A stretch of DNA of 64,000 nucleotides from Acidobacteriota bacterium (lineage in GTDB: Bacteria > Acidobacteriota > Vicinamibacteria > Vicinamibacterales > JAKQTR01): positions 62,001 through 126,000 of the forward strand of contig JAPKZO010000017.1 in the NCBI GenBank assembly GCA_026393755.1. The letters run 5' to 3'. Position 1 is the first letter of the stretch. Each line of letters opens with the position of its first letter. The position numbers and the translations under genes are program-made. Below the pieces are notes generated by a model, which was given only the letters and a program-made list of their open reading frames with translations, was not told the origin of the DNA and made no database searches. Positions 1 to 64,000 of this stretch are shown here, piece by piece.

Positions 1-2
1 TC

Positions 3-158
3 CGCAGTATCAAGGCGCGGCTCGATTCGTATCTGAAGCCCACGCGCTCGACGAACTCGGGACTCGTGTTCCGGGATTTCGAGAAGAAGTACGGATCGGT
101 CCGGCTCGACGGAACCCGGATCGAGATCGTCCTCCACATGACTGTCGAGCCGAAGTAG
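3..158 (+). CDS. 3' end of an unidentified gene (partial)
   Basis: An open frame runs in from the left edge and ends at TAG 156-158, giving about 51 residues that finish in LHMTVEPK. The residues are mixed charged and hydrophobic with no low-complexity bias. The frame ends 18 bp before the convergent acetyltransferase stop, which fits a real gene end. No family can be recognised from this fragment. The start lies outside the window. Confidence 0.5.
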   Translation, partial: RSIKARLDSYLKPTRSTNSGLVFRDFEKKYGSVRLDGTRIEIVLHMTVEPK

Positions 159-176
159 TGACGCGCGGTCGGCGGG

Positions 177-731
177 CTAACCGCCGATTTCCGGCCGAAG
201 CCTCCGGGCATAAGAGAGCACGTCTTGAGGGACGCCCCGGGCGAGATTCGGGAACTCCATGTGCGCTGTCCGGCCGGCGTCGCGCTGGAAGCCGCACTTC
301 TCGAGCACGTGCCAGGATGCTCGATGTTGTGGATGACAGAGAGCGTAGATCCGCACGACACTGATGCCGCTGGCCACCTCCACCATCGCTCTCAGCGCCT
401 CGGTCGCGTAGCCCTTCCCCCACGCGTCCTTCGCCAGGACATATCCGGTCATCGCCGCACCGCCGGCTTCCAATGCGAGGCCCGTACTTCCAATCAGCCG
501 GCCATCATCCAGCGCCCGAATGAGGTACGGCCCAGCCCCGTCGCGCTCCCACTGGTCCGCACTGAACGCGATGAACGCCTCCGTGTCAGTGACGGAGCGA
601 TGAGTGGGCCACCCGAGGTAGCGTGTCACCTCGACATCGCCGGCGTACCGATTGAATACGTCGCCGGCGTCGCTCGCGGTCGGCGGCGAGAACGCGAGTC
701 GACTGGTTTCGACTCGCACTGGCGCCTTCAT
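177..731 (-). CDS. GNAT family N-acetyltransferase (RimJ/RimL-like)
   Basis: This 184-residue protein looks like a GNAT acetyltransferase, transferring acetyl from acetyl-CoA to an amine. It opens with ETSRLAFSPPTASDAGDVF, typical of the RimJ/RimL group that modifies protein N-termini or small amines. The acetyl-CoA pyrophosphate loop is visible as AWGKGYATEAL near residue 110, and the C-terminal part holds the usual ASWHVLEKCGF strand-helix. Its ATG overlaps the stop of the upstream glycoside hydrolase gene by 4 nt (ATGA), so the two are probably translationally coupled. The substrate cannot be told from sequence. Confidence 0.85.
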   Translation of the reverse strand: MKAPVRVETSRLAFSPPTASDAGDVFNRYAGDVEVTRYLGWPTHRSVTDTEAFIAFSADQWERDGAGPYLIRALDDGRLIGSTGLALEAGGAAMTGYVLAKDAWGKGYATEALRAMVEVASGISVVRIYALCHPQHRASWHVLEKCGFQRDAGRTAHMEFPNLARGVPQDVLSYARRLRPEIGG

Positions 732-2347
732 GATTTCTGATCCGTCACTCCTGGCGGCGGGGCCTTAACCATGAGCACCGTCCGGGAGCTTTCGTTCCCG
801 GTGCGATCCACGGCGCTCACCGCGACAGCCGTGATCGGCGTCGCCCCCGCCTCGAGCGTCACGCTCGTTCGGACACCGGGCACGATCTGGTGGGTCCACA
901 CGCCATCGCGCTGCTGATACACGACCCACAGGAACGCAGCTTCCTCCCCCCGCGGCGTCCACGAGACGTCGAGGCCGCTCGCGCCCGTCTTCGCGCGCAC
1001 CTCGGGCGAGGCGGGCGGTGTGGCGTCGAGCCACGGACTCGCCGGAACCAGCGCCTGCCTGGCGTAGGGTCCGGTGAAGTACTGGCCCGTGCCTTCGAGC
1101 ACGCCCTTCAGCAGCCCTCCGGGCAGCGCGGTGTCCGTGCCCTGCAGCGCTTTCATGCTGAAGAACACGTTGCCCGGCGCATCAGGCACCATGCCGCGCG
1201 TAATCATGATCTGGTTGATGATCTCCCGCGCGCCCTCTTGGCTGCGTCCCTGGCCAATCGTCAGGCCCGGCCACAGATGCCTGGCGCGCGTGTTCTGCTC
1301 TTTCCACCAGCCGAGCAGCACCGGATAGCTCTGGGACACACGACCGATCTGCCAGTAGAGTTGCGGCGTGAAGTAGTCCACCCACCCTTCCGCGAGCCAC
1401 AGGCGCGCGTCGGCGTAGAGCTTGTCGAACTGGTCGTACCCCTGGATCGAGACTGGGATCCCCGGTCGCCAGATCCCGAACGGGCTGATGCCGAACTTGC
1501 AATGCGGTTTCGTCGCCTTGATCTCGAAGTAGAGCCTCTGGATGAAGCGATTGACGGCCTCGCGCCGCCAGTCGTTCCGCGCAAGGGTCCCGCCCGTAGC
1601 CCGGTACGCCGCGAAGCTCTTATCGTCGGGAAAGTCCTTGCCGTCGTTGTAATCCCAGTAGGGATAGAAGTAGTCGTCGAAGTGCACGCCGTCGATGTCG
1701 TAGCGGCGGACGACGTCCATGACCACCGCGATGGAATGATCCTGCACGCTCTTGAGCGCCGGGTCCATCCAGTAGTAGCCCTTGTCGCCGAGCTTTACCA
1801 CCATCTCGGGGTGGGCTCTGACCAGCGAGTTCGGCGCCAGGCCCTCGACGCCTCCCGGATGGGACGGGTGATTGGCGCGATAGGGGTTGTACCACGTGTT
1901 GAATTCGATGCCCCGCTTGTGCGACTCGGCGACCCAGAACTCGAGCGGATCGTAGTACGGGTTCGGGGCCTGGCCCTGTTTGCCGGTCAGGTAGGCCGAC
2001 CACGGTTCGAGAGTGGACTTGTAGAGGGCGTCCGCCTGCGGGCGCACCTGGAACACGACCGCGTTCATGTTGAGTTCGACGAGCCGGTCGAGGATGGCGA
2101 CGGCTTCGGCCTTCTGCGCCTCAGTCGAGAGCCCAGGTTTCGACGGCCAGTCGATATTGGCGACCGTGGCGACCCAGGCCGCACGGAACTCGCGATCCGG
2201 GGAGGGAATCGCAGCCGCCACGGGTGGCGGTGCCTGCGGCTCCACCTTTACTGGCACTTGCTGCGCGACGGGCGCGGCACCTCCGGCCATCATGCCCACG
2301 ACCACACCAGTCGCAATCCAGCATGGGAAGCGTGTTGTTATCGCCAT
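728..2347 (-). CDS. Secreted family 10-like glycosyl hydrolase (GHL10/DUF187)
   Basis: A 539-residue exported protein. The first 30 residues form a signal peptide (MAITTRFPCW, then a hydrophobic stretch ending near APVAQQ). The main domain starts at EFRAAWVATVANIDWPSK and carries the GHL10 hallmarks NAVVFQVRPQADALY, WYNPYRANH and DGVHFDDYFYPY, where the acidic DD pair lies in the presumed active site of a TIM barrel. About 100 C-terminal residues look like a fibronectin-III-like beta module. GAGG lies about 8 nt before the ATG. Members act on polysaccharide or cell-wall glycans, but the substrate here is unknown. It follows the TonB receptor gene on the same strand, so glycan uptake is a possible shared theme (inference). 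Confidence 0.85.
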   Translation of the reverse strand: MAITTRFPCWIATGVVVGMMAGGAAPVAQQVPVKVEPQAPPPVAAAIPSPDREFRAAWVATVANIDWPSKPGLSTEAQKAEAVAILDRLVELNMNAVVFQVRPQADALYKSTLEPWSAYLTGKQGQAPNPYYDPLEFWVAESHKRGIEFNTWYNPYRANHPSHPGGVEGLAPNSLVRAHPEMVVKLGDKGYYWMDPALKSVQDHSIAVVMDVVRRYDIDGVHFDDYFYPYWDYNDGKDFPDDKSFAAYRATGGTLARNDWRREAVNRFIQRLYFEIKATKPHCKFGISPFGIWRPGIPVSIQGYDQFDKLYADARLWLAEGWVDYFTPQLYWQIGRVSQSYPVLLGWWKEQNTRARHLWPGLTIGQGRSQEGAREIINQIMITRGMVPDAPGNVFFSMKALQGTDTALPGGLLKGVLEGTGQYFTGPYARQALVPASPWLDATPPASPEVRAKTGASGLDVSWTPRGEEAAFLWVVYQQRDGVWTHQIVPGVRTSVTLEAGATPITAVAVSAVDRTGNESSRTVLMVKAPPPGVTDQKS

Positions 2348-2374
2348 TCTGCGTGCCTCTTCAGCCGTACAGGC

Positions 2375-2410
2375 CGCGCCTGACCCTGCCCAAGGCAGGT
2401 GTCAGGCGCG
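2375..2410 (-). terminator. Intergenic hairpin, possible terminator or processing stem
   Basis: Between the TonB receptor stop and the GHL10 start, CGCGCCTGACCCTGCC (2375-2390) pairs with 2394-2410 across a 3-nt loop with one bulged base. The stem is long and very GC-rich but has no T run on either side, so it may attenuate readthrough or protect the upstream mRNA 3' end rather than be a classic intrinsic terminator. Confidence 0.4.
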
Positions 2411-2430
2411 CCGTCTCTCGTAGGACTCTC

Positions 2431-5400
2431 TTAGAACTGCAGCCCCACGTTGATCTGTGCCGTCCGCGGAATGTAGCTGTTGGCGGTCGATGTGAGCGTC
2501 CCGAAAGTCGTACTGCTGATGCTGCTGGCTGGGAAGCCGTACTGCACCCTGTTGAACACATTGAAGAGCTGCCCTCGGACGGTCAGGTTCTTGCCGCCGC
2601 CCAGGCGGAACGACTTGTAGAGGCCAGCGTCCACGTTGGCCGTGTGGTCGGTGAAAAACGTGTTGCGGCCCACCAGCATGTCAATCGTGTCGTAGATCGT
2701 CGCCGCACGGAACGCACTCGCCGGCAACTGCGTCGTCGACGTGTCGGGATTGTCCACCACCCGCCCGAGGACTGAGGGATCCAGAAGGACGGGGCGGCCC
2801 TCGGCGAACCCGTCAAAGTTCAGATCGACGCCGGTCTGCGTGACCGTGAATGGCGTGCCGGAGGCGAGCTTCACTGTTGCCGACAGCTGCCAGCCGCCCA
2901 GCACCAGTCCAAGCAGGTCGCTGCGATTCTTGAAGAACGGCACGAGGTAGCTGCCGTTGAATGTGAACCGGTGTGGCGTGTGGAAGCGCGAGTACCCCTT
3001 GGCGTACTTGCTGTTGGGCCCGAGCGAATTGGAGTCGCCAGCGCCCACGTAGGTGAGTTCCGAGTTGGTGTCCTTCGCCACGCTGTACGTGTAGTTTGCC
3101 GTGAAGGACAGCCCCTGACTGAACTGCTTGGCCCACTCCACCTGCAGGCCGTTGTACCACGACTCGGCGTCGTTGGCGATTAGAGTGTTGGTGCCGTAGC
3201 GCGGATCCGGCCGCCGCTCGTTCGTACGGGGCACGCGGAGGCTGATCTCGTTGTTGGCGATCGGCACGGCCACCGGGCAGGCTGTCGTGAACGTGATACC
3301 AAAATACCCCGTGCCGGCACACGTTACATCGGCGGCAATAGCCGTGATGTACGTGCCTCGCAGATCGGGGTACCCGGTTGCCGGCGCGTTGTTCGGATGA
3401 TCCACCACCAGCACGCGTCCGTTCAGCGGTGACTGCGGCAGGTTCGTGGGCATGTAGCGGAGCGTCCCGATGACGTGATTGCCGTTGTAGCTAAGCCTGA
3501 TAGCCGACTTCCACGGCAATTGTCGCTCGTAGCTCGCGCTCCATTGTTTCGTGTACGGCATCTGCAGGTCGCTGGCCGGCAGGTACACCGAGTATCGAAC
3601 CGTCTGCGGGCCCGGCACAAACTGGTAACCCATCGACGGATCCGAGATGCTGAGGATGCCCGGCGTCGTCGTAAACACCAGGTCGATCGCATTGGGCGGA
3701 TTGGTCCGCACGCTCGCACCGTTCTGCGAAAACGACGACTGGAAGATGCGGCCATCGATCCGGCCGTATCCGCCCCGCAGCGAAGCCGTCCCCGACCTGG
3801 TTCCGGTCACCAGGCCAAGGAGACCGGTCCGGGCCGGAAGCGACCACGCCAGCGCCACGCGGGGCTCGATGTTGTTCTTGTCGGCCTTGAACCCGTAGTC
3901 GATGCGGTTCTTGATCTCCTTGGGTGCCCCCACGTACTCGTACCGCAGCCCGAGGCTCAGCGTCAGGCTGGACCACGGACGCCACTGATCCTCGACGTAG
4001 AAGTTCGATTCGTTGAGCCGGTTCTCGAGGTAGAACGGGCCCCAGGCCTTCTCGTATCTCTGGACGCATCCATCGAGCATCGCCTCGTACGGTGTGTTGT
4101 AGGTCACGCCTCCGCACGAGCGGTTGAACGTCCAGTAGCCCCGGGAGAAGTTGTCGGCCAGGTCATCCAGTTGCTGGCGCCTGACATCGAATCCAGCCTT
4201 CAGCGTGAGGCCCGACGTGATTCCCCACGACAGGTTGTAGACGAACTGGTGGTCGATCTGCTTGCGGTGGATGGGAAATGCTCCGCTATTGCCGAGGATC
4301 GTGCCTGACACAGGAGATGACGTGAAGCGGACGATCGGCGTGTCGTTGCCCGCGGCGATATCCACCTGCGTATTGCGCCAGCCGAGACCGTAGCGGAACT
4401 CTCCGACCATGGCATTGCTGAGAATCTTCGTCCACGTCACGCCGAGGTTCTGCTGCCCGTTGTTCTGCCTGGCCTGCTCGCCCTGGATGATGTCCTCGGT
4501 CTCACGAAGCTGATGCGTGTACTGGTACCTCGCGATCAGGGTGTCCTGGCCCAGCTGCCAATCGAGCCTGGCCGAGTAGTCCTGGTCCGGATACTTGAAC
4601 GGGATGGTCGTCGCGTAGGTGCGGTTGCTGCGGGGATCATTGGCGACCGCGTCCTTCGGAAAGCGCGCGAGGATCCCCGCAATCCAGGCGCGATTCTCCG
4701 GCGTGTCGTTCCCTTTCGTCAGACGAGGGGTCGCCAGCTCCGAGGGCAGAAACAAGTCGCGCGCGTAGTTGAGCGTGCCGTCGTACTTCGTGCGATCGAC
4801 ACTGACGAAGGCGAATAGCTTGTTCTCCAGAACCGGGAAGCCGAGCGTCCCGCCGTACTCGTGGCGCTGGTTCTTGGGCTTGACGGTCGCCCACTTCGCA
4901 AGGGCCCTCAGCTTCTGGCTGTCCTGGAAATACTCATAGAGGTCTCCATGCCAGGAGTTGGTGCCCGACTTGGTCTGCACGAGGACGACGGCGCCGTAGC
5001 CGCGGCCGAACTCGGCGCTAAACGTGTTGCTGATGACCTGGAATTCCTTGATCGTCGACAGCGCCGCCCCCTGGCGGTTCTGGTTTTCGGACGAGTCGTC
5101 GTTGTTGACGCCATTAATCTGGAAGGTCGCGCCGCGCGATCCGGTGCCGTTGAAGTTGATCGACGAACCCGAAGAAGCCGTCGGGTTGTTCTGGCCCGAT
5201 GTCGGGTTTTCCTGGTAACCCGCGAACACTTCGGCAAGGTTGAGGAAGCTGCCCGGGCTCATCGACGGCTTGTCGATGATCTGCTCGGAGGTGAGCACGG
5301 ACTTCACCTCCGCGTTCGTCGAGTTGATCGTCGGCGCGGCGGCGGTCACGATCACCGTCTCGGCCACGTTGGCCGGCTTCATCTGGAAGTCCACCACGCG

Positions 5401-5724
5401 CGTGTCGTTGACCGAGATCGGGATGGCCTCCCGCACGACGGTCTGGAAGCCATCGAGCTTTGACGTAATCGTGTAGCGGCCGCTTGCCAGAAACGTGGCC
5501 GAATAGAAGCCCACCGCGTTGGTGACGGCCTCGCGCACGCCGCCGGTGTCGGCATTTCGGATCGTGACGGCGACGCCGGGGAGCACCGCCCCGCTCGCAT
5601 CGGTCACCGTCCCCTGCACCGTGCCCGTAACGGTCTGGGCCATGGCTGGCGCTGCAAGGGCGACGGCCCCGGCAACCAGGGCCGCAACCCACCACGGCCG
5701 ACGTCGTAAACGCTTGTTTTGCAT
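2431..5724 (-). CDS. TonB-dependent receptor with carboxypeptidase-regulatory-like domain (Oar-like)
   Basis: A 1097-residue outer membrane protein. A signal peptide ends near AMAQTVTG. Residues about 34-115 form a carboxypeptidase-regulatory-like beta sandwich (TVTDASGAVLPGVAVTIRN, then GFYSATFLASGRYTI). Next comes a plug region (SINFNGTGSRGATFQINGV) and a long beta-barrel ending in INVGLQF, whose terminal aromatic fits outer membrane insertion. This is the Oar/CarbopepD_reg type common in Acidobacteriota, where the ligand is usually unknown and could be peptide, glycan or a signal. A GGGGGAG ribosome site lies 9 nt before the ATG, and a strong promoter sits upstream at 5853-5880. It heads a unit running into the GHL10 and GNAT genes. 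Confidence 0.92.
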   Translation of the reverse strand: MQNKRLRRRPWWVAALVAGAVALAAPAMAQTVTGTVQGTVTDASGAVLPGVAVTIRNADTGGVREAVTNAVGFYSATFLASGRYTITSKLDGFQTVVREAIPISVNDTRVVDFQMKPANVAETVIVTAAAPTINSTNAEVKSVLTSEQIIDKPSMSPGSFLNLAEVFAGYQENPTSGQNNPTASSGSSINFNGTGSRGATFQINGVNNDDSSENQNRQGAALSTIKEFQVISNTFSAEFGRGYGAVVLVQTKSGTNSWHGDLYEYFQDSQKLRALAKWATVKPKNQRHEYGGTLGFPVLENKLFAFVSVDRTKYDGTLNYARDLFLPSELATPRLTKGNDTPENRAWIAGILARFPKDAVANDPRSNRTYATTIPFKYPDQDYSARLDWQLGQDTLIARYQYTHQLRETEDIIQGEQARQNNGQQNLGVTWTKILSNAMVGEFRYGLGWRNTQVDIAAGNDTPIVRFTSSPVSGTILGNSGAFPIHRKQIDHQFVYNLSWGITSGLTLKAGFDVRRQQLDDLADNFSRGYWTFNRSCGGVTYNTPYEAMLDGCVQRYEKAWGPFYLENRLNESNFYVEDQWRPWSSLTLSLGLRYEYVGAPKEIKNRIDYGFKADKNNIEPRVALAWSLPARTGLLGLVTGTRSGTASLRGGYGRIDGRIFQSSFSQNGASVRTNPPNAIDLVFTTTPGILSISDPSMGYQFVPGPQTVRYSVYLPASDLQMPYTKQWSASYERQLPWKSAIRLSYNGNHVIGTLRYMPTNLPQSPLNGRVLVVDHPNNAPATGYPDLRGTYITAIAADVTCAGTGYFGITFTTACPVAVPIANNEISLRVPRTNERRPDPRYGTNTLIANDAESWYNGLQVEWAKQFSQGLSFTANYTYSVAKDTNSELTYVGAGDSNSLGPNSKYAKGYSRFHTPHRFTFNGSYLVPFFKNRSDLLGLVLGGWQLSATVKLASGTPFTVTQTGVDLNFDGFAEGRPVLLDPSVLGRVVDNPDTSTTQLPASAFRAATIYDTIDMLVGRNTFFTDHTANVDAGLYKSFRLGGGKNLTVRGQLFNVFNRVQYGFPASSISSTTFGTLTSTANSYIPRTAQINVGLQF

Positions 5725-5852
5725 GGCTACGCACTCCCCCTCAGGATGGAAGACATGACAACGGCGATGAGCGGAAGGACACGCGGCGGGGGCCCCAGTG
5801 AGTCAAAGCACACGGTGCACGCGGCGCATCCGCTGAGTCCCAGACGGCTGAG

Positions 5853-5880
5853 AGTATAGACTCGCTGGCAATCCTGTCAA
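5853..5880 (-). promoter_or_regulatory. Sigma70-type promoter for the TonB receptor gene
   Basis: On the minus strand a perfect -35 TTGACA (5875-5880) is followed after 16 nt by TATACT (5853-5858, 5 of 6 to consensus). It lies about 130 nt upstream of the TonB receptor ATG in a non-coding gap of 228 bp. Confidence 0.7.
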
Positions 5881-5952
5881 ACGGTAATCCAGGGGGCGTT
5901 TGTGGCTAAGTGTGCGCGAACAGTCTCCGCGTCCAGGAACCCTCCCAGCCCT

Positions 5953-7860
5953 TCAGCGCGCGTCCACCACGCTCAACCTGATGGCCGAGGCGGCGGCCAG
6001 CGAGCGGTAAACCCGCTCGGTCGCCTTCTGGAAGTCGGCGTTGGTGGCGGCGTTGATATTGCAGAACTTCTGCGGGTTCAAATTCACCAGCGGGAACCAG
6101 CTGCTCTGAATCTGGACCATGATGCGATGACCGCGCTGGAACGTGTGGAACACGTCCGGCATCACGTACTCGACCCTGGTCACCTGGCCTGGCACGAACG
6201 GCTCCGGCTTCTCGAAGCTGTTGCGGAACTTCCCGCGCATGGCCTCGCCTCGCACCAGTTGCTCATACCCGCCCATCACGGACGGCGACTGAAGCGCGGC
6301 GGCGTCGGAAGGCGAACCCGGCTCCCGGTAATTATCCGGATACACATCAATCAGTTTGACGATCCAGTCGGAATCCGTGCCGCTGGTCGACACCTGGAGA
6401 CTGGGCGAAATCGGGCCGGCGACGGTCACGTCCCCGTCGAGCGCATCGGTCATATAGGTGAGCACGTCGGGCCGCCGGGCGGCGAACCGCTGATCGTCGA
6501 TCATGTGCTCCCGTGTCATACCGATGGCGATGTTGTTGATGTACGGCACCGGACTGGCCGGATCGCTCACGTACTCGTCGTACGCGGCCGCCTCACCGGC
6601 CGGCGCGGTCCACGTCAGCCGCCCGCCCGCCGCCAGGTACAGGGTTCGGGTGACGGCCTGTTTCGGCGGCCATGCCTCGAGGCGGCGCCACTGGTTGCTG
6701 CCGGTCTCGAACACGTAGGCTTCGGGCAACTTCGGATCGGGTGTGTCCTTGAGGTAGTGTGCGAAGAACGGCAACTCGATCTGCTCGCGGAAGAACACCC
6801 CGGTCTTCGCGCCGAACTTGACCGCGCCGAGCGCGTCCCCGTCGCCGCGCGACCAGCCACCATGCACCCAGGGCCCCATCACCAGCATGTTGGACGCGCC
6901 AGGACTCTGGCGCTCCACGTTCTTGTAGGTCTCGAGCGCCCCGAACAGGTCCTCGGCGTCGAACCAGCCGCCCACGGTCATCACGGCCGGTTTGATGTTC
7001 TTGAGGTGCGGCCTCAGGTTGCGGGCCCGCCAGAACGCGTCGTACGTCTCGTGCGCCATCAGGTCGTTCCAGAACGCGATCTCGCCCTTGAAGTACTTCG
7101 CGTTGGCGTTGGGCATCGGCCCCAGCTTCTTGTAGAAGTCGTAGCCATCCTGGGTGCCGAAATCGAAACGCGGCCCAGACGCGGTGGTCGGCGCCGGCCG
7201 GGGCCAGCCGAACCCTGAGAAGAAGCCGAACGCGTGGGGCAGGTAGAACGCGCCGTTGTGATGAAAATCGTCGCCGATGAACCAGTCGGTAATCGGCGCC
7301 TGGGGCGAGGCGGCCTTGAGGGCCGGATGCGCATCAATCATCCCGGCGGCCGTGTAGAATCCCGGGTACGAGATCCCGTACATCCCCACGCGGCCGTTAT
7401 GCCCCGCCACGTTCTTCAGCAGCCAGTCAATCGTGTCATACGTATCGGAGCTCTCGTCGACGTCCTTCGGCCCGCTCTTCACGTCGAGCTGGGGCCGCAT
7501 GTCGACAAACTCCCCTTCCGACATCATGCGTCCCCGCACATCCTGGTACACGAAGATGTACCCGTCGCGCGCGAAGAGGTCCGACGGCCCGATGGCGGTT
7601 TTGTACGCGTCAGGACCGTATGGCGCCACGCTGTAGGGCGTCCGGCTGAGCATGATTGGATACGAATGTTGCTGGTCCTTCGGCGCGTAGATCGAGGTGA
7701 ACAGCTTCGCGCCGTCTCGCATCGGGATCTGGACCTCGCGCTTGGTGTAGTTGGCCCGGACGTAATCCGGCGCCTGGCCCGACAGGACGAGCGATGCCCC
7801 ACCGACGACGAATCCCAGGACGCCGATCTGCAGTACGCGCCGCGCATGTGACCTTGCCAT
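5953..7860 (-). CDS. CocE/NonD family hydrolase (X-Pro dipeptidyl-peptidase S15-like)
   Basis: A 635-residue secreted alpha/beta hydrolase. The N-terminus is a signal peptide (residues 1-30). The S15/CocE fold is shown by VREVQIPMRDGAKLFTSIY at the start of the domain, QDVRGRMMSEG, and the nucleophile elbow GMYGISYPGFYTAAG with Ser in GxSYxG. The C-terminal part is the jelly-roll domain usual for X-Pro dipeptidyl peptidases and ester or amide hydrolases (RHRIMVQIQSSWFPLVNLNP). GGAGG lies 5 nt before the ATG. The true substrate, peptide, ester or lactam, is not predictable. It sits between the MFS exporter and the TonB receptor but is probably separately transcribed from the latter, given the receptor's own promoter. 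Confidence 0.88.
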   Translation of the reverse strand: MARSHARRVLQIGVLGFVVGGASLVLSGQAPDYVRANYTKREVQIPMRDGAKLFTSIYAPKDQQHSYPIMLSRTPYSVAPYGPDAYKTAIGPSDLFARDGYIFVYQDVRGRMMSEGEFVDMRPQLDVKSGPKDVDESSDTYDTIDWLLKNVAGHNGRVGMYGISYPGFYTAAGMIDAHPALKAASPQAPITDWFIGDDFHHNGAFYLPHAFGFFSGFGWPRPAPTTASGPRFDFGTQDGYDFYKKLGPMPNANAKYFKGEIAFWNDLMAHETYDAFWRARNLRPHLKNIKPAVMTVGGWFDAEDLFGALETYKNVERQSPGASNMLVMGPWVHGGWSRGDGDALGAVKFGAKTGVFFREQIELPFFAHYLKDTPDPKLPEAYVFETGSNQWRRLEAWPPKQAVTRTLYLAAGGRLTWTAPAGEAAAYDEYVSDPASPVPYINNIAIGMTREHMIDDQRFAARRPDVLTYMTDALDGDVTVAGPISPSLQVSTSGTDSDWIVKLIDVYPDNYREPGSPSDAAALQSPSVMGGYEQLVRGEAMRGKFRNSFEKPEPFVPGQVTRVEYVMPDVFHTFQRGHRIMVQIQSSWFPLVNLNPQKFCNINAATNADFQKATERVYRSLAAASAIRLSVVDAR

Positions 7861-7931
7861 TCACGCCTCCGTTGTCGATGCGGGTGATTCTACCCCAGGC
7901 CGAGCCGGCGAATGGCGGGGCCTGCCGCGAA

Positions 7932-9191
7932 TCACGCCGTTCGCGCGGGCCCGCGCCGGTAGCGGCGCAGCGATGGTGTCCGCGCCGCTATCCACGCCGT
8001 CGCCACCACGCACCCGATGCCACCGGTGACCACTGAGAAGGGTGCACTGAACAGGTTGGCGACGACGCCGGCCTCGACCTCGCCGAGCTGCGGGCCGCCC
8101 ATGAAGAACACCATGTTGACCCCGACCATCCGGCCGCGCATGTAGTCGGGCGTCTCCATCTGTCGGATCACATTCCGGAACACCATGCTCACCGTGTCGG
8201 CGACGCCGGACAGGGCGAGGCAGGCGAACATCACCCAGAAGGACCGCGTCAGCCCGAAGGCGACGGTCGCCATCCCGAAGGCCGCCACCGACCACAACAT
8301 CACGCTGCCGCGCCGATCGATCCGGTCGACCAGCGGGACCATGGCCGCACTCGCGACGAGCGCCCCCACCGACTGGGCGGCATAGAGCCAGCCGTAGCCG
8401 TGTGCCCCGACGACCAGGATGTCCTGCGCGAAGATCGGCAGCAGGGAGTTGGCCGATGCGAAAAAGGTGGCGAAGAAGTCCAGCAGCATCGACGACCGAA
8501 TGAGCGGTTGCGCGAAGACGAATCGGAGACCGTCCATCGCCGCCCGCACGGTCAACTCCGGCCGCTCCAATCTGTCGCGCGTGCCGCGGCCCTGGACCTC
8601 GCGCATCATCAGCAGCGCGGCCATGACAAAGAGAAACGAGATCGCGTTCAGCCAGTACGCCCACGCGATGTCCCCGAGGAGCATGGCGCCGGCAAACGCG
8701 GGGCCGCCGGCGACCGCCGCAATCTGGAACATGATCGTATTCAGGCTGATCGCGTTCGGCAGATCGCCGCGAGGCACGAGGTTCGGCACCAGCGCCTGTC
8801 GCGACGGGCTGTCGAACGACCCCGCAATCGCCGTCAGGCCGGCCAGCAGGTAGATCGGCCAGAGGCTCTGGAGCCCGGTCCAGGCCAGGAGGCCGAGGAC
8901 GAACGCGAGCACCGCCATCACGCTCTGGGTGATCAGCATGACGCGGCGCCGATCGTAGACGTCGGCCACGACGCCGCTCACCATCGAGAACAGCACGATC
9001 GGCAGGAACCGGACCAGCCCGACCATGCCGAGCGCCAGCCCCTTGTGACCGGCCGGCGCCAGCAGCGAGACGTGCCAGAGAATGGCCGCCGTCTGCATCA
9101 TCGAACCGGACAGGGAAATGACCTGCCCGATCCACAGCAACCGGAAATTGCGATGCTTGAGCGCGGTGAACGCGGACGCCTGGGTACTCAC
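7932..9191 (-). CDS. MFS transporter (MFS_3 / EntS-like exporter)
   Basis: A 419-residue integral membrane protein with about 12 hydrophobic segments. It begins ALKHRNFRLLWIGQVISLSGSMM, the typical opening of the EntS/MFS_3 efflux group, and has the loop motif DVYDRRRVML between helices 2 and 3. Such proteins export siderophores, macrolides or other small molecules by proton antiport. The start is GTG at 9191 with no strong ribosome site. No siderophore genes flank it, so the substrate is unknown. Confidence 0.85.
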   Translation of the reverse strand: MSTQASAFTALKHRNFRLLWIGQVISLSGSMMQTAAILWHVSLLAPAGHKGLALGMVGLVRFLPIVLFSMVSGVVADVYDRRRVMLITQSVMAVLAFVLGLLAWTGLQSLWPIYLLAGLTAIAGSFDSPSRQALVPNLVPRGDLPNAISLNTIMFQIAAVAGGPAFAGAMLLGDIAWAYWLNAISFLFVMAALLMMREVQGRGTRDRLERPELTVRAAMDGLRFVFAQPLIRSSMLLDFFATFFASANSLLPIFAQDILVVGAHGYGWLYAAQSVGALVASAAMVPLVDRIDRRGSVMLWSVAAFGMATVAFGLTRSFWVMFACLALSGVADTVSMVFRNVIRQMETPDYMRGRMVGVNMVFFMGGPQLGEVEAGVVANLFSAPFSVVTGGIGCVVATAWIAARTPSLRRYRRGPARTA

Positions 9192-9252
9192 GAGGTGTGC
9201 TTCTCACGTTCAGGTTCGCACGGGGCGATCCTGTGCCGCATCTCGCAGCGTG

Positions 9253-10752
9253 TCAGTACCGATAGTGCGCCGGCTTGTACGGCCCATCGACCGGCACGCC
9301 AAGGTACTCCGACTGCTCCCTGGTCAGTTCCGTGAGGTGGACACCCAGATGCGGCAGGTGCAACCGCGCGACCTCTTCGTCCAGGTGCTTCGGCAGCATG
9401 TAGACCTTCTTCTCATACTGCTCGTTGTGCAGGTGCAGCTCGAGCTGCGCGAGCACCTGGTTCGAGAACGACGCCGACATGACGAAGCTCGGATGGCCGG
9501 TGGCGCAGCCGAGGTTCAGCAGCCGCCCCTCGGCCAGCACCATTACGCTGTGCCCATCCGGGAAGCGCCACTCGTCGTACTGCGGCTTGATGTTGATGCA
9601 CGCGATGCCGGGGATCTTCTTCAGCCCCGCCATGTCGATTTCATTGTCGAAGTGGCCGATGTTGCCGACAATCGCCTTGTCCTTCATCTGCGACATGTGC
9701 TCGGCGGTCAGGACGTTGTAGTTGCCAGTCGCCGTAATGAAGATGTCGGCCTTGCCGACGACATCCTCGACGGTGGCGATCTGGTAGCCCTCCATCGCCG
9801 CCTGCAGCGCGCAGATCGGATCGATCTCGGTCACGATCACGCGCGCGCCCTGGCCGCGCAGGGCCTGGGCGCAGCCCTTGCCCACTTCCCCATAGCCGCA
9901 AACCACGGCCAGCTTGCCGCCGAGCATGACGTCGCTTGCGCGCATCAGGCCATCGGGCAGCGAATGCCGGCACCCGTAGATGTTGTCGAACTTGCTCTTG
10001 GTCACCGAGTCGTTCACGTTGATCGCCGGGAACAACAGCGTGCCGGCCTCCACCATCTGGTACAGCCGGTGCACCCCGGTGGTGGTCTCCTCACTCACGC
10101 CGCGGATACCGGCCGCAACCGCCGTCCATCGCCCCTTGGCCTGACTCAGTTCCTCGCGGATGAGCTTCAGGATGACGCCCCACTCCTCGGGATCCTCGTG
10201 CGGCTTGAACGCGGGAACCGCGCCGGCCTTCTCGAACTCGGCCGCCTTGTGCACCAGCAGTGTCGCATCGCCGCCATCGTCTACAATCTGCGTCGGGCCG
10301 CTGCCATCAGGCCAGAGCAGCGCCTCTCGCGTGCACCACCAGTACTGGTCGAGCGATTCACCCTTCCACGCAAACACCGGGATGCCCTTCGGGTCGGCCG
10401 CCGTGCCGCCCGTCTCCGGCCGTCCAACGGCCACCGCCGCCGCCGCGTGGTCCTGCGTCGAAAAGATGTTGCACGACGCCCAACGCACGTCCGCGCCGAG
10501 CTCGGCGAGCGTCTCGATCAGCACCGCCGTCTGAATCGTCATGTGCAAGCTGCCGGTGATGCGCGAACCGGCCAGCGGCTTCCGCCCCTGGTAGCGCTCA
10601 CGGACCTTCATCAGGCCGGGCATCTCCTGCTCAGCCAGCCGGATTTCCTTCCGGCCCCATTCGGCCAGATTGAGATCGGCCACCTTGAAGGCCGGCCTGC
10701 CCGCCTTCACTGCCGCGGCGAATGGATGAGTCTTTTCAACGGCCACACTCAT
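9253..10752 (-). CDS. ahcY: Adenosylhomocysteinase (SAH hydrolase)
   Basis: A 499-residue cytosolic enzyme that splits S-adenosylhomocysteine into adenosine and homocysteine, removing the inhibitory product of methylations. Motifs include [12 protein letters not shown], the substrate-site [11 protein letters not shown], and the NAD-binding loop [20 protein letters not shown] followed by [15 protein letters not shown]. The C-terminus ends in YKPAHYRY, the family signature. The length matches bacterial forms that carry a roughly 40-residue insert. The ATG at 10752 is chosen because GGAGAAGGA lies just upstream; an earlier in-frame codon has no such site. The gene has its own promoter at 10901-10930 and works with metH about 22 kb away. 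Confidence 0.97.
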
Positions 10753-10805
10753 GAATCCTTCTCCTTCACCGCCCACACCACTCGGGCTCCATCATGCATC
10801 CTCGG

Positions 10806-10829
10806 GTAGGGGCGCAATCAATTGCGCCC
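10806..10829. repeat. Short palindromic repeat in the ahcY leader
   Basis: The sequence gtagg runs into the inverted repeat GGGCGCAAT-ca-ATTGCGCCC (10810-10829). In RNA the stem can close on a 6-nt loop. The GTAGGGGC end and palindromic core match the design of the elements at 29319, 29355 and 36439. It lies in the ahcY 5' untranslated region, about 55 nt before the start codon. Confidence 0.6.
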
Positions 10830-10900
10830 ACATCCCGTCACCGCCGCCGAGGGCGGGCGCGATGAACGCGCCGGCATCGGCGGCCTCGCCCAAGCAATCA

Positions 10901-10930
10901 ATTGTAGCCGGGCGCCTTTCGGATTGCCAA
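10901..10930 (-). promoter_or_regulatory. Sigma70-type promoter for ahcY
   Basis: On the minus strand TTGGCA (10925-10930) is followed after 18 nt by TACAAT (10901-10906), each 5 of 6 to consensus. Transcription would start near 10894, giving a leader of about 140 nt. That leader can fold into nested GC-rich hairpins, GCCGCCGA with TCGGCGGC enclosing GGCGCG with CGCGCC, plus the palindromic repeat. Confidence 0.65.
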
Positions 10931-10945
10931 ACCGTCCGGCGTCGC

Positions 10946-13864
10946 TCACCGGGTTCTCGCGATGAACTGTACCCATCGATTGACGAGCGGGGCGTTCGCG
11001 CCGCCAGCTGCCGCGTACAGCGTGGCGTACTTCCGCGCGGCGGCCGCGTCTTCGGCGGGCGTCTTGATCTGGCCTCCGGCGGAGTGGACGTCGTACATCA
11101 AACGAATGGCGAGGAAGATCGCGTCGACGTCCGTCCCGTGGCGCTCGATGTAGGGTTCGATCAGCGCGAGCGCCTCCCGTCCGCGGTCGAGCAAGACCTG
11201 CGAAACCGCGAGCCTCGGCACGAGCGAGTCGTCGTCGGCCCACTTCTCGCGAGCCTCCGTCAGGATGCTCGTCGCCTGCTCGCCCTCGCGCAACCGCAAC
11301 AGCGCGTCGGCCAGCACGTCGTAGACGATGCGCGCGTCCGCCTCGGTGATGAGCGCTGTCTGCCACGCGCCGACCGCTTCGCGATCGTGCCCGCCTGCCG
11401 CGTAGCAGGCTCCCAGGTAGAACGCGGCTGGCAGGAAGTCGGGCGAGAGCCGCATCGACGCGCGGAACTGGGCGGCCGCCGGCTCGAGCTCGCCGTTGCC
11501 AAACAGGGCGAGTCCCCTCAGAAACGACGCGGATAGCCTGGACTGGTCGGCGCCGGCCAGGGCCGATAGCGCCTCATCGAACTTCCCTTCCCGAAGCGCG
11601 GCCGACGCCGCCTCGACGGCGGCAGACCCGGCCGCGGACGCATCGGCAGCGCGCAGACGTGACAGGAAGAAGCCGAGCGCCTCCCCCCGCAGAACGTCCG
11701 CGCGTGCGAACGCCCGAACCAGGCTTCCGGATTCGCCGGCCGAGAAGCGCACTCTGGGCGCCAGAGCGCCGGCACCTCCAGAGACCGCCGGCACGGGGGC
11801 GCGAGGCTCTATCCGAAGCGGATGTTCGATACTGCCAAGCCGGCGCGTCCCGTCGGTGATCGTCGCGACCGCGGTGTAGTCTCCCGGCGGCAGGATGCTC
11901 AGATCGAGGTGGCCGCCGGCGCTCCATGGCGATGACGGGTCCTTCTTCGAAGCGGGAACCACGAACGACACGAGGGGCTGGGCACCGGGCCGATCGGCAA
12001 TGCCAAATGTGACACTGCTCGGTGCCAGTTGGCCGGATTTGGGGACAAACTCGACGTACGCTTCCACACTCTGTCCCCAGAGCTGGCCGTCGGTCACCAC
12101 CGCGACGCCCTCTTCCTTGGTCCGCAGCGGATCCAACAGCAGCAGGTCCCCGATGCGCACGCCGTCGCCCTCGGTCAGACCGACCGTGAAGGGATGATCA
12201 ACGCTCCCCGCCCGCCCCGCCGGATCGACCGCCGCAAGGCGAAGCACGTAGTAGCCCGGCTTGAACACGGCATCAGCGAAGAACGACGCCGATCCGATTC
12301 TGCTCGTCGCCCGCGGTGTGAGCGGGGACTTCTGCGCAATCACGCTCGAACTTCGCCCGGTCGCATCCGTGACGACGTACGCGACGTGCATATCGACAGG
12401 CCCGCTGAGCCCTTCGCCAATCTCGGCACTGATGAACACCCGAAGGCCAGCACCGGATTCCTGCGCCATCGTGTGCGTGGTCACGCGGACAGGCAGCCCC
12501 GTCGCCAGCCGCCGCGCACGCAGGATCTCGCCGAGCGCGTCGTCGGGCGTGGCGGCGCTGGCGGCCACCCGCGGCAGCAGCACTTCGGTTCGGCTGTGCA
12601 CCTCGACGCCAGGCGCATTGACCTTGACTTTGATGCGATGGGACTTCCCGTCGCGATCGCTTTCGGCCGGCTCCACGCCCAGCACATACGCGGCCGCAGT
12701 TTCTCGCAGCACCCGGTCAAACGCGACGTCCGCGCCCCCCACCACTCGGTGCAGCGATCCGCCGCCGGACCCGGCGACGATCTCGAGGCCGATGCTCATC
12801 ATGCCCATCTCACGCCACAGACTCCCGTCAACCCCGGCCGCACGCCCATTCGACGCAGAGAACGCGTCGAGAAATGTCGAGTCCATATGCAGCACGTAGA
12901 GGCTGAGGTTGGCCGCTGCTGCCTCGCGCCCAAGCGTGGAGATCGCACCAGCGTTCTGGATGTCACCGCCGATCCGATCCGAGACCGGGAGGCCACCGCT
13001 GACCAGGACGAGAATTTTCCGCTCGCGGATCTGAGCGAGCGCTCGGATCACTCCCTGCAAACCTCCGATGCTCCTGCTCGACTGCAGCTCCGCCGCCATG
13101 CCGATGCCGGCCGCCTCCGTCATGATTTGCTGCTTGCACTGCGCGAGTGCTGATCCGGTCAGCAGGGCGCACTCCCTCGCCATCACGTTTCTGAGCGCGA
13201 AGTCGTCGCTCCCGCGGATGTCAATCGCTTCGGACAGACTGACCTGGACCGATCCGCTCATCGATCTCAACGGGTCGGCCATCCCCATGATCTTCTCTGT
13301 CGCGGCGCGCGTGGCGGAGTGGTTCTCGGACGCCTCGACCAGTGGACCTGGCGGCGGGAACGCGATGAGACCAACCCGATCTGACGGCCGTAGTCGATCG
13401 ATGAACTTCCGGGCCGCCTCCATCGCGCCATGTGCAGCGAAGGTGCGAAAGCTGCCCTGGTCGACCGCAATGAAGATCAACCGTCCCGGCACTGCCGGCT
13501 CCGGGGGATTCTCGTTCGAGCTGAACAACGGCCGGGCTGGCAACGTCGGCCCAGGTCCGGACGGCTTGGCAGACGTCACGAACTCGAGCAGTTCAGCCGA
13601 CACGACGCGGCGAGCCTTGCCGTCGAGCGTCACCTCGAACTGACCTGGCCTCAGGCCCTTGACCGGATTGCCGTCGCGGTCGACGACGGTCACATCGACC
13701 GTCACCAGTTCCACGCCCGACCTGAAGACCGGCGCCTGGGGGTCGATCGGCTTCTGCCCGCCGGTCCCCTGTGCCTGGGCACCGGCCAGGACGAGCGCGA
13801 CTGCTACAGAAAGTGCGATTCGCCTGGTCGTGGACCGCCGCGGTACGTGCGCCTGATTGCTCAC
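10946..13864 (-). CDS. VWFA-domain protein with TPR-like C-terminus (acidobacterial type)
   Basis: A 972-residue secreted or anchored protein. The signal peptide is RRSTTRRIALSVAVALVLAG. An N-terminal beta region (VTVDVTVVDRDGNPVKGL) is the acidobacterial VWFA-associated module. The VWA fold follows (FIAVDQGSFRTF through RKILVLVSGGLPV), but the MIDAS DxSxS is only partly kept (VDQGS). The middle is beta-rich, and the last 200 residues hold TPR-like helices (LFGNGELEPAAAQFRASMRL and FYLGACYAAGGHDREAVGAW). The start is taken as GTG 13864, which overlaps the upstream VWA stop in GTGA and suggests coupling; a longer frame exists but would run deep into that gene. Function unknown; a surface scaffold role is an inference. 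Confidence 0.82.
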   Translation of the reverse strand: MSNQAHVPRRSTTRRIALSVAVALVLAGAQAQGTGGQKPIDPQAPVFRSGVELVTVDVTVVDRDGNPVKGLRPGQFEVTLDGKARRVVSAELLEFVTSAKPSGPGPTLPARPLFSSNENPPEPAVPGRLIFIAVDQGSFRTFAAHGAMEAARKFIDRLRPSDRVGLIAFPPPGPLVEASENHSATRAATEKIMGMADPLRSMSGSVQVSLSEAIDIRGSDDFALRNVMARECALLTGSALAQCKQQIMTEAAGIGMAAELQSSRSIGGLQGVIRALAQIRERKILVLVSGGLPVSDRIGGDIQNAGAISTLGREAAAANLSLYVLHMDSTFLDAFSASNGRAAGVDGSLWREMGMMSIGLEIVAGSGGGSLHRVVGGADVAFDRVLRETAAAYVLGVEPAESDRDGKSHRIKVKVNAPGVEVHSRTEVLLPRVAASAATPDDALGEILRARRLATGLPVRVTTHTMAQESGAGLRVFISAEIGEGLSGPVDMHVAYVVTDATGRSSSVIAQKSPLTPRATSRIGSASFFADAVFKPGYYVLRLAAVDPAGRAGSVDHPFTVGLTEGDGVRIGDLLLLDPLRTKEEGVAVVTDGQLWGQSVEAYVEFVPKSGQLAPSSVTFGIADRPGAQPLVSFVVPASKKDPSSPWSAGGHLDLSILPPGDYTAVATITDGTRRLGSIEHPLRIEPRAPVPAVSGGAGALAPRVRFSAGESGSLVRAFARADVLRGEALGFFLSRLRAADASAAGSAAVEAASAALREGKFDEALSALAGADQSRLSASFLRGLALFGNGELEPAAAQFRASMRLSPDFLPAAFYLGACYAAGGHDREAVGAWQTALITEADARIVYDVLADALLRLREGEQATSILTEAREKWADDDSLVPRLAVSQVLLDRGREALALIEPYIERHGTDVDAIFLAIRLMYDVHSAGGQIKTPAEDAAAARKYATLYAAAGGANAPLVNRWVQFIARTR

Positions 13865-15087
13865 TTGGCCACCATTCGATAACCCTGCCGGGTGCGAATC
13901 TTGACGTCGCGCTTCGGCACCTCCACCCTCAGCGCGCGCCACCGGCCATCGCGGGCGCCGATCTTCGGGACGAAGCCCAGGAGGTACTGATTTGACAGTT
14001 CATCCACAATCGCCGAGAACACGTCGTCGAGCTGATCGAGATTCTTGAAGAACGCCCGGCCGCCGCTCTTCCTCGCGAGTTGCTCGAGCACCGTTCGCAG
14101 TTCCTGCATCTTCGGCGCTCGGCCCTGACCGATCGGGTAGAGCGTCACGTCGCTCGCCTCGAGCCGCCGTTCGGCGACCTCCAGCGGTGTGTGGCTGTTG
14201 AGATCCTCGCCGTCGGTAAAGACGACCAGCGCGCGGCGCCCGGTCTGTTTGCCGAGCTGGTCGATTGCCTGCACCACCACGTCGTACAGCGCGGTTCCGC
14301 CCCACGGCGCCAGGCGGTCGATGGCCTTCATACGTGTCGCCAGGTCGACGGTCGGTCTGGCCAGCGTGAACACATTGTCGTTGAAGCCAAGCACCGTCAC
14401 CCGATCCGCGGGCCTCAGGGCCGACAGAAACTTCTTGACGGCTGATTTCACCGTCGGCATCGCCGCGACCATGCTGCCGCTCACGTCGACACCGACGATG
14501 ATCTCCAGCGGGATGTTCTCCGCCTGGAAGCTGGTGATGGTCTGCTGGACGCTATCCTCGTAGACGGCGAAGGCATCCCGCTTCAGTCCGCGCACAAAGC
14601 GTCCCTCATCGTCGGTCACCGTGGCAGTCACCTGCACGACGTCGACATCCACCGTTTCGGTGTAGGCTTCCCCCTTCGTGCGGATGCTCCGCGCGATCCG
14701 CCGGCCGCTCGCCAGTTGCACGGTGGCACGAAGCGTATGTTCGGACACCTGAGTGCCCGCGTCCCACGAGCATTCGAACGGCGGCCGCACGAGCGTGCAG
14801 ACCAGTTGGCCGTCTGCAAATAGACTGACCGACTTGACGTCGGTCGCCCGCGGCTCCACTCGAATCCGCAGCGGGCTCGTGCCACTCGCATAGCCGTTGT
14901 CCTGGGGAGACTCAAACACGATGACGGGTTCGGCTGGCGGAGCAGCCGGAGTCTGGTGACCAGACACGCCGGCGCCGAGCGCCACAGGCACCCCTGCCAG
15001 CACGGCAACTCCGTGAATAACGTGCCGCCGGACGCTACCGGATTGCCACCAACGGGCCCCGGACTGTAAGCGAAGCGACATAGTCAT
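13861..15087 (-). CDS. VWFA-domain secreted protein (acidobacterial type)
   Basis: About 408 residues with an N-terminal hydrophobic export segment (HGVAVLAGVPVALGAG). A beta-sandwich region (ARCx-free, PVIVFESPQDNGYASGT onward) precedes VTATVTDDEGRFVRGL, the acidobacterial VWFA-associated module. The VWA domain is intact: MIDAS is VGVDVSGSM, with VVFTDGEDLNSHTP as the later strand. Such domains bind ligands through a divalent metal. The start is uncertain: ATG 15087 or 15081, both overlapping the end of the upstream gene by about 45-53 nt. The stop overlaps the next VWA gene's GTG. Two adjacent VWA genes with overlaps imply a joint product set. Confidence 0.8.
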   Translation of the reverse strand: MTMSLRLQSGARWWQSGSVRRHVIHGVAVLAGVPVALGAGVSGHQTPAAPPAEPVIVFESPQDNGYASGTSPLRIRVEPRATDVKSVSLFADGQLVCTLVRPPFECSWDAGTQVSEHTLRATVQLASGRRIARSIRTKGEAYTETVDVDVVQVTATVTDDEGRFVRGLKRDAFAVYEDSVQQTITSFQAENIPLEIIVGVDVSGSMVAAMPTVKSAVKKFLSALRPADRVTVLGFNDNVFTLARPTVDLATRMKAIDRLAPWGGTALYDVVVQAIDQLGKQTGRRALVVFTDGEDLNSHTPLEVAERRLEASDVTLYPIGQGRAPKMQELRTVLEQLARKSGGRAFFKNLDQLDDVFSAIVDELSNQYLLGFVPKIGARDGRWRALRVEVPKRDVKIRTRQGYRMVAK

Positions 15088-18000
15088 CCATTCTCGGCTG
15101 CACGGTCTTCCGCGCCTGCCATGACATCGCGAGCCAGTCATCATCGAAGGCCAGACGCAGATCGTCCTCGAAATCCTGAGTGGCCACCGCGAGGATAGAC
15201 GGCGTCAACGCGGCAGGCAACTGGTGTTCGGCAAGCCACTCACCAACGACCAGGGTCAGGTCGGGCATCAGCGAAGCGGCCACACCCTTGCCGAAGCGGG
15301 CCGACCCGGTCAGCCACTCGCCAGACTGAGGGAACTTCAGGCACAGGCAACCCTCCGCCGAGTAGCCGGACGTGCCCCACGCATCGAACCGCTCGATCGA
15401 CGCGATCTCCAGCCGGCCCAGGCGAAGCAGTTCGGCAAGGGTGAACAGGTCGGGCAGCCGATCCGGCTCGTTCGCGAGCGCCCACGGCAGCACTTCCCGC
15501 CTCGCGTCGCTGATGCCGGCAGCCGTGATCGCGCCTGCCAGTCGTCCCGGATCCGCCGCAATCGAGGCGAGAATGTCCCGCCCTCGACGCAAGGCCGACG
15601 CAATCTGATCCCGATCCTTGTCCACGTAGTCGAGCGGGTTGGACAGACTGGCCACCTCGGTGAACGCGGCTCGGTCGTTGTTCGTGATCGTCGGAGGCTC
15701 CGGCAACGACTCGGTGCTCACCCGACGCAACTCCAGATCGCGTAACCCGTGGTCCAGCCCAAGCAGCGCTCCTGACACGCGCCACGTCCCAGCCCCGTCG
15801 TGTGAGCTGAGCGGAAGACGCCAGGGCCCCAGAATTCTGTCTCGTTCGAGCGACTCAGCGGCCATCCAGTCGTGATGCAGCGACGGATCGCCTCCCCGAA
15901 GCGCCCGGCCTGTTGCCTCATCCAGATTCGGTGCGTAAGCCAACGCGATCAGCACCTGGGCGAGGAAGTAGTCGACTGCGGGCTGAAGCCGCCGCACGAC
16001 GCCGGGGACGTCCTTAAGCTTCCGGGATTTCTGGATCTTCTCGAGACGCTGTAACGCGTCCGCCACCTGTTCGCGAACCCTGGGAGGCTCGCCAGCCGCT
16101 GTGGGCCGGGCTGGGCGCTCGATCGGAAGGAGCCTGGCAGCCGCCGCAAACGCGGACATTCTCTCGATCAGGAGCGCCGGTGTCGCAACGCCTGCCTCGA
16201 GCGCGTCCACTTCGCGCGAGAAGGCCAGGATCTGATCAAGCGTCGGACCTCCCTGGGCCTTGCGGATCGCCACCAGGCGCCTCTCTTCGGCCGCGGCGGG
16301 GTCGACGCTGTACCGAAGCCCTTCGATTTCGACGACGGGGGCGGGGCCGGATGCTCGCGTGCTGATCTGCCCGGCAAACGCGCGCAGTACCTGGTGCTCG
16401 ATGGGCGCGTCGTCGCCCGCCGGCGCTATCGCCATGGTGGTGGGCGGCGGACCCAGCACGGGCAGCCAGTCGTGCGCAATCCACCTGGCGACCGCACCGA
16501 GCGCTCTGCCGTCAGGAGCCAGTTGCACGTTCGACAGCGATGTCAACAGTTTGCCTGCCGTGACGGCGCTGATCGCCTGGCCGCGCCTGGCGCGATCGAG
16601 CATGGCGACGGAGCCTTGAAACAGGGCGAGCGCATTGGCGCCGGTCACATTCCTGGCTCGGATCACGGCGTCCGCGTAGACGGCGGGATCGGTGACGCCC
16701 ATGCGTTCGATCGTGAGAACCAGCGCGTTGAATCGTTGAAATCCGCGCAACGCCGTCAGGATGTCGGGCAGGTCGGCCGGCTGCGCGTTGGCGAACACGC
16801 GCTGGGCAAACAACCACGTCTCGGCACGCTGCCGCCGGCCGGACGTGTTGGCGACACTGATCAATTCAACAAGGTCAGTGGCATCAAGGACGCCGTCGCG
16901 TTCGATATCTCTGACCTCTCGTGCCGGCCACTCGGGGATCTCGTCGCTGGCCAGCACCGTGTCCCAGAATGTCCGCCAGGCTGGCCCCTGCAGGTGGCCG
17001 TTGGCATCAAAGCGGGTCAGCAAGAACAGATGCGCCATGTCGTACAGATTGAGCGAGAACGGACGATCGGTTGGATTGACGCCCTGGTTCGTCCTCAGCG
17101 TTGCCGCGTACAAGGCACGAAACCGATCGAGTCGGTCTCCGCGGCTCGAGGCATCAGCGCCGAGGGCAAAGGCCTGCCGAGGCGCGTCGAAGTGCGCGAT
17201 CGCGTCGTAGAACGCGGCCATCCGCCCGTCGTCCCGGTCCAGCAGCTTCAGGAGAAACCTGTCCGGCCGTGCGACCCGCTCGTCGACCAGCGATTCCCAT
17301 AGCGGAAGCGCAGCCGGTCCCCCCGGCACATCGACGCGCCCGCCCGTTATCTTCACACTGCGCCCGACCGAGGCGAGCACCGCGGCCCGATCCGATCGAT
17401 AGATCTCGTCGAACATGTCCGGGCGCGCATTCACCAGGTTACGGACGCTCTCGCCCGCCGACAGGAGACCGCACCACAGCAGCGATGCCCGGCGATCCGT
17501 CAAGATGGCTGCAAACAGGACTCCAGCCGGACCCGGCTTCACGTCCAGCAGGGCGCGCCACCTGTCATCACCGAGTGGTGACGGAACCTCTTCGGCCGCG
17601 AGAAGCGCGCCGACGACGCGGCCGGCGTTCAACTCGACACCGAGATTCTCAACATCGAGACCCGCCTCTTTCAGCCACCTGCGGCGTCGAGCCTCGCGGT
17701 CGTCGGATACCAGGACAAACGTGAGTCGCGTTCTGTCCCGTTCGATCCGCCCTCCGGCGGAGTCGGCGAAATCGTTCAGTGCGTTCCTCGAGATTGACGT
17801 CTGCGTCAGCGAAATCCCGGTGGAGGGGAGCGCGGCTCTGGCGCGCTCGTAGTCGGACAGAGTCTGCAGGTACTCGGCGATTCGAGCCCGGCGCGCGTCG
17901 ATGGCCCGATCGACACCGACAGGTGTCGAGAAGACGGCGCGAATGAGCCGCGGCAAGCTCAGCGAACGAGGAGTGTGCGGATCCAGGCCTGCGACCCGCA

Positions 18001-18172
18001 GCAGCGCCGCCGTGCCACCGGGCACGCGGAGGCGGGACCACCCGGCATCCCCCGCCGGGGGCCGGGCGAGCGCACGACCTGGGCCGCACCAGCACACAAG
18101 TGTGAGCGCAGCCGAGATCATCATGCGGGTTGGGAGGCCCGGACGATACGGGGTTCGCCTCAGGTCGTCCAC
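15035..18172 (-). CDS. Large exported protein of unknown function
   Basis: A 1045-residue protein I do not recognise. A signal-peptide-like stretch MMISAALTLVCWCGPGRALA begins at residue 17, so the true start may be GTG 18172 or the ATG pair at 18124; neither has a clear ribosome site. The body is helix-rich and alanine/arginine-rich, without transmembrane helices or catalytic motifs I can name. Segments such as GEWLTGSARFGKG look globular. It begins 12 bp after the pepF stop and overlaps the next VWA gene, so it is part of the same transcription unit. Codon and base use match its neighbours. Confidence 0.75.
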   Translation of the reverse strand: MDDLRRTPYRPGLPTRMMISAALTLVCWCGPGRALARPPAGDAGWSRLRVPGGTAALLRVAGLDPHTPRSLSLPRLIRAVFSTPVGVDRAIDARRARIAEYLQTLSDYERARAALPSTGISLTQTSISRNALNDFADSAGGRIERDRTRLTFVLVSDDREARRRRWLKEAGLDVENLGVELNAGRVVGALLAAEEVPSPLGDDRWRALLDVKPGPAGVLFAAILTDRRASLLWCGLLSAGESVRNLVNARPDMFDEIYRSDRAAVLASVGRSVKITGGRVDVPGGPAALPLWESLVDERVARPDRFLLKLLDRDDGRMAAFYDAIAHFDAPRQAFALGADASSRGDRLDRFRALYAATLRTNQGVNPTDRPFSLNLYDMAHLFLLTRFDANGHLQGPAWRTFWDTVLASDEIPEWPAREVRDIERDGVLDATDLVELISVANTSGRRQRAETWLFAQRVFANAQPADLPDILTALRGFQRFNALVLTIERMGVTDPAVYADAVIRARNVTGANALALFQGSVAMLDRARRGQAISAVTAGKLLTSLSNVQLAPDGRALGAVARWIAHDWLPVLGPPPTTMAIAPAGDDAPIEHQVLRAFAGQISTRASGPAPVVEIEGLRYSVDPAAAEERRLVAIRKAQGGPTLDQILAFSREVDALEAGVATPALLIERMSAFAAAARLLPIERPARPTAAGEPPRVREQVADALQRLEKIQKSRKLKDVPGVVRRLQPAVDYFLAQVLIALAYAPNLDEATGRALRGGDPSLHHDWMAAESLERDRILGPWRLPLSSHDGAGTWRVSGALLGLDHGLRDLELRRVSTESLPEPPTITNNDRAAFTEVASLSNPLDYVDKDRDQIASALRRGRDILASIAADPGRLAGAITAAGISDARREVLPWALANEPDRLPDLFTLAELLRLGRLEIASIERFDAWGTSGYSAEGCLCLKFPQSGEWLTGSARFGKGVAASLMPDLTLVVGEWLAEHQLPAALTPSILAVATQDFEDDLRLAFDDDWLAMSWQARKTVQPRMDDYVASLTVRGPLVAIR

Positions 18173-18184
18173 ATCATGGCCCGA

Positions 18185-20017
18185 TCAGTTGATCCGATCG
18201 AGCGCCGCGAGTTCGCGCTCGAGCCGGTCCACCAGGTGCTCGAACTGGACGATCACGGCTCTGACGGTTTCCGGCCGGCTCAGGTCGACGCCCGCCTCGC
18301 GCAGTTGATCCATCGGGTAGCCGCTGCCGCCGGCCTTGAGCAGGTCGAGATAGCGCGCGACGGCCGCCTCGCGGCGAGCGCCCTCGCCGCCGACGATGCC
18401 CTGCACCAGGTGCGCCGCCGAGGCGAAGCAGGTGGCGTACTGGTAGACGTAGTACGGGCTGCCGAAAAAGTGCGGGACGCGGGCCCAGGTCGCCTGGACC
18501 AGCGGCTCGTCATCGAACGTGTCGCCGAAGTAGTCGGTCATCAAGTGGCTGTAGATGTCGCAGAGGACATCGGCCGTGATCGGATGGTCCTGCTCCACCA
18601 GGGCGTGCGCGCGGAGTTCGTAGTCCGCGAACAGCGCCTGCATGAAGAAGGTCCCGGCGATGCTGTCGATGGCGTGCTGCAGCAGCACGACGCGCTCGCT
18701 CGGGTCCGCGCTTCGCGCCAGGAGGTACTCCAGCAGCAGCGCCTCGTTCAGCGTGGACGGCACCTCGGCGACGAATATCGTGTAGTCCGAGTAGACGAAC
18801 GGCTGGTGCCGATGCGCGAGCACGGTGTGGATGCTGTGTCCCATCTCGTGCGCCAGCGTGAAGACGGCATCGAGGGTGTCGTTGTGGTTCAACAGCATGT
18901 ACGGATGCACGCCGTAGACCGGCGCCGAGTACGCCCCGCTGCGCTTGCCCTCGTTCTCGTAGACATCTATGCAGCGCGCGTCGAAGCTGCGCCGCACTTC
19001 GTCCTGGTAGGCCTCACCGAGCGGCGCGACCGCCCCGACGACCCAGGCCCGTGCTTCGTCGTAGTCGTAGGCGCGCGCAAATGCGACGAGCGGCACGGTG
19101 GTGTCGTAGGTGAAGTACCGGTCGAGTCCGAGTGTGCGCTTGCGCAGGCGGTGGTACCGGCGCAACCCCTGCGTGTGCTCCCGCGCAACGGTGATCAAGG
19201 TGTTCACCACTGCGGGCGGAATGTTGTTGCCGTGGAGCGCCGCCTCCAGTGTCGACCGATAGCCGCGCGCCCGCGCCTGGAACCAGTCCCGCTGGCAGAC
19301 GCCGTTGTACAGCGCGGCGTAGGTATTGCGCGCCGCATGGAACGTGCCGAGGTAGGCCGTGAACGCCGCGGCCCGATCGGCCTGCACCCGGGACGTCTCG
19401 AGAATCGATCGATACTCGCCGTACGACACCGTCACCGTGCGGCCGTCATCGAGCGTGATGTCGGGGAACCTCGCGTCCGCGGTCGACAGCGCCGAGTATG
19501 CGTCGGACGGCGCGCCTTCGAGCCTCCCGGCCAGCGACAGCAGTCGCTCGCCGCCTTCGTCGAGCACGTGCTCCTGCTGCCGGTACACGTTCTCGATCGC
19601 GAAGCGGTAGCGCGCCAGATCGGCGTCGGTCTCCATCCACCCCCGCACGGTCTCGATGGGGATGGCCAGCAGTTCGGGACTGAACCACGACGTGGCCTGC
19701 TGCCACTTCGACATGAGGATCTGAACCTGCTGGTGGCGGGCGCTGACCTGGTTGTCGCGCTGATCCTCGTCGTGGCGAAGGGCGGGAAACGACGAGACGC
19801 GGTACGCCAGCGTGCCGAGGGCATCAACGGACCGGTACGCGGCCATCAGCGACGCGGCCCCCACTCCGAGCGATCCTCGACGCTGAGCGAACGCGTCGAC
19901 GTCACCCTCGAGGCGCGCGTAAGCCTCCTGCCAGTCTTCCCACGAAGCGAAGATTGGCCGCAGATCCCACTTGACGCTGTCCGGGATCGCCGCACGGTCA
20001 CGGGTTTGCGGTCTCAG
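18185..20017 (-). CDS. pepF: Oligoendopeptidase F (M3 family), probable CTG start
   Basis: A zinc metallopeptidase that cuts short peptides in the cytosol. The catalytic FTLAHEMGHSIH (HExxH) lies near residue 390, and the later NEALLLEYLL glutamate helix is present. Conventional start codons give only 559 residues from GTG 19864. The same frame, however, continues upstream without a stop and encodes the family N-terminus (SVKWDLRPIFASWEDWQEAY, then a helix ending RRGSLG). The only start-like codon there is CTG 20015-20017, with GGGGAGG 6 nt upstream, giving 610 residues, the usual PepF length. I therefore call CTG 20017. It begins 19 bp after the DUF349 gene stop. Confidence 0.88.
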   Translation of the reverse strand: MRPQTRDRAAIPDSVKWDLRPIFASWEDWQEAYARLEGDVDAFAQRRGSLGVGAASLMAAYRSVDALGTLAYRVSSFPALRHDEDQRDNQVSARHQQVQILMSKWQQATSWFSPELLAIPIETVRGWMETDADLARYRFAIENVYRQQEHVLDEGGERLLSLAGRLEGAPSDAYSALSTADARFPDITLDDGRTVTVSYGEYRSILETSRVQADRAAAFTAYLGTFHAARNTYAALYNGVCQRDWFQARARGYRSTLEAALHGNNIPPAVVNTLITVAREHTQGLRRYHRLRKRTLGLDRYFTYDTTVPLVAFARAYDYDEARAWVVGAVAPLGEAYQDEVRRSFDARCIDVYENEGKRSGAYSAPVYGVHPYMLLNHNDTLDAVFTLAHEMGHSIHTVLAHRHQPFVYSDYTIFVAEVPSTLNEALLLEYLLARSADPSERVVLLQHAIDSIAGTFFMQALFADYELRAHALVEQDHPITADVLCDIYSHLMTDYFGDTFDDEPLVQATWARVPHFFGSPYYVYQYATCFASAAHLVQGIVGGEGARREAAVARYLDLLKAGGSGYPMDQLREAGVDLSRPETVRAVIVQFEHLVDRLERELAALDRIN

Positions 20018-20036
20018 AAAGGTCCTCCCCGCGAGG

Positions 20037-22832
20037 TCAACGCGCCGGAGGCGCGGTGGGATTGCGCCGCTCGCGCTGGCGGAAGAACCGGTTGCACGCC
20101 CGCTGGAACCGATCAGTCAACTCGCGGGCCGAGGCGTCGGGGAGTGGACCGATCCGCCGCCATGCGGCCTGGGCCTTTCGGATTTCCTCTGCCGCGTTGC
20201 GCCACTTCGCCTCGTCGTCTGCCCGCCCGCCGATCGTGTTGGCCGCGAGCGCCTCGCGCCACTGTGTCGCAAGAATCGCCGCCGGCGACAGCGGCTCGGA
20301 CGATCGATCCTCGCCAGCGAGGCCTTCGACCAGCTCACACAGGTGCTCAAGGCGCTGCCGCGTGGTCTCCGGATCCATTTCGCTGCCCTTGAACGCGTCG
20401 GCGTGCAACTCGGCGAGCCGGTTCATCGCCTGCGCGAAGCGCGCGGCGAGCGGCTCACCTTCGGCCCGCGGAAGGGTCGGAGCCGAATCCCACTGACGCT
20501 TGAGGGTCAGGACGTGCTTCAGGATCCCGTCCTCGGGCACGGTGGCCGGTTCGTCGCCGGTCGGCAGCAGCGCCTCGAGCGTCTGGCACACCTGTTCACG
20601 CACGGCCGCCTGACGGGCCACTTCCTGATCGTTGCGGTGCGCGTAGCTGTCGAAGAACCGCTCGCTCGCGCTTCGAAACCGCAAGAGCAGCGACTCGGCG
20701 CGGCTGCGTTTGACCGGACCGACCGTGCGCCAGTCCGCCTGCAGCCGCTTGACCTCGGAGAGCGCCTGATCCCAGTCGGTGGTCGCCGCGAGCGCCTCGA
20801 GCGCCGCGCAGATCTGCTCCTTCTTCTGCAGGTTGACGGTCCACACCGTCTTGCGTTCCGTCAGGTCCTGCTTGCGACGGGTGAAGAAGTGATCGCAGGC
20901 GGCCCGGAACCGCTCCCAGATGGCCTTTTCATGGCCCGGCGTGACAGGTCCAATCGTCTTCCATTGCGCCTGCAGCCCCTTGATGGTCTCGGCGGTGCGG
21001 ATCCAGTCCGTGGACTCGGCCAGCGCCTCGACCTGTTCGCAGAGCGCCATCTTGGCCTTGAGGTTCGCGTCACGCTCCGTGGCGACGTGTTCGAAGAACG
21101 ACTCACACCGATCGCGAATCTCGGATTCGACCGTCTTGTAGCGCTCCCAGAGGTCGCGGCCCTTCTCGCGCGGGACGGTTCGGACCTTGTGCCACTCGTC
21201 ATGAATCTGGCGCAGTTGCCTGGCGACGTTCGCCTGATCAGGCTCCTCGCGCAGGGCCTCGAGCCGGCGGATGAGTGATTCCTGCACGCCGGCGTTCGCC
21301 CAGCGCTCCCATTCGTCCGCTTCGCGCAGATCCTGGACCCGTGGAAACACCAGTGACTGAATCGATTTCAGACGCGCGACGATCAGTTGCTGATCCTGGC
21401 GGGACGGCAGCGGCCCCGGCGCATCGAGCGCGGCGCGAGCCTCCCGCAGCACGCGTTCGGCGTCACGCAGCGTCAGCCGTTCGCCCTGGGCCACTTTTTC
21501 AAGCTGCTCGCTGAGGTGTTGCAGCCGAAGCAGGTTCTCGTGCTGCTGTTTCGAACGGGATTCACGCAGCGCCAATTCGCGCTCGTCAATCTGCGTCTCA
21601 AGCCGCTTCACCCTGGCAGCGGTCTCGTCGTCGAGTTCCAGGTTCGGCAGCATCGATGACCAGTCTCGCCGGAGCGCGTTCCACCGCGTCCGGGCGTCGG
21701 GAAAATCCGTGGCCGCAAGAACTTGTTCGGCACCCTCGAGCAGTTGCACCAGGTGGGCAACTCTCTCGGCCCGCTGCGCGGGCGTGTCCGCGGCTACGGC
21801 ATGAACCGGCGACTCCGCAGGCGCTGGCGGCTCCACAGGCACTGGCGGCTCCACAGGCACTGGCGGCTCCACAGGCACTGGCGGCTCCACAGGCACTGAC
21901 GACGCCACAGGCCCGGGCGTCTCCACAGGCTGAGGGATTTCCTCAGGCTCGGGCGCCCCCGGGGAGTCGGCTGTCGCGATGAGCTCGGACGCCGGAGCGA
22001 CCGCCGCTTCCGGCGCCTCCGACAACGGACTCTCAACTGCGGCCTCCCCGACAGAAGCGGGCGAGAGCGTCAGAACGTCTGAGGATGGCAGCTGCTGATC
22101 ATCGTGTTGTGTGGCCACGGGTGTCTCGGACGCCTCATCAACCGGATCGGACTTCAACGTGTGTCCGGCCTGGTCGACTGGCGGATCAGATTCACCGCGC
22201 TGGCGCAACAACGCGCGGGCCCGGTGAACCACGGCTTTGTGTTTGGCACGGCTCGCTACCTGGTCGATCGCCTCCCAATCGGACATCCGATCGAGAGCCG
22301 CCAGCGCGACATCGCGATGTTCGCTCCGGAGGGCGACCTGCGCCAGTTCGGCGGGATCGTCCAGGCGGTCGAGCGCGGCTCGTGCCACTAACTCGTGGCG
22401 CGACTGGCGCGCCACAGCACTCAGGGCCTTGGAATCGCGAAGGGCGTCGACGGCGGCACGGCCCACCGCGTCCAAGGAGGCTGCCTTCGCGAGTGTGAGG
22501 TAGATCCGCGCATCGGCCCCGCTTCCCAGGGCATCGAGGGCGGCCCGTCCCGCCGCTTCGTCCGTGGCATCGCCGGCGAGGCTGGCGAGCCGGGCGGCGG
22601 CTTCTGTCCGCACACCGGCATCAACGTCCCCTGACGCCACAGAGCCGAGCGTCTCCACGTGGTCAAGCCGGGTGACGGCGGTCTTCCTCACCCGGGCGTC
22701 TTCGTCTGCCACCGCCAACTTGGCGAGTGTGTCGCGATCGTCGGCCGTCATCTCGCGCGCCGCCGCGAGACGCACATCCGCATCCGGGTGCTTCCATCGT
22801 GGCTGCGATCGCAGTCGGTCGATCAGTCCCAT
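20037..22832 (-). CDS. HEAT-repeat and DUF349 repeat protein
   Basis: A 931-residue, probably cytosolic protein. The N-terminal 200 residues are short HEAT-like helices (LSAVARQSRHELVARAALDRL and similar). Next is a low-complexity Pro/Val/Glu linker containing four exact VEPPVP hexapeptides. The C-terminal 550 residues carry several DUF349 units, each with the W-x-x-IGP ... LWERF ... F pattern (QWKTIGPVTPGHEKAIWERF, DWRTVGPVKRS, AWRRIGPLPD). DUF349 proteins are charged helical proteins without an assigned reaction. ATG 22832 is preferred over TTG 22853 because the latter overlaps the ccmH-like stop. The following gene is pepF. Confidence 0.8.
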   Translation of the reverse strand: MGLIDRLRSQPRWKHPDADVRLAAAREMTADDRDTLAKLAVADEDARVRKTAVTRLDHVETLGSVASGDVDAGVRTEAAARLASLAGDATDEAAGRAALDALGSGADARIYLTLAKAASLDAVGRAAVDALRDSKALSAVARQSRHELVARAALDRLDDPAELAQVALRSEHRDVALAALDRMSDWEAIDQVASRAKHKAVVHRARALLRQRGESDPPVDQAGHTLKSDPVDEASETPVATQHDDQQLPSSDVLTLSPASVGEAAVESPLSEAPEAAVAPASELIATADSPGAPEPEEIPQPVETPGPVASSVPVEPPVPVEPPVPVEPPVPVEPPAPAESPVHAVAADTPAQRAERVAHLVQLLEGAEQVLAATDFPDARTRWNALRRDWSSMLPNLELDDETAARVKRLETQIDERELALRESRSKQQHENLLRLQHLSEQLEKVAQGERLTLRDAERVLREARAALDAPGPLPSRQDQQLIVARLKSIQSLVFPRVQDLREADEWERWANAGVQESLIRRLEALREEPDQANVARQLRQIHDEWHKVRTVPREKGRDLWERYKTVESEIRDRCESFFEHVATERDANLKAKMALCEQVEALAESTDWIRTAETIKGLQAQWKTIGPVTPGHEKAIWERFRAACDHFFTRRKQDLTERKTVWTVNLQKKEQICAALEALAATTDWDQALSEVKRLQADWRTVGPVKRSRAESLLLRFRSASERFFDSYAHRNDQEVARQAAVREQVCQTLEALLPTGDEPATVPEDGILKHVLTLKRQWDSAPTLPRAEGEPLAARFAQAMNRLAELHADAFKGSEMDPETTRQRLEHLCELVEGLAGEDRSSEPLSPAAILATQWREALAANTIGGRADDEAKWRNAAEEIRKAQAAWRRIGPLPDASARELTDRFQRACNRFFRQRERRNPTAPPAR
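21826..21897. repeat. Tandem 18-bp repeat, four exact copies
   Basis: The unit GGCGGCTCCACAGGCACT occurs four times head to tail at 21826, 21844, 21862 and 21880, with degraded copies on both sides. It lies in frame inside the DUF349 gene and encodes the VEPPVP linker, so copy changes would alter linker length without shifting the frame. Confidence 0.9.
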
Positions 22833-22849
22833 CGCGAGATCACCAGGTG

Positions 22850-23311
22850 TCAATCCAGGTTTCGAAGTTCTTCATCGAGGCGATCCGTTTCAGCGTCACT
22901 CTCGGTCGCGGGCGTGGACGGCGTCGCCGGAGGCGGAGGCGAGGCACCGGCACGCAGGCGGCGCACCACTGCCACGACGAGGCCGACGCTGCCCGCCAGA
23001 AACACCCAGGGGAGCACGTACAACGCCGCACTGAAACCGCGCGCTGGCGGCTCGGCCAGAATCCGATCGCCATACTCCGAGACGTACGCGTCGAGAATCT
23101 GCTGGCGCGTCTTGTTCTGCGCCAGCAATCGCCGGATGTTGGCTTTGATGTCGTCGGCCGCAGGCGACTGATGGAGCGAAACCTGCTGACTCCAGCAGCA
23201 CGGCGCAATCAGCATCGCCTCGATCTGCTTGGCCTCCTGCTCGAGCGCCTGCGGATCTTGCGGCGCAGTGGTGAGGACCAGTGCGACGAACAACGATGTC
23301 AGAATGCCCAT
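22850..23311 (-). CDS. CcmH-like cytochrome c maturation protein
   Basis: A 153-residue membrane protein. A signal or first membrane segment (MGILTSLFVALVLTTAP) is followed by the CcmH domain: EAMLIAPCCWSQQVSLHQSP, then ANIRRLLAQNKTRQQILDAYVSEYGDRILAEP. A second membrane helix (ALYVLPWVFLAGSVGLVVAVV) anchors it. CcmH keeps apocytochrome c cysteines reduced for heme attachment. The usual LRCxxCQ redox motif is replaced by adjacent cysteines, PCCWSQ. ATG 23311 opens the signal segment. No other ccm genes are adjacent. It lies between a decayed acyl-CoA synthetase gene and the DUF349 gene on the same strand. Confidence 0.8.
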   Translation of the reverse strand: MGILTSLFVALVLTTAPQDPQALEQEAKQIEAMLIAPCCWSQQVSLHQSPAADDIKANIRRLLAQNKTRQQILDAYVSEYGDRILAEPPARGFSAALYVLPWVFLAGSVGLVVAVVRRLRAGASPPPPATPSTPATESDAETDRLDEELRNLD

Positions 23312-23413
23312 GCAGCAGTCTCGAGAAGATCCCGGCGCGCCCACCCCCCGGAGTGGTCCGGGGAACAGACAAGTGTACCGCAAGCCGGGCACTTCACTCC
23401 AGCCGAACCCGGA

Positions 23414-24392
23414 TCAGGTCTGTTCAAACAATTGGATCACGTCGCGCTTCGAGATCTTCCCCATGGCGTTGCGCGGGGGATCGTCAACGATGATCAGGCG
23501 GCACGGGAGCTTTGGACCGCCGAGCGTCGCGCGCGCCCACGTTCGAAGCTCGTCCAGGTCAACTCGAGCGTCGCCCTTGGGCACCAGGGCCACACTCACG
23601 CACTCGCCCCATGCCGCGTCCGGCGTCCCCACGACAGCACAATCGGCGATGGCAGGGTGCCCGCGCAGTGCGTCTTCGATCTCGAGGGCTGATACTTTCT
23701 CGCCGCCGGACTTGATGATGTCCACCGACAGCCGTCCCAGAATTCGGTAGATCCCTTCCTGCACCACCGCGACGTCTCCGGTACGAAACCAGCCTCCGTC
23801 GCGAAACGCCTCAGCCGTGGCATCTTCCCTGTTCCAGTATTGACGAAACACGCCGGCACCGCGCACGTGGATCTCGCCAGGAGTGCCCTCGGCGACATCG
23901 CGGCCCGGTTCGTCCAACAGCCGCACGTCGATGCCGGGCAGCGGCGTTCCGACGAAACCCGCCCGGCGTTCCCCGACCAGCGGGTTCGACAGCGCCATCC
24001 CGATCTCGGTCATGCCGTACCGCTCGAGCAGCGTGTGGCCCGTGATGTCGCGCCAGGCCTGGAGCACGCCGACCGGCAGGGCAGCGGATCCCGACACCAT
24101 CAGGCGAAGGCGCCTGGCGGCCGCCGACCAGTGCTGCCGAAGATCGGCCGGCGCAGCCTGCCATCCCGCAATCAGTCGCCGGTAGACGGTCGGCACGGCC
24201 GTCGAGCAGCACAGACGCAACAGCTGCCGATCGCGTGAGCAGGTCCGCGTAGCTCCACGTGCCGTCGGTGTCGAAGATGGCGGGGCGGTCGCCAAACGCC
24301 ACGGCGCGGCGAATCAGGGAGCGCTTGGCGGATGCACAGGAATACCATAGCCCAGAACCCGGGCTGACGGCATCGCTTGCGAGCGTGACCAC
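23414..24392 (-). pseudogene. Acyl-CoA/malonyl-CoA synthetase remnant with internal deletion
   Basis: Two frames together make a decayed ANL-superfamily acyl-CoA ligase. The 5' part (about 24392-24195) reads RRAVAFGDRPAIFDTDGTWS and YADLLTRSAAVASVLLDGRA, the family N-terminus. Around 24195-24205 the match jumps in the next frame to VPTVYRRLIAGW, which normally lies some 170 residues later. The C-terminal half then continues intact to 23414 with ERYGMTEIGMAL, GWFRTGDVAV, IKSGGEKVSALEIE and the catalytic-lysine tail NAMGKISKRDV. The ATP-binding P-loop (the STSGTTG-type motif) is missing, so the product cannot be an active ligase. The best resemblance is to the MatB/ACSF3 malonyl-CoA synthetase group. 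An assembly collapse is an alternative. Confidence 0.8.
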
Positions 24393-24403
24393 GCTCGCTC
24401 AGA

Positions 24404-25000
24404 TCATCGCGCCGCAGCGACCAGGTAGCTTGCTGCCGCCTGATCGAGCAGGCGTTGGAACTGGGGGCTGCCGATGGCCTCGCACTTCGTGGTGAAGCCG
24501 AACGACACGCCGTTGGGCGACGGCGGCAACCGAGGGTGCGCACGGTAAATCCAGACCTCGGCCAGTTGATCATCCTGATCGCGGAAGTTGGCAGCCGCGT
24601 CGCCGCCGTTGAAGTGCGCGCCGAGAACCATGCTGCGCACCCAATCGGGTGTCCCCAGCAGCACATAGGTCCGCCCGCAGTCGTTCCACGCCCCCTTGTC
24701 GTTCACTCGGTAGCGCTTGTCAGCTGCGCGGATGCGGGCTTCGAGTGTTGCACGAACGGCAGTGCCGGCTTCAGCCGTCGCGTCGGTCCTGCGCTTCCAG
24801 AACTCGTCGCGGAACGCTGAGCGGTCGGCGGCTGGCACGTTCTTCGCCGCAGCCGCTTCCGACGCCAAGAAGAACGGCCGCACATCATCCACCCAGGCCT
24901 GCCACTCCCGATTGGACATCCCGGAGGTTTGTGCAACCCCAACGAGAGTCGTCGTCAGCACCAGGGCGGCGACACACCAGGATGTCCGAGCACGTGTCAT
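24404..25000 (-). CDS. GWxTD domain-containing secreted protein
   Basis: A 198-residue protein with a signal peptide (MTRARTSWCVAALVLTTTLVGVAQ). The rest fits the GWxTD family: WQAWVDDVRPFFLASE, then RSAFRDEFWKRRTD, and a second block KGAWNDCGRTYVLLGTPDWV. The family is common in Acidobacteriota and related phyla and has no known function. ATG 25000 has a perfect ribosome site (GGAGGGGGG about 5 nt upstream); longer in-frame starts lack one. It is the first gene of the long minus-strand train down to 10946. Confidence 0.75.
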   Translation of the reverse strand: MTRARTSWCVAALVLTTTLVGVAQTSGMSNREWQAWVDDVRPFFLASEAAAAKNVPAADRSAFRDEFWKRRTDATAEAGTAVRATLEARIRAADKRYRVNDKGAWNDCGRTYVLLGTPDWVRSMVLGAHFNGGDAAANFRDQDDQLAEVWIYRAHPRLPPSPNGVSFGFTTKCEAIGSPQFQRLLDQAAASYLVAAAR

Positions 25001-25336
25001 AGATTCCCCCCTCCGACAGACGACTGCGCCGATCCTACGCTCGTTTCGCGGGAAGATGACAGACCTGAGCCTGAGCATCAGGCCACACCATGCGCTCATG
25101 CCCGATGCACAGAAATACAATAGCGCGCCGGCTCGCAATTGCGGTTGCGTATTTTTGAGGCGATCGGGTGAATAATGCTCGCTCAGCACTAAGTCCCGAG
25201 CGATTGCCCTTGCCGCCGGACTGACGAATCGAAGGACTTAGCGTGCGTTTCGCCCGAAGCCAACCGTACAGCCGCGCCTTCGTGGACGCGACGTCCACCG
25301 CGAACGGCTGTTCGATCACGAGGAGGGTTCTGACAC
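25001..25336. other. Divergent intergenic region, 336 bp
   Basis: This gap separates the minus-strand GWxTD gene from the plus-strand M14 peptidase gene and must hold promoters for both. It contains a short AT-richer stretch near 25150-25185. I see no -35/-10 pair on either strand good enough to call, no strong hairpin and no credible small gene. Confidence 0.4.
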
Positions 25337-28024
25337 ATGCGCGCTTCACGCCTCGCAGTGGCGATTGGTCTTGGACTGTCCCTGCTGGTGACATCGAGTT
25401 CGACGGCGAGGCTGGTGGCCTCTGCCCAGCAGGCTCCAGCGATGCAAACGCCCGAGAAGTTCCTGGGTTTCCGTGTCGGTGCCGACACGAAACTGGCCCG
25501 CTGGGACAAGATCGTCGAGTACATGCGGCTGGTCGCCGCCTCATCAGACCGCGTCCGGTTTCGGGAACTGGGCAAGACGACGCAGGGCAATCCGTTTATC
25601 GCGCTCGAAATCAGCGCCGCCGAGAACCTGAAGAAGCTCGAGTACTACCGCGGGCTCGAACGCCGTCTCTACTTCCGCGACGGCACGCCGACCGAGGCGC
25701 AGCGCGACGAAATCTTCCAGGCGGGCAAGGCGGTCGTCGTGGTGACGTGCAACATCCACTCGACCGAGATCGGCTCATCGCAGATGGTGCTCGATCTGGT
25801 GTACCGGCTCGCCACCGACCGCTCGCCGCGCATCCAGCACGTGCTCGACAATGTGATTCTGCTGCTCGTGCCGAGCCTCAATCCGGACGGCCAGATCATG
25901 GTGGTCGACTGGTACAACAAGAACCTGGGAACCGAGTTCGAGCCGTCGCAGATGCCGTGGCTGTATCACCAGTACGTCGGCCACGACAACAACCGCGACA
26001 TGTACATGTTCACCCAGAAAGAGAGCCAGTTGACGGCGAAGCTCCTGTGGCAGGACTGGTACCCGGCTGTCTGGCTCGACGAGCACCAGCAGGGAACCAG
26101 CGGCGCACGCATCTTCGTGATGCCGGCCACCGACCCCATCAATCCGAACGTGCATCCACTCATCTACCGATGGAACGGACTGTTCGGCCAGACGCAGGGC
26201 GCGGCGCTCGAAGCCGCCGGCAAGGACGGCATCATCTACAACGCCACTTACACGAACTTCTGGCAGGGCGCGATGGCGTGGAGCGGATGGTGGCACAACC
26301 AGGTCGGGCTGCTGACCGAGGTGGCGTCGGTGCGCGTCGCCTCGCCGACTGAGCAACGGCGGGCCGAGATGGGAAGACCCCCGGCCCCGGCCCCGGCCGC
26401 TGGCGAAGGTGGCGGGCGTGGCGGCGGTGGACGAGGCGGACAGGGCGAGGCGGGCGGCGTGATGCCGCCGCCGACCGACGTCATGCCGCGGACGGAGTAT
26501 CCGCGGCCCTGGCTCGGCGGCCATTGGACACTCCACGACATCGTCGACTACGAGTTGATCGCGACAATGGCCACGCTCGAATTGGCGGCGGATCAGCGGG
26601 AGACGCTGCTGCGGCAGATCTACGAGGTCAATCGCGCGACGATGGACGCCGGCCGGAAGGGCGATCCGTCCGCCATCGTCGTGACGCCATCGACGCAGCA
26701 CGATCCGGCTGCGGCGTACCGGCTCGTGTCGCGCCTCCAGATGGGCGGCGTCGACGTGTACCAGGCGGACGCGCCGTTCAAGGCTGACGACAAGGACTAC
26801 CCCGCCGGCACGTTTGTCATCCCGATGACACAGGTGTTCGCGCGGTACGCCAAGGACATGCTCGAGAAACAGACGTACCCGGAGGTGCGCCGCGGCGGCC
26901 CCAACTCGCCGCCCGAACCGCCCTACGACGTCACGTCGTGGTCGCTCGGCATGCTGCTCGGCGTGGACGTGACGTTCGTCAAGAAGCCGATCGGTGAGGC
27001 CGTGCGCCTGACCAAGGTGGGCGACTCGCCGACGATCGCCGGCGGAGTAGCCGGATCCGGCAAGCATTTCGTGTTCGACTACACCGGGCCGGATGCGGCC
27101 ATCGCGATCAACCGGTTGCTCAAAGACGGCGCGCGCGTTTCGCTGGTCCAGGCGCAGGACGCGTCGGGCCCGGTGTCGCGCATCGAGGTGACCGGCGCGG
27201 CTCCGAAGGCCATGCAGGCGATTGCCACGTCGCTCGGCCTGAAGATTCGCGCCGATGACAAGCCGGTGACGGCAGGAACCGGCCGATCTCTGGCGCTCAA
27301 GGCGCCGCGTCTCGCGATGTACCAACCGTGGTCCGGCAACATGGATGAGGGCTGGACGCGCTGGGTGATCGAACAGCACGAGTTCCCGTACACGTCGCTG
27401 CACAACGCCGACATCAAAGCGGGCAAGTTGCGCGACAAGTTTGATGTGATTCTGTTCGCGGATCAGCAGCCATCGAGCATCGTGAGGGGCACCGAGGCGA
27501 TGAGCGTGCGGCCCGAGTACCGAGGTGGCATCGGTGACGAGGGGATCAAGGCGCTGAAGGCGTTCGTCGCCCAGGGCGGCACACTGGTGATGCTCGGCAA
27601 CGCCTGCGACTTCGCGATCGATCAGTTCCCGCTGCCGGTCAAGAACCTGAAGCGCGGTTTGAGCCGCGATCAGCAGTTCGCGCCGGGCACGATCATGCGC
27701 ATCCAGGTCGACACGGCTCATCCGATGGGAGCCGGGATGGACGCGAGCACGTACGGTTTCTACATCAACAGCCCGTTCTTCGCCTTGACCGAAGGGTTCG
27801 CGTCACAAAAGACGTCGGTCGTGGTGCGGTACCCGAATGCGGATCTGGTCGCCTCGGGCTGGCTCAAGGGCGAGGAGTTGATGACCGGGCGGGCGGCGGT
27901 GGTGTCGATCGATCTGGCCCCCGGGCACATCGTGCTGTTCGGCCTGCGGCCGCAACACCGGGCCCAGACGCAGGCGACGTTCCCGCTCCTGTTCAACGCC
28001 ATCTACCTGGCGGCCGCGCAGTAA
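25337..28024 (+). CDS. M14 family zinc carboxypeptidase-like protein, secreted
   Basis: An 895-residue secreted metallopeptidase. The signal peptide covers residues 1-33. The M14 catalytic domain follows: zinc ligands in NIHSTEIGSSQM (H and E of HxxE, near residue 140), NVILLLVPSLNPDGQ, and a later His in WLDEHQQGTSGARIF. A glycine-rich insert (GEGGGRGGGGRGG, near residue 357) precedes the second half, which includes a segment resembling a glutamine-amidotransferase-like fold often attached to these proteins (LVMLGNACDFAIDQF). AGGAGG lies about 10 nt before the ATG. Whether it acts on peptides, cell wall or another amide is unknown. Confidence 0.88.
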   Translation: MRASRLAVAIGLGLSLLVTSSSTARLVASAQQAPAMQTPEKFLGFRVGADTKLARWDKIVEYMRLVAASSDRVRFRELGKTTQGNPFIALEISAAENLKKLEYYRGLERRLYFRDGTPTEAQRDEIFQAGKAVVVVTCNIHSTEIGSSQMVLDLVYRLATDRSPRIQHVLDNVILLLVPSLNPDGQIMVVDWYNKNLGTEFEPSQMPWLYHQYVGHDNNRDMYMFTQKESQLTAKLLWQDWYPAVWLDEHQQGTSGARIFVMPATDPINPNVHPLIYRWNGLFGQTQGAALEAAGKDGIIYNATYTNFWQGAMAWSGWWHNQVGLLTEVASVRVASPTEQRRAEMGRPPAPAPAAGEGGGRGGGGRGGQGEAGGVMPPPTDVMPRTEYPRPWLGGHWTLHDIVDYELIATMATLELAADQRETLLRQIYEVNRATMDAGRKGDPSAIVVTPSTQHDPAAAYRLVSRLQMGGVDVYQADAPFKADDKDYPAGTFVIPMTQVFARYAKDMLEKQTYPEVRRGGPNSPPEPPYDVTSWSLGMLLGVDVTFVKKPIGEAVRLTKVGDSPTIAGGVAGSGKHFVFDYTGPDAAIAINRLLKDGARVSLVQAQDASGPVSRIEVTGAAPKAMQAIATSLGLKIRADDKPVTAGTGRSLALKAPRLAMYQPWSGNMDEGWTRWVIEQHEFPYTSLHNADIKAGKLRDKFDVILFADQQPSSIVRGTEAMSVRPEYRGGIGDEGIKALKAFVAQGGTLVMLGNACDFAIDQFPLPVKNLKRGLSRDQQFAPGTIMRIQVDTAHPMGAGMDASTYGFYINSPFFALTEGFASQKTSVVVRYPNADLVASGWLKGEELMTGRAAVVSIDLAPGHIVLFGLRPQHRAQTQATFPLLFNAIYLAAAQ

Positions 28025-28025
28025 A

Positions 28026-29114
28026 TCATTCCCGGGGTTTGAAGTCGCGGATGATCTTCGAGATCGTCCGCGACTGGCGCTTGCGTTCCTGCGCGGCCCG
28101 TTCGTCCTGCTGGCCGAGCAGCACGGCCCGCTCCCGCCGCAGTTGACGATAGCTGTCGAGCCGGCTCAGGTCGAGTTGGCCCGCGTCGACTGCGGCCTTC
28201 ACCGCGCACCCGGGCTCGGCGTCGTGCCGGCAATCGCGGAACCGGCAACCCGCCCCGAGCACCTCGACATCATCGAACGTCGCGTCCATCCCGCCGGCCC
28301 CGTCCCACAACTGCAGCTCGCGCAGACCCGGCGTGTCGATGAGCAGCGCGCCTCCCGTCACGACGATGAGCTCGCGCCGCGTCGTCGTGTGGCGGCCGCG
28401 TTGATCGCGGACGCGGACTTCCTGCGTCGCCTGCATGTGGTGCCCGACCAGGCGGTTGACCAACGTGGACTTGCCGACGCCGGAGGATCCGAGCAGCGCG
28501 ATGGTCCGTCCGGGCAGCAGGTACGGATCCAGGACATCGAGGGGTCCGTCCGCCTTCGTACTGACGGCGTGCACCGGGGCCGATTGAGCGACCGACTGGA
28601 CTTCACGCACTCGACGATCGACGGCGTCACAGAGATCGGCCTTGTTCAGGACGATGACGGGCGCTGCGCCACCGTCTCTGGCCGTGATGAGATAGCGCTC
28701 GATGCGCCGCAGGTTGTAGTCGGCGTCGAGGCCCATCATCAGGAACACCGTGTCGATGTTGGCGGCCACCACCTGCTCGGTCGTTTCGCGCCCGGCCACC
28801 TTGCGCGAGAACTTGCTCCTGCGGGGCAGGATGGCCTGGATGACGGCGCGGCGGCCCGGTGCGACTGATGCCAAGGCCACCCAGTCGCCGACGACGGGAA
28901 ACGCGTGGCGCCCGGCGGCGCGATGGCGCAGGCCCCCGGCCACCGTCGCGAGCGACTCGCCATTGGTGGACTGGACCGTGTAGATGTGCTGGTGCTCGAG
29001 GGTCACGCGCGCTGCCACCAGGCCGCGCCGGCCATGTTCCTCAAAGTGCTGCTCGAAGTACGCGTCCCAGCCGAGGTCCTGCAGATCCACCGTCGACGAG
29101 CCTAGCACATGCAC
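28026..29114 (-). CDS. rsgA: Ribosome small subunit-dependent GTPase A
   Basis: A 362-residue circularly permuted GTPase that helps mature the 30S ribosomal subunit. An OB-fold lies at the N-terminus. G motifs appear in the permuted order: NKADLCD (G4), GSSGVGKSTLVNRLVG (G1) and DTPGLRELQLW (G3). The C-terminal zinc knuckle is CRFRDCRHDAEPGCAV (C, C, H, C ligands). The start is GTG 29114; GTG 29090 is an alternative. It converges on the M14 peptidase gene with one base between the stops. Confidence 0.95.
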   Translation of the reverse strand: MHVLGSSTVDLQDLGWDAYFEQHFEEHGRRGLVAARVTLEHQHIYTVQSTNGESLATVAGGLRHRAAGRHAFPVVGDWVALASVAPGRRAVIQAILPRRSKFSRKVAGRETTEQVVAANIDTVFLMMGLDADYNLRRIERYLITARDGGAAPVIVLNKADLCDAVDRRVREVQSVAQSAPVHAVSTKADGPLDVLDPYLLPGRTIALLGSSGVGKSTLVNRLVGHHMQATQEVRVRDQRGRHTTTRRELIVVTGGALLIDTPGLRELQLWDGAGGMDATFDDVEVLGAGCRFRDCRHDAEPGCAVKAAVDAGQLDLSRLDSYRQLRRERAVLLGQQDERAAQERKRQSRTISKIIRDFKPRE

Positions 29115-29238
29115 CGGCCGGACCCCATTTCCCTTCTCGACGTCGATGATTGTTGTGTGCTGTGAACGAATCGGCGGTATAGAATCGTCGCGTCAACGCC
29201 CCCGTACTGACAACAGCGTCATCATGGAGAAGGACATC

Positions 29239-29307
29239 ATGGCCAAGTGTGGAGGATGCGGAACCGGAAAGAAGGCCGCAGTGAAGAAGACCACAAAGAA
29301 GCGGTAG
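29239..29307 (+). CDS. Lys-rich CxxC microprotein
   Basis: A 22-residue frame, MAKCGGCGTGKKAAVKKTTK plus KR, with GGAGAAGGA ideally placed 4 nt before ATG 29239. An in-frame ATG at 29224 would add five residues. It combines one CxxC with a basic tail like histone H1 or ribosomal extensions. A TAGAAT-type -10 lies about 50 nt upstream but has a weak -35. Function is unknown; nucleic-acid or metal binding is only a guess. The strong ribosome site is the main reason to think it is translated. Confidence 0.45.
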   Translation: MAKCGGCGTGKKAAVKKTTKKR

Positions 29308-29318
29308 CACGCTCCATG

Positions 29319-29342
29319 GGGGCAACCCACCGCGGTTGCCCC
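29319..29342. repeat. Palindromic intergenic element (GGGGCAACC type)
   Basis: GGGGCAACC (29319-29327) pairs with GGTTGCCCC (29334-29342) across a 6-nt loop. It begins 11 nt after the microprotein stop. There is no T tract, so it could be an mRNA 3' end stabiliser. It shares the GGGGC...GCCCC design of the other short palindromes in this window. Confidence 0.55.
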
Positions 29343-29354
29343 TCCTCATTCAGC

Positions 29355-29380
29355 GCGGGCACGGCATGCCGTGCCCCTAC
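29355..29380. repeat. Palindromic repeat, copy 1 of a 26-nt identical pair
   Basis: The perfect 20-nt palindrome GGGCACGGCATGCCGTGCCC (29357-29376) sits inside a 26-nt sequence, with GC before and CTAC after, that recurs exactly at 36439-36464. It is followed by a run of degenerate CCGACTAC-like direct repeats to about 29425, just before the M28 peptidase stop. Confidence 0.85.
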
Positions 29381-29421
29381 GGTTCCCTACCGACTACTGA
29401 CTACCGACTACTCTCCACCGA

Positions 29422-31113
29422 CTACTTCCCCTTCCCCATCATCTTGTCTCGCCGGGCTTTGAACTCCGTGCCGGGCTTCCACTCGGGAAATGTGGCGGCC
29501 TGCGCCAGGCGGTATCCCATCACGTAGTAGATCTGCAGATCCTGGACGGCGCCGCCCATGTCCCAGTCCGGGCGCATGATGTCGGACGGCTGGTGGTAGT
29601 GCTGCGCCGTGTACGCGTCCTGGGCCTTGCGGGCCCAACCCGCTGGCTTTCCGATCACCTCTTCGCCACCGCCGGCGTTGATGGCCGGCACGCCCTGTTT
29701 CGCGAACGGGAAATGGTCCGACCGGAAGTAGCCGCCGTCTTCCGGTTTCGGGTCGGGAACGAGGTGCCGCCCCTGCCCGGCTGCGGCATCGCGCGCGTAG
29801 TCGTCGAGATCGGAGTTGCCTAACCCCACCACGGACAGGTCGCGTGTCTTGCCGTGGATGTTCAGGCCGTCGATGTTGATGGCGGCCAGGGTCTTCGAGA
29901 GCGGATAGAGCGGGTTGCGCGCGTAGTAGTCGGATCCCAGCAACCCCTGCTCCTCGGCGGTCACCGCGAGAAACAGCAGCGAGCGCTTCGGGGCAACGGG
30001 CAGCGCGGCGTACGCGCGGGCGATCTCGATCATCCCGCCGATGCCCGTCGCGTTGTCGACCGCCCCGTGGTAGATCTTGTCGCCGTTGACGGGCGCCCCG
30101 ATGCCGAAGTGATCCCAGTGCGCCGTAAAGACGACGAACTCATTCTTGAGCTTCGGATCGCTGCCCGCGACCTTTCCGGCCACGTTGCGCGAATTGATCG
30201 TGCGAATCGTATTGGCGATCGTCATCGAGGCGGTGACCCCAAGCGGCACCGGCTTGAACTCCCGGGTGAGGGCCTGTCGCTTGAGCGCCGCGAAGTCCCG
30301 GCCGGCGAGCACACAGAGGGCCTTGGCCTGGTCGAGTGTGATCCAGCCTTCGATGGCCGCTCTTCCCGTCCCTTTGTCGGGCATCACCAGGTCGAACTGC
30401 TCCTTGATCTTGCCCTGCACGACGGAGAACGGATACCCCGCCGGCCCGGTCTCGTGCACGATCAGCACCGCCGCCGCCTTCTTCTCGGCACCCATCTCGT
30501 ACTTGTAGGTCCACCGCCCGTAGTACGTCATCGCCCGCCCGCCGAAGACCTTGGGATCGAGCTTCGCCGGATCCTTCGGATCGGGCCCCGGCGGATCGCC
30601 CACGAGCATGATCACGGTCTTGCCGGAGAGATTGGCGCCCTTGTAGTCGTCCCACCCGTACTCCGGCGCCTGCACGCCGTACCCCACGAAGACCACGTCA
30701 GACGCGTCGATGCTGACGCGCGGCTGCACGCGCTTTGTCCAGGCGACGATGTCGTCCTTGAACTTCAAGGTGCGGGTCGTGGTGCCTCTGGTGAAGGTCA
30801 GCGAGGTCGAGGGATCCGGGGTGATGCCGACCAGCGGCACTTTCTGGATGTAGCTGCCGTCAGGGTTGCCGGGCTTGAGGCCAACCTTCCTGAACTGGTC
30901 TTCGATGTACGCCACCGTCAGATCTTCGCCGCGGGTGCCTGGCGCCCGGCCCTCGAACTGGTCGGACGACAGCACTTTGACGTGCCCGAGCAGCGCCGGC
31001 ACGCTGACGACCGGCGACACGACGGGGAGCCTGGTCGCCTGAGCGAGAAGACCCGCGCCAAGCGCGGCCACCAGCAGAACCCCGGTCAGAATGCATGCAA
31101 GTCGTTTTGTCAT
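29422..31113 (-). CDS. M28 family zinc peptidase with PA domain, secreted
   Basis: A 563-residue aminopeptidase-like protein. A signal peptide (residues 1-26) is followed by the start of the M28 fold and an inserted protease-associated (PA) domain from about residue 140 to 290. The two-zinc site follows: FTAHWDHFGIG (His and Asp), DNATGIGGMIE (bridging Asp), VTAEEQGLLGSDYY (Glu-Glu), a later Asp in NIDGLNIHG and the last His in YFRSDHFPFAKQG. Peptide trimming outside the cytoplasm is the expected role. GAGGA lies 5 nt before the ATG. Confidence 0.92.
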   Translation of the reverse strand: MTKRLACILTGVLLVAALGAGLLAQATRLPVVSPVVSVPALLGHVKVLSSDQFEGRAPGTRGEDLTVAYIEDQFRKVGLKPGNPDGSYIQKVPLVGITPDPSTSLTFTRGTTTRTLKFKDDIVAWTKRVQPRVSIDASDVVFVGYGVQAPEYGWDDYKGANLSGKTVIMLVGDPPGPDPKDPAKLDPKVFGGRAMTYYGRWTYKYEMGAEKKAAAVLIVHETGPAGYPFSVVQGKIKEQFDLVMPDKGTGRAAIEGWITLDQAKALCVLAGRDFAALKRQALTREFKPVPLGVTASMTIANTIRTINSRNVAGKVAGSDPKLKNEFVVFTAHWDHFGIGAPVNGDKIYHGAVDNATGIGGMIEIARAYAALPVAPKRSLLFLAVTAEEQGLLGSDYYARNPLYPLSKTLAAINIDGLNIHGKTRDLSVVGLGNSDLDDYARDAAAGQGRHLVPDPKPEDGGYFRSDHFPFAKQGVPAINAGGGEEVIGKPAGWARKAQDAYTAQHYHQPSDIMRPDWDMGGAVQDLQIYYVMGYRLAQAATFPEWKPGTEFKARRDKMMGKGK

Positions 31114-31134
31114 GTTGTCCTCAAGAGGCAGCCA

Positions 31135-31620
31135 TCAGATCGCTTCCTCGAACACCCCGGTCTTGCGGTTCTTCCGCACCCGGTCCCACGGAAAGCAGCG
31201 GCCGTTCATCGCCACATAGACACCTGGCGGCAACGTCTGCACGAACGACAGGGCGCTGCCCAGATTGAACAGGCCGTCAGAGCTGCCGAACGCGTACGGT
31301 ACCATGGCCCCGGTCAGCACGACCGTCTTGTCCGAGACCGACTGCGCGACCGTGCGCGCCGTCTCGACCATCGTGTCGGTGCCATGCGTGATCACGATCT
31401 GGGTTTCGGGCGCCTGGCGACAGTTCTGCGCGACCAGTTCCCGGTCGGCCTCGGTCATCTCGAGGCTGTCGACCAGCATCACGGTCCTGATCGTGACGTC
31501 GAGCTTGCACCTCCCCAAGCGGAGCATCTCGGGCAGGTGGGATTCGGCGAAGTCCAGCCGCCCGCGAATTTCGTCGTACTGTTTGTCGAAGGTGCCGCCG
31601 GTGACCAGAATACGGATCAT
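31135..31620 (-). CDS. Single-domain asparaginase-family protein
   Basis: A 161-residue protein equal to the N-terminal domain of L-asparaginases only. It has VTGGTFDKQYD, with the nucleophile Thr of TGGT, and the second active-site block VITHGTDTMVETA, then TVVLTGAMVP. The C-terminal domain of classical 330-residue asparaginases is absent. Stand-alone versions of this length exist in bacteria and are annotated as asparaginase-domain proteins; the reaction is probably amide hydrolysis but the substrate is unproven. It ends 21 bp after the M28 gene start on the same strand and diverges from the ArsR-type regulator gene. Confidence 0.82.
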   Translation of the reverse strand: MIRILVTGGTFDKQYDEIRGRLDFAESHLPEMLRLGRCKLDVTIRTVMLVDSLEMTEADRELVAQNCRQAPETQIVITHGTDTMVETARTVAQSVSDKTVVLTGAMVPYAFGSSDGLFNLGSALSFVQTLPPGVYVAMNGRCFPWDRVRKNRKTGVFEEAI

Positions 31621-31659
31621 CGCCCCGCATTGTAGCCCGACGGGGGGAGGCCCAGGGGG

Positions 31660-31699
31660 TTGCGCATATCACATCACATCATGTAGATTTATGGATATG
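31660..31699 (+). promoter_or_regulatory. Candidate promoter and operator of the ArsR/methyltransferase regulator
   Basis: A weak -35 TTGCGC (31660-31665), an 18-nt spacer and TAGATT (31684-31689) would start transcription close to the ATG at 31697, leaving little or no leader. An imperfect inverted repeat overlaps this: CATATC (31665-31670), CAT and ATC on the left mirror GAT, ATG and GATATG (31694-31699) on the right. ArsR-type proteins bind imperfect dyads over their own promoters, so autoregulation is plausible. Confidence 0.4.
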
Positions 31700-32665
31700 G
31701 TTAAGGCTGCTGTCATCTACCGGCTGCTCGGCGACGAGGTGCGGCTGCGGCTGCTGCGGGTGCTGCTGCGCGAGCGCCTGAACGTGACCGAATTGACGGC
31801 CGTGCTCGGCGTGGCGCAATCCGGCGTGTCGCGTCATCTCGGGCTGCTCAAGGACGCGGGCCTGGTCGACGAGGAACCCGCCGGAGGATTCACCTACTAC
31901 GGGCTGAGCCCTGCCCTCACCAGCGGGCCGCTCGCCAGCCTCTGGGCGCACCTCGACAGCGACGCAGCCGGCATGGGTGGCAGTCCGCTCGTCCGCGGAG
32001 ACGAGGCACGCCTCCAGGAAGTGCTCCGCGTGAGGCGCGAGAACTTCGACCCGCACGCCTCAGATGCGGGCCGGCTGGTGCCAGGCCGGAGCTGGGCCGC
32101 CTGGTCCCGCGCGCTCGCCTGCCTGCTGCCGCCGGTCGAGGTCGCCGACCTCGGATGTGGCGAAGGCTACCTCACGCTCGAAGCGGCCAGGTGGGCGCGC
32201 CACGTGATTGCGGTCGATCGGGACCCGGAGGTGCTGCGCAAAGCCCGCGCGCTCGCCCGCAGGCGCGGCGTCACCAATATCATCTGGAGACGTGGCGATA
32301 TCGAACGGCTGCCGCTCGATTCGGCCAGCGTCGACGTGGCGTTGTTGTCGCAGGCCCTGCACCAGGCCGGGGACCCGGCCCGGGCGGTCGCGGAGGCCGT
32401 TCGCATCCTTCGGCCAGGCGGCCGGCTGCTGGTGCTGGAGCTGCGGCCTCACGACCAGACGTGGGTCAAGCAGCGGCTCGGCGACCAGTGGCTCGGCTTC
32501 GCCGACGATGCGATTGCGCGCCTGCTGCGAACAGCCGGGCTCGTCGATGTGAGCGTCCAGCTGGGAGCGCGCGGGGCCGGCGGCCCGTTCGCGGTCACCA
32601 TCGCCTGCGGATGCAAACGTGAACCTGCGCGGCGCGCCCGGCGCGTCCGCACGCCATCACGGTAG
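31691..32665 (+). CDS. ArsR-family HTH regulator fused to SAM-dependent methyltransferase domain
   Basis: A 324-residue two-domain protein. Residues 1-85 are an ArsR winged helix ([20 protein letters not shown], then [19 protein letters not shown]). It lacks the usual CxC metal site. Residues about 140-300 are a class I methyltransferase fold: [19 protein letters not shown] (SAM-binding loop), [18 protein letters not shown], and [15 protein letters not shown]. Fusions of this kind next to metH or ahcY are thought to sense SAM or SAH and control methionine-cycle genes (the SahR type); applying that here is an inference from context, since metH begins 56 bp downstream. ATG 31691 and 31697 are both possible; neither has a ribosome site. 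Confidence 0.88.
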
Positions 32666-32721
32666 TCGTTCGATTCATACGCTCGGCGACGAACGTATTT
32701 CCTCAGGACGTGGGAGTCACC

Positions 32722-35700
32722 ATGGTCACGACCGACACCGCAACCATCCTCGCCGGGATCCTCGAGACGCGCATCCTGATCCTCGACGGTGCCATGGGCA
32801 CGATGGTCCAGCGACACAACCTGGCCGAGGCGGATTATCGCGGCGACCGGTTCGCCTCCCACGATCGCGATCTCAGGGGCAACAACGACGTGCTCGCGCT
32901 GACGCGACCGGACATCATCGCCGGTATCCATCATGCGTATCTGGAGGCCGGGGCGGATCTGATTGAAACCGACACGTTCAACGGGACGGCCATCGCGCAG
33001 GCGGACTACGGGCTCGAGCCGTACGTCTATCAGATCAACGTCGAAGCCGCGAAGCTGGCCAGCAGAGCCGCCGCCGAATGGACGGCCCGCACGCCGGGCA
33101 AACCCCGATTTGTCGCGGGCGCCATAGGCCCTACCAACAAGACGCTGTCGCTCTCGCCGGATGTGAACAACCCGTCGTTCCGGGCCGTCACCTTCGCGCA
33201 GCTTCGCGATGCGTATGCCGAGCAGGCGCGAGGGCTGCTCGATGGCGGGTGCCACTGCCTGCTGGTGGAGACCGTGTTCGACACGCTGAACGCCAAGGCG
33301 GCCCTGGTGGCCATCGAAGACGTTTTCGACGCGCGTCAGTCCCGTGTGCCGGTCATGATCTCGCTGACCGTGTCCGACCGCAGCGGCCGGACGCTATCAG
33401 GCCAGACGATCGAAGCCTTCTGGCTGTCGGTGGCGCACGCGCGTCCGTTCAGCGTCGGGCTCAACTGCGCGCTCGGCGCGCGCGAGATGCGGCCGCACCT
33501 GGTCGATCTCGAGCGCGTGGCCACCTGCCACATCAGCTGTTACCCCAATGCCGGGCTGCCCAACGCTTTCGGCCACTACGACGAGACGCCATCCGAGACC
33601 GCGCGGATTGTCGGAGAATTCGCCGACGCGGGATTGGTCGACATCGTGGGCGGCTGCTGCGGCACGACGCCCGATCACATCCGCGTGATCGCCCAGGCCG
33701 TGGCCAGCCTCCGCCCGCGCACCGCCCGAATCCAGCGATCCCAATCCCTGGTCCCTGATCCCCAATCCCCTGCCACAGGCTTCACCCAGTACGCCGGCCT
33801 CGAGCCGCTGACAATTCGCCCGGACAGCAATTTCATCATGATCGGCGAGCGGACCAACGTGGCCGGCTCGGCACGTTTCCGCCGGCTCATCAAGGAGCGG
33901 AAGTTCGCCGAGGCCGCCGAGGTGGCGCTCGTCCAGGTGCGGGGCGGCGCCAACCTGCTCGACATCAACATGGACGAAGGGCTGCTCGACGCCGAATGGT
34001 CGATGACGGAGTTCCTGCACCTGATTGCGACTGAGCCCGAGATCGCCCGCCTCCCCATCATGATCGACAGTTCGAAGTGGTCGGTCATCGAAGCCGGTCT
34101 CCAGGCGATCCAGGGCAAGCCCGTCGTCAATTCGATCAGCCTGAAGGAGGGCGAGGCGGAGTTCCTTCACAAGGCGCGGCTCCTCCGCCGGTACGGCGCC
34201 GCCGTGGTCGTCATGGCGTTTGACGAACGGGGCCAGGCCGACACCGTCGAGCGGCGCGTGCAGGTGCTCCAGCGTGCCTACGCTCTGCTCACTCGAGAGG
34301 CAGGCATCGATCCGCTCGACATCGTGTTCGATCCGAACGTGCTGGCCATCGGCACGGGGCTCGAGGAGCACGCCACCTATGCCCTGGACTTCCTCGAGGC
34401 CACGCGGATGCTCAAGGCGACGTGCCCCGGCGCAAAGGTGAGCGGCGGCATTTCGAACCTGTCGTTTGCGTTTCGCGGCAGCGATCGCGTCCGGGAGGCG
34501 ATTCACGCGGTGTTTCTCTACCACGCGATCCGCGCCGGCCTCGACATGGGCATTGTCAATGCGGGCCAGCTCGCCGTCTACGAGGATGTGCCGGCGAATC
34601 TGCGGGAGCACGTCGAAGACCTGATCTTCAACCGGCGGCCCGACGCCACCGAGCGTCTCGTGCAGCTGGCCACGACGGTCACCGGCGCCGCGCAGGTTCG
34701 GGGCGCCGATCTGTCGTGGCGGGAGGGCACGGTGGAGGCGCGTCTCTCGCACGCACTCGTCCACGGCGTGCTCGATTTCATCGATCTGGATGTCGAGGAG
34801 GCGCGGCAGAAGTACGAGCGGCCGATTGCCGTCATCGAAGGCCCGCTGATGGACGGGATGAAGACGGTCGGCGAGTTGTTCGGCGCGGGCAAGATGTTCC
34901 TTCCGCAGGTGGTCAAGAGCGCCCGTGCGATGAAGCGCGCGGTCGCGCACCTCGAGCCGTTCATGGAGGAGGAGAAGCGGCAAGGCGGCGCCGAGCACCG
35001 CCAGCGAGGCACGATCGTGCTCGCCACCGTAAAGGGCGACGTCCACGACATCGGGAAGAACATCGTGGGCGTGGTCCTTGGCTGCAACAACTACAGGGTC
35101 GTCGATTTGGGCGTGATGGTGCCGACAGACGTGATTCTGCGCACGGTGGTCGAGGAGCGGGCCGACATGATCGGCCTGAGCGGCCTCATCACGCCGTCGC
35201 TCGATGAGATGGTGCAGGTGGCGCGCGAGATGGAGCGGCGCGGCCTGAGGCTGCCGCTCCTGATCGGAGGCGCGACCACCAGCCGCCAGCACACGGCGGT
35301 CAAGATCGCGCCCGAATACGGCGGAACGGCGGTCTACGTGCCGGATGCGTCCCGGGTCACTGACGTCGTGTCGAACCTGCTGAGCGAGGCGCGGCACGCG
35401 TCGTTCGACGCGGAGAATCGGCAGGCGCAGGCGCAGCTGCGAGAGCGGCACAAGAACCGCCAGGCGCGGGTGCTGCTGGCGTATGACGAGGCGCTGGCGC
35501 GGCGGCCGGGCATTGACTGGGCCGTCGAATCGATCGCGATCCCGGCGGCAGCCGGCCAGCGAACCGTTGTGGATGTCGATCTCGGCAGGCTGATGCCGTG
35601 GATCGACTGGACATTCTTCTTCGCGGCGTGGGGGCTGAAGGGTCGCTTCCCCGCTCTTCTCCAACACGCCGAGTACGGCGCGGCCGCCCGCGATCTCTAC

Positions 35701-36435
35701 GCCCAGGCGCAGGAGGCTCTGGGCGGGCTTGCTGCCGATGGCACGTTACGGGCTCGCGGCGTCTATGGCATCTGGGCGGCGGCCGCCGATGGCGACGATC
35801 TGGTCTGCTTCGGCGACGAAACGCTCCAGCGGGAGGTGGCACGGTTTCCGATGCTGCGCCAGCAGGAGGTGGTCGAAGAAGGCCGTGCGCAACTGTCGCT
35901 GGCCGACTTCATCGCCCCACTCGCGAGCCGGCGCGCCGACTATCTCGGCGCGTTTGCCGTGACCGCCGGCATTGGCGCGGAGGCGCTGGCCTCGGGCGCC
36001 GCCGCACGACACGACGACTACCACGCGATCATGGTCAAGGCGCTCGCGGATCGGCTGGCTGAAGCGTTCGCGGAGTACCTGCACGCGAGGGTGAGACGCG
36101 AGTGGGGCTACGAAACCGGCGAACTGCCGGCCGCGGATCTGACCGCCGGGCGCTATCGGGGCATCAGGCCCGCATTCGGGTATCCGGCCTGCCCCGATCA
36201 CAGCTCGAAAAGAGCCCTCTTCGACCTGCTCGACGCGCCTGCGGTCGGCATCACGCTGACGGAGAACTGTGCGATGCTGCCGGCGGCGAGCGTCAGCGGG
36301 CTCTACTTCGCGAGCCCGCGCGCGAAGTACTTCACCCTCGGGCGGATCGGCCGCGATCAGCTGATCTCTTACGCCGCGCGCAGGAAGATGACGCTGGAGG
36401 AAGCCGAACGCTGGCTGGCCCCGAATCTGGCGTGA
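32722..36435 (+). CDS. metH: Cobalamin-dependent methionine synthase
   Basis: A 1237-residue, full-length MetH that moves a methyl group from methyltetrahydrofolate via cobalamin to homocysteine. Domains in order: homocysteine-binding barrel (res about 1-330; [15 protein letters not shown], and the zinc ligands in [13 protein letters not shown]), pterin barrel (about 355-620; [14 protein letters not shown]), cap plus cobalamin domain (about 640-880; the cobalt-binding [19 protein letters not shown]), and the reactivation domain (C-terminal 330; [18 protein letters not shown]). GGGAG lies 5 nt before ATG 32722, so this start is preferred to GTG 32710. It follows the ArsR/methyltransferase regulator and ends in a palindromic repeat. 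Confidence 0.97.
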
Positions 36436-36438
36436 ACG

Positions 36439-36464
36439 GCGGGCACGGCATGCCGTGCCCCTAC
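36439..36464. repeat. Palindromic repeat, copy 2, between convergent gene ends
   Basis: An exact 26-nt copy of the element at 29355-29380. The palindrome occupies 36441-36460, almost filling the 25-bp gap between the metH stop and the amidohydrolase stop. The CTA at 36461-36463, read on the minus strand, is the TAG stop of the amidohydrolase gene, so the repeat supplies that stop codon. A bidirectional 3'-end hairpin is a likely effect. Confidence 0.85.
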
Positions 36465-38206
36465 CTGGCTTGGTACAGCACCTTCCCGCCCACCACCGTG
36501 TACAGCACCTTGGCCGACGGAATCTGATCCTCGGGGATCGTCAGGATGTCCTTCGACAGGATCGTCACATCGCCGAGCTTGCCGACGGTGAGCGACCCCT
36601 TGATCTTCTCCTCGAACGCGGCGAACGCGCCGTTGATCGTGTACGACTTCAGCGCCTCCATCCTCGTCATCCGTTGATCGCCGTAGAACACCGACCCGTC
36701 CTTCAACCGCCGGCTGACTGTCGCGTAGTAGTTGGCAATCGGATCGACATCCTCGACTGGCGCATCGGTGCCGTTGGAGATGGTGGCGCCCGACCTCATC
36801 AGCTTCTGCCAGACGTACGCCCCTTCCTCGGCTCGCTTCGCGCCGAGCCGGGCGAGCACGTACGGGGCATCAGAGGTGCAGTGAATGCCCTGCATCGCCG
36901 CAATCACGCCCAGTTTGCCAAACCGCTGGATGTCGGCCGGATTGAGGTGTTGCGCGTGTTCATCGCGCCACCGCAGGTCCTTCTTATCCGGATTCGCCTT
37001 GAACGCTTCCTCATAGATGTTCAGCACCTCGCGGTTCGCGCGGTCGCCAATCGCATGGATGGCGAGCTGATACCCGTTCGCTATCGCCAGCTTGGCCGTC
37101 TCGCGGACCGAGTCGACCGGCGTCGTATTCAGGCCGGTGTGGCCGGGCAGGTCCGTGTAAGGCTCCAGGAACCATGCGCCGCGCGATCCGAGGGCGCCGT
37201 CGAGAGTAACCTTGATGGTGCGCAGCGTGACGTGGTTGTTGGCAAACCCAATCGTCTTGTACTTGGCGAGGTTCTCGACGAGACGGGCGTTGCTCTCGCG
37301 CACCATCACGTAGATCCGGATCCCGAGCTTCCCTTCCTGGGCCATCTGCTTGAACAGGTCGATGGTCGAGAACGGTTCGCCGGCGTCATGGAACGTGGTC
37401 ACGCCTTTCGACAGGCATTCCTCGGCGGCCAACTGCACGATGCGGCGGGCGTCGGCGTCACGTTGCTGGACGGTCATCTTCTCGCGGGCAGCCCGCTCCG
37501 CGCGGCTGAACAGCCCCTGGGCCGTCTCGCGAAACACGCCGATCGGGGTGCCCGTGGCGTCCTTCAGAATCTCGCCGCCAGGTGGATTGGGCGTGGCCTT
37601 CGTGATGCCCGCCAGTTCCATGGCCTTCGCGTTGGCGAACGTCGCGTGGCCACTCGCGTGCTCGAGCACGACCGGATTGTTCGGCGACACCATGCTCAGC
37701 GAGGCATGGATCGGAAATCCCTCGACGTTGGGTTGCGGGCGCTTCGTCCACTTCTCCTGGTGCCAGCCCCGGCCCGAGATCCATTCGCCGGGTTTGGCCG
37801 TCTTCGCCGCGTCGGCCACCATCGCGACAATCTGTTCCCAGCTCGTGGTCTTCGTCAGGTTGAGTTGCAGCTTGGCCTGTCCGACGCCGGTAAAGTGGCC
37901 GTGGCTCTCAATGATGCCCGGCACGGCGAGCGCGCCCTTGAGGTCAATGATCCTGGTCGATGCCGCGATGTAAGGCTTGATTTCGGCTTCCGTCCCGACC
38001 GCGACGATGCGGTCGTCCCGGACCGCCAGCGCCTCCACCACGGGCTTGGCCTCGTCAACCGTGACGATCTTGCCGTTGTGAACAACCAGCGTGGCTGGAT
38101 CGACGCGCACGGGTGCCTGGGCCACTGGCCCGGCCGCGAGCGCCAGAAAGGAGAACAGCACGACTAGCGCAGACACGCGGATGGAACTGCGAATTCCGAT
38201 CGGCAC
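36461..38206 (-). CDS. Secreted YtcJ-like metal-dependent amidohydrolase
   Basis: A 581-residue protein with a signal peptide (about residues 1-29). The amidohydrolase barrel is shown by LVVHNGKIVTVDEAKPVVEA, the metal site ESHGHFTGVG (HxH), a later helix LAIHAIGDRANREVL and the closing GKLGDVTILSKDILT. This is the amidohydrolase-3 (YtcJ) group, acting on N-acyl or amide compounds of unknown identity. The GTG at 38206 is chosen because AAGGAGG lies 7 nt upstream and it opens the signal peptide; a longer frame to 38359 has neither. Divergent from the next gene. Confidence 0.9.
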   Translation of the reverse strand: MPIGIRSSIRVSALVVLFSFLALAAGPVAQAPVRVDPATLVVHNGKIVTVDEAKPVVEALAVRDDRIVAVGTEAEIKPYIAASTRIIDLKGALAVPGIIESHGHFTGVGQAKLQLNLTKTTSWEQIVAMVADAAKTAKPGEWISGRGWHQEKWTKRPQPNVEGFPIHASLSMVSPNNPVVLEHASGHATFANAKAMELAGITKATPNPPGGEILKDATGTPIGVFRETAQGLFSRAERAAREKMTVQQRDADARRIVQLAAEECLSKGVTTFHDAGEPFSTIDLFKQMAQEGKLGIRIYVMVRESNARLVENLAKYKTIGFANNHVTLRTIKVTLDGALGSRGAWFLEPYTDLPGHTGLNTTPVDSVRETAKLAIANGYQLAIHAIGDRANREVLNIYEEAFKANPDKKDLRWRDEHAQHLNPADIQRFGKLGVIAAMQGIHCTSDAPYVLARLGAKRAEEGAYVWQKLMRSGATISNGTDAPVEDVDPIANYYATVSRRLKDGSVFYGDQRMTRMEALKSYTINGAFAAFEEKIKGSLTVGKLGDVTILSKDILTIPEDQIPSAKVLYTVVGGKVLYQAR

Positions 38207-38357
38207 GACAGAACCTCCTTGCGGCGGATGACGCCGTGCCAGTTGTAGCGCAATCGCGCCGGCATCACAAGGGAATCCTCCCGCCGGCGCGCCCGCCGGA
38301 TTCCGCGTCACCGTGCTACGATCAGGCGGGCAACCAGCTCCCGGAGGAGTCAATTCC

Positions 38358-39128
38358 ATGCTACGTTCTCTCCGTTTGACCGGTCTCGTCCTGACAGGCC
38401 TCTACCTCGTCTCCGCGCCTTTCGCCGCCGCGCAGACCGCCAAGACGCCGGCGCAGGCCCCCAAGTCTGCCGCGCAGCCTGCACGACCCGCCGAAACGAC
38501 AGCGGCCGTGCCCGCGCTCGACGCGATGCACGAGATCATGCTGCCGATGTGGCACGACGCCTGGCCCAACAAGGACTACAAGGCGCTCGCCGCCATACTG
38601 CCGAATCTCGAGAAGCACCTCGCCGCGGTCAGCAGGGCGGAACTGCCTGGCATTCTTCGTGAAAAGAACCCGGTGTGGACCGCTGGTGTCGCCGAACTCA
38701 ACAAGGCCGGCGCCGACTACAAGGCGGCCGTCGCAGCCGACAAGAACGAGGATCTGCTCAAGGCCGCCGAAGCGCTCCACATGCAGTACGAGAAACTGGT
38801 GCGCGTGATCAAGCCGGTACTGCCTGAGCTGGATGATTTCCACGGCACCCTCTACGTGCTCTACCACAACCAGACGAATCCGCTCGTCGTGGCGAAGGTG
38901 ACCGCGTCGGTCGACACGCTCACGGTGAAGATGGCCGTCCTGAACCAGACGACGCTGCCCGACCGTCTCAAGGCCAGGACGGCGGAGTTCACGGCGCAGC
39001 GCGACCGTCTCGCTCGAGCGCTGACGGCCCTTGCCGGCACGCTGGCAAGCAAGGACGAGTTGAAGATCAGAGACGCCATCGAATTGATGCACGCGGAGTA
39101 CCAGAAGCTCGAGAAGGTCTTCGAGTAG
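38358..39128 (+). CDS. Secreted helical protein of unknown function
   Basis: A 256-residue protein with a signal peptide (MLRSLRLTGLVLTGLYLVSA, cleaved near FAAAQ) and an Ala/Pro/Lys-rich linker. The mature part is a regular helical bundle (MHEIMLPMWHDAWPNKDYKA, HMQYEKLVRVIKPVLPELDD, FHGTLYVLYH). The pattern recalls four-helix cytochrome c-prime or b562 folds, but there is no CxxCH, so covalent heme is excluded. GGAGGAG lies about 8 nt before the ATG. No function can be assigned. Confidence 0.8.
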   Translation: MLRSLRLTGLVLTGLYLVSAPFAAAQTAKTPAQAPKSAAQPARPAETTAAVPALDAMHEIMLPMWHDAWPNKDYKALAAILPNLEKHLAAVSRAELPGILREKNPVWTAGVAELNKAGADYKAAVAADKNEDLLKAAEALHMQYEKLVRVIKPVLPELDDFHGTLYVLYHNQTNPLVVAKVTASVDTLTVKMAVLNQTTLPDRLKARTAEFTAQRDRLARALTALAGTLASKDELKIRDAIELMHAEYQKLEKVFE

Positions 39129-39146
39129 ACCGGTCCCATCGCCTGG

Positions 39147-39293
39147 ATGAGCCGTCATTACCTGATCGTCCGGCTGATCGCCTCGGCAGCGCTGGCCGCG
39201 TTTGTCTCGCCACCAGCCGCCAACTGTTCTTCTTGGTTCGAGGGGCCGCTACCGAAGCCGTGTCCTCCCGCCGGCATGGCGGTTCGCGCTTGA
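39147..39293 (+). CDS. Possible small secreted peptide (48 aa)
   Basis: A short frame starting 18 nt after the previous stop. It reads as a signal peptide (MSRHYLIVRLIASAALAAFV, then SPPAAN) followed by a Cys- and Pro-containing tail (CSSWFEGPLPKPCPP). There is no clear ribosome site, so translation would rely on coupling to the upstream gene. It may be a chance frame. Confidence 0.25.
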   Translation: MSRHYLIVRLIASAALAAFVSPPAANCSSWFEGPLPKPCPPAGMAVRA

Positions 39294-39342
39294 CACGGTC
39301 CTCCTCGCGTTTCCCCGGGCCATTCCGTTACACTTCCGGCCC

Positions 39343-41355
39343 ATGGCCGCACTGCGAACGATTCGCACCGTGTGCCCGCGCAACTGCTATTGCACGTGCG
39401 GGATGCTCGTCACGCTCGACGAGCATGACGGGATCGTGCGGATTGAGGGCGATCCGGCCAATCCGGCCACCGACGGTCACGTCTGCCTCAAGGGATTGAG
39501 CTACGCCCGCCGAGTCGGCTACCGCGACCGGCTGCTCGCGCCCATGCGCCGGCGCCGCGACGGAGAGGGATTCGATCAGATCACGTGGGAGGAGGCGCTC
39601 TCTGAGATTGCCGACGCGCTGACGCGCATCCGCGGGAGTCATGGGCCATCGAGCGTGCTGTGCTACGAAGGCTCCGGATCGCATGGCGCGCTCAATGGGC
39701 TGTCGATGGCCTTCTGGAGGCAGTTCGGCGGGTGCACGACGACATACGGAGACCTGTGCTGGCCCGCCGGCCTCGAAGCGACGCGGCTGACCTACGGCGC
39801 GAACATCCACAATCACCCTCGTCTCACGCGAGAGAGCCGCTTCATTCTGATCTGGGGCCACAACCCGGCGGAGACCAACGTCCATCAGTGGCGGCTGATC
39901 CTGGATGCGCAAGCCCGCGGCGCGATCGTGGCGGTCGTCGATCCGCGCAGCACCGACACGACGGATGCCGCCGACGTCCACGTGCAGCCGCGCCCGGGGA
40001 CCGACGCGGCACTGGCGATGGGGCTCGCCCGCATCATCGTGGATGCCGGTCTGCACGACACGGCGTTCCTCGACGCCCACGCGTCGGGCTTCGAGCAGTA
40101 CCGCGCGCGCCTGGCCGAGTATCCCGTCGAACGCGTGGCCGAGATCACGGGCCTCGACCCCACGGCGATTCGCGACCTCGCACTGGCCTATGGCCGTACG
40201 CGTCCGGCGTTGCTCATCGCCGGCTTCGGGTTGCAGCGCCACCATCGGGCCGGCCAGACGATGAGGGCCGTCGCGCTGTTGCCGGCCGTCACGGGAAATG
40301 TGGGCGCGGCGGGCGGCGGATGGCAGTATGCCAATCTGGCCAGTCACTGTCTGCGCGCGTTGCCGCTGCCGCCGGAGCCGGCCGGGCTTCGTGCTATTCC
40401 CGTGTCGCAGGTGGCGCGTCATCTGGAAACGCTCACCGATCCTCCGATTCGGGCCGCGTGGATTGAGCGGGGTAATCCGTGCAGCCAGAACCCCGCCGCG
40501 CCACGAGTACGGGCTGGCCTCGGATCGCTCGACCTGGTGGTCGTGGTCGATCAGTTCATGACGCCGACCGCCGAGTGCGCCGACTTCGTGTTGCCGGCCA
40601 AGACACTGTTCGAAGAAGAGGATCTGGTTACCGCGTATTGGCATCCATACGTGCAATGGCGCGCAAAGATTCTCGATCCGCCAGGCGAGGTGAAACCGGA
40701 AAGCGAGATCTGGCGGCTGCTGTGCGAGCGATTCGGGTACGAGACCACGTGGTTCCCAACTGACCGGATCGCGTATCTGCGTGCGTTGCTCCCGGCGGGC
40801 TACGAGTTGGCGCTCGAGGGTCTGATGGAGCGGCCGCTGGATCTGTCCGGAGGCGGTGACGTCGCGTTCGCCGATCGGCGTTTTCCGACGCCATCGGGAA
40901 AGGTACAGTTCGCCGCAGACGAGGCCACGGAGCGTTGGGGCGTTGAGGCCGTCCCGGCATACGCCCCCCTGGACGAGGGCCACGCCTCGGCGCTGGCGAG
41001 CCGTCTCCCCTTGCAACTCCTTTCCTGCAAGACGCGCGATCGGATTCACTCGCAGTTCGGCAACCTCGACTGGGTGCGCGAGGTCGAGCGGTCGCACGTG
41101 CTCGACATCAATCCGCACGACGCATCGGCGCGCCGCATCACGGACGGCGGCCGCGTCGCCGTGTGGAATGATCGCGGCCGCATCGAGGTCACGGCGCGGG
41201 TGACAGCGGGCATCAGGGCTGGCGTTGTACACATCCTCGAAGGCTGGAGTCACGCGGGCGATCCCGATGTGAACGCGCTCACGGCCGAAGGGATCACCGA
41301 CATGAACCACGGCGCGACGTTCTACGAGTGCCTCGTCGACGTGGAGCGCATATGA
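39343..41355 (+). CDS. Molybdopterin oxidoreductase, DMSO reductase superfamily catalytic subunit
   Basis: A 670-residue Mo- or W-bis-PGD enzyme. The N-terminal [4Fe-4S] site is Cx3Cx3Cx28C (residues 11, 15, 19, 48), followed by the pterin domains (VLCYEGSGSHGALNGL, FILIWGHNPAETN, VVDPRSTDT) and the C-terminal molydopterin-dinucleotide barrel (LQLLSCKTRDRIHSQFGN). At 670 residues it is shorter than DmsA or NarG. No Tat signal is present, so it should face the cytoplasm unless exported with a partner. ATG 39343 is the first Met of the conserved N-terminus. The stop overlaps the next gene by 4 nt. The substrate (S-oxide, thiosulfate, polysulfide or other) is not predictable. Confidence 0.9.
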   Translation: MAALRTIRTVCPRNCYCTCGMLVTLDEHDGIVRIEGDPANPATDGHVCLKGLSYARRVGYRDRLLAPMRRRRDGEGFDQITWEEALSEIADALTRIRGSHGPSSVLCYEGSGSHGALNGLSMAFWRQFGGCTTTYGDLCWPAGLEATRLTYGANIHNHPRLTRESRFILIWGHNPAETNVHQWRLILDAQARGAIVAVVDPRSTDTTDAADVHVQPRPGTDAALAMGLARIIVDAGLHDTAFLDAHASGFEQYRARLAEYPVERVAEITGLDPTAIRDLALAYGRTRPALLIAGFGLQRHHRAGQTMRAVALLPAVTGNVGAAGGGWQYANLASHCLRALPLPPEPAGLRAIPVSQVARHLETLTDPPIRAAWIERGNPCSQNPAAPRVRAGLGSLDLVVVVDQFMTPTAECADFVLPAKTLFEEEDLVTAYWHPYVQWRAKILDPPGEVKPESEIWRLLCERFGYETTWFPTDRIAYLRALLPAGYELALEGLMERPLDLSGGGDVAFADRRFPTPSGKVQFAADEATERWGVEAVPAYAPLDEGHASALASRLPLQLLSCKTRDRIHSQFGNLDWVREVERSHVLDINPHDASARRITDGGRVAVWNDRGRIEVTARVTAGIRAGVVHILEGWSHAGDPDVNALTAEGITDMNHGATFYECLVDVERI

Positions 41356-41936
41356 GCCGCGCGGGATTCCTCGTTAATCTGCATCGGTGCGTCGGATGCG
41401 GTTCGTGCGTACTCGCGTGCCGGATCGAGAACGGCCGAGCCGAGGAACTGGCGTGGCGGCGCGTGCTGCCGCTGAACCTGCGGCGGCACGCTGCCGGCCC
41501 GACGTATTTCCTGTCGGTCGCGTGCCACCACTGCGACGATCCCGCGTGCCTGCGAGGATGCCCCTCACGCGCCTACGAGAAGCGCGCGGACGGCGTCGTC
41601 GTGCATCACGAAGACCGGTGCGTGGGCTGCCGGTACTGCGAGATGACCTGCCCGTTCGGCACGCCGAAGTACGATGAGCACCAGGGCGTCGTCTCCAAGT
41701 GCCATCTCTGCGCGCACCGGATCGAGCAGGGGCTCGCACCGGCATGCGTCGCCGCGTGTCCGACGGGAGCGCTGCGGTACCAAGGACCTGGCACCGGCGC
41801 GGACGGTGACTCGCGTGCCGGTGTGCCGGGATTCGTTGATCCGGCGGGGTGCAGGCCGAACATCCGGTTTGTTGCGCCGGGAGGCGCGCGCCGTACGGCG
41901 TTGTTCAACGCGCTCGAGGAGGCGATGCGGCGATGA
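41352..41936 (+). CDS. 4Fe-4S ferredoxin subunit (DmsB/PsrB-like)
   Basis: A 194-residue electron-transfer subunit with four cysteine clusters: CVGCGSCVLAC (residues 13-23), CHHCDDPACLRGCP, CVGCRYCEMTCPFG and CHLCAHRIEQGLAPACVAAC. This is the four-cubane layout of DmsB and PsrB, which link a membrane quinol site to the molybdenum subunit. Its ATG overlaps the upstream stop (ATGA), and its own stop overlaps the next ATG the same way, so the three genes form a tightly coupled operon. Confidence 0.93.
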   Translation: MSRAGFLVNLHRCVGCGSCVLACRIENGRAEELAWRRVLPLNLRRHAAGPTYFLSVACHHCDDPACLRGCPSRAYEKRADGVVVHHEDRCVGCRYCEMTCPFGTPKYDEHQGVVSKCHLCAHRIEQGLAPACVAACPTGALRYQGPGTGADGDSRAGVPGFVDPAGCRPNIRFVAPGGARRTALFNALEEAMRR

Positions 41937-42859
41937 GTCAATCGCGCAGCAGGACTCCGGTTCACACCGCCGACGATTCGTCCGTGGCTCCCCTGCCAGC
42001 GCACGACATTCACTTGCCGCGTTCGTCACGATCCTCGGGTCGGAAGATGTCAAACCACGCACCACTCGTATGGTTCACCAGCCTCGCCATCGGCGGGGCC
42101 GGCATCATCGCCGCAGCAGCATGGCACATGCGGACTGATCTCCCGTCGCAGGCGGTTGCGTTGGCGGCGGGCGCAGTTGCGCTGGGCGCCGCCCTGATCG
42201 TCTCGACACTCCATCTCGGCCGGAAGACGCGCGCCCCGCTTGTCGCGCGCGGCGTTGGCCGGAGCGAGCTCAGCCGCGAAGTCCTGTTGGCCGGAGCAAC
42301 CCTCGGCGCGAGCATCGCGCTCCTGGTGATGCACTGGCAAGGCCACCCGGTTGCTTGGCTCAAATTCGCCGCGGCCGCCACTGCGGTCCTGTTCCTCCTG
42401 TCGATCGGACTGGTGTATCGGCTGGGTGGCCAGCGGACGTGGCACGGCGCGACCGTGCTGCTGCCACTGACGACCGGACTGGTATGTGGCGAGGTGTTTC
42501 TGCTGGCGATTGGCAGCGCGGCATTGAGGGGAATCAGTGTGGCGATGTGGGCCATTGCGGCCGATGCCGCGGTCTTCGTCGTCCGGAGGTGGTCGCTGGC
42601 CCGAAGTGCTTTTCCGCTCACCGAGCAGGGTACCGACGCCAACCGGTTCCTCAAGCTCTCAGATGCACGCCCGTTCCTCTTCAATGTGCTTCCGTCCCTG
42701 TTCCTGATCTGGCATGCCGCCGGCTTCGCCCTGCTCGCGGTCGCGATGGGGCTGGTGCTGGACCGATGGGCCTTCTATGCGCTCGCCGATCAGCACACGA
42801 CCGAGGCCGAGATCGCCCGTGTCGAGGATGTCATCGAGCGCGGATCGCGATTCGGATAA
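41933..42859 (+). CDS. DmsC-like membrane anchor subunit
   Basis: About 308 residues with roughly eight hydrophobic helices (PLVWFTSLAIGGAGIIAAAA, EVLLAGATLGASIALLVMHW, AVLFLLSIGLVYRLGG, and others), fitting the DmsC quinol-oxidising anchor. ATG 41933 overlaps the upstream stop, but the first 38 residues are Ser/Arg-rich and unlike DmsC; ATG 42047 (MSNHAPLVWF) would give a more typical N-terminus. It completes a DmsABC-like complex that would pass quinol electrons to the catalytic subunit. Confidence 0.85.
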   Translation: MSQSRSRTPVHTADDSSVAPLPAHDIHLPRSSRSSGRKMSNHAPLVWFTSLAIGGAGIIAAAAWHMRTDLPSQAVALAAGAVALGAALIVSTLHLGRKTRAPLVARGVGRSELSREVLLAGATLGASIALLVMHWQGHPVAWLKFAAAATAVLFLLSIGLVYRLGGQRTWHGATVLLPLTTGLVCGEVFLLAIGSAALRGISVAMWAIAADAAVFVVRRWSLARSAFPLTEQGTDANRFLKLSDARPFLFNVLPSLFLIWHAAGFALLAVAMGLVLDRWAFYALADQHTTEAEIARVEDVIERGSRFG

Positions 42860-42915
42860 GATCCTCACGAGGTTGCTCCTCGAACCGCCGAGAACGAGCC
42901 CGACACAAGGGAAGG

Positions 42916-43004
42916 CCACGCTGGAGCGTGGCGATCCCAGGCTCGCGAGGGATCGGACAAGTGGGCGGCGTGACACCCCTCGGATCGCCGGGCTCCAGCC
43001 CGGC
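42916..43004. repeat. Pair of short GC-rich hairpins before the tupA-like gene
   Basis: CCACGC-TGGA-GCGTGG (42916-42931) and GCCGGGC-TCCA-GCCCGGC (42987-43004) lie in the 186-bp gap between the dmsC-like and tupA-like genes. The loops, TGGA and TCCA, are complementary, so the stems could also kiss. There is no T tract. They may end the upstream message or belong to a dispersed repeat family. Confidence 0.5.
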
Positions 43005-43045
43005 CTAGGGTCCCGGCGGCGTGACACCACAGGATTGGATCACTC

Positions 43046-44638
43046 ATGCGGATGAATCGTCATCTTCTCGTGTTAGCGGTGGTGGGATTCGTACTCGCCG
43101 TGAAGTCGGTGCCGGTGGCCATCGGGACCGCTTTGCAGGGCGGCGCAACGAACGCCGTTCTGCGGCTGGCGACTACAACGAGCACGGCGGACAGCGGCCT
43201 GCTGAGCGCGCTGCTGCCTGATTTCGAGCGCCAGTGCGGTTGTCGCGTCGACGTCGTGGCCGTCGGAACGGGTCAAGCGCTGGAACTCGGCCGGCGCGGT
43301 GACGTGGATGTCCTGCTGGTACACGCGCGTGAGGCCGAGGATGCGTTTGTCGCCGAAGGCCACGCCACGCGTCGCGACGATGTGATGTACAACGACTTCG
43401 TCATCGTCGGCCCAGGGGCGGATCCGGCCGGGATCGGCAAGACGAAGCTGGCCGTCGACGCATTCAAGGCGATTGCCGGGGCGAAGGCGCCGTTTGCGAG
43501 CCGCGGAGACAAGTCGGGGACACAGATCAAGGAACTCGCGCTCTGGAAGTCAGCCGGTCTCGCACCCACCAGGGAGGTGGCCTGGTACCTATCGGTCGGC
43601 CAGGGCATGGGCGAAACCTTGACGTTCGCCGACGAGCGTCAGGCGTACACGCTGAGCGATCGCGCCACGTGGCTCGCCATGCGCAGCAAACTGACCGGGC
43701 TTCGGTTGTTGTTTGGCGGTGAGACGCTCAAGGCCAACCCCGACCGCGATCTGCACAACGACTACGGCGTGATCGCCATTAGTCCTGCGAAACACCCGTC
43801 GGTTCAGGCGGCGCTCGCCGGGCGCTTCGTCGAGTGGGTTCTCTCGAAGCCGACCCAGGCCCGCATCGGCGCATTTGGCGTCGACCGTGTGGGCCAGCCG
43901 CTGTTCTATCCGAATTCTGAAGAACTGAAGGCCGCGACCTTGCTGCGAGTCCAGGTGGGACCGCTGTCGCGCACCTTCACGATTGACCAACTCAAGGCGC
44001 TGCCGAAGGTGACGCTGCCGAACCACGAGATCACCGGTGTCCGACGCGGCAAGATCGGGCCGACCTCCTGGGCCGGCGCCTCGCTGGTTGACGTCCTCCG
44101 CTCAGTCGATCCCACCGTTGCGGACACGAAGCACGGCGCTGAGCACATCGTGCTGACGAGCAGCGACGGCTACACCGTGACGTTGAGGTGGACGGAGCTG
44201 TTTGGTCTGGTCTCGAAAGGCGAGCGGGTCTATCTCGCGAAAGGCTGCAACGAGTGCCATGGCGCGAATGGGGAGGGCACGGCCCCGGCCGGCAAGCGGC
44301 CAGCACCGGCATTGGCCCGGCGCGCCTTCGATGCGAAGATGGCGGCAGCCGCGATCCGCGATCCGGCTCGGCATGCGGGAATCGGCGTCTTTACGACGGC
44401 GAATCTCACAGACCAGGACGTGGCGGCGATGCTCGGGTGGTTGAAGAATCCGGCGACCCCGCTGCGGCAGGCTGGGACCGACGCCAGCCCCGCGTCTCGC
44501 GTCGTCGTGCTGGCCTACCAACGCGACGGCCGGCCGATGACCGGGCGCGACGGCCTCATTCAACTGGTCGTCGCCAGCGACGAGTTCGCATCGCGTTACT
44601 CGCACTGGGTGACATCAATCACGGTGCGCTATCGATAG
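43046..44638 (+). CDS. TupA-like tungstate-binding protein fused to a sulfite-oxidase-like domain with inserted cytochrome c
   Basis: A 530-residue exported protein with three parts. Signal peptide about 1-30. Residues about 35-290 match tungstate-binding TupA: LRLATTTSTADSGLLSALLP, VVAVGTGQALELGRRGDVDV, MYNDFVIVGPGADPAGI and SRGDKSGTQIKE. From about 295 a sulfite-oxidase-like beta domain begins (FTIDQLKALP, SWAGASLVDVLRSV, SSDGYTVTLRWTELF). It is then broken by a class I cytochrome c domain with CNECH at 401-405 and an NLTDQDVAAMLGWLK helix. The beta domain resumes (VVVLAYQRDGRPM ... YSHWVTSITVRY). No Met sits at the usual distal heme-ligand position. TupB- and TupC-like genes follow directly. 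A redox-coupled or redox-sensing binding protein is an inference. Confidence 0.85.
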   Translation: MRMNRHLLVLAVVGFVLAVKSVPVAIGTALQGGATNAVLRLATTTSTADSGLLSALLPDFERQCGCRVDVVAVGTGQALELGRRGDVDVLLVHAREAEDAFVAEGHATRRDDVMYNDFVIVGPGADPAGIGKTKLAVDAFKAIAGAKAPFASRGDKSGTQIKELALWKSAGLAPTREVAWYLSVGQGMGETLTFADERQAYTLSDRATWLAMRSKLTGLRLLFGGETLKANPDRDLHNDYGVIAISPAKHPSVQAALAGRFVEWVLSKPTQARIGAFGVDRVGQPLFYPNSEELKAATLLRVQVGPLSRTFTIDQLKALPKVTLPNHEITGVRRGKIGPTSWAGASLVDVLRSVDPTVADTKHGAEHIVLTSSDGYTVTLRWTELFGLVSKGERVYLAKGCNECHGANGEGTAPAGKRPAPALARRAFDAKMAAAAIRDPARHAGIGVFTTANLTDQDVAAMLGWLKNPATPLRQAGTDASPASRVVVLAYQRDGRPMTGRDGLIQLVVASDEFASRYSHWVTSITVRYR

Positions 44639-44675
44639 CATCCTGCGGGCACTCGGAGAGCCGGCGCTGATCGCG

Positions 44676-45296
44676 GTGGTGGCCCTCACCTTCCGCGTGA
44701 CCGGCATCGCACTGCTGCTGGCGGCCGTCATCGGCGTGCCCGTGGGCGCCGCCCTGGGTCTCGCGCGCTTTCCGGGCCGCCGCCTCGTGACGCTCGTGCT
44801 CTACACCGGCATGGGCCTGCCGCCGGTCGTCGTCGGGCTGTTCGTCTACATGGTGGTCTCAAGAAGCGGCCCGTTTGGCGATCTCGGATGGCTGTTTACG
44901 CCCGCCGCCATGATCGCAGCGCAAACCATCATCGCGTTTCCGCTGGTCGCGGCGCTCACGATGAGCGCGGTGGACGGCGTCGATCGGGATCTGCGCCTGC
45001 AGGTCCGGGCGCTCGGCGCGACCCGCTGGCAACTGGCGTGGACTGTTCTTCGGGAGGCTCGCATCGGCGTCACGGCGGCGATTGTCGCCGCGTTCGGCGG
45101 CATCATTTCCGAAGTGGGTGCCGTGATGCTGGTCGGCGGAAACATCGAGGGCCAGACGCGAGTGCTGACGACGGCGATTGTGCTCTATGCGCGCCAGGGT
45201 GATTTCGCCCTTGCTATGGCACTCGGCATCATCCTTATCGCGCTTGCACTCGTGGCCAACGTCGTCCTGCTCCAACTCCAGGGACGGTCGCGATGA
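44676..45296 (+). CDS. Tungstate-type ABC transporter permease (TupB-like)
   Basis: A 206-residue permease with about five membrane helices. It carries the TupB-typical GMGLPPVVVGLFVYMVVSRSG and the ATPase-docking EAA-like loop VRALGATRWQLAWTVLREAR. The family usually has about 20 more N-terminal residues. The frame is open upstream to 44613 and encodes a plausible helix (SILRALGEPALIA) but has no ATG, GTG or TTG there; CTG 44667 with GGAGAG 6 nt upstream is a candidate. GTG 44676 is given as the conservative start. The stop overlaps the ATPase ATG by 4 nt. Confidence 0.88.
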   Translation: MVALTFRVTGIALLLAAVIGVPVGAALGLARFPGRRLVTLVLYTGMGLPPVVVGLFVYMVVSRSGPFGDLGWLFTPAAMIAAQTIIAFPLVAALTMSAVDGVDRDLRLQVRALGATRWQLAWTVLREARIGVTAAIVAAFGGIISEVGAVMLVGGNIEGQTRVLTTAIVLYARQGDFALAMALGIILIALALVANVVLLQLQGRSR

Positions 45297-46018
45297 GTGG
45301 TGCCGCACTCGCCTACCGCATCACCGGGTTGCGCCACTGCTACGGCGACCGCATTGTGCTCGATGTGCCGGCGCTCGACATCGCGCGCGGCGAGACGCTG
45401 GCCGTCATTGGCCCGAGCGGCGCGGGCAAGTCCACGCTGCTGCGCCTGCTGCAGTTTCTCGAACCCCCGACGGTGGGCCGGATTGAGTATGCCGGAGCGC
45501 CAGTTGCTTATCCGATGCCGATCGAGATCAGCCGGACCGTCACCACGGTGTTCCAGCGGTCGCTCATGCTGGACCGATCAGTCCGCGCCAATGTCGCCTT
45601 CGGGCGCCGTCTCCGCGGCCGCCGGGAACTCGCCGATGTCGACGCCCTGCTGGGGCGCTTGGCGCTGAAGCACTTGGTCAGCGCGCCGGCGAGGTCGCTC
45701 TCGGGCGGCGAGATGCAACGCGTGGCGCTCGCCCGCGCCATGGCGACCTGCGCCGACGTCCTGCTGCTCGACGAACCGGCGGCGAACCTCGACCCCCGAA
45801 ACGTCGCGATCGTCGAAACGATGATCAAGGAACTGCAGGGGCTGGGCACGACACTGGTGCTCGTCACGCACAACACGCACGAAGCCCGTCGCCTGGCGTC
45901 GCGCACACTGGTCCTGCTGGACGGACGCATGATCGAGGTGGGCCAGACCGCCACGGTGTTCGATTCGCCGTCCGACCCGCGAACGAGCAGCTTCCTCAGC
46001 GGCGGCCTCGTGTACTGA
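45293..46018 (+). CDS. Tungstate-type ABC transporter ATP-binding protein (TupC-like)
   Basis: A 241-residue ABC ATPase. Walker A is GPSGAGKSTLLRLLQ, the Q-loop lies in TTVFQRSLMLD, the signature is LSGGEMQRVALARAM, Walker B is VLLLDEPAANLDP and the H-loop is VTHNTHEARRLA. The ATG overlaps the permease stop (ATGA). With the fused binding protein and permease it makes a complete oxyanion importer, presumably supplying tungsten or molybdenum for the DMSO-reductase-family enzyme upstream. Confidence 0.93.
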   Translation: MSGAALAYRITGLRHCYGDRIVLDVPALDIARGETLAVIGPSGAGKSTLLRLLQFLEPPTVGRIEYAGAPVAYPMPIEISRTVTTVFQRSLMLDRSVRANVAFGRRLRGRRELADVDALLGRLALKHLVSAPARSLSGGEMQRVALARAMATCADVLLLDEPAANLDPRNVAIVETMIKELQGLGTTLVLVTHNTHEARRLASRTLVLLDGRMIEVGQTATVFDSPSDPRTSSFLSGGLVY

Positions 46019-46085
46019 CCATCGGCGCAGGGCTCATCGAGATCCGTCACACCCGCACTGACCCCTTGTTCCACCGGGCCTCCGG

Positions 46086-46114
46086 TTGACCCGCCCGGCG
46101 ATATTGCGTACTGT
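46086..46114 (+). promoter_or_regulatory. Candidate promoter of the pheA leader
   Basis: TTGACC (46086-46091, 5 of 6) is followed after exactly 17 nt by TACTGT (46109-46114), which keeps the key T1, A2 and T6 of the -10 box. Transcription would start near 46121, about 30 nt before the leader-peptide ATG. Confidence 0.45.
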
Positions 46115-46153
46115 TCTCACGTTGCAAGTGGATCTTCACCCGCCGGACACTCG

Positions 46154-46297
46154 ATGTTGAAGACTGAGAAGGCTGGATCGCGCCCCGCCCCGTGCGCCGC
46201 GCGGCACAACGCGCTCGCGCTCCGTCTTGCCGGTTACGGCAATCCGGCCGTCTTTACGTTTACCAGCACGGTCGTGCTGGGTGGGAGCGACCGGTGA
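46154..46297 (+). CDS. Possible attenuator leader peptide upstream of pheA (47 aa)
   Basis: The frame starts MLKTEKAGSR and ends AVFTFTSTVVLGGSDR with TGA at 46295-46297. That stop lies inside the segment able to pair with the 5' arm of the terminator-like hairpin, as in ribosome-mediated attenuators. Only two Phe codons (TTT ACG TTT) occur, and the ribosome site is weak, so the case rests mainly on position and RNA pairing. Confidence 0.35.
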   Translation: MLKTEKAGSRPAPCAARHNALALRLAGYGNPAVFTFTSTVVLGGSDR

Positions 46298-46374
46298 TGT
46301 AGCCACGGTTTGAGACGAGAACGCCGGGTACCACGAGAGGCCATCACCCGCGAGTCGGGTGATGGCCTCTCGTG
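46293..46374 (+). promoter_or_regulatory. Attenuator-like alternative hairpins before pheA
   Basis: CACGAGAGGCCATCACCC (46332-46349) pairs perfectly over 18 bp with 46357-46374 across a 7-nt loop, followed by TTTCT. Just upstream, GGTGATG-ta-GCC (46293-46304) can pair instead with GGCCATCACC (46339-46348), breaking the first stem. These mutually exclusive structures fit terminator and antiterminator roles. A separate hairpin CAGCAC-ggtc-GTGCTG lies at 46264-46279. The T tract is short. Confidence 0.6.
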
Positions 46375-46407
46375 TTTCTGGACTTCTTTGAGAAAGGTGA
46401 TGAAGCA

Positions 46408-46725
46408 GTGGCCACGACAAACGACGAAGACTCGGTGGACCTAGGCCCGACCACACGGACACCGGCGGCTGTGCCCGGCGACGGTCCGGCACACGCCGCA
46501 GACACACCAGCTGAACAGGAGGCCGGCCTCGTGGATCTCGCGACGCTCCGTGCACTCATCGACGATGCGGATCTGAAGCTGCTGCGACTGCTCGACGAGC
46601 GCATGCAGTTGGCCGTGCGGGCCGGCCGCCTGAAGGACGTGGTGGGCGATCCCGTGCGTGAAGACGCCGTCCTCTCGCCCGGATCGGCGCCCGGCGCTAC
46701 GGCCTGCTCGACCCATCATTCCTGA
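46408..46725 (+). CDS. pheA: pheA 5' part: chorismate mutase domain (frameshifted gene)
   Basis: This frame encodes an acidic N-terminal extension and then an AroQ chorismate mutase domain: LATLRALIDDADLKLLRLLD, ERMQLAVRAGRLKDVVG and PVREDAVL. The enzyme turns chorismate into prephenate for Phe/Tyr synthesis. After REDAVL (to about 46674) the reading leaves the family sequence and stops at 46725. The expected continuation is in another frame, so this is the first half of a fused chorismate mutase/prephenate dehydratase gene broken by a 2-nt surplus at CTCTC 46672-46676. GTG 46408 is chosen because AAAGGTG lies 8 nt upstream. Confidence 0.75.
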   Translation: MATTNDEDSVDLGPTTRTPAAVPGDGPAHAADTPAEQEAGLVDLATLRALIDDADLKLLRLLDERMQLAVRAGRLKDVVGDPVREDAVLSPGSAPGATACSTHHS

Positions 46726-47726
46726 GGCCCCTGTTTCGGGGAATTCTGGACGAGTCGCGGGCGCTGCAGGAGCGGAGGTTCCGCCTCGCGGGGTTCCAGG
46801 GAGAACTCGGCGCCTGGAGCGAACTGGCGGTGCGGCACCACGACTCGAGCCTCGTGGCGATGCCCTGTCGGGAGTTCCGCGACGTCTTCCTGGCCGTGGA
46901 CAGCGGGGCCATGGACCTGGGAGTTGTGCCGGTCGAGAATTCGATCGAGGGCCCCGTCGGCGAAGTGAACGACCTGCTGGCGGAGACGGATCTTCGGCTG
47001 ATCGCGGAGGTCCAGGTGCCGATTCACCACTGCCTCCTCGCGCTGCCCGGCACCGAACACAGCGAGATCAAGTCCGTCTACTCCCACCCGCAGGCGCTGG
47101 GACAATGCCGATCCTTCGTCGCCCGGCACGGTCTCGAACCCCGTCCCTTCTACGACACAGCCGGCGCGGCGCGATGGCTTGCAGCCGAGCGGCCGCGGGC
47201 GGCGGCAGTCGTGGCCGGCGCCCTGGCTGCCGATCTCTACGGCCTCGAAGTGGTCAAGGAAGGCATCGAGGATCACGCCGCCAATACGACGCGATTCCTT
47301 GTCCTCTCACGAACCGGAGGTCGGAGCGGACGCAAGTGCTCTCTGGTCTTCACGGCGGCGCATCGATCCGGATCGTTGCTCGACGTACTCCGCGTCTTTG
47401 CCGACGAAGGACTGAACTTGACCCGCATCGAGTCGCGGCCGTTGCGCCGCGATCCCGGCGCGTTAGCGTTCCTGCTGGATTTTCTGGGCGCCGACGACGT
47501 GGCGCACGTGGCGCGGACCTTCGCCCGACTGCCGGACCACACATTGAAGTTCAATGTACTGGGATTCTATGAACCGGCGGAAGTACCGATCCCCGCCCGA
47601 TGGCCAGGGCCGGCCATGCCTGTCTGCCCGAGTGCCCCAGCGGCGATGATCGTTGATGATGTCGCGACGTATTGCCACCGGGATCATCTGCCCGCCGGAT
47701 CCTCATCTCGGCGTCGCTCACGCTGA
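46677..47726 (+). CDS. pheA: pheA 3' part: prephenate dehydratase with ACT domain (frameshifted gene)
   Basis: Starting just after the frameshift, this frame reads ARIGARRYGLLDPSFLRPLF, GILDESRALQ, then the dehydratase start AGFQGELGAWSELA, VVPVENSIEGPVGEV and the catalytic NTTRFLVL. An ACT domain follows (LLDVLRVFADEGLNLTRIES, RP). The enzyme makes phenylpyruvate, with feedback by Phe at the ACT domain. The first ATG/GTG/TTG in frame is GTG 46830, which would remove GFQGELGAWSE and so the fold's first strand; independent translation of an active enzyme is unlikely. The last 50 residues after GFYEPAEV are an unusual Pro/Arg-rich tail. Confidence 0.8.
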   Translation, partial: ARIGARRYGLLDPSFLRPLFRGILDESRALQERRFRLAGFQGELGAWSELAVRHHDSSLVAMPCREFRDVFLAVDSGAMDLGVVPVENSIEGPVGEVNDLLAETDLRLIAEVQVPIHHCLLALPGTEHSEIKSVYSHPQALGQCRSFVARHGLEPRPFYDTAGAARWLAAERPRAAAVVAGALAADLYGLEVVKEGIEDHAANTTRFLVLSRTGGRSGRKCSLVFTAAHRSGSLLDVLRVFADEGLNLTRIESRPLRRDPGALAFLLDFLGADDVAHVARTFARLPDHTLKFNVLGFYEPAEVPIPARWPGPAMPVCPSAPAAMIVDDVATYCHRDHLPAGSSSRRRSR

Positions 47727-47735
47727 GCGCGGGCC

Positions 47736-48191
47736 TCAGATCACCGGATCCCGCTCGACCGAGGTCTGCAGGATGACGAAGGTCTCCGTGGACTGGATCT
47801 CTTTGATGCGCTGCAGACGCTCCGAGAGAAACGCATAGAGTTCAGGGATTCCCCGGATCACGACCTTGGCCAGGAGACTGTAGGTGCCCGTCGTGTAGTG
47901 CACCTCGACGATTTCTGGAATCGCCTTGAGCCGTTCCTGGGTCTGCGCGCTCAGGCCCGCTTTGGTCAGCGTGATGCCAACGAAGGCCGAAACGCCGAAT
48001 CCCAACCCCGCATAATCCAACACCGCTCTCGAACCCTTGATGACGCCAGCCTCCCGAAGTCCGCCGACACGCTGGTGAATGGCGCCGCCAGAGACGCCCA
48101 ATGCGCGCGCGATCTCGAGGAATGGTCTGCGGGCATCCTTGACCAGGGTGCGCAGGATGGAACGGTCCAGATCATCGATGGCGTGTTTCAC
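47736..48191 (-). CDS. Lrp/AsnC family transcriptional regulator
   Basis: A 151-residue regulator. The N-terminal helix-turn-helix is LDRSILRTLVKDARRPFLEI then ALGVSGGAIHQRVGGLREAG. The C-terminal RAM/ACT-like effector domain follows (YTTGTYSLLAKVVIRGIPEL). The start is GTG 48191 with GAGGGGGGA 4 nt upstream. It diverges from the asparagine synthetase gene across an AT-rich gap, the same layout as asnC-asnA in enterobacteria, so control of that gene and itself in response to asparagine is a reasonable inference. Confidence 0.92.
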   Translation of the reverse strand: MKHAIDDLDRSILRTLVKDARRPFLEIARALGVSGGAIHQRVGGLREAGVIKGSRAVLDYAGLGFGVSAFVGITLTKAGLSAQTQERLKAIPEIVEVHYTTGTYSLLAKVVIRGIPELYAFLSERLQRIKEIQSTETFVILQTSVERDPVI

Positions 48192-48389
48192 GAGTCCCCC
48201 CTCAGTCGTAGGAAACGAATCTTCATAATATTACCACTAATAGTATCAATTTATCACGTCTGTGACGATTACTGTGGATGTGCTGGTAGGCATTTGCGTT
48301 ATTCGCTATCATTCAGCGGCTACGCTCAGGCGGCCAAGGCCCGCCCGTCACGCTTGGCGGGCACGACTCGGGAATTCAAGGAGGACGTC
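48192..48389. promoter_or_regulatory. AT-rich divergent control region between the Lrp-type and asparagine synthetase genes
   Basis: The segment 48222-48262 is far more AT-rich than its surroundings and holds overlapping imperfect dyads (AATATTACCACTAATAGTAT), as expected for Lrp/AsnC sites. Downstream, GCCCGCC (48339-48345) pairs with GGCGGGC (48356-48362), forming a hairpin 19 nt before the synthetase ribosome site. No confident -35/-10 pair is seen. Confidence 0.45.
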
Positions 48390-49442
48390 GTGGCGGCACC
48401 TCGAAGAGATTCATCCCTCGCCCTCGGCATTCAGCGGATCGAGCCGGTGGACCTGCGGGATCCGATGGTCCTCGGATCCCTTGAACAGGCCCGGAGGGCG
48501 ATGTCCAACCCCAGGCTCCAGGAGATTCTCGCGGTGCGGACCACCATCCAGCACTATCTCTGCGGCGAACTGGTCGGTCGTGGGTACGTGCACCCGCCGG
48601 TCTACATGCTGGCGGGCTGCACGGATCCCTTGAACCACTGGACCTACCCCGCCAGGGTCAACTACTACGGCGAGGAGGTATCGGTCACCCAGTCGCTCAT
48701 CCTCCAGAAGATCCTCATCGTCATGCTCTCCAACGCCCGGCAGGTCTTCTGGGCTTCTCCGAACATCCGCATGGAGATGCGCATCGGGCGGAAGGAGTAC
48801 AAGTACACTTCCGAGTTCATGCAGGTGGACTTCGAGAAACGTGACGGAACCTACGAGGAAATGCTCGCGCTCATCTCCGATCTGATGCGGGGTCTCTATC
48901 GGCGCCTTGCCGACACCCACGGCGACATCATTCAGCGTTTTCGCGGTTCAGCCCTGCCCGCGTTGACGGACCCGCTTGCCGTCATTGACGTCCAGGACGT
49001 CAAGCAGCGGGAGAACCTGGAAGACGATGACGCCGTTGAGCGCTGGGCGTCGTCGCGGGCGCAGGGCCAGCCCTTCATTCTCTCGAACCTGAGGCGGGAG
49101 GCCTACGACTGCTTCGAGCCCGAGCAGGGGCGCTTTCTCAATTACGACGTGGTCCTGCCGCCCGCGGGCGAGAATCCACATCCCATCGAATGTCTGTCGG
49201 GCGCCGAACGGACGCGGTCGATCGAGGATCTCGAGCGCCGGATGATCGATCTCGATTACCCCATGGCCTATTTCGCGCCCTTCTTCGATTTGTTCGCATC
49301 CCTCGATGGCGGCGGGGGAAGGATTGCGTGTGCCGGCGCGGGTTTTGGGGTGGAGCGCCTGACATATGCGATTCTGGGGCTCAAAGACATCCACGAGGTG
49401 TACCCCTTCCCCCGCATGGCCGAAGGACGGATCGCCATCTAG
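48390..49442 (+). CDS. Archaeal-type asparagine synthetase (class II aaRS-like, AS-AR)
   Basis: A 350-residue protein with a class II aminoacyl-tRNA synthetase core but no anticodon-binding domain. It looks like the AsnRS/AspRS paralogue (AS-AR) that makes asparagine from aspartate and ammonia using ATP. Visible blocks are PVYMLAGCTDPLNHWTYPAR, IRMEMRIGRKEYKYTSEFMQ (motif 2 region), EFMQVDFEKRDGTYEEM, and GAGFGVERLTYAILGLKDI (motif 3, with the catalytic Arg). The GTG start has AAGGAGG 5 nt upstream. It diverges from an Lrp/AsnC regulator. A truncated AsnRS with another role is the alternative. Confidence 0.85.
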   Translation: MAAPRRDSSLALGIQRIEPVDLRDPMVLGSLEQARRAMSNPRLQEILAVRTTIQHYLCGELVGRGYVHPPVYMLAGCTDPLNHWTYPARVNYYGEEVSVTQSLILQKILIVMLSNARQVFWASPNIRMEMRIGRKEYKYTSEFMQVDFEKRDGTYEEMLALISDLMRGLYRRLADTHGDIIQRFRGSALPALTDPLAVIDVQDVKQRENLEDDDAVERWASSRAQGQPFILSNLRREAYDCFEPEQGRFLNYDVVLPPAGENPHPIECLSGAERTRSIEDLERRMIDLDYPMAYFAPFFDLFASLDGGGGRIACAGAGFGVERLTYAILGLKDIHEVYPFPRMAEGRIAI

Positions 49443-49552
49443 TCTCGCCTTGGATTGGACGTGAAGAGGTCGACGAGGCAGCAACGCTGTCGCCCGCGCT
49501 ATTTTCTGGTCGACGCGAGACTGACCCGACCGCTCGATCCCTCGGCCGGCGG

Positions 49553-51190
49553 CTAGCTGACCCAGGTGGTTGTCTGCGCCACCACGTACCACCGCCCGCG
49601 CAGCTTTCTGAGATAGACATTCTGGCCGCCGGCGGCCAGCGGCCCCTCGTAATCGCTGGCAAGCACCGTCGCCTCGCCAGTCGTGCGATTGACGATATCC
49701 CAGCTGACGAACACGCCGCCGAAGCCTGCAAACGGCCCGCCGGGCCGACTGCCGGGCCCGGGTCGCCCATAGATCACGGGACCCGCGTAGCCGACAAACT
49801 GCACTCGTTCCGACGCCTGATCGGGCATCAGCATCGCGCGCGATCCGGTCAGCCCGAACGTCGCGAAGAAGGCAGCTTGGAGAATCTGCTGTGACTCACT
49901 GGACTCGCTTCCCGCAGGTGGCGCATAGTTCGGGCACACATCCTGGCCGTCTGGGATACCGTCGCCGTCCGAGTCATTGTTCTTCGGATCGAGGCCGAGT
50001 CGCAGTTCTTCGATGTCGGTCAGTCCGTCGCCGTCCGAGTCCTGCCAGACTTCAGCCACATTGATGCGGCGTGTCTGATGACCGGTCAGCGGCGCGAGCA
50101 TATCGCCCTCGGGTCGAAACTCCATCACGCCGGGCGTTGGCGCTTCCTGCTGATCGTAGGCCAGCTCGAGCACGCCGTCGTGCCACTGGAGCGTGCCGTT
50201 GCGGGCACCGCGAAAGAAATCGATCGGCATCAGGCGGGGCCGCGTCCACGATGAACGATCCTTGGGCGTCTTGGAGGACAGGAGAAACAGATCGAGCCGC
50301 CCATACAAGTCGGCCGAGGCGACGACGTAAGAGATGCCGTCGGGCGCGGAGGTTCCGGCAAGCGGGACGAACGACGCGTCGCCGAAGTGCCAGGCTGGAT
50401 GCGGCCAGACGGTCGCCAGGAACTGGTCTCGCGCAGGGTAGATGGCGCTTGCGGCTCCTGTGATCCGGTCATAGGCGGCCAGACTGGCCGGACTTCCGAT
50501 CTCGCCGAGACGCGCCAGCGCGGTCGTGCGCAACGCCTTTGGCATCCGCCCGCGGCTCTTGCGGCTTTCTTCGACCGCGGCCTGCTCCGACGCCGCGAGG
50601 CGTTCGAGCCAGGCGACGTCGGTCGACTCGTAGATCGCGCGCTCCGCAGCGAACGCGCCGGCGGGGCGGCGCGCCGCCAGCACGTCCTCGAGAGGCATCG
50701 CGACGGTGAGATCGACCTGAGCGTCCTGCACGGTAGGGACCGGGCGACCGCGAAGCGTCGCCGGGGCGTAACGCCAGAAGTCGGCCATCGCTTTCACGAT
50801 CCGCTCTGCGAGACGGTCGTCGATCGGGTCAACCGCACACGCCGAGGTGACCACACCCGCTTCGCTGACCCTGACGCGCATACGCACTCGCGAGTTGTGC
50901 GGCGGAACGTAGTCGGGCAGCCGCTCGAAGCCGACGCCAAGAGGGCTCGCCATCGACATCGGCGGGGTCTTCGAGACCGGGGGAAGAACAGCCGGATCGG
51001 TGACGGCATCCCCCGCCGGCATGCAGCCGGGCCCGCTGCGCGGCTCGCTGCTTTGGGAAGTCGTCCGTGTGTTGCCTGCCGCCGCGGCCGCGGCCGCGAC
51101 AGGCGCCGGTGCCTGAGAGGCACCAAGCGTAAGAATCGTTATGCACAAAGCGGCCACGGTGAGCGGTGCAAGGGTGCCGGTGATTCGCAT
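49553..51190 (-). CDS. Secreted protein with TonB-C-like and thrombospondin type 3 Ca2+ repeats
   Basis: A 545-residue exported protein. The signal peptide is residues 1-30. Residues about 85-170 resemble a TonB C-terminal domain (RVRMRVRVSEAGVVTSACAV, then AERIVKAMADFWRYAPAT). A helical region follows. Near residue 390 are two thrombospondin type 3 Ca2+ loops (DSDGDGLTDIEELRLGLDP and NDSDGDGIPDGQDVCPNY). The last part ends in RGRWYVVAQTTTWVS. ATG 51190 follows GGGGAGAGG at good spacing. It could be a cell-surface structural protein; no reaction is predicted. Confidence 0.75.
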   Translation of the reverse strand: MRITGTLAPLTVAALCITILTLGASQAPAPVAAAAAAAGNTRTTSQSSEPRSGPGCMPAGDAVTDPAVLPPVSKTPPMSMASPLGVGFERLPDYVPPHNSRVRMRVRVSEAGVVTSACAVDPIDDRLAERIVKAMADFWRYAPATLRGRPVPTVQDAQVDLTVAMPLEDVLAARRPAGAFAAERAIYESTDVAWLERLAASEQAAVEESRKSRGRMPKALRTTALARLGEIGSPASLAAYDRITGAASAIYPARDQFLATVWPHPAWHFGDASFVPLAGTSAPDGISYVVASADLYGRLDLFLLSSKTPKDRSSWTRPRLMPIDFFRGARNGTLQWHDGVLELAYDQQEAPTPGVMEFRPEGDMLAPLTGHQTRRINVAEVWQDSDGDGLTDIEELRLGLDPKNNDSDGDGIPDGQDVCPNYAPPAGSESSESQQILQAAFFATFGLTGSRAMLMPDQASERVQFVGYAGPVIYGRPGPGSRPGGPFAGFGGVFVSWDIVNRTTGEATVLASDYEGPLAAGGQNVYLRKLRGRWYVVAQTTTWVS

Positions 51191-51270
51191 CTGGACCTCT
51201 CCCCGGGGGGCACTCAAAGGGATTCTGCCGGATCAGACACCGAGTGGACGACCCAAACCAGAATCCCCCG

Positions 51271-51711
51271 CTACTTCCGCGTCGGCGCGAGGTGCGCGTC
51301 GAGGAACGCGTCAATGTCAGCGAGCGTGTTGTAAGCGAGCGAGTTCGCGTGCTGGTGGGACAGTCCGCTGATCATGCGCGAGATCGCGCCCTGCCGGTTG
51401 GCGTGATAGAGCACGTAGGCGCGCTGCCCCGATTGCGCGGCGCGGCCGAGGATGTAACCAACTTCGAATCCCACGCCGAAGCTCGAGCCAGACGCCTCCG
51501 CCACCAGGACGTCGGCGCTCTCGAGCCACTCGACGTCCCGCGCGAACACGTGCGCCGCGGTGACGTGGCTCTCTAACTCGTCGACGTCATCCCTGAGCAG
51601 GTGCGACGTCAGGACCTCGTGCCCGAGATGCACCAGCTTGTCGTTGATGTGCCGCGCCGCTGCCACGGCTCCGCGATCTCCTCGAACGGTACACGCCAGG
51701 TAGATACGCAT
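51271..51711 (-). CDS. Nucleoside 2-deoxyribosyltransferase-like protein (DNPH1/Rcl type)
   Basis: A 146-residue protein with the nucleoside deoxyribosyltransferase fold: MRIYLACTVRGDRGAV at the first strand, HLGHEVLTSHLLRDDV, VFARDVEWLESADVLVAEAS and SSFGVGFEVGYILGRA, which holds the catalytic Glu. DNPH1-type members hydrolyse deoxynucleoside 5'-monophosphates and clean nucleotide pools. ATG 51711 opens the conserved strand and has GAGGA upstream. It lies 80 bp beyond the TSP3 gene start on the same strand. Confidence 0.82.
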   Translation of the reverse strand: MRIYLACTVRGDRGAVAAARHINDKLVHLGHEVLTSHLLRDDVDELESHVTAAHVFARDVEWLESADVLVAEASGSSFGVGFEVGYILGRAAQSGQRAYVLYHANRQGAISRMISGLSHQHANSLAYNTLADIDAFLDAHLAPTRK

Positions 51712-51815
51712 CCCAGATCCTCGCTTCCTCGACATGCTCCGCTGGAATCATCGCAACCGATCGGGCTCGGCGGCGATCCCTACCGACTACCCGGCGATTC
51801 TGGCATAGTATCGCT

Positions 51816-53060
51816 GTGGCCCTGCCGAGAATCATTCCCGCCCTTGCAGATCTCACACAGGATATCGCCGGCCCGCTCCCGGTCGAATTACTGCAGACCT
51901 GGGCGGCGGGCGGCCAGAGCGCTGCCGACGCCGAACGCCTGCTGGACGTGTACCGGATTGAGGGCACGGTGGTCGCCTCCGACACCTCCGGCTTGAGCCG
52001 ATTGACCGAAGAGCGCGATCTGCTCGACGTGCTCGCGATCGTGTCGGAGCCGAAGCGCATTCTTCATGGGCTCGGCGCGGCGATCGGCGGCCGGGCCATC
52101 GGCGTGTGGGTCGCCGACAACACGGAGATGTACTACCCGTCGCCGGTCGACCCAGCCTTGATCGTCGGCGCGATGGCCGAAGCGCAGGTGCGCATCGCCT
52201 CGAAGGCGGCCGTCGGAATCGGCATGTGCGTGCACAGCGGCGAGTTTTACGAAGTCGGCGGCGGTTTGTACGGCGGCGACGCCGAAACCGTCGAGCATCT
52301 GGCAGAAGCCTGTGCCGGGCCGGGCGAAATCCTGCTCACACGCGCGGTGACGGATCGGCTCGGCGAGGCCACCGAATCGCCGTTTGCTCGGCGTCCGGAA
52401 CTGAGCGCGGTGTATGCGGCCGGCGTGTACGCCCTGGTGCGGCCGGGACGCATGGCCGAGCTGCGCGCCGACGACACGCAGTACCCCCACCCCTATCCCG
52501 AGGAATTCTTCTCGCTGCTGAGCGGGCTCGGGCAGGCAGCCGACGCCGGCCAGATCCGGAAGCGCATCTACGACGCGTACCTTCGCGAGCGGGTCGTTGT
52601 GTTCGTCTCGAAGGCGCACGAGCCGCACTCGTCGCACAACCTCCCGGAGATGCTCGACGAGTTCGTGAACAACGCGCTCGTGGACACGATCATCAAAGTG
52701 GCCATGCGGGCCGAAGACCACGTCGCCGGCCTCGGCGGCGGACTGGCGATTCTGACGTTCGACACGCCCGCCGAGGCGCTGGAATTTGCACAGGCGGTCC
52801 GCGCTCAGTTCGCGGAGAACGGCGTCGCGGTGAAGATCGGGATCGACCGGGGGCCCGTGCTCTTCTTCTCCAACCCCCGCGGCCCGAGCGGGATCGCGGG
52901 CGACCCGGTCAACATCGCGTCGAAGCTGTCCGAAGATACCGGAGCGAGCGGGAAGATCAGAATCACGACGCGAGCCGTCCGGGGCATGCCCGTCCCGCCC
53001 GGCGCGCAGCTGTTCGAAATCTCCGTGTCACGGGTGGTCCTGACGGGTGTCGAGATCTGA
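51816..53060 (+). CDS. Protein with two class III nucleotidyl cyclase-like domains
   Basis: A 414-residue soluble protein with two cyclase-homology regions, about residues 45-210 and 255-400. The first begins IEGTVVASDTSGLSRLTEE and has GIGMCVHSGEFYEVGGGLYG. The second has VKIGIDRGPVLFFSNPRGPS and GIAGDPVNIASKLSED, matching the family pattern G-x-x-x-G-x-V ... G-x-x-V-N-x-A. Metal-binding Asp residues seem only partly kept, so activity as a cyclase is doubtful; a sensory or structural role is possible. The start is GTG 51816 with no clear ribosome site. Confidence 0.65.
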   Translation: MALPRIIPALADLTQDIAGPLPVELLQTWAAGGQSAADAERLLDVYRIEGTVVASDTSGLSRLTEERDLLDVLAIVSEPKRILHGLGAAIGGRAIGVWVADNTEMYYPSPVDPALIVGAMAEAQVRIASKAAVGIGMCVHSGEFYEVGGGLYGGDAETVEHLAEACAGPGEILLTRAVTDRLGEATESPFARRPELSAVYAAGVYALVRPGRMAELRADDTQYPHPYPEEFFSLLSGLGQAADAGQIRKRIYDAYLRERVVVFVSKAHEPHSSHNLPEMLDEFVNNALVDTIIKVAMRAEDHVAGLGGGLAILTFDTPAEALEFAQAVRAQFAENGVAVKIGIDRGPVLFFSNPRGPSGIAGDPVNIASKLSEDTGASGKIRITTRAVRGMPVPPGAQLFEISVSRVVLTGVEI

Positions 53061-53085
53061 CGCCGATGCCGGGGTGACGGAAGAC

Positions 53086-54144
53086 CTACTCCGCCGCCGC
53101 GGCCCATGGCCGCGCGGCGACAGTCAACCGCACCGCCTCGATCGCGCGCTCGATATCCGGACGCGTAATGCCGCGATACGTGACGAAGCGCACGACCGAC
53201 CCCATTCCGGGCAGACCGCGCACGTCCTGCTCGCGCAAGTGCATCGCGAACGTCGCGGCATCGATACCGAGCGCCTTGACATCGACGTTGACGATGTTGC
53301 TCTGAACGGCCTTCAGATCGACGTCCAAGCCCGGAATAGTCGCCACGGCCTCGGCGAACACGCGGGCGTTGTCGTGGTCCTCGACGAGCCGGCCGATCAT
53401 GGTCCGTAACGCGACGAGTCCCGGCGCGGCAATCACGCCGGCCTGGCGCATCGCGGCGCCGAACGATCGCCGCACCTTGCCGGCACGTTCGATAAAGGCG
53501 CTGGACCCGGCCAGCACCGACCCCACCGGCGCCGAGAGGCCCTTCGACAGGCAGAAGCTGACCGAGTCGACCGCCCGCCCGATCTCCCGCGCCTCGACGC
53601 CAAGCGCGACCGCCGCGTTGAAGATGCGCGCGCCGTCAAGATGCACCGACAGTCCGCACTCGTGACCGATGGAAGCCAGTTCGCTGATCTGCGCCGCAGT
53701 CATCACGGTGCCGCCGGCGGCATTGTGCGTGTTCTCCAGGCACAGCACGCCGCGCCCCGGATACATCGTCGCGGCCTTCCTTCCTGCCCACCGCACGCGA
53801 TCCGGGTCGGGCGCTCCGTATTGCCCGCCGACCGGCATCACCAGCAGCCCGCACACCGCCGCCGCTCCGCTCCACTCCATGCCGTACACGTGGGCGCTCT
53901 CCTCGACAATCGCAGCCGCCCCGGGTTCGGCATGGGTGCGCAACGCGAGCGTGTTCGACATGGTGCCGCTGATCGTGAAGACGGCCGCATCCTTGCCCAT
54001 CAACCTGGCCGATTCGGCCTCGAGTTCACGAACGGTCGGGTCGCCGTCGCGCGAATCATCCCCCAGTTTCGCCGTCACCATGCTCTGGAGCATTTCTGGC
54101 GTCGGCAGAGTGAGCGTGTCGCTGCGCAGATCGATCAGTGCCAT
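53086..54144 (-). CDS. ltaE: Low-specificity L-threonine aldolase
   Basis: A 352-residue PLP enzyme splitting threonine or allo-threonine into glycine and acetaldehyde. It has LRSDTLTLPTPEMLQSM at the N-terminus, DDSRDGDPTVRELE, CLENTHNAAGGTV, VHLDGARIFNAAVALG and the PLP lysine in SFCLSKGLSAPVGSVLAG. GGAG lies 9 nt before the ATG. It follows the 1022-residue SGNH-like gene on the same strand, 87 bp apart. Confidence 0.95.
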   Translation of the reverse strand: MALIDLRSDTLTLPTPEMLQSMVTAKLGDDSRDGDPTVRELEAESARLMGKDAAVFTISGTMSNTLALRTHAEPGAAAIVEESAHVYGMEWSGAAAVCGLLVMPVGGQYGAPDPDRVRWAGRKAATMYPGRGVLCLENTHNAAGGTVMTAAQISELASIGHECGLSVHLDGARIFNAAVALGVEAREIGRAVDSVSFCLSKGLSAPVGSVLAGSSAFIERAGKVRRSFGAAMRQAGVIAAPGLVALRTMIGRLVEDHDNARVFAEAVATIPGLDVDLKAVQSNIVNVDVKALGIDAATFAMHLREQDVRGLPGMGSVVRFVTYRGITRPDIERAIEAVRLTVAARPWAAAAE

Positions 54145-54231
54145 GTCGAATATCTCCGCGCCAAATAGTAATCCGAACGCCGTCGCCCCGGGCGCGCGCC
54201 GCGAGGACCGCGGGCGGCGTTGACGGCCGTC

Positions 54232-57200
54232 CTACGGCAGCGAGATCGCCATATCCTTGGGCTTCGTATTCACATTCGAGATCGAGTACCAACCCGGGTC
54301 GATGATCACGCTGACATACGGGAACTCCGGCGACGTGCAAATCTGCACGACGGCGATGTGTACGCCGTTGGTCGGATCGAGGCTCCAGCTGCCGAGCCCG
54401 GAGAACGTCACGGTGTCGCACTCACCCGGAGCGGCCTTCGAGGTGCGCGACCTGAGATAGTGGAGCCACGTCAGGCAGTTGAGCTTGAACGTCCCGCCGA
54501 GCGCATGGTTGGTGAACTCGAAAAATGGCTTGGCCCGCCCCTCCGGGATCTCGTACTTATAGCTGAACTCCTGCCCATTCGACGACGTGATGTGAGCCTC
54601 TCCCGATCGCGGCCTCCATTCGTGCCCGACCACTGGCATGGCCTGGTGGCGCAGGAAGGGATACAGCACGGAATCGGGCCCGATGACGATGTGGCTCTCG
54701 AGATCGTCGGTCGGGAACTTGAAGCCCTCTGGGTACGGGAGGTACTGGACGCCGTTATACCGGAAGATCGTCTGGCCGTCGTTGCCCACCTCAAACGATC
54801 CCGGGCCACGCCACGTGAAGGTTTCGGTCGGCGTCCTCGGCTCGACCTCGAGCAGCTTCATGATGATCCGCTGTGAGATCAGTCCGCGGTGCAGCATCTC
54901 ACCAACGATCTTGCCCGTCTTGAGGTTGACGATGCAGAGCGCAAAATCGAGCGGGTCATCGATCATCGAGACCTTGCCCATGCGGTAGTTCACCGTGCCG
55001 AACCTCAACGCCTCATCATGGCCCGGCGCGCCTCGCGGGATGCGGCTGCCGAAGTTGGCAGTCAGCGGCGATTCGGGCACCTCGGCCAGCAGTCCTCCGG
55101 GCGGCAGGGTGGCGACGTAGACCGAGACCGCGTCACCGAAGCGTTCGCCGAACTGGATGGAGTACCGGCAGTTCAGATGCGAACGTCCCATCCCGTGCCC
55201 GCCCAACTCCGGTGCGTTCAGCGCGAAATCGTCGCCGAACGTGTTGTTGTGCATGGAGCCCATCATCTGCCACACCGTGTTGGTCGGGAGCAGCGGCACG
55301 CGAACGCCTGGATCGGCCGGGGCGGGCGGCTTGGTGCTCAAGTGGATGTGGGGATGCAACGCGGTCCCGTCCGACGGCACGCTGGCGAATTTGCCGGACG
55401 CACTGGCAAAGGGCATCGGGAACCGCACGGGCACGTGGAGCACGCTCAGCGGAATGAACGTCGTGGCGTGGAGCGTGAAGTCCAGCAGGCCGTCCGGGCG
55501 TGACTCGAAGCCGGCCCACGTCGTCCCGTAGAAGCCCGGGAAGTCGATGGGCGCCGCGGGCAATGTGGGGTTCACCGCCGCCAGCGCAAAGATCGCCGAA
55601 TTCAGCAGGAAGAACTTGCACTTGAGATTGGTGACCCAGCCCGTGATGAGGTTGAGGTCGCCCGACGACAGCACCTCGGCAGCGTCCATCACTCTGTTGT
55701 CCAGCGCAGGCAGACAGAAGAGATGTGGCGCCGACAGCCGGCCATCGTCTCCCTTGAGTCCCGAGAGGAGCGAAATCTCGAAGTGCGTCGAATCATCCTG
55801 GGGCGGTGCGAACTTGATTTGTATCGACCCATGCAGGTGCGTGTCGAGCAGCGCGATGCCGCTGAACAACAGATTGCCGGTCAGGCCATAGACCTTCGGT
55901 TGCGCCTCGGTGGTGTGCACGGCGCGCAGCGCGTCACCGTAGTAGCTCGATTCGCTGTCGAGCGGCAGCGTCTGCTCGAGGCCGGGCGGCAGCTTGATCT
56001 TCCATCGTTCGGGATGGCATCCGCTGGTGGGTGGTGTGGGCATCTCCTGGCGTTGCCGTTTCCCGCGCACCATTCCCGAGACGAACTTCGCCATCTTGAT
56101 CAGGCGCTTCGCCGTCGCCCCACTGGCCGCCAGCACGCCGGCCGGGGTCCCGTGCATCGGGCCCTCGGCGCCCTGGTACGCCAGCACTGCGTCGTTCATG
56201 ATGAGCATCGGCCCGATGTCGACCTTCTGGTGGCGCGTGCCGGCCGTCCGATTCCACAGGTCGATCAACCCGTTCGCGATCATCGCCTGCCCGGACTTGC
56301 CCGGATAGTACCCGTTGAGTGAGTAGAAACCACCCAGGTAGTCGGCCGTGATCCGGCGCGTGCCCACGCGCACACCCTGCTCCCTGACTTGCCGGAAGAA
56401 CGCGTGCAAATCGAACACCAGCGCGTCGTGCTTCTGGGCCAGCGAAACCAGGTCCTTGTTGAGCGCTTCCACTTTCCGGCTGATCTCGGTCGCGCACTCC
56501 CCCTTCATGACGGAACCGTCTGGCAGCGGTCCGAACCGCTTCGTCATCGTCTGATAGCCCATTTCCATCAGCGCATTGGGGGTGACGCGGTCGTGACTCT
56601 GCAGGCCATACCTCGACTGGATCCGGGACGCGGGCAACCGCACCACGCGGGCTGCGGCATCGAGCGTGGAGAAATGCGCCGTGTCCATCGGATCGGGGAT
56701 TGTCAGCACGATCAGCGTGGCCCCCGCCGACGCCAGGGTGCTGAGGATCGTGGCGTAGTCGGCCATGAAGGCCGCACCAGGCAACGCGGCCGGATCACTG
56801 GCGACCGCCGCCGCGAGCACCTCGGCCAGTCCCAACTCGATCAGGGCGAGGCCGGGCTTCTGGCGCGCGGCGAACTCGAGCACGGTCGGCCCGGGCGATG
56901 ACTGGCCCTCGCGGCACTCCTCCAGCCCAAGCACCAGGTTGATCGCCGTTTGCAGCGCGTCGTCCGTCCGGACGATCGGGATCTCCGGCCGCCGATTGAC
57001 GACGTCTGCAGCCGTCAGCCCAGGCAATGAGAGATTGGCGTACGCCCCCGTGGGCGGAACCTTCTTGATGACCGTCGTCTGCATGTCCCACGGTACCCGC
57101 ACTGGCAGGCGCTGAAAGCCGGGGGCATCGCCGATGCCCGGGGCCTGAAACAGCGGCAGAGGGAATCGCTCGCCGATTCGCTTCGCCACGTGCGCGGAAA

Positions 57201-57300
57201 AACTGTCACGCTGATCGTCTTCGATCAGGCTGAAGTTGGTCATTCCGGCAGCCAGGCCTTCGCCAATCACCATGAACCGCGACGTGTCCAGTTTTCCCAT
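54232..57300 (-). CDS. Large protein with degenerate SGNH/GDSL-like N-terminal domain
   Basis: A 1022-residue protein without an obvious signal peptide. The first 380 residues follow an SGNH hydrolase plan, but the catalytic blocks are changed: GDSL is GEGL (FMVIGEGLAAGMTN), the GxND block is LGLAEVL, and the DxxH block is NGYYPGKSGQAMIANGLIDL, so the Ser-Asp-His set is lost. The remaining 640 residues are beta-rich and unrecognised, with blocks such as HLHGSIQIKFAPPQDDSTHF and RSGEAHITSSNGQEFSYKYE. A binding rather than hydrolytic role is likely for the first domain (inference). Confidence 0.7.
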   Translation of the reverse strand: MGKLDTSRFMVIGEGLAAGMTNFSLIEDDQRDSFSAHVAKRIGERFPLPLFQAPGIGDAPGFQRLPVRVPWDMQTTVIKKVPPTGAYANLSLPGLTAADVVNRRPEIPIVRTDDALQTAINLVLGLEECREGQSSPGPTVLEFAARQKPGLALIELGLAEVLAAAVASDPAALPGAAFMADYATILSTLASAGATLIVLTIPDPMDTAHFSTLDAAARVVRLPASRIQSRYGLQSHDRVTPNALMEMGYQTMTKRFGPLPDGSVMKGECATEISRKVEALNKDLVSLAQKHDALVFDLHAFFRQVREQGVRVGTRRITADYLGGFYSLNGYYPGKSGQAMIANGLIDLWNRTAGTRHQKVDIGPMLIMNDAVLAYQGAEGPMHGTPAGVLAASGATAKRLIKMAKFVSGMVRGKRQRQEMPTPPTSGCHPERWKIKLPPGLEQTLPLDSESSYYGDALRAVHTTEAQPKVYGLTGNLLFSGIALLDTHLHGSIQIKFAPPQDDSTHFEISLLSGLKGDDGRLSAPHLFCLPALDNRVMDAAEVLSSGDLNLITGWVTNLKCKFFLLNSAIFALAAVNPTLPAAPIDFPGFYGTTWAGFESRPDGLLDFTLHATTFIPLSVLHVPVRFPMPFASASGKFASVPSDGTALHPHIHLSTKPPAPADPGVRVPLLPTNTVWQMMGSMHNNTFGDDFALNAPELGGHGMGRSHLNCRYSIQFGERFGDAVSVYVATLPPGGLLAEVPESPLTANFGSRIPRGAPGHDEALRFGTVNYRMGKVSMIDDPLDFALCIVNLKTGKIVGEMLHRGLISQRIIMKLLEVEPRTPTETFTWRGPGSFEVGNDGQTIFRYNGVQYLPYPEGFKFPTDDLESHIVIGPDSVLYPFLRHQAMPVVGHEWRPRSGEAHITSSNGQEFSYKYEIPEGRAKPFFEFTNHALGGTFKLNCLTWLHYLRSRTSKAAPGECDTVTFSGLGSWSLDPTNGVHIAVVQICTSPEFPYVSVIIDPGWYSISNVNTKPKDMAISLP

Positions 57301-57413
57301 GATCGTTGCCTAGCCTTCCCTGGAAAGTGAGTGTACGACGACCCGTCGCGAAGCCTATCGGGTGTCTGCCATCGAGGTCAAGCCAGCCGCCCGCGCTTGC
57401 CCGCGCTTGCCGC

Positions 57414-57441
57414 TTGACACGCGCACGGGGGCGCCGATAAT
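57414..57441 (+). promoter_or_regulatory. Sigma70-type promoter of the autotransporter gene
   Basis: A perfect TTGACA (57414-57419), a 16-nt spacer and GATAAT (57436-57441, 5 of 6) lie about 100 nt before the ATG. The short direct repeat CCCGCGCTTG occurs twice just upstream. Confidence 0.7.
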
Positions 57442-57544
57442 GGATCGCTGCTCCCAGGCCCCACGACGACAAGCGGCCGATTCTCCCCCACCCGGACGTG
57501 AGGCGCTGCCAAGTAACGATTGCTGCGATGTCTGGAGAGGCACG

Positions 57545-60500
57545 ATGTCAGAAACAATCGCTCGTTCACGCGCCCCACGAATGCCGCAGATCGTAGCCGG
57601 GTTGGTACTCGCGCTGTTCTTGCCGGCGCTGGCCGCGGCACAAACGACGTATGCGGTCTCGGATGAAGCCGCCCTTCGTACAGCGCTGACATCGGCGATT
57701 GCCGGCGACACGATCGTGTTCGGCAGCAACATCACACTGACGGCCGATCTCCCCAACGTCGGAGCCAGTGTCACGATCGACGGCGGCGGATACTCGCTCT
57801 CCGGCAACAGTCAATACCGAGGCTTGTTCATTGAGTCGTTCGTGATTCCCATGGTGGGTGGTCCACCGGCGCCGACACCGGTTGCGGTGACGATCCAGAA
57901 TCTCACGATCAGGGACACGGTCGCGACCGGGGGAAGCGGAGGCGCCGGGGGCCCCGGTGGTGGGGGCGGCGCCGGCATGGGCGGCGCGTTGTTTGTCGGG
58001 GAACTGGCCACCGTCAGCGTCAGTAATGTGAACCTGATCTCCAACGCCGCGGTGGGTGGCGCTGGGGGAACGGGGGGCCTCGGAGACGTCGAAGGCGGCG
58101 GTGGTGGAGGCCTCGGCGGAAACGGCGGCGCGGGCAATGCCGCGACTGGCTCGGGCGGCGGGGGCGGCATCGGCGTCGGCGCGAGCGGCGGTGGCCCGGA
58201 ACTGCCAGGTCTCCCAGGAATCATCACCGGAGTCCTCGGGCCTCCGGTCGGGGGAGGAGGAGGCGCGGGTAGCATCATCGACGTCGCGGGTGCGGCCACC
58301 GGCGGCATAACGACCAACGGCGGAAACTTCGGAGGCGGTGGCGGCGGCGGATGGGCGGCGAACAACTTCGGCGGGTTTGGCGGAGGCGGAGGCGGCACGC
58401 CGCTCGGCGACTCCCCGAACTTCGGCGCCGGCGGTTACGGCGGGGGCGGAGGCGGGACCACGGGAGCCAGCGCCAATTTGGGCGGCACGTTCGGCGGGGA
58501 CGGGGGCACGCTCACGACGCGGGGCGGCGGCGGCGGCGCGGGCCTCGGCGGCGCAATCTTCGTGCAGGCTGGCGGCAACCTGACAGTCGGCGGCGGTTTC
58601 ACCATCAACGGTGCCGCAGTGACCGGTGGCGCCGGATCGACCGGCGGCGTCAGCGGCTCGGCCGCAGGCTCGGGCATCTTCTTTCAAGGGAGCGACTTCT
58701 ACTCTTTGTCGTTCGCGCCTTCTGGCTCGCAAACCGCCACGGTCGCCGGCGACATCGCTGACGAGTTCGGCGTGCTCGGCAGCGGTGGCTCTCTAGGCGT
58801 CTCGATGGACGGCACGGGCACGCTGGTGCTCTCGGGGAACAACGCGTACTCTGGCGGAACGTCCATCAACTTCGGCACGCTGAGCGTCTCGTCGGACGCC
58901 AATCTCGGTGCGGCCGGCAGTGGGCTTTACGGCAGCGCCGACACCACGCTCCGGATCACGGCAAGCGGGATCTTCTCGCGCACCTTCTACATGAACGGAG
59001 GCACCCAGAACATCAGCGTCGCGTCGGGCCAGACCGCGACGTGGAGCGGCCAGATCGGCTCGGAAGGCGGCGCGGCATTGAACGTGACGGGCGGAGGCAC
59101 CCTGGTGCTCACCGATGCCACCAATTGGTGGGCGGCTGGCACATCGGTCAACGGTAACAGCAGACTGGTCGTGGGACTCGACGGGGCACTCGGCTCGTTC
59201 GACATCCTCGACCCGACCATCGGCACGGTGACGCTGGGCGATGCCACCACGGGCGGCACGCTGGGCATCGACGCGACGAGCGTCGGGAACGTCTTTTCGT
59301 CCGGCCGCGTGATCACGCTGCAGAGTGGCGGTGGCACCATCGACACGGTCGGGGCATCGGACGCGACGCTCAGTGGCGCGATAGGCGGCGGCGGCAGTCT
59401 GACGAAAGACGGGACGGGCCTGCTGACGCTCAGCGGCGACAACACGTATACGGGAGCCACGTCGGTCAACGCAGGCATCCTGCGGGCAGGCAGCGTCACC
59501 GCGTTTGGCAACAGCACCTCGCTGTCGGTGGGTGCAAGCGGCACCGCTGACTTCAACGGTTTCGATCAGACGTTCTTTACCGTCGGCGGCACGGGCACCG
59601 TCGAGCTCAATGGCGCGGCCGCGCTCACAGTGGGCGGCGACAATTCGAGCAGCAGCTTTGGCGGCACGTTCACCGGGACCGGCGGCCTCTTCAAGACCGG
59701 CAGCGGCGCGTGGACCTTGTCGGGCACGAACGACTTCACTGGCGGCATTGTGCTCAACGCCGGCACGCTGAGTGTCGCGACCGATGCGAATCTGGGGGGC
59801 GCGGGTGCGATCGCGATGAACAATGCGACGACGATCGGCCTCACCGGCAGCGGCACCTTCGCGCACGGCCTGCAGATCGAGGGCACCTCGTCGATGAACC
59901 TGGGAACGGGCTTGTCCGCGACGTGGAGCGGTCTGGTGGGCGACTTTGCGGGTGCTGGCACGCTGCGTGTGACGGGCGGCGGCCTGTTCGCGCTCACCAA
60001 CGCCGCGAATTCGTATACGGGTGGCTCGATCGTGACCGGCGGCAGCACGCTTCAGATCGGCGCCGACGGCGCGCTGGGCGCGGCGGGCACCGGCGTGACG
60101 CTTGGCGATGCCACCACTGGCGGAGCGCTTGAGATTACGACTACGGGCTTCTCGACCTCGCGAGCGGTGACGCTGCAGGCCGGCGGCGGCGCGATCAATA
60201 CGGGCGGCGCGATTGCGGCAACCCTCGGCGGCGCGATTGGCGGCACAGGCGCCCTGGCCAAGACCGGCGCCGGCGCGTTGACGCTCTCGGGCATCAACAC
60301 GTTCACTGGCGGCCTCGCGCTCAACGCGGGCACGTTGAACGCCGCCGCGGATGCGAACCTGGGCGGCGCGGGTGCGGTCGCGATGAGCAATGCGACCACG
60401 CTCGGCCTCACGGCCAACGGCACCTTCGCGCACGGTTTGCGGATCGCGGGCACCTCGACGCTCAACGCAGGCGCGGGTCAGTCGGTGACCTGGAGCGGGT

Positions 60501-62911
60501 TGGTGACCGACAACGCCAGTGCCGGGACGCTGCGGTTGACAGGCGGCGGACTGTTCGCGCTCACCAACGCCAACACCTACACCGGCGGCACGATCGTGAC
60601 CGGCGGCACCACGCTGCAGGTCGGGGCCGACAGCGCGCTCGGCGCGGCGGGCGGCAGCCTCGCATTGGGCGACGCCACGACGGGTGGAACACTGGGGATC
60701 ACGACCACAGGCTTCTCGACTTCGCGAGCGTTTACCCTGCAGGCCGGCGGCGGCACGATCGACACGGGCGGCGCGGTTACCGCAACGCTAGGCGGCGTGA
60801 TCAGCGGCACCGGAACGCTTATCAAGACCGGAACGGGCCGTCTCACGCTCTCCGGCGCCAACACCTTCACCGGCGGAATCACGGTCAACGGCGGCGCCCT
60901 GTGGGGCACCACCAGCAGTCTCCGCGGCAACATCTTCAGCAACACTCAGGTCGATTTTGATCAGACGACCAGCGGCACGTACGGCGGCGTGCTCAGTGGC
61001 GGAGGCGCGCTGTTCAAGACCGGCATCGGCGCCCTCACGCTCTCCGGCGCCAATACGTACACCGGCGGCACCTTCCTGAACGGCGGCTCGATCATCGGCA
61101 GCACGAACAGCCTGCAGGGCTCGGTGGTCGACAACGGCGAACTGGTCTTCAATCAGGCATTCAACGGCGCCTTCCGAGGTGTGATCACCGGCCTGGGCAA
61201 CGTCACCAAGCTTGGGCTGGGCACGGTGAGCCTGAGCGGCGCCCAGGGGTACACCGGCCTGACATGGATTCGAGAGGGCGCGCTAGCTATCGACGCGTTG
61301 CTCCCCGGCAGCGTCAAGGTGGACTCCGCCGGGACGCTCCTGGCCGCGGGCACGATCGGCGGCTCGATCGATCTTGCGGGTGGATTGGTGGTTCCCGCGC
61401 CGGGAAGCCAGTTCGCGACGTTCACTCCCACCTCAGCCGACGCGAGTTTGCTTGCCGGCACTCAATTTCCGTCCCTGCTCATCAACGGCAACCTCACGAC
61501 GACGGCGGGATCCACGATTGGCCTGACCGTCTCGCCGGGTGGGGCGGCGCCCCTCCTGGTCAACGGCACGGCGAACCTGACTGGCACGCACTTCAACGTG
61601 AATATCAACTCTCCGACGTCGGCGCGCGCGACCACGTTCGCGGCGCTCACGACCACCGGCGGTCTGCGCATGACCGGCGCCGACATCAGCAGCCCGTCGA
61701 CGACACTGGTGCCCGTCCTCAGGCCCGGCCCGTTCGCCTTGATGGTGACACTGCTCAATTACGCGTTGCCCCTCCGCAACGCGGCGAGAACGCCCAACGC
61801 CATCCAGGTGGCCACTGGAGTCGATGCCGGCAAATCGGGGGCAACCGGCGACTTTGCCAATGTGGTCAATGAGCTGACGGCATTGGACGACGCGCATCTG
61901 GATCTCGCGCTGAGGGCGATGGCTGGCGAAATCCACGCGTCCACGGCCCGACTGGTGGCTCTCGATAGTCTCTCGATCACTGACATGGTGCGCAACGAGC
62001 TATCAAACGTCGAGCACGACTGGAAGGACGGGGCGCGCCCGTCGGGAGCAGGGGCGAAGCCACGATTCTGGATCCAGTTGAGCGGCGACCACGCGAGTTT
62101 CTCGTCGGGCATCTTCAGTGGCGGCACGGGCAATGTGGGCGGCGGCGGAGGCGGGGTCGACTTCAAGCCCGGGTCCGACTGGACGGTCGGGGCCGGCCTG
62201 TCCCTCACCACCGGTGGACTGTCCCTCACCGATCTCAGTGAGACCAGCACCATGATCGCGCCGCGCGCGTTCACGTATTTCGGCTTCAGCTTCGGTCCCT
62301 TCAACGTGCATTGGGGCGGCAGCCTGGCACGATCAACCACCACAACGAAGCGCCACATTCAGTTTGAGGCGTTCGTGCCGGACGCCAGCGGCCAGCTCGT
62401 GCCGTTGTCGGGGGGGATCGACCGCGACGCCACCAGCGATCAGGTCAGCACGACGCGCGACGCGTGGAGCGATTGGCAGTTCACCCGGAAGGTCGGCACG
62501 TGGACGTTCGACGGGAAGCTCGGGCTTCGCGCCGCGAACTATTCCCGGAAGGAATTCAACGAAGACGGAGCGGACTCGATCTCGCTCGACGTCCACACGC
62601 AGACGCTGTCGACCCGCGAATTCAACATCGACCTCCACCACTTCCGTCGGACGGGCACGTGGCTGCCAAACATTCTGCTGACGTACCGCCGTGAGTTCGG
62701 CGACGACTGGACGAGGGCGAAGGCCAACTTCGCCGCCAATCCAATCACTCAGTTTTCGGTGCAGGGCATGCCGGTGCCGCTGGACACATTCCAGGGGGTG
62801 CTCGGTCTGACGATGCGCAGCGGGTCGGGGCTTCTGTACACGCTCGAATATCAGTTCCTTCACTCGAGCGACGAATCGCGCCACAGCGTCCGCTTCAAGG
62901 TGCGTTTCTGA
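57545..62911 (+). CDS. Large autotransporter (type V secretion) with beta-strand repeats
   Basis: A 1788-residue outer membrane autotransporter. A signal peptide covers about residues 1-32 (FLPALAAAQ). A first beta-helix-like part is followed by a very Gly-rich region (about residues 120-380) and then by at least seven PATR repeats of the form LTLSGANTFTGGITVNGGAL, usually alternating with LGDATTGGTLGITTTGFSTS-type units; several copies are close to identical in DNA. The last 280 residues form the beta-barrel, ending HSVRFKVRF with the terminal Phe needed for insertion. GGAGAGG lies 4 nt before the ATG. A role in adhesion or surface display is typical; no enzymatic domain is seen. Confidence 0.9.
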   Translation: MSETIARSRAPRMPQIVAGLVLALFLPALAAAQTTYAVSDEAALRTALTSAIAGDTIVFGSNITLTADLPNVGASVTIDGGGYSLSGNSQYRGLFIESFVIPMVGGPPAPTPVAVTIQNLTIRDTVATGGSGGAGGPGGGGGAGMGGALFVGELATVSVSNVNLISNAAVGGAGGTGGLGDVEGGGGGGLGGNGGAGNAATGSGGGGGIGVGASGGGPELPGLPGIITGVLGPPVGGGGGAGSIIDVAGAATGGITTNGGNFGGGGGGGWAANNFGGFGGGGGGTPLGDSPNFGAGGYGGGGGGTTGASANLGGTFGGDGGTLTTRGGGGGAGLGGAIFVQAGGNLTVGGGFTINGAAVTGGAGSTGGVSGSAAGSGIFFQGSDFYSLSFAPSGSQTATVAGDIADEFGVLGSGGSLGVSMDGTGTLVLSGNNAYSGGTSINFGTLSVSSDANLGAAGSGLYGSADTTLRITASGIFSRTFYMNGGTQNISVASGQTATWSGQIGSEGGAALNVTGGGTLVLTDATNWWAAGTSVNGNSRLVVGLDGALGSFDILDPTIGTVTLGDATTGGTLGIDATSVGNVFSSGRVITLQSGGGTIDTVGASDATLSGAIGGGGSLTKDGTGLLTLSGDNTYTGATSVNAGILRAGSVTAFGNSTSLSVGASGTADFNGFDQTFFTVGGTGTVELNGAAALTVGGDNSSSSFGGTFTGTGGLFKTGSGAWTLSGTNDFTGGIVLNAGTLSVATDANLGGAGAIAMNNATTIGLTGSGTFAHGLQIEGTSSMNLGTGLSATWSGLVGDFAGAGTLRVTGGGLFALTNAANSYTGGSIVTGGSTLQIGADGALGAAGTGVTLGDATTGGALEITTTGFSTSRAVTLQAGGGAINTGGAIAATLGGAIGGTGALAKTGAGALTLSGINTFTGGLALNAGTLNAAADANLGGAGAVAMSNATTLGLTANGTFAHGLRIAGTSTLNAGAGQSVTWSGLVTDNASAGTLRLTGGGLFALTNANTYTGGTIVTGGTTLQVGADSALGAAGGSLALGDATTGGTLGITTTGFSTSRAFTLQAGGGTIDTGGAVTATLGGVISGTGTLIKTGTGRLTLSGANTFTGGITVNGGALWGTTSSLRGNIFSNTQVDFDQTTSGTYGGVLSGGGALFKTGIGALTLSGANTYTGGTFLNGGSIIGSTNSLQGSVVDNGELVFNQAFNGAFRGVITGLGNVTKLGLGTVSLSGAQGYTGLTWIREGALAIDALLPGSVKVDSAGTLLAAGTIGGSIDLAGGLVVPAPGSQFATFTPTSADASLLAGTQFPSLLINGNLTTTAGSTIGLTVSPGGAAPLLVNGTANLTGTHFNVNINSPTSARATTFAALTTTGGLRMTGADISSPSTTLVPVLRPGPFALMVTLLNYALPLRNAARTPNAIQVATGVDAGKSGATGDFANVVNELTALDDAHLDLALRAMAGEIHASTARLVALDSLSITDMVRNELSNVEHDWKDGARPSGAGAKPRFWIQLSGDHASFSSGIFSGGTGNVGGGGGGVDFKPGSDWTVGAGLSLTTGGLSLTDLSETSTMIAPRAFTYFGFSFGPFNVHWGGSLARSTTTTKRHIQFEAFVPDASGQLVPLSGGIDRDATSDQVSTTRDAWSDWQFTRKVGTWTFDGKLGLRAANYSRKEFNEDGADSISLDVHTQTLSTREFNIDLHHFRRTGTWLPNILLTYRREFGDDWTRAKANFAANPITQFSVQGMPVPLDTFQGVLGLTMRSGSGLLYTLEYQFLHSSDESRHSVRFKVRF

Positions 62912-62924
62912 GAGGAGCGACGGT

Positions 62925-63404
62925 TCAGCGGCGCGGGCGCGATCCCGCGAACCAGACAACGGGCGCGATCATCGCCAAGATAGGCAGCGTCAGCGGCAGC
63001 GTCATGACGCTGACTCCGATGCCTATCCAGTCGTGCGTCGATGACGACTTGGATGACTTGGCTTGAGGGGCCTTCGTCGCTCGGGGCGCGATCGGACGCG
63101 CGGGGGGCGCAGGCTGGAACTCGACCTGAGACTCGACAGCCGGGACCGGACGCTTGACCGGTGGCGCGGCCGCCTCTGACGCCGCGTCGGACCGGTAGAC
63201 CCAGCGGGCGCCCTGCCCGCCGATCTCGGCGCGCGCGACGTCAAACGAGGGTCTGGCCTTTTTCGCTCGCCGCGTCGCGGCCAGTCCGTCTGTCCGGGGC
63301 GTCGGCGGCGCCTTCGCTGACGAACTGGACAAACGCGTCGTAATCTTCCGCCGCCCTGCTCCGCGGGGCGTATTCCCAGATCGTTTGTCGTTGGGTGATA
63401 GCAT
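62925..63404 (-). CDS. Small basic protein with C-terminal membrane segment, start uncertain
   Basis: Up to 159 residues. Ser/Lys/Arg/Pro-rich sequence (GGQGARWVYRSDAASEAA, then a Pro-rich linker) ends in one hydrophobic helix (GVSVMTLPLTLPILAMIAPV, VVWF). No ATG, GTG or TTG occurs in frame between the ParA stop at 63241 and the last 30 residues, so the start must lie inside the parA-like gene, up to ATG 63404, or be non-canonical. The region below 63240 looks protein-like; the overlapped part may not be translated. It converges on the autotransporter gene with 13 bp between. Confidence 0.45.
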   Translation of the reverse strand: MLSPNDKRSGNTPRGAGRRKITTRLSSSSAKAPPTPRTDGLAATRRAKKARPSFDVARAEIGGQGARWVYRSDAASEAAAPPVKRPVPAVESQVEFQPAPPARPIAPRATKAPQAKSSKSSSTHDWIGIGVSVMTLPLTLPILAMIAPVVWFAGSRPRR

Positions 63405-64000
63405 AGGTCACATCAATGCATTGCCGGATGCCTCGACGGTACAGCCGATCTCCCATCTCCGCGTCCTCAGTCAGGGCTTCAAACGCAGCCCGCGTCGCAT
63501 TGGTGGAGCTGTTGACGGAGGTTGGCAGAACGGCAAAAAGATCGAGCCTCCGATCCGGCCACAGGTCCCGAATCTGGTGGACGCCGGCGAGCGTCTGTCG
63601 CGCGCCGAGAATGGCCATGCCGTCCATGCTGACCGGCATGATGAGATCCGACGCGAACAGGAGCGCGTTGTAGGTGAGCAGGTTCATCGCCGGAGAACTG
63701 TCGATGATCACCGCATCGTAGCCGCGGATCGCCTTCAAGCGGCGCGACAGGATCGTCTCGCGCTGCGGTGCACCGGCCAGCTGGGATTCGAGCGCGAACG
63801 CGGCCGGCGTCGAGGGAATGACATCAAGCCGCTCCCGCACGCCGCGCGCGACCACGTCGTCTATCGACGCGTCGCCGAGCATCAGGTCGACGATGGTGCG
63901 TTCCCGCCGCACGCCGAGCGCGTGGCCGATATTGCCCTGCGGATCGGCGTCGACCAGCAGCACGCGCGAGCCGTGTCGAGCCAGGCCCGCCGCCAGATGG
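63241..64000 (-). CDS. ParA/Soj-type ATPase (partial, 5' end outside window)
   Basis: The frame runs off the right edge; about 253 residues are visible. Sequence near the edge reads HLAAGLARHGSRVLLVDADP then QGNIGHALG, the Walker A' neighbour and the DxDPQGN block of ParA/MinD ATPases; the deviant Walker A (KGGxGKT) should lie just beyond 64000. YDAVIIDSSPAMNLLTYNAL is the Walker B region. ParA proteins position chromosomes, plasmids or protein complexes. No ParB is seen; the small protein downstream could be a partner. Confidence 0.9.
   Translation of the reverse strand, partial: HLAAGLARHGSRVLLVDADPQGNIGHALGVRRERTIVDLMLGDASIDDVVARGVRERLDVIPSTPAAFALESQLAGAPQRETILSRRLKAIRGYDAVIIDSSPAMNLLTYNALLFASDLIMPVSMDGMAILGARQTLAGVHQIRDLWPDRRLDLFAVLPTSVNSSTNATRAAFEALTEDAEMGDRLYRRGIRQCIDVTYAITQRQTIWEYAPRSRAAEDYDAFVQFVSEGAADAPDRRTGRDAASEKGQTLV

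Follow-up and report, generated by a model that had tools for sequence, protein, structure and literature searches.

The gene described here lies at positions 43046 to 44638 of the window, that is, of the whole 64,000-nucleotide stretch of Acidobacteriota DNA that was analysed; it is on the forward strand, as are all the window neighbours mentioned below, and is single-copy in the 4.43 Mb genome. Its frame, uninterrupted along 530 amino acids, would encode, according to Pfam and the orthologues, a secreted fusion in which a tungstate-binding domain of the TupA type is followed by the first part of a sulfite-oxidase-like (SUOX-like) domain, a cytochrome c domain and the second part of the SUOX-like domain. 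The Pfam matches were PBP_like_2 at residues 40-268 (1e-44), Oxidored_molyb (PF00174) at residues 309-401, above its cutoff, and Cytochrom_C at residues 390-468 (2.8e-8). A putative Sec-type signal peptide occupies approximately residues 1-29 (43046-43132) and is recognized by eye from the hydrophobic run LLVLAVVGFVLAV, followed by AIGTA. The original prediction had already described this ORF, its coordinates and a set of motifs, all of which were confirmed at their places: TTTST, CNECH, ELFG (residues 384-387), VVVLAY (from 486) and RYSHWV (from 517).

The genes tupB and tupC adjoin the fused tupA in the window. The TupB-type permease (44676-45296) reached 253 bits with model NF038017 (cutoff 100) and 154.6 bits with the TupB model NF041773, below the 320 cutoff of the latter; the TupC-type ATPase (45293-46018; ABC_tran, 1e-28) comes after TupB in every fused genome. 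Upstream lies a DmsABC-like complex, composed of a molybdopterin (bis-MGD) oxidoreductase catalytic subunit (39343-41355; PF00384, 5e-48), whose start is the probable one in an ORF that opens at 39202, a DmsB-like 4Fe-4S subunit (41328-41936) assigned by Pfam and NCBIfam profiles, and a DmsC-like membrane anchor (41849-42859; PF04976, 8e-6), given with its ORF limits, the true start being probably further in. The NCBIfam models closest to the catalytic subunit, dmsA_ynfE and formate dehydrogenase alpha, gave near-equal scores well below cutoff. Further upstream of the oxidoreductase genes there is a conserved ORF of 271 amino acids (38313-39128), also found in the same-family genome G058 and matching no Pfam family.

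The binding domain spans residues 39-292 (43160-43921). The solved structures closest to it by sequence were tungstate-binding proteins, 3lr1 (2e-72) and 5my5 (9e-58), and the NCBIfam TupA model was matched at residues 31-292 with an E value of 7.8e-60 and 202.5 bits versus an equivalog cutoff of 400 bits; with a score below that cutoff, the receptor is to be called TupA-like. In TupA the oxyanion site is built by the TTTS motif, Arg118, Thr124 and Asp170 (PMC5517513). The corresponding residues are kept in the fusion, where TTTST (residues 43-47; 43172-43186), SRGDKSGT (43499-43522), with the equivalents of Arg118 and Thr124, and SDR line up with the solved site. The binding domain therefore looks functional, as far as an alignment can tell. 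The TupA proteins of TupABC systems of Desulfovibrio alaskensis (5my5) and Geobacter sulfurreducens (3lr1) share with the fusion the whole binding domain, the TTTS and SRGDxSGT motifs and the TupB and TupC genes downstream; however, the solved proteins stop after the binding domain, whereas the fusion runs on for about 240 residues made up of the SUOX-like and cytochrome c parts, hereafter the module.

Within the module, the first SUOX-like part (residues 300-386; 43943-44203) contains no Cys, the inserted monoheme cytochrome c domain of class-I type (PF00034) covers approximately residues 387-478 (44204-44479), with limits taken from profiles and homologues, and the second SUOX-like part closes the protein (residues 482-530; 44489-44635). 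When PF00174 was compared with the separate pieces, the first half alone scored 25.5 bits and the second half alone gave no match, but the two halves joined reached 41.6 bits (cutoff 24) and covered positions 24-161 of the 169 of the model. Three orthologues joined in the same way, and the joined module of the more distant genome G309 described below, scored 33.5-36.5 bits. When 297 genomes of the phylum were searched with a profile of the joined form, many natural SUOX-like proteins came up in which both segments are contiguous, separated by only about 8-10 residues, and 16 of these uncut natural homologues were used to build a second profile. Aligned to the native module, the second profile placed its positions 14-100 at module residues 4-93 and its positions 93-143 at module residues 179-229, so that two abutting pieces of profile flank an insert of about 86 residues. 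The joined module scored 66.9 bits with this profile, the first half 23.8 bits, and constructs with a shuffled second half 23.2 bits on average; the two-piece pattern around the insert was present in all seven module sequences. As read from these profiles, a cytochrome c domain is inserted in a SUOX-derived domain, in the loop preceding its last beta segment. The predicted layout, TupA followed by a SUOX-like domain that a cytochrome c interrupts, was thus right by Pfam, by the joined-half scores and by the profile of uncut homologues.

AlphaFold models of the module alone and of the full protein were built from alignments of three sequences only; their confidence was low (pLDDT 45 and 34, respectively), and hence the conclusion that the beta domain closes around the cytochrome rests on sequence profiles. 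Foldseek found no significant match. A structural second look (VIA) with a weak model placed SoxC, PruR and SorT highest (Z 6.7-7.5), with both flanks of the cytochrome within one alignment; this is consistent with nesting, though too weak to stand alone. Superantigen rows in that comparison were discarded as beta-grasp noise.

The only cysteines after residue 280 are those of the heme pair, 401 and 404, and the place of the metal-ligand Cys of the SUOX-like part holds no Cys in any of the seven sequences. Going by this alignment, the SUOX-like part should not be read as a molybdoenzyme, since it offers no Cys for a molybdenum or tungsten cofactor; of the molybdopterin fold suggested initially, the SUOX-type domain stands by profile, but the molybdoenzyme reading does not. 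The heme attachment motif CNECH (residues 401-405; 44246-44260) is conserved, CNECHG being invariant in the seven sequences. No conserved distal Met near the C-terminal helix was found across them. His443 (44372-44374), placed three to four residues before the usual position of that Met, is invariant in all seven and is the likely sixth heme ligand, as judged from its conservation. With bis-His ligation, the heme would be expected to be of low potential, suited to reducing conditions. Comparison of the window gene with that of G058 gave dN/dS values (Jukes-Cantor) of about 0.22 for the TupA part, 0.44 and 0.14 for the first and second SUOX-like halves and 0.37 for the cytochrome. Estimated from this pair, all segments are under purifying selection, strongest on the last SUOX-like piece; the latter, with a dN of 0.16 and an invariant RYSHWV, is the best-conserved part of the module.

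The same architecture was sought in other genomes, as the original prediction had proposed, and was found in five others of the order. The full module is present in 6 of the 162 genomes of the order, three from one family (the window's genome, G056 and G058) and three from another (G041, G044 and G045), always at the C-terminus of TupA and with TupB and TupC following. In the five further genomes the gene is one open frame, complete or interrupted only where a contig ends, the gene of G056 being split between two contigs. In the TupA tree the fused sequences fall into one clade (support 98/97), which also holds G059, G040 and a truncated G057. G059, of the same genus as the window's genome, keeps the whole operon, with 82-94% identity for most genes and 60% for DmsC. 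Its TupA ends after FYPNS and a short tail up to VTSITVR, which corresponds to the last residues of the window protein bar two, and the alignment of both DNAs showed that the module is deleted in G059. The deletion with its leftover end codons implies that the fused form was ancestral there and that the module was lost. G040 also lacks the module, its TupB coming directly after TupA. The module can be lost while the transporter genes stay.

Apart from these six genomes of the order, searches of the phylum found the module only in G309, short cytochrome-only matches having been set aside. A scan of genome contigs with short exact peptides returned two relatives, both orthologues from this order; no relative was found in viral contigs, and plasmids gave TupA-only matches, none spanning 80% of the query. 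The sample is small, seven module sequences, six of them from one order.

In G309, which lies outside the order, the module is a separate protein (L043, 9436-10221) with an apparent signal peptide and 46-47% identity. The opposite strand encodes AFOR_N, a NuoF-like subunit, AFOR_C in fusion with iron-sulfur domains, and TupA, TupB and TupC; downstream, the module gene is followed by genes for a small membrane protein and MoeA and by others that look like cofactor genes. The TupA of G309 is sister to the fused clade (80/84). The module and TupA genes of G309 are on opposite strands and about 6 kb apart, and direct contact between the two proteins is therefore not implied. Chance is an unlikely reason for one lineage to have the module fused to the receptor and another to have it within a tungsten-enzyme cluster. 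On this gene-context evidence, a link of the module with tungsten, independent of the fusion, is well supported, and the proposed relation with tungsten uptake gains from both the conserved downstream TupB and TupC and the separate copy in the cluster. An AFOR_C protein is encoded in every module-bearing genome, and also in G059 and G057, where no module was detected; the module is hence an accessory, not a requirement for tungsten use.

The tungsten aldehyde oxidoreductase of G309 is itself split, its two pieces (L043, 3776-5758 and 8189-9211, both on the reverse strand) having the NuoF-like gene between them; AFOR_N has an ORF to itself, and in the fused AFOR_C protein the 2Fe-2S and 4Fe-4S domains come first. 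The small membrane protein that follows the G309 module (L043, 10218-10646) carries an SHMPGSWRHYS-like motif at its end and matched no Pfam or NCBIfam model. Its homologues (L094-L101) occur in nine of ten genomes, missing only in G059, the genome that lost the module. A link between this protein and the module was set aside, as homologues are found elsewhere in unrelated contexts.

As the best explanation as a whole, tentative and a little short of probable, we propose that the fusion is a working periplasmic TupA for TupBC with a C-terminal redox accessory module that tunes tungstate handling. In the model, the gene would give rise to an exported receptor serving the importer encoded downstream, to whose C-terminus the redox module has been added. 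Heme c would be attached in the periplasm, and the module would exchange electrons with the periplasmic cytochrome pool. The SUOX-like pocket would hold either a partner protein or a small ligand that is not a bound molybdenum cofactor; this ligand would be an oxyanion or, by analogy with PruR, perhaps a pterin. The redox state of the heme and of the pocket would then report on, or tune, the handling of tungstate by TupABC, for example by promoting uptake when conditions are reducing, as they are where tungsten enzymes operate. Redox tuning of tungstate handling appears to be the most likely reading of the module. A gated receptor, in which tungstate would be captured or released according to the periplasmic redox state, or to the binding of a pterin, through a heme nested in a cofactor-free sulfite-oxidase fold, is possible but on the unlikely side.

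A module acting in docking or localisation, which would anchor TupA to the membrane or a partner or orient it there, with the heme as a structural element or a relic, is rather improbable. The strong conservation of the last SUOX-like segment, with its low dN and its invariant RYSHWV, would fit such a role, and so would the small membrane-protein gene located after the G309 module, with homologues in nine of the ten genomes tested. However, those homologues also appear in unrelated contexts, and both the invariance of CNECHG in seven out of seven sequences and the purifying selection on the cytochrome part speak against this reading. We consider it improbable too that the module is an enzyme acting on metal species, e.g. 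one by which tungstate or molybdate would have its redox or sulfidation state altered before uptake, the heme giving or receiving the electrons. Such an activity would fit a module whose heme domain is nested in a formerly catalytic fold, which is sited on a tungstate receptor and which is found separately in a tungsten cluster; but the SUOX-like part lacks the cofactor Cys, the TupA proteins already known need no module to bind tungstate, which is a W(VI) oxyanion, and G059 and G040 have lost the module and kept TupABC.

The idea of a receptor recycled as electron carrier, put forward in the original prediction, found no support. In it, the fusion would be a periplasmic carrier for the upstream DmsABC-like oxidoreductase, TupA serving as scaffold or as a dual-use domain. 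It is true that the oxidoreductase is directly upstream of the fusion in family f1 and that each of the nine fused-clade genomes encodes its catalytic subunit, but the linkage is restricted to family f1, and in family f4 the oxidoreductase is elsewhere in the genome. In addition, G059 and G040 keep the oxidoreductase without the module, and in G309, where the module is present, the threshold used returned no oxidoreductase of this kind. Inspection of the catalytic subunit by eye revealed no Tat signal, which would put this subunit across the membrane from the proposed carrier. Together with the intact ligand motifs of TupA and with the TupBC genes that follow in all fused genomes, these patterns leave that proposal quite improbable. 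The DmsABC-like complex could itself be a tungsten enzyme, having tupABC behind it. Finally, an assembly or sequencing error joining unrelated genes was rejected as practically inconceivable, because the same architecture is shared by six separately assembled genomes at about 49-58% identity, and the genus-mate G059 displays an internal deletion of it.

Comparison with known proteins sets the module apart from its closest relatives. PruR is an exported SUOX-type protein without the metal-binding Cys that binds reduced pterins (PMC13259868). The module shares with it the exported SUOX-type fold and the missing Cys, the export being predicted here from the signal peptide seen by eye, and PruR was near the top in the structural second look (Z 6.9) with the low-confidence model. 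However, PruR is a separate protein of about 170 amino acids, has neither heme nor TupA and works with DcpA, and the solved PruR was absent from the sequence matches of the joined profile up to an E value of 10. The enzymes of the SUOX family (plant sulfite oxidase 1ogp, SorT, SoxC and YedY/MsrP) share the domain by profile (PF00174; 5e-6 for 1ogp) but differ in the metal-ligand Cys, absent here. The cytochrome partners of SorT and SoxC are separate chains, with no insert inside the fold.

Each of the domains is known, and their combination was not found described within the literature and plasmids searched; for an ABC-importer receptor carrying a cytochrome nested in a Cys-less SUOX fold, no description appeared in the literature covered, mostly non-subscription. 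Receptors of ABC importers are usually seen as passive ligand catchers, and here the receptor carries a heme module, in which a sulfite-oxidase fold without its metal ligand is used as the frame for a nested cytochrome. Standing alone in a tungsten-enzyme cluster as well, the module becomes a new candidate for a part in bacterial tungsten metabolism. If redox active, it would offer a direct link between cellular redox state and the import of a redox-cofactor metal, and, were redox gating true, tungsten uptake would be coupled to the conditions where tungsten enzymes are usable. The natural deletion in G059 offers a ready comparison.

Other Acidobacteriota proteins combine the same elements in a different way. 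The tandem Cys-less SUOX-like proteins L125, L126 and L138 share with the module SUOX-like domains bearing a heme c motif (CxxCH), but the motif is in another loop, in a short insertion only, and there is neither a class-I cytochrome domain nor TupA. L123 is, like L125 and L126, a tandem SUOX-like protein with one CxxCH in a different loop. The motif positions in these three suggest that heme was added to Cys-less SUOX folds more than once. In L138 (862-2658), L130 and L131, a tetrapyrrole methylase is joined to tandem Cys-less SUOX-like domains, the methylase match (PF00590) being that of L138, and the CxxCH of L138 falls in its first SUOX-like repeat, an odd mix of SUOX fold, heme motif and tetrapyrrole chemistry.
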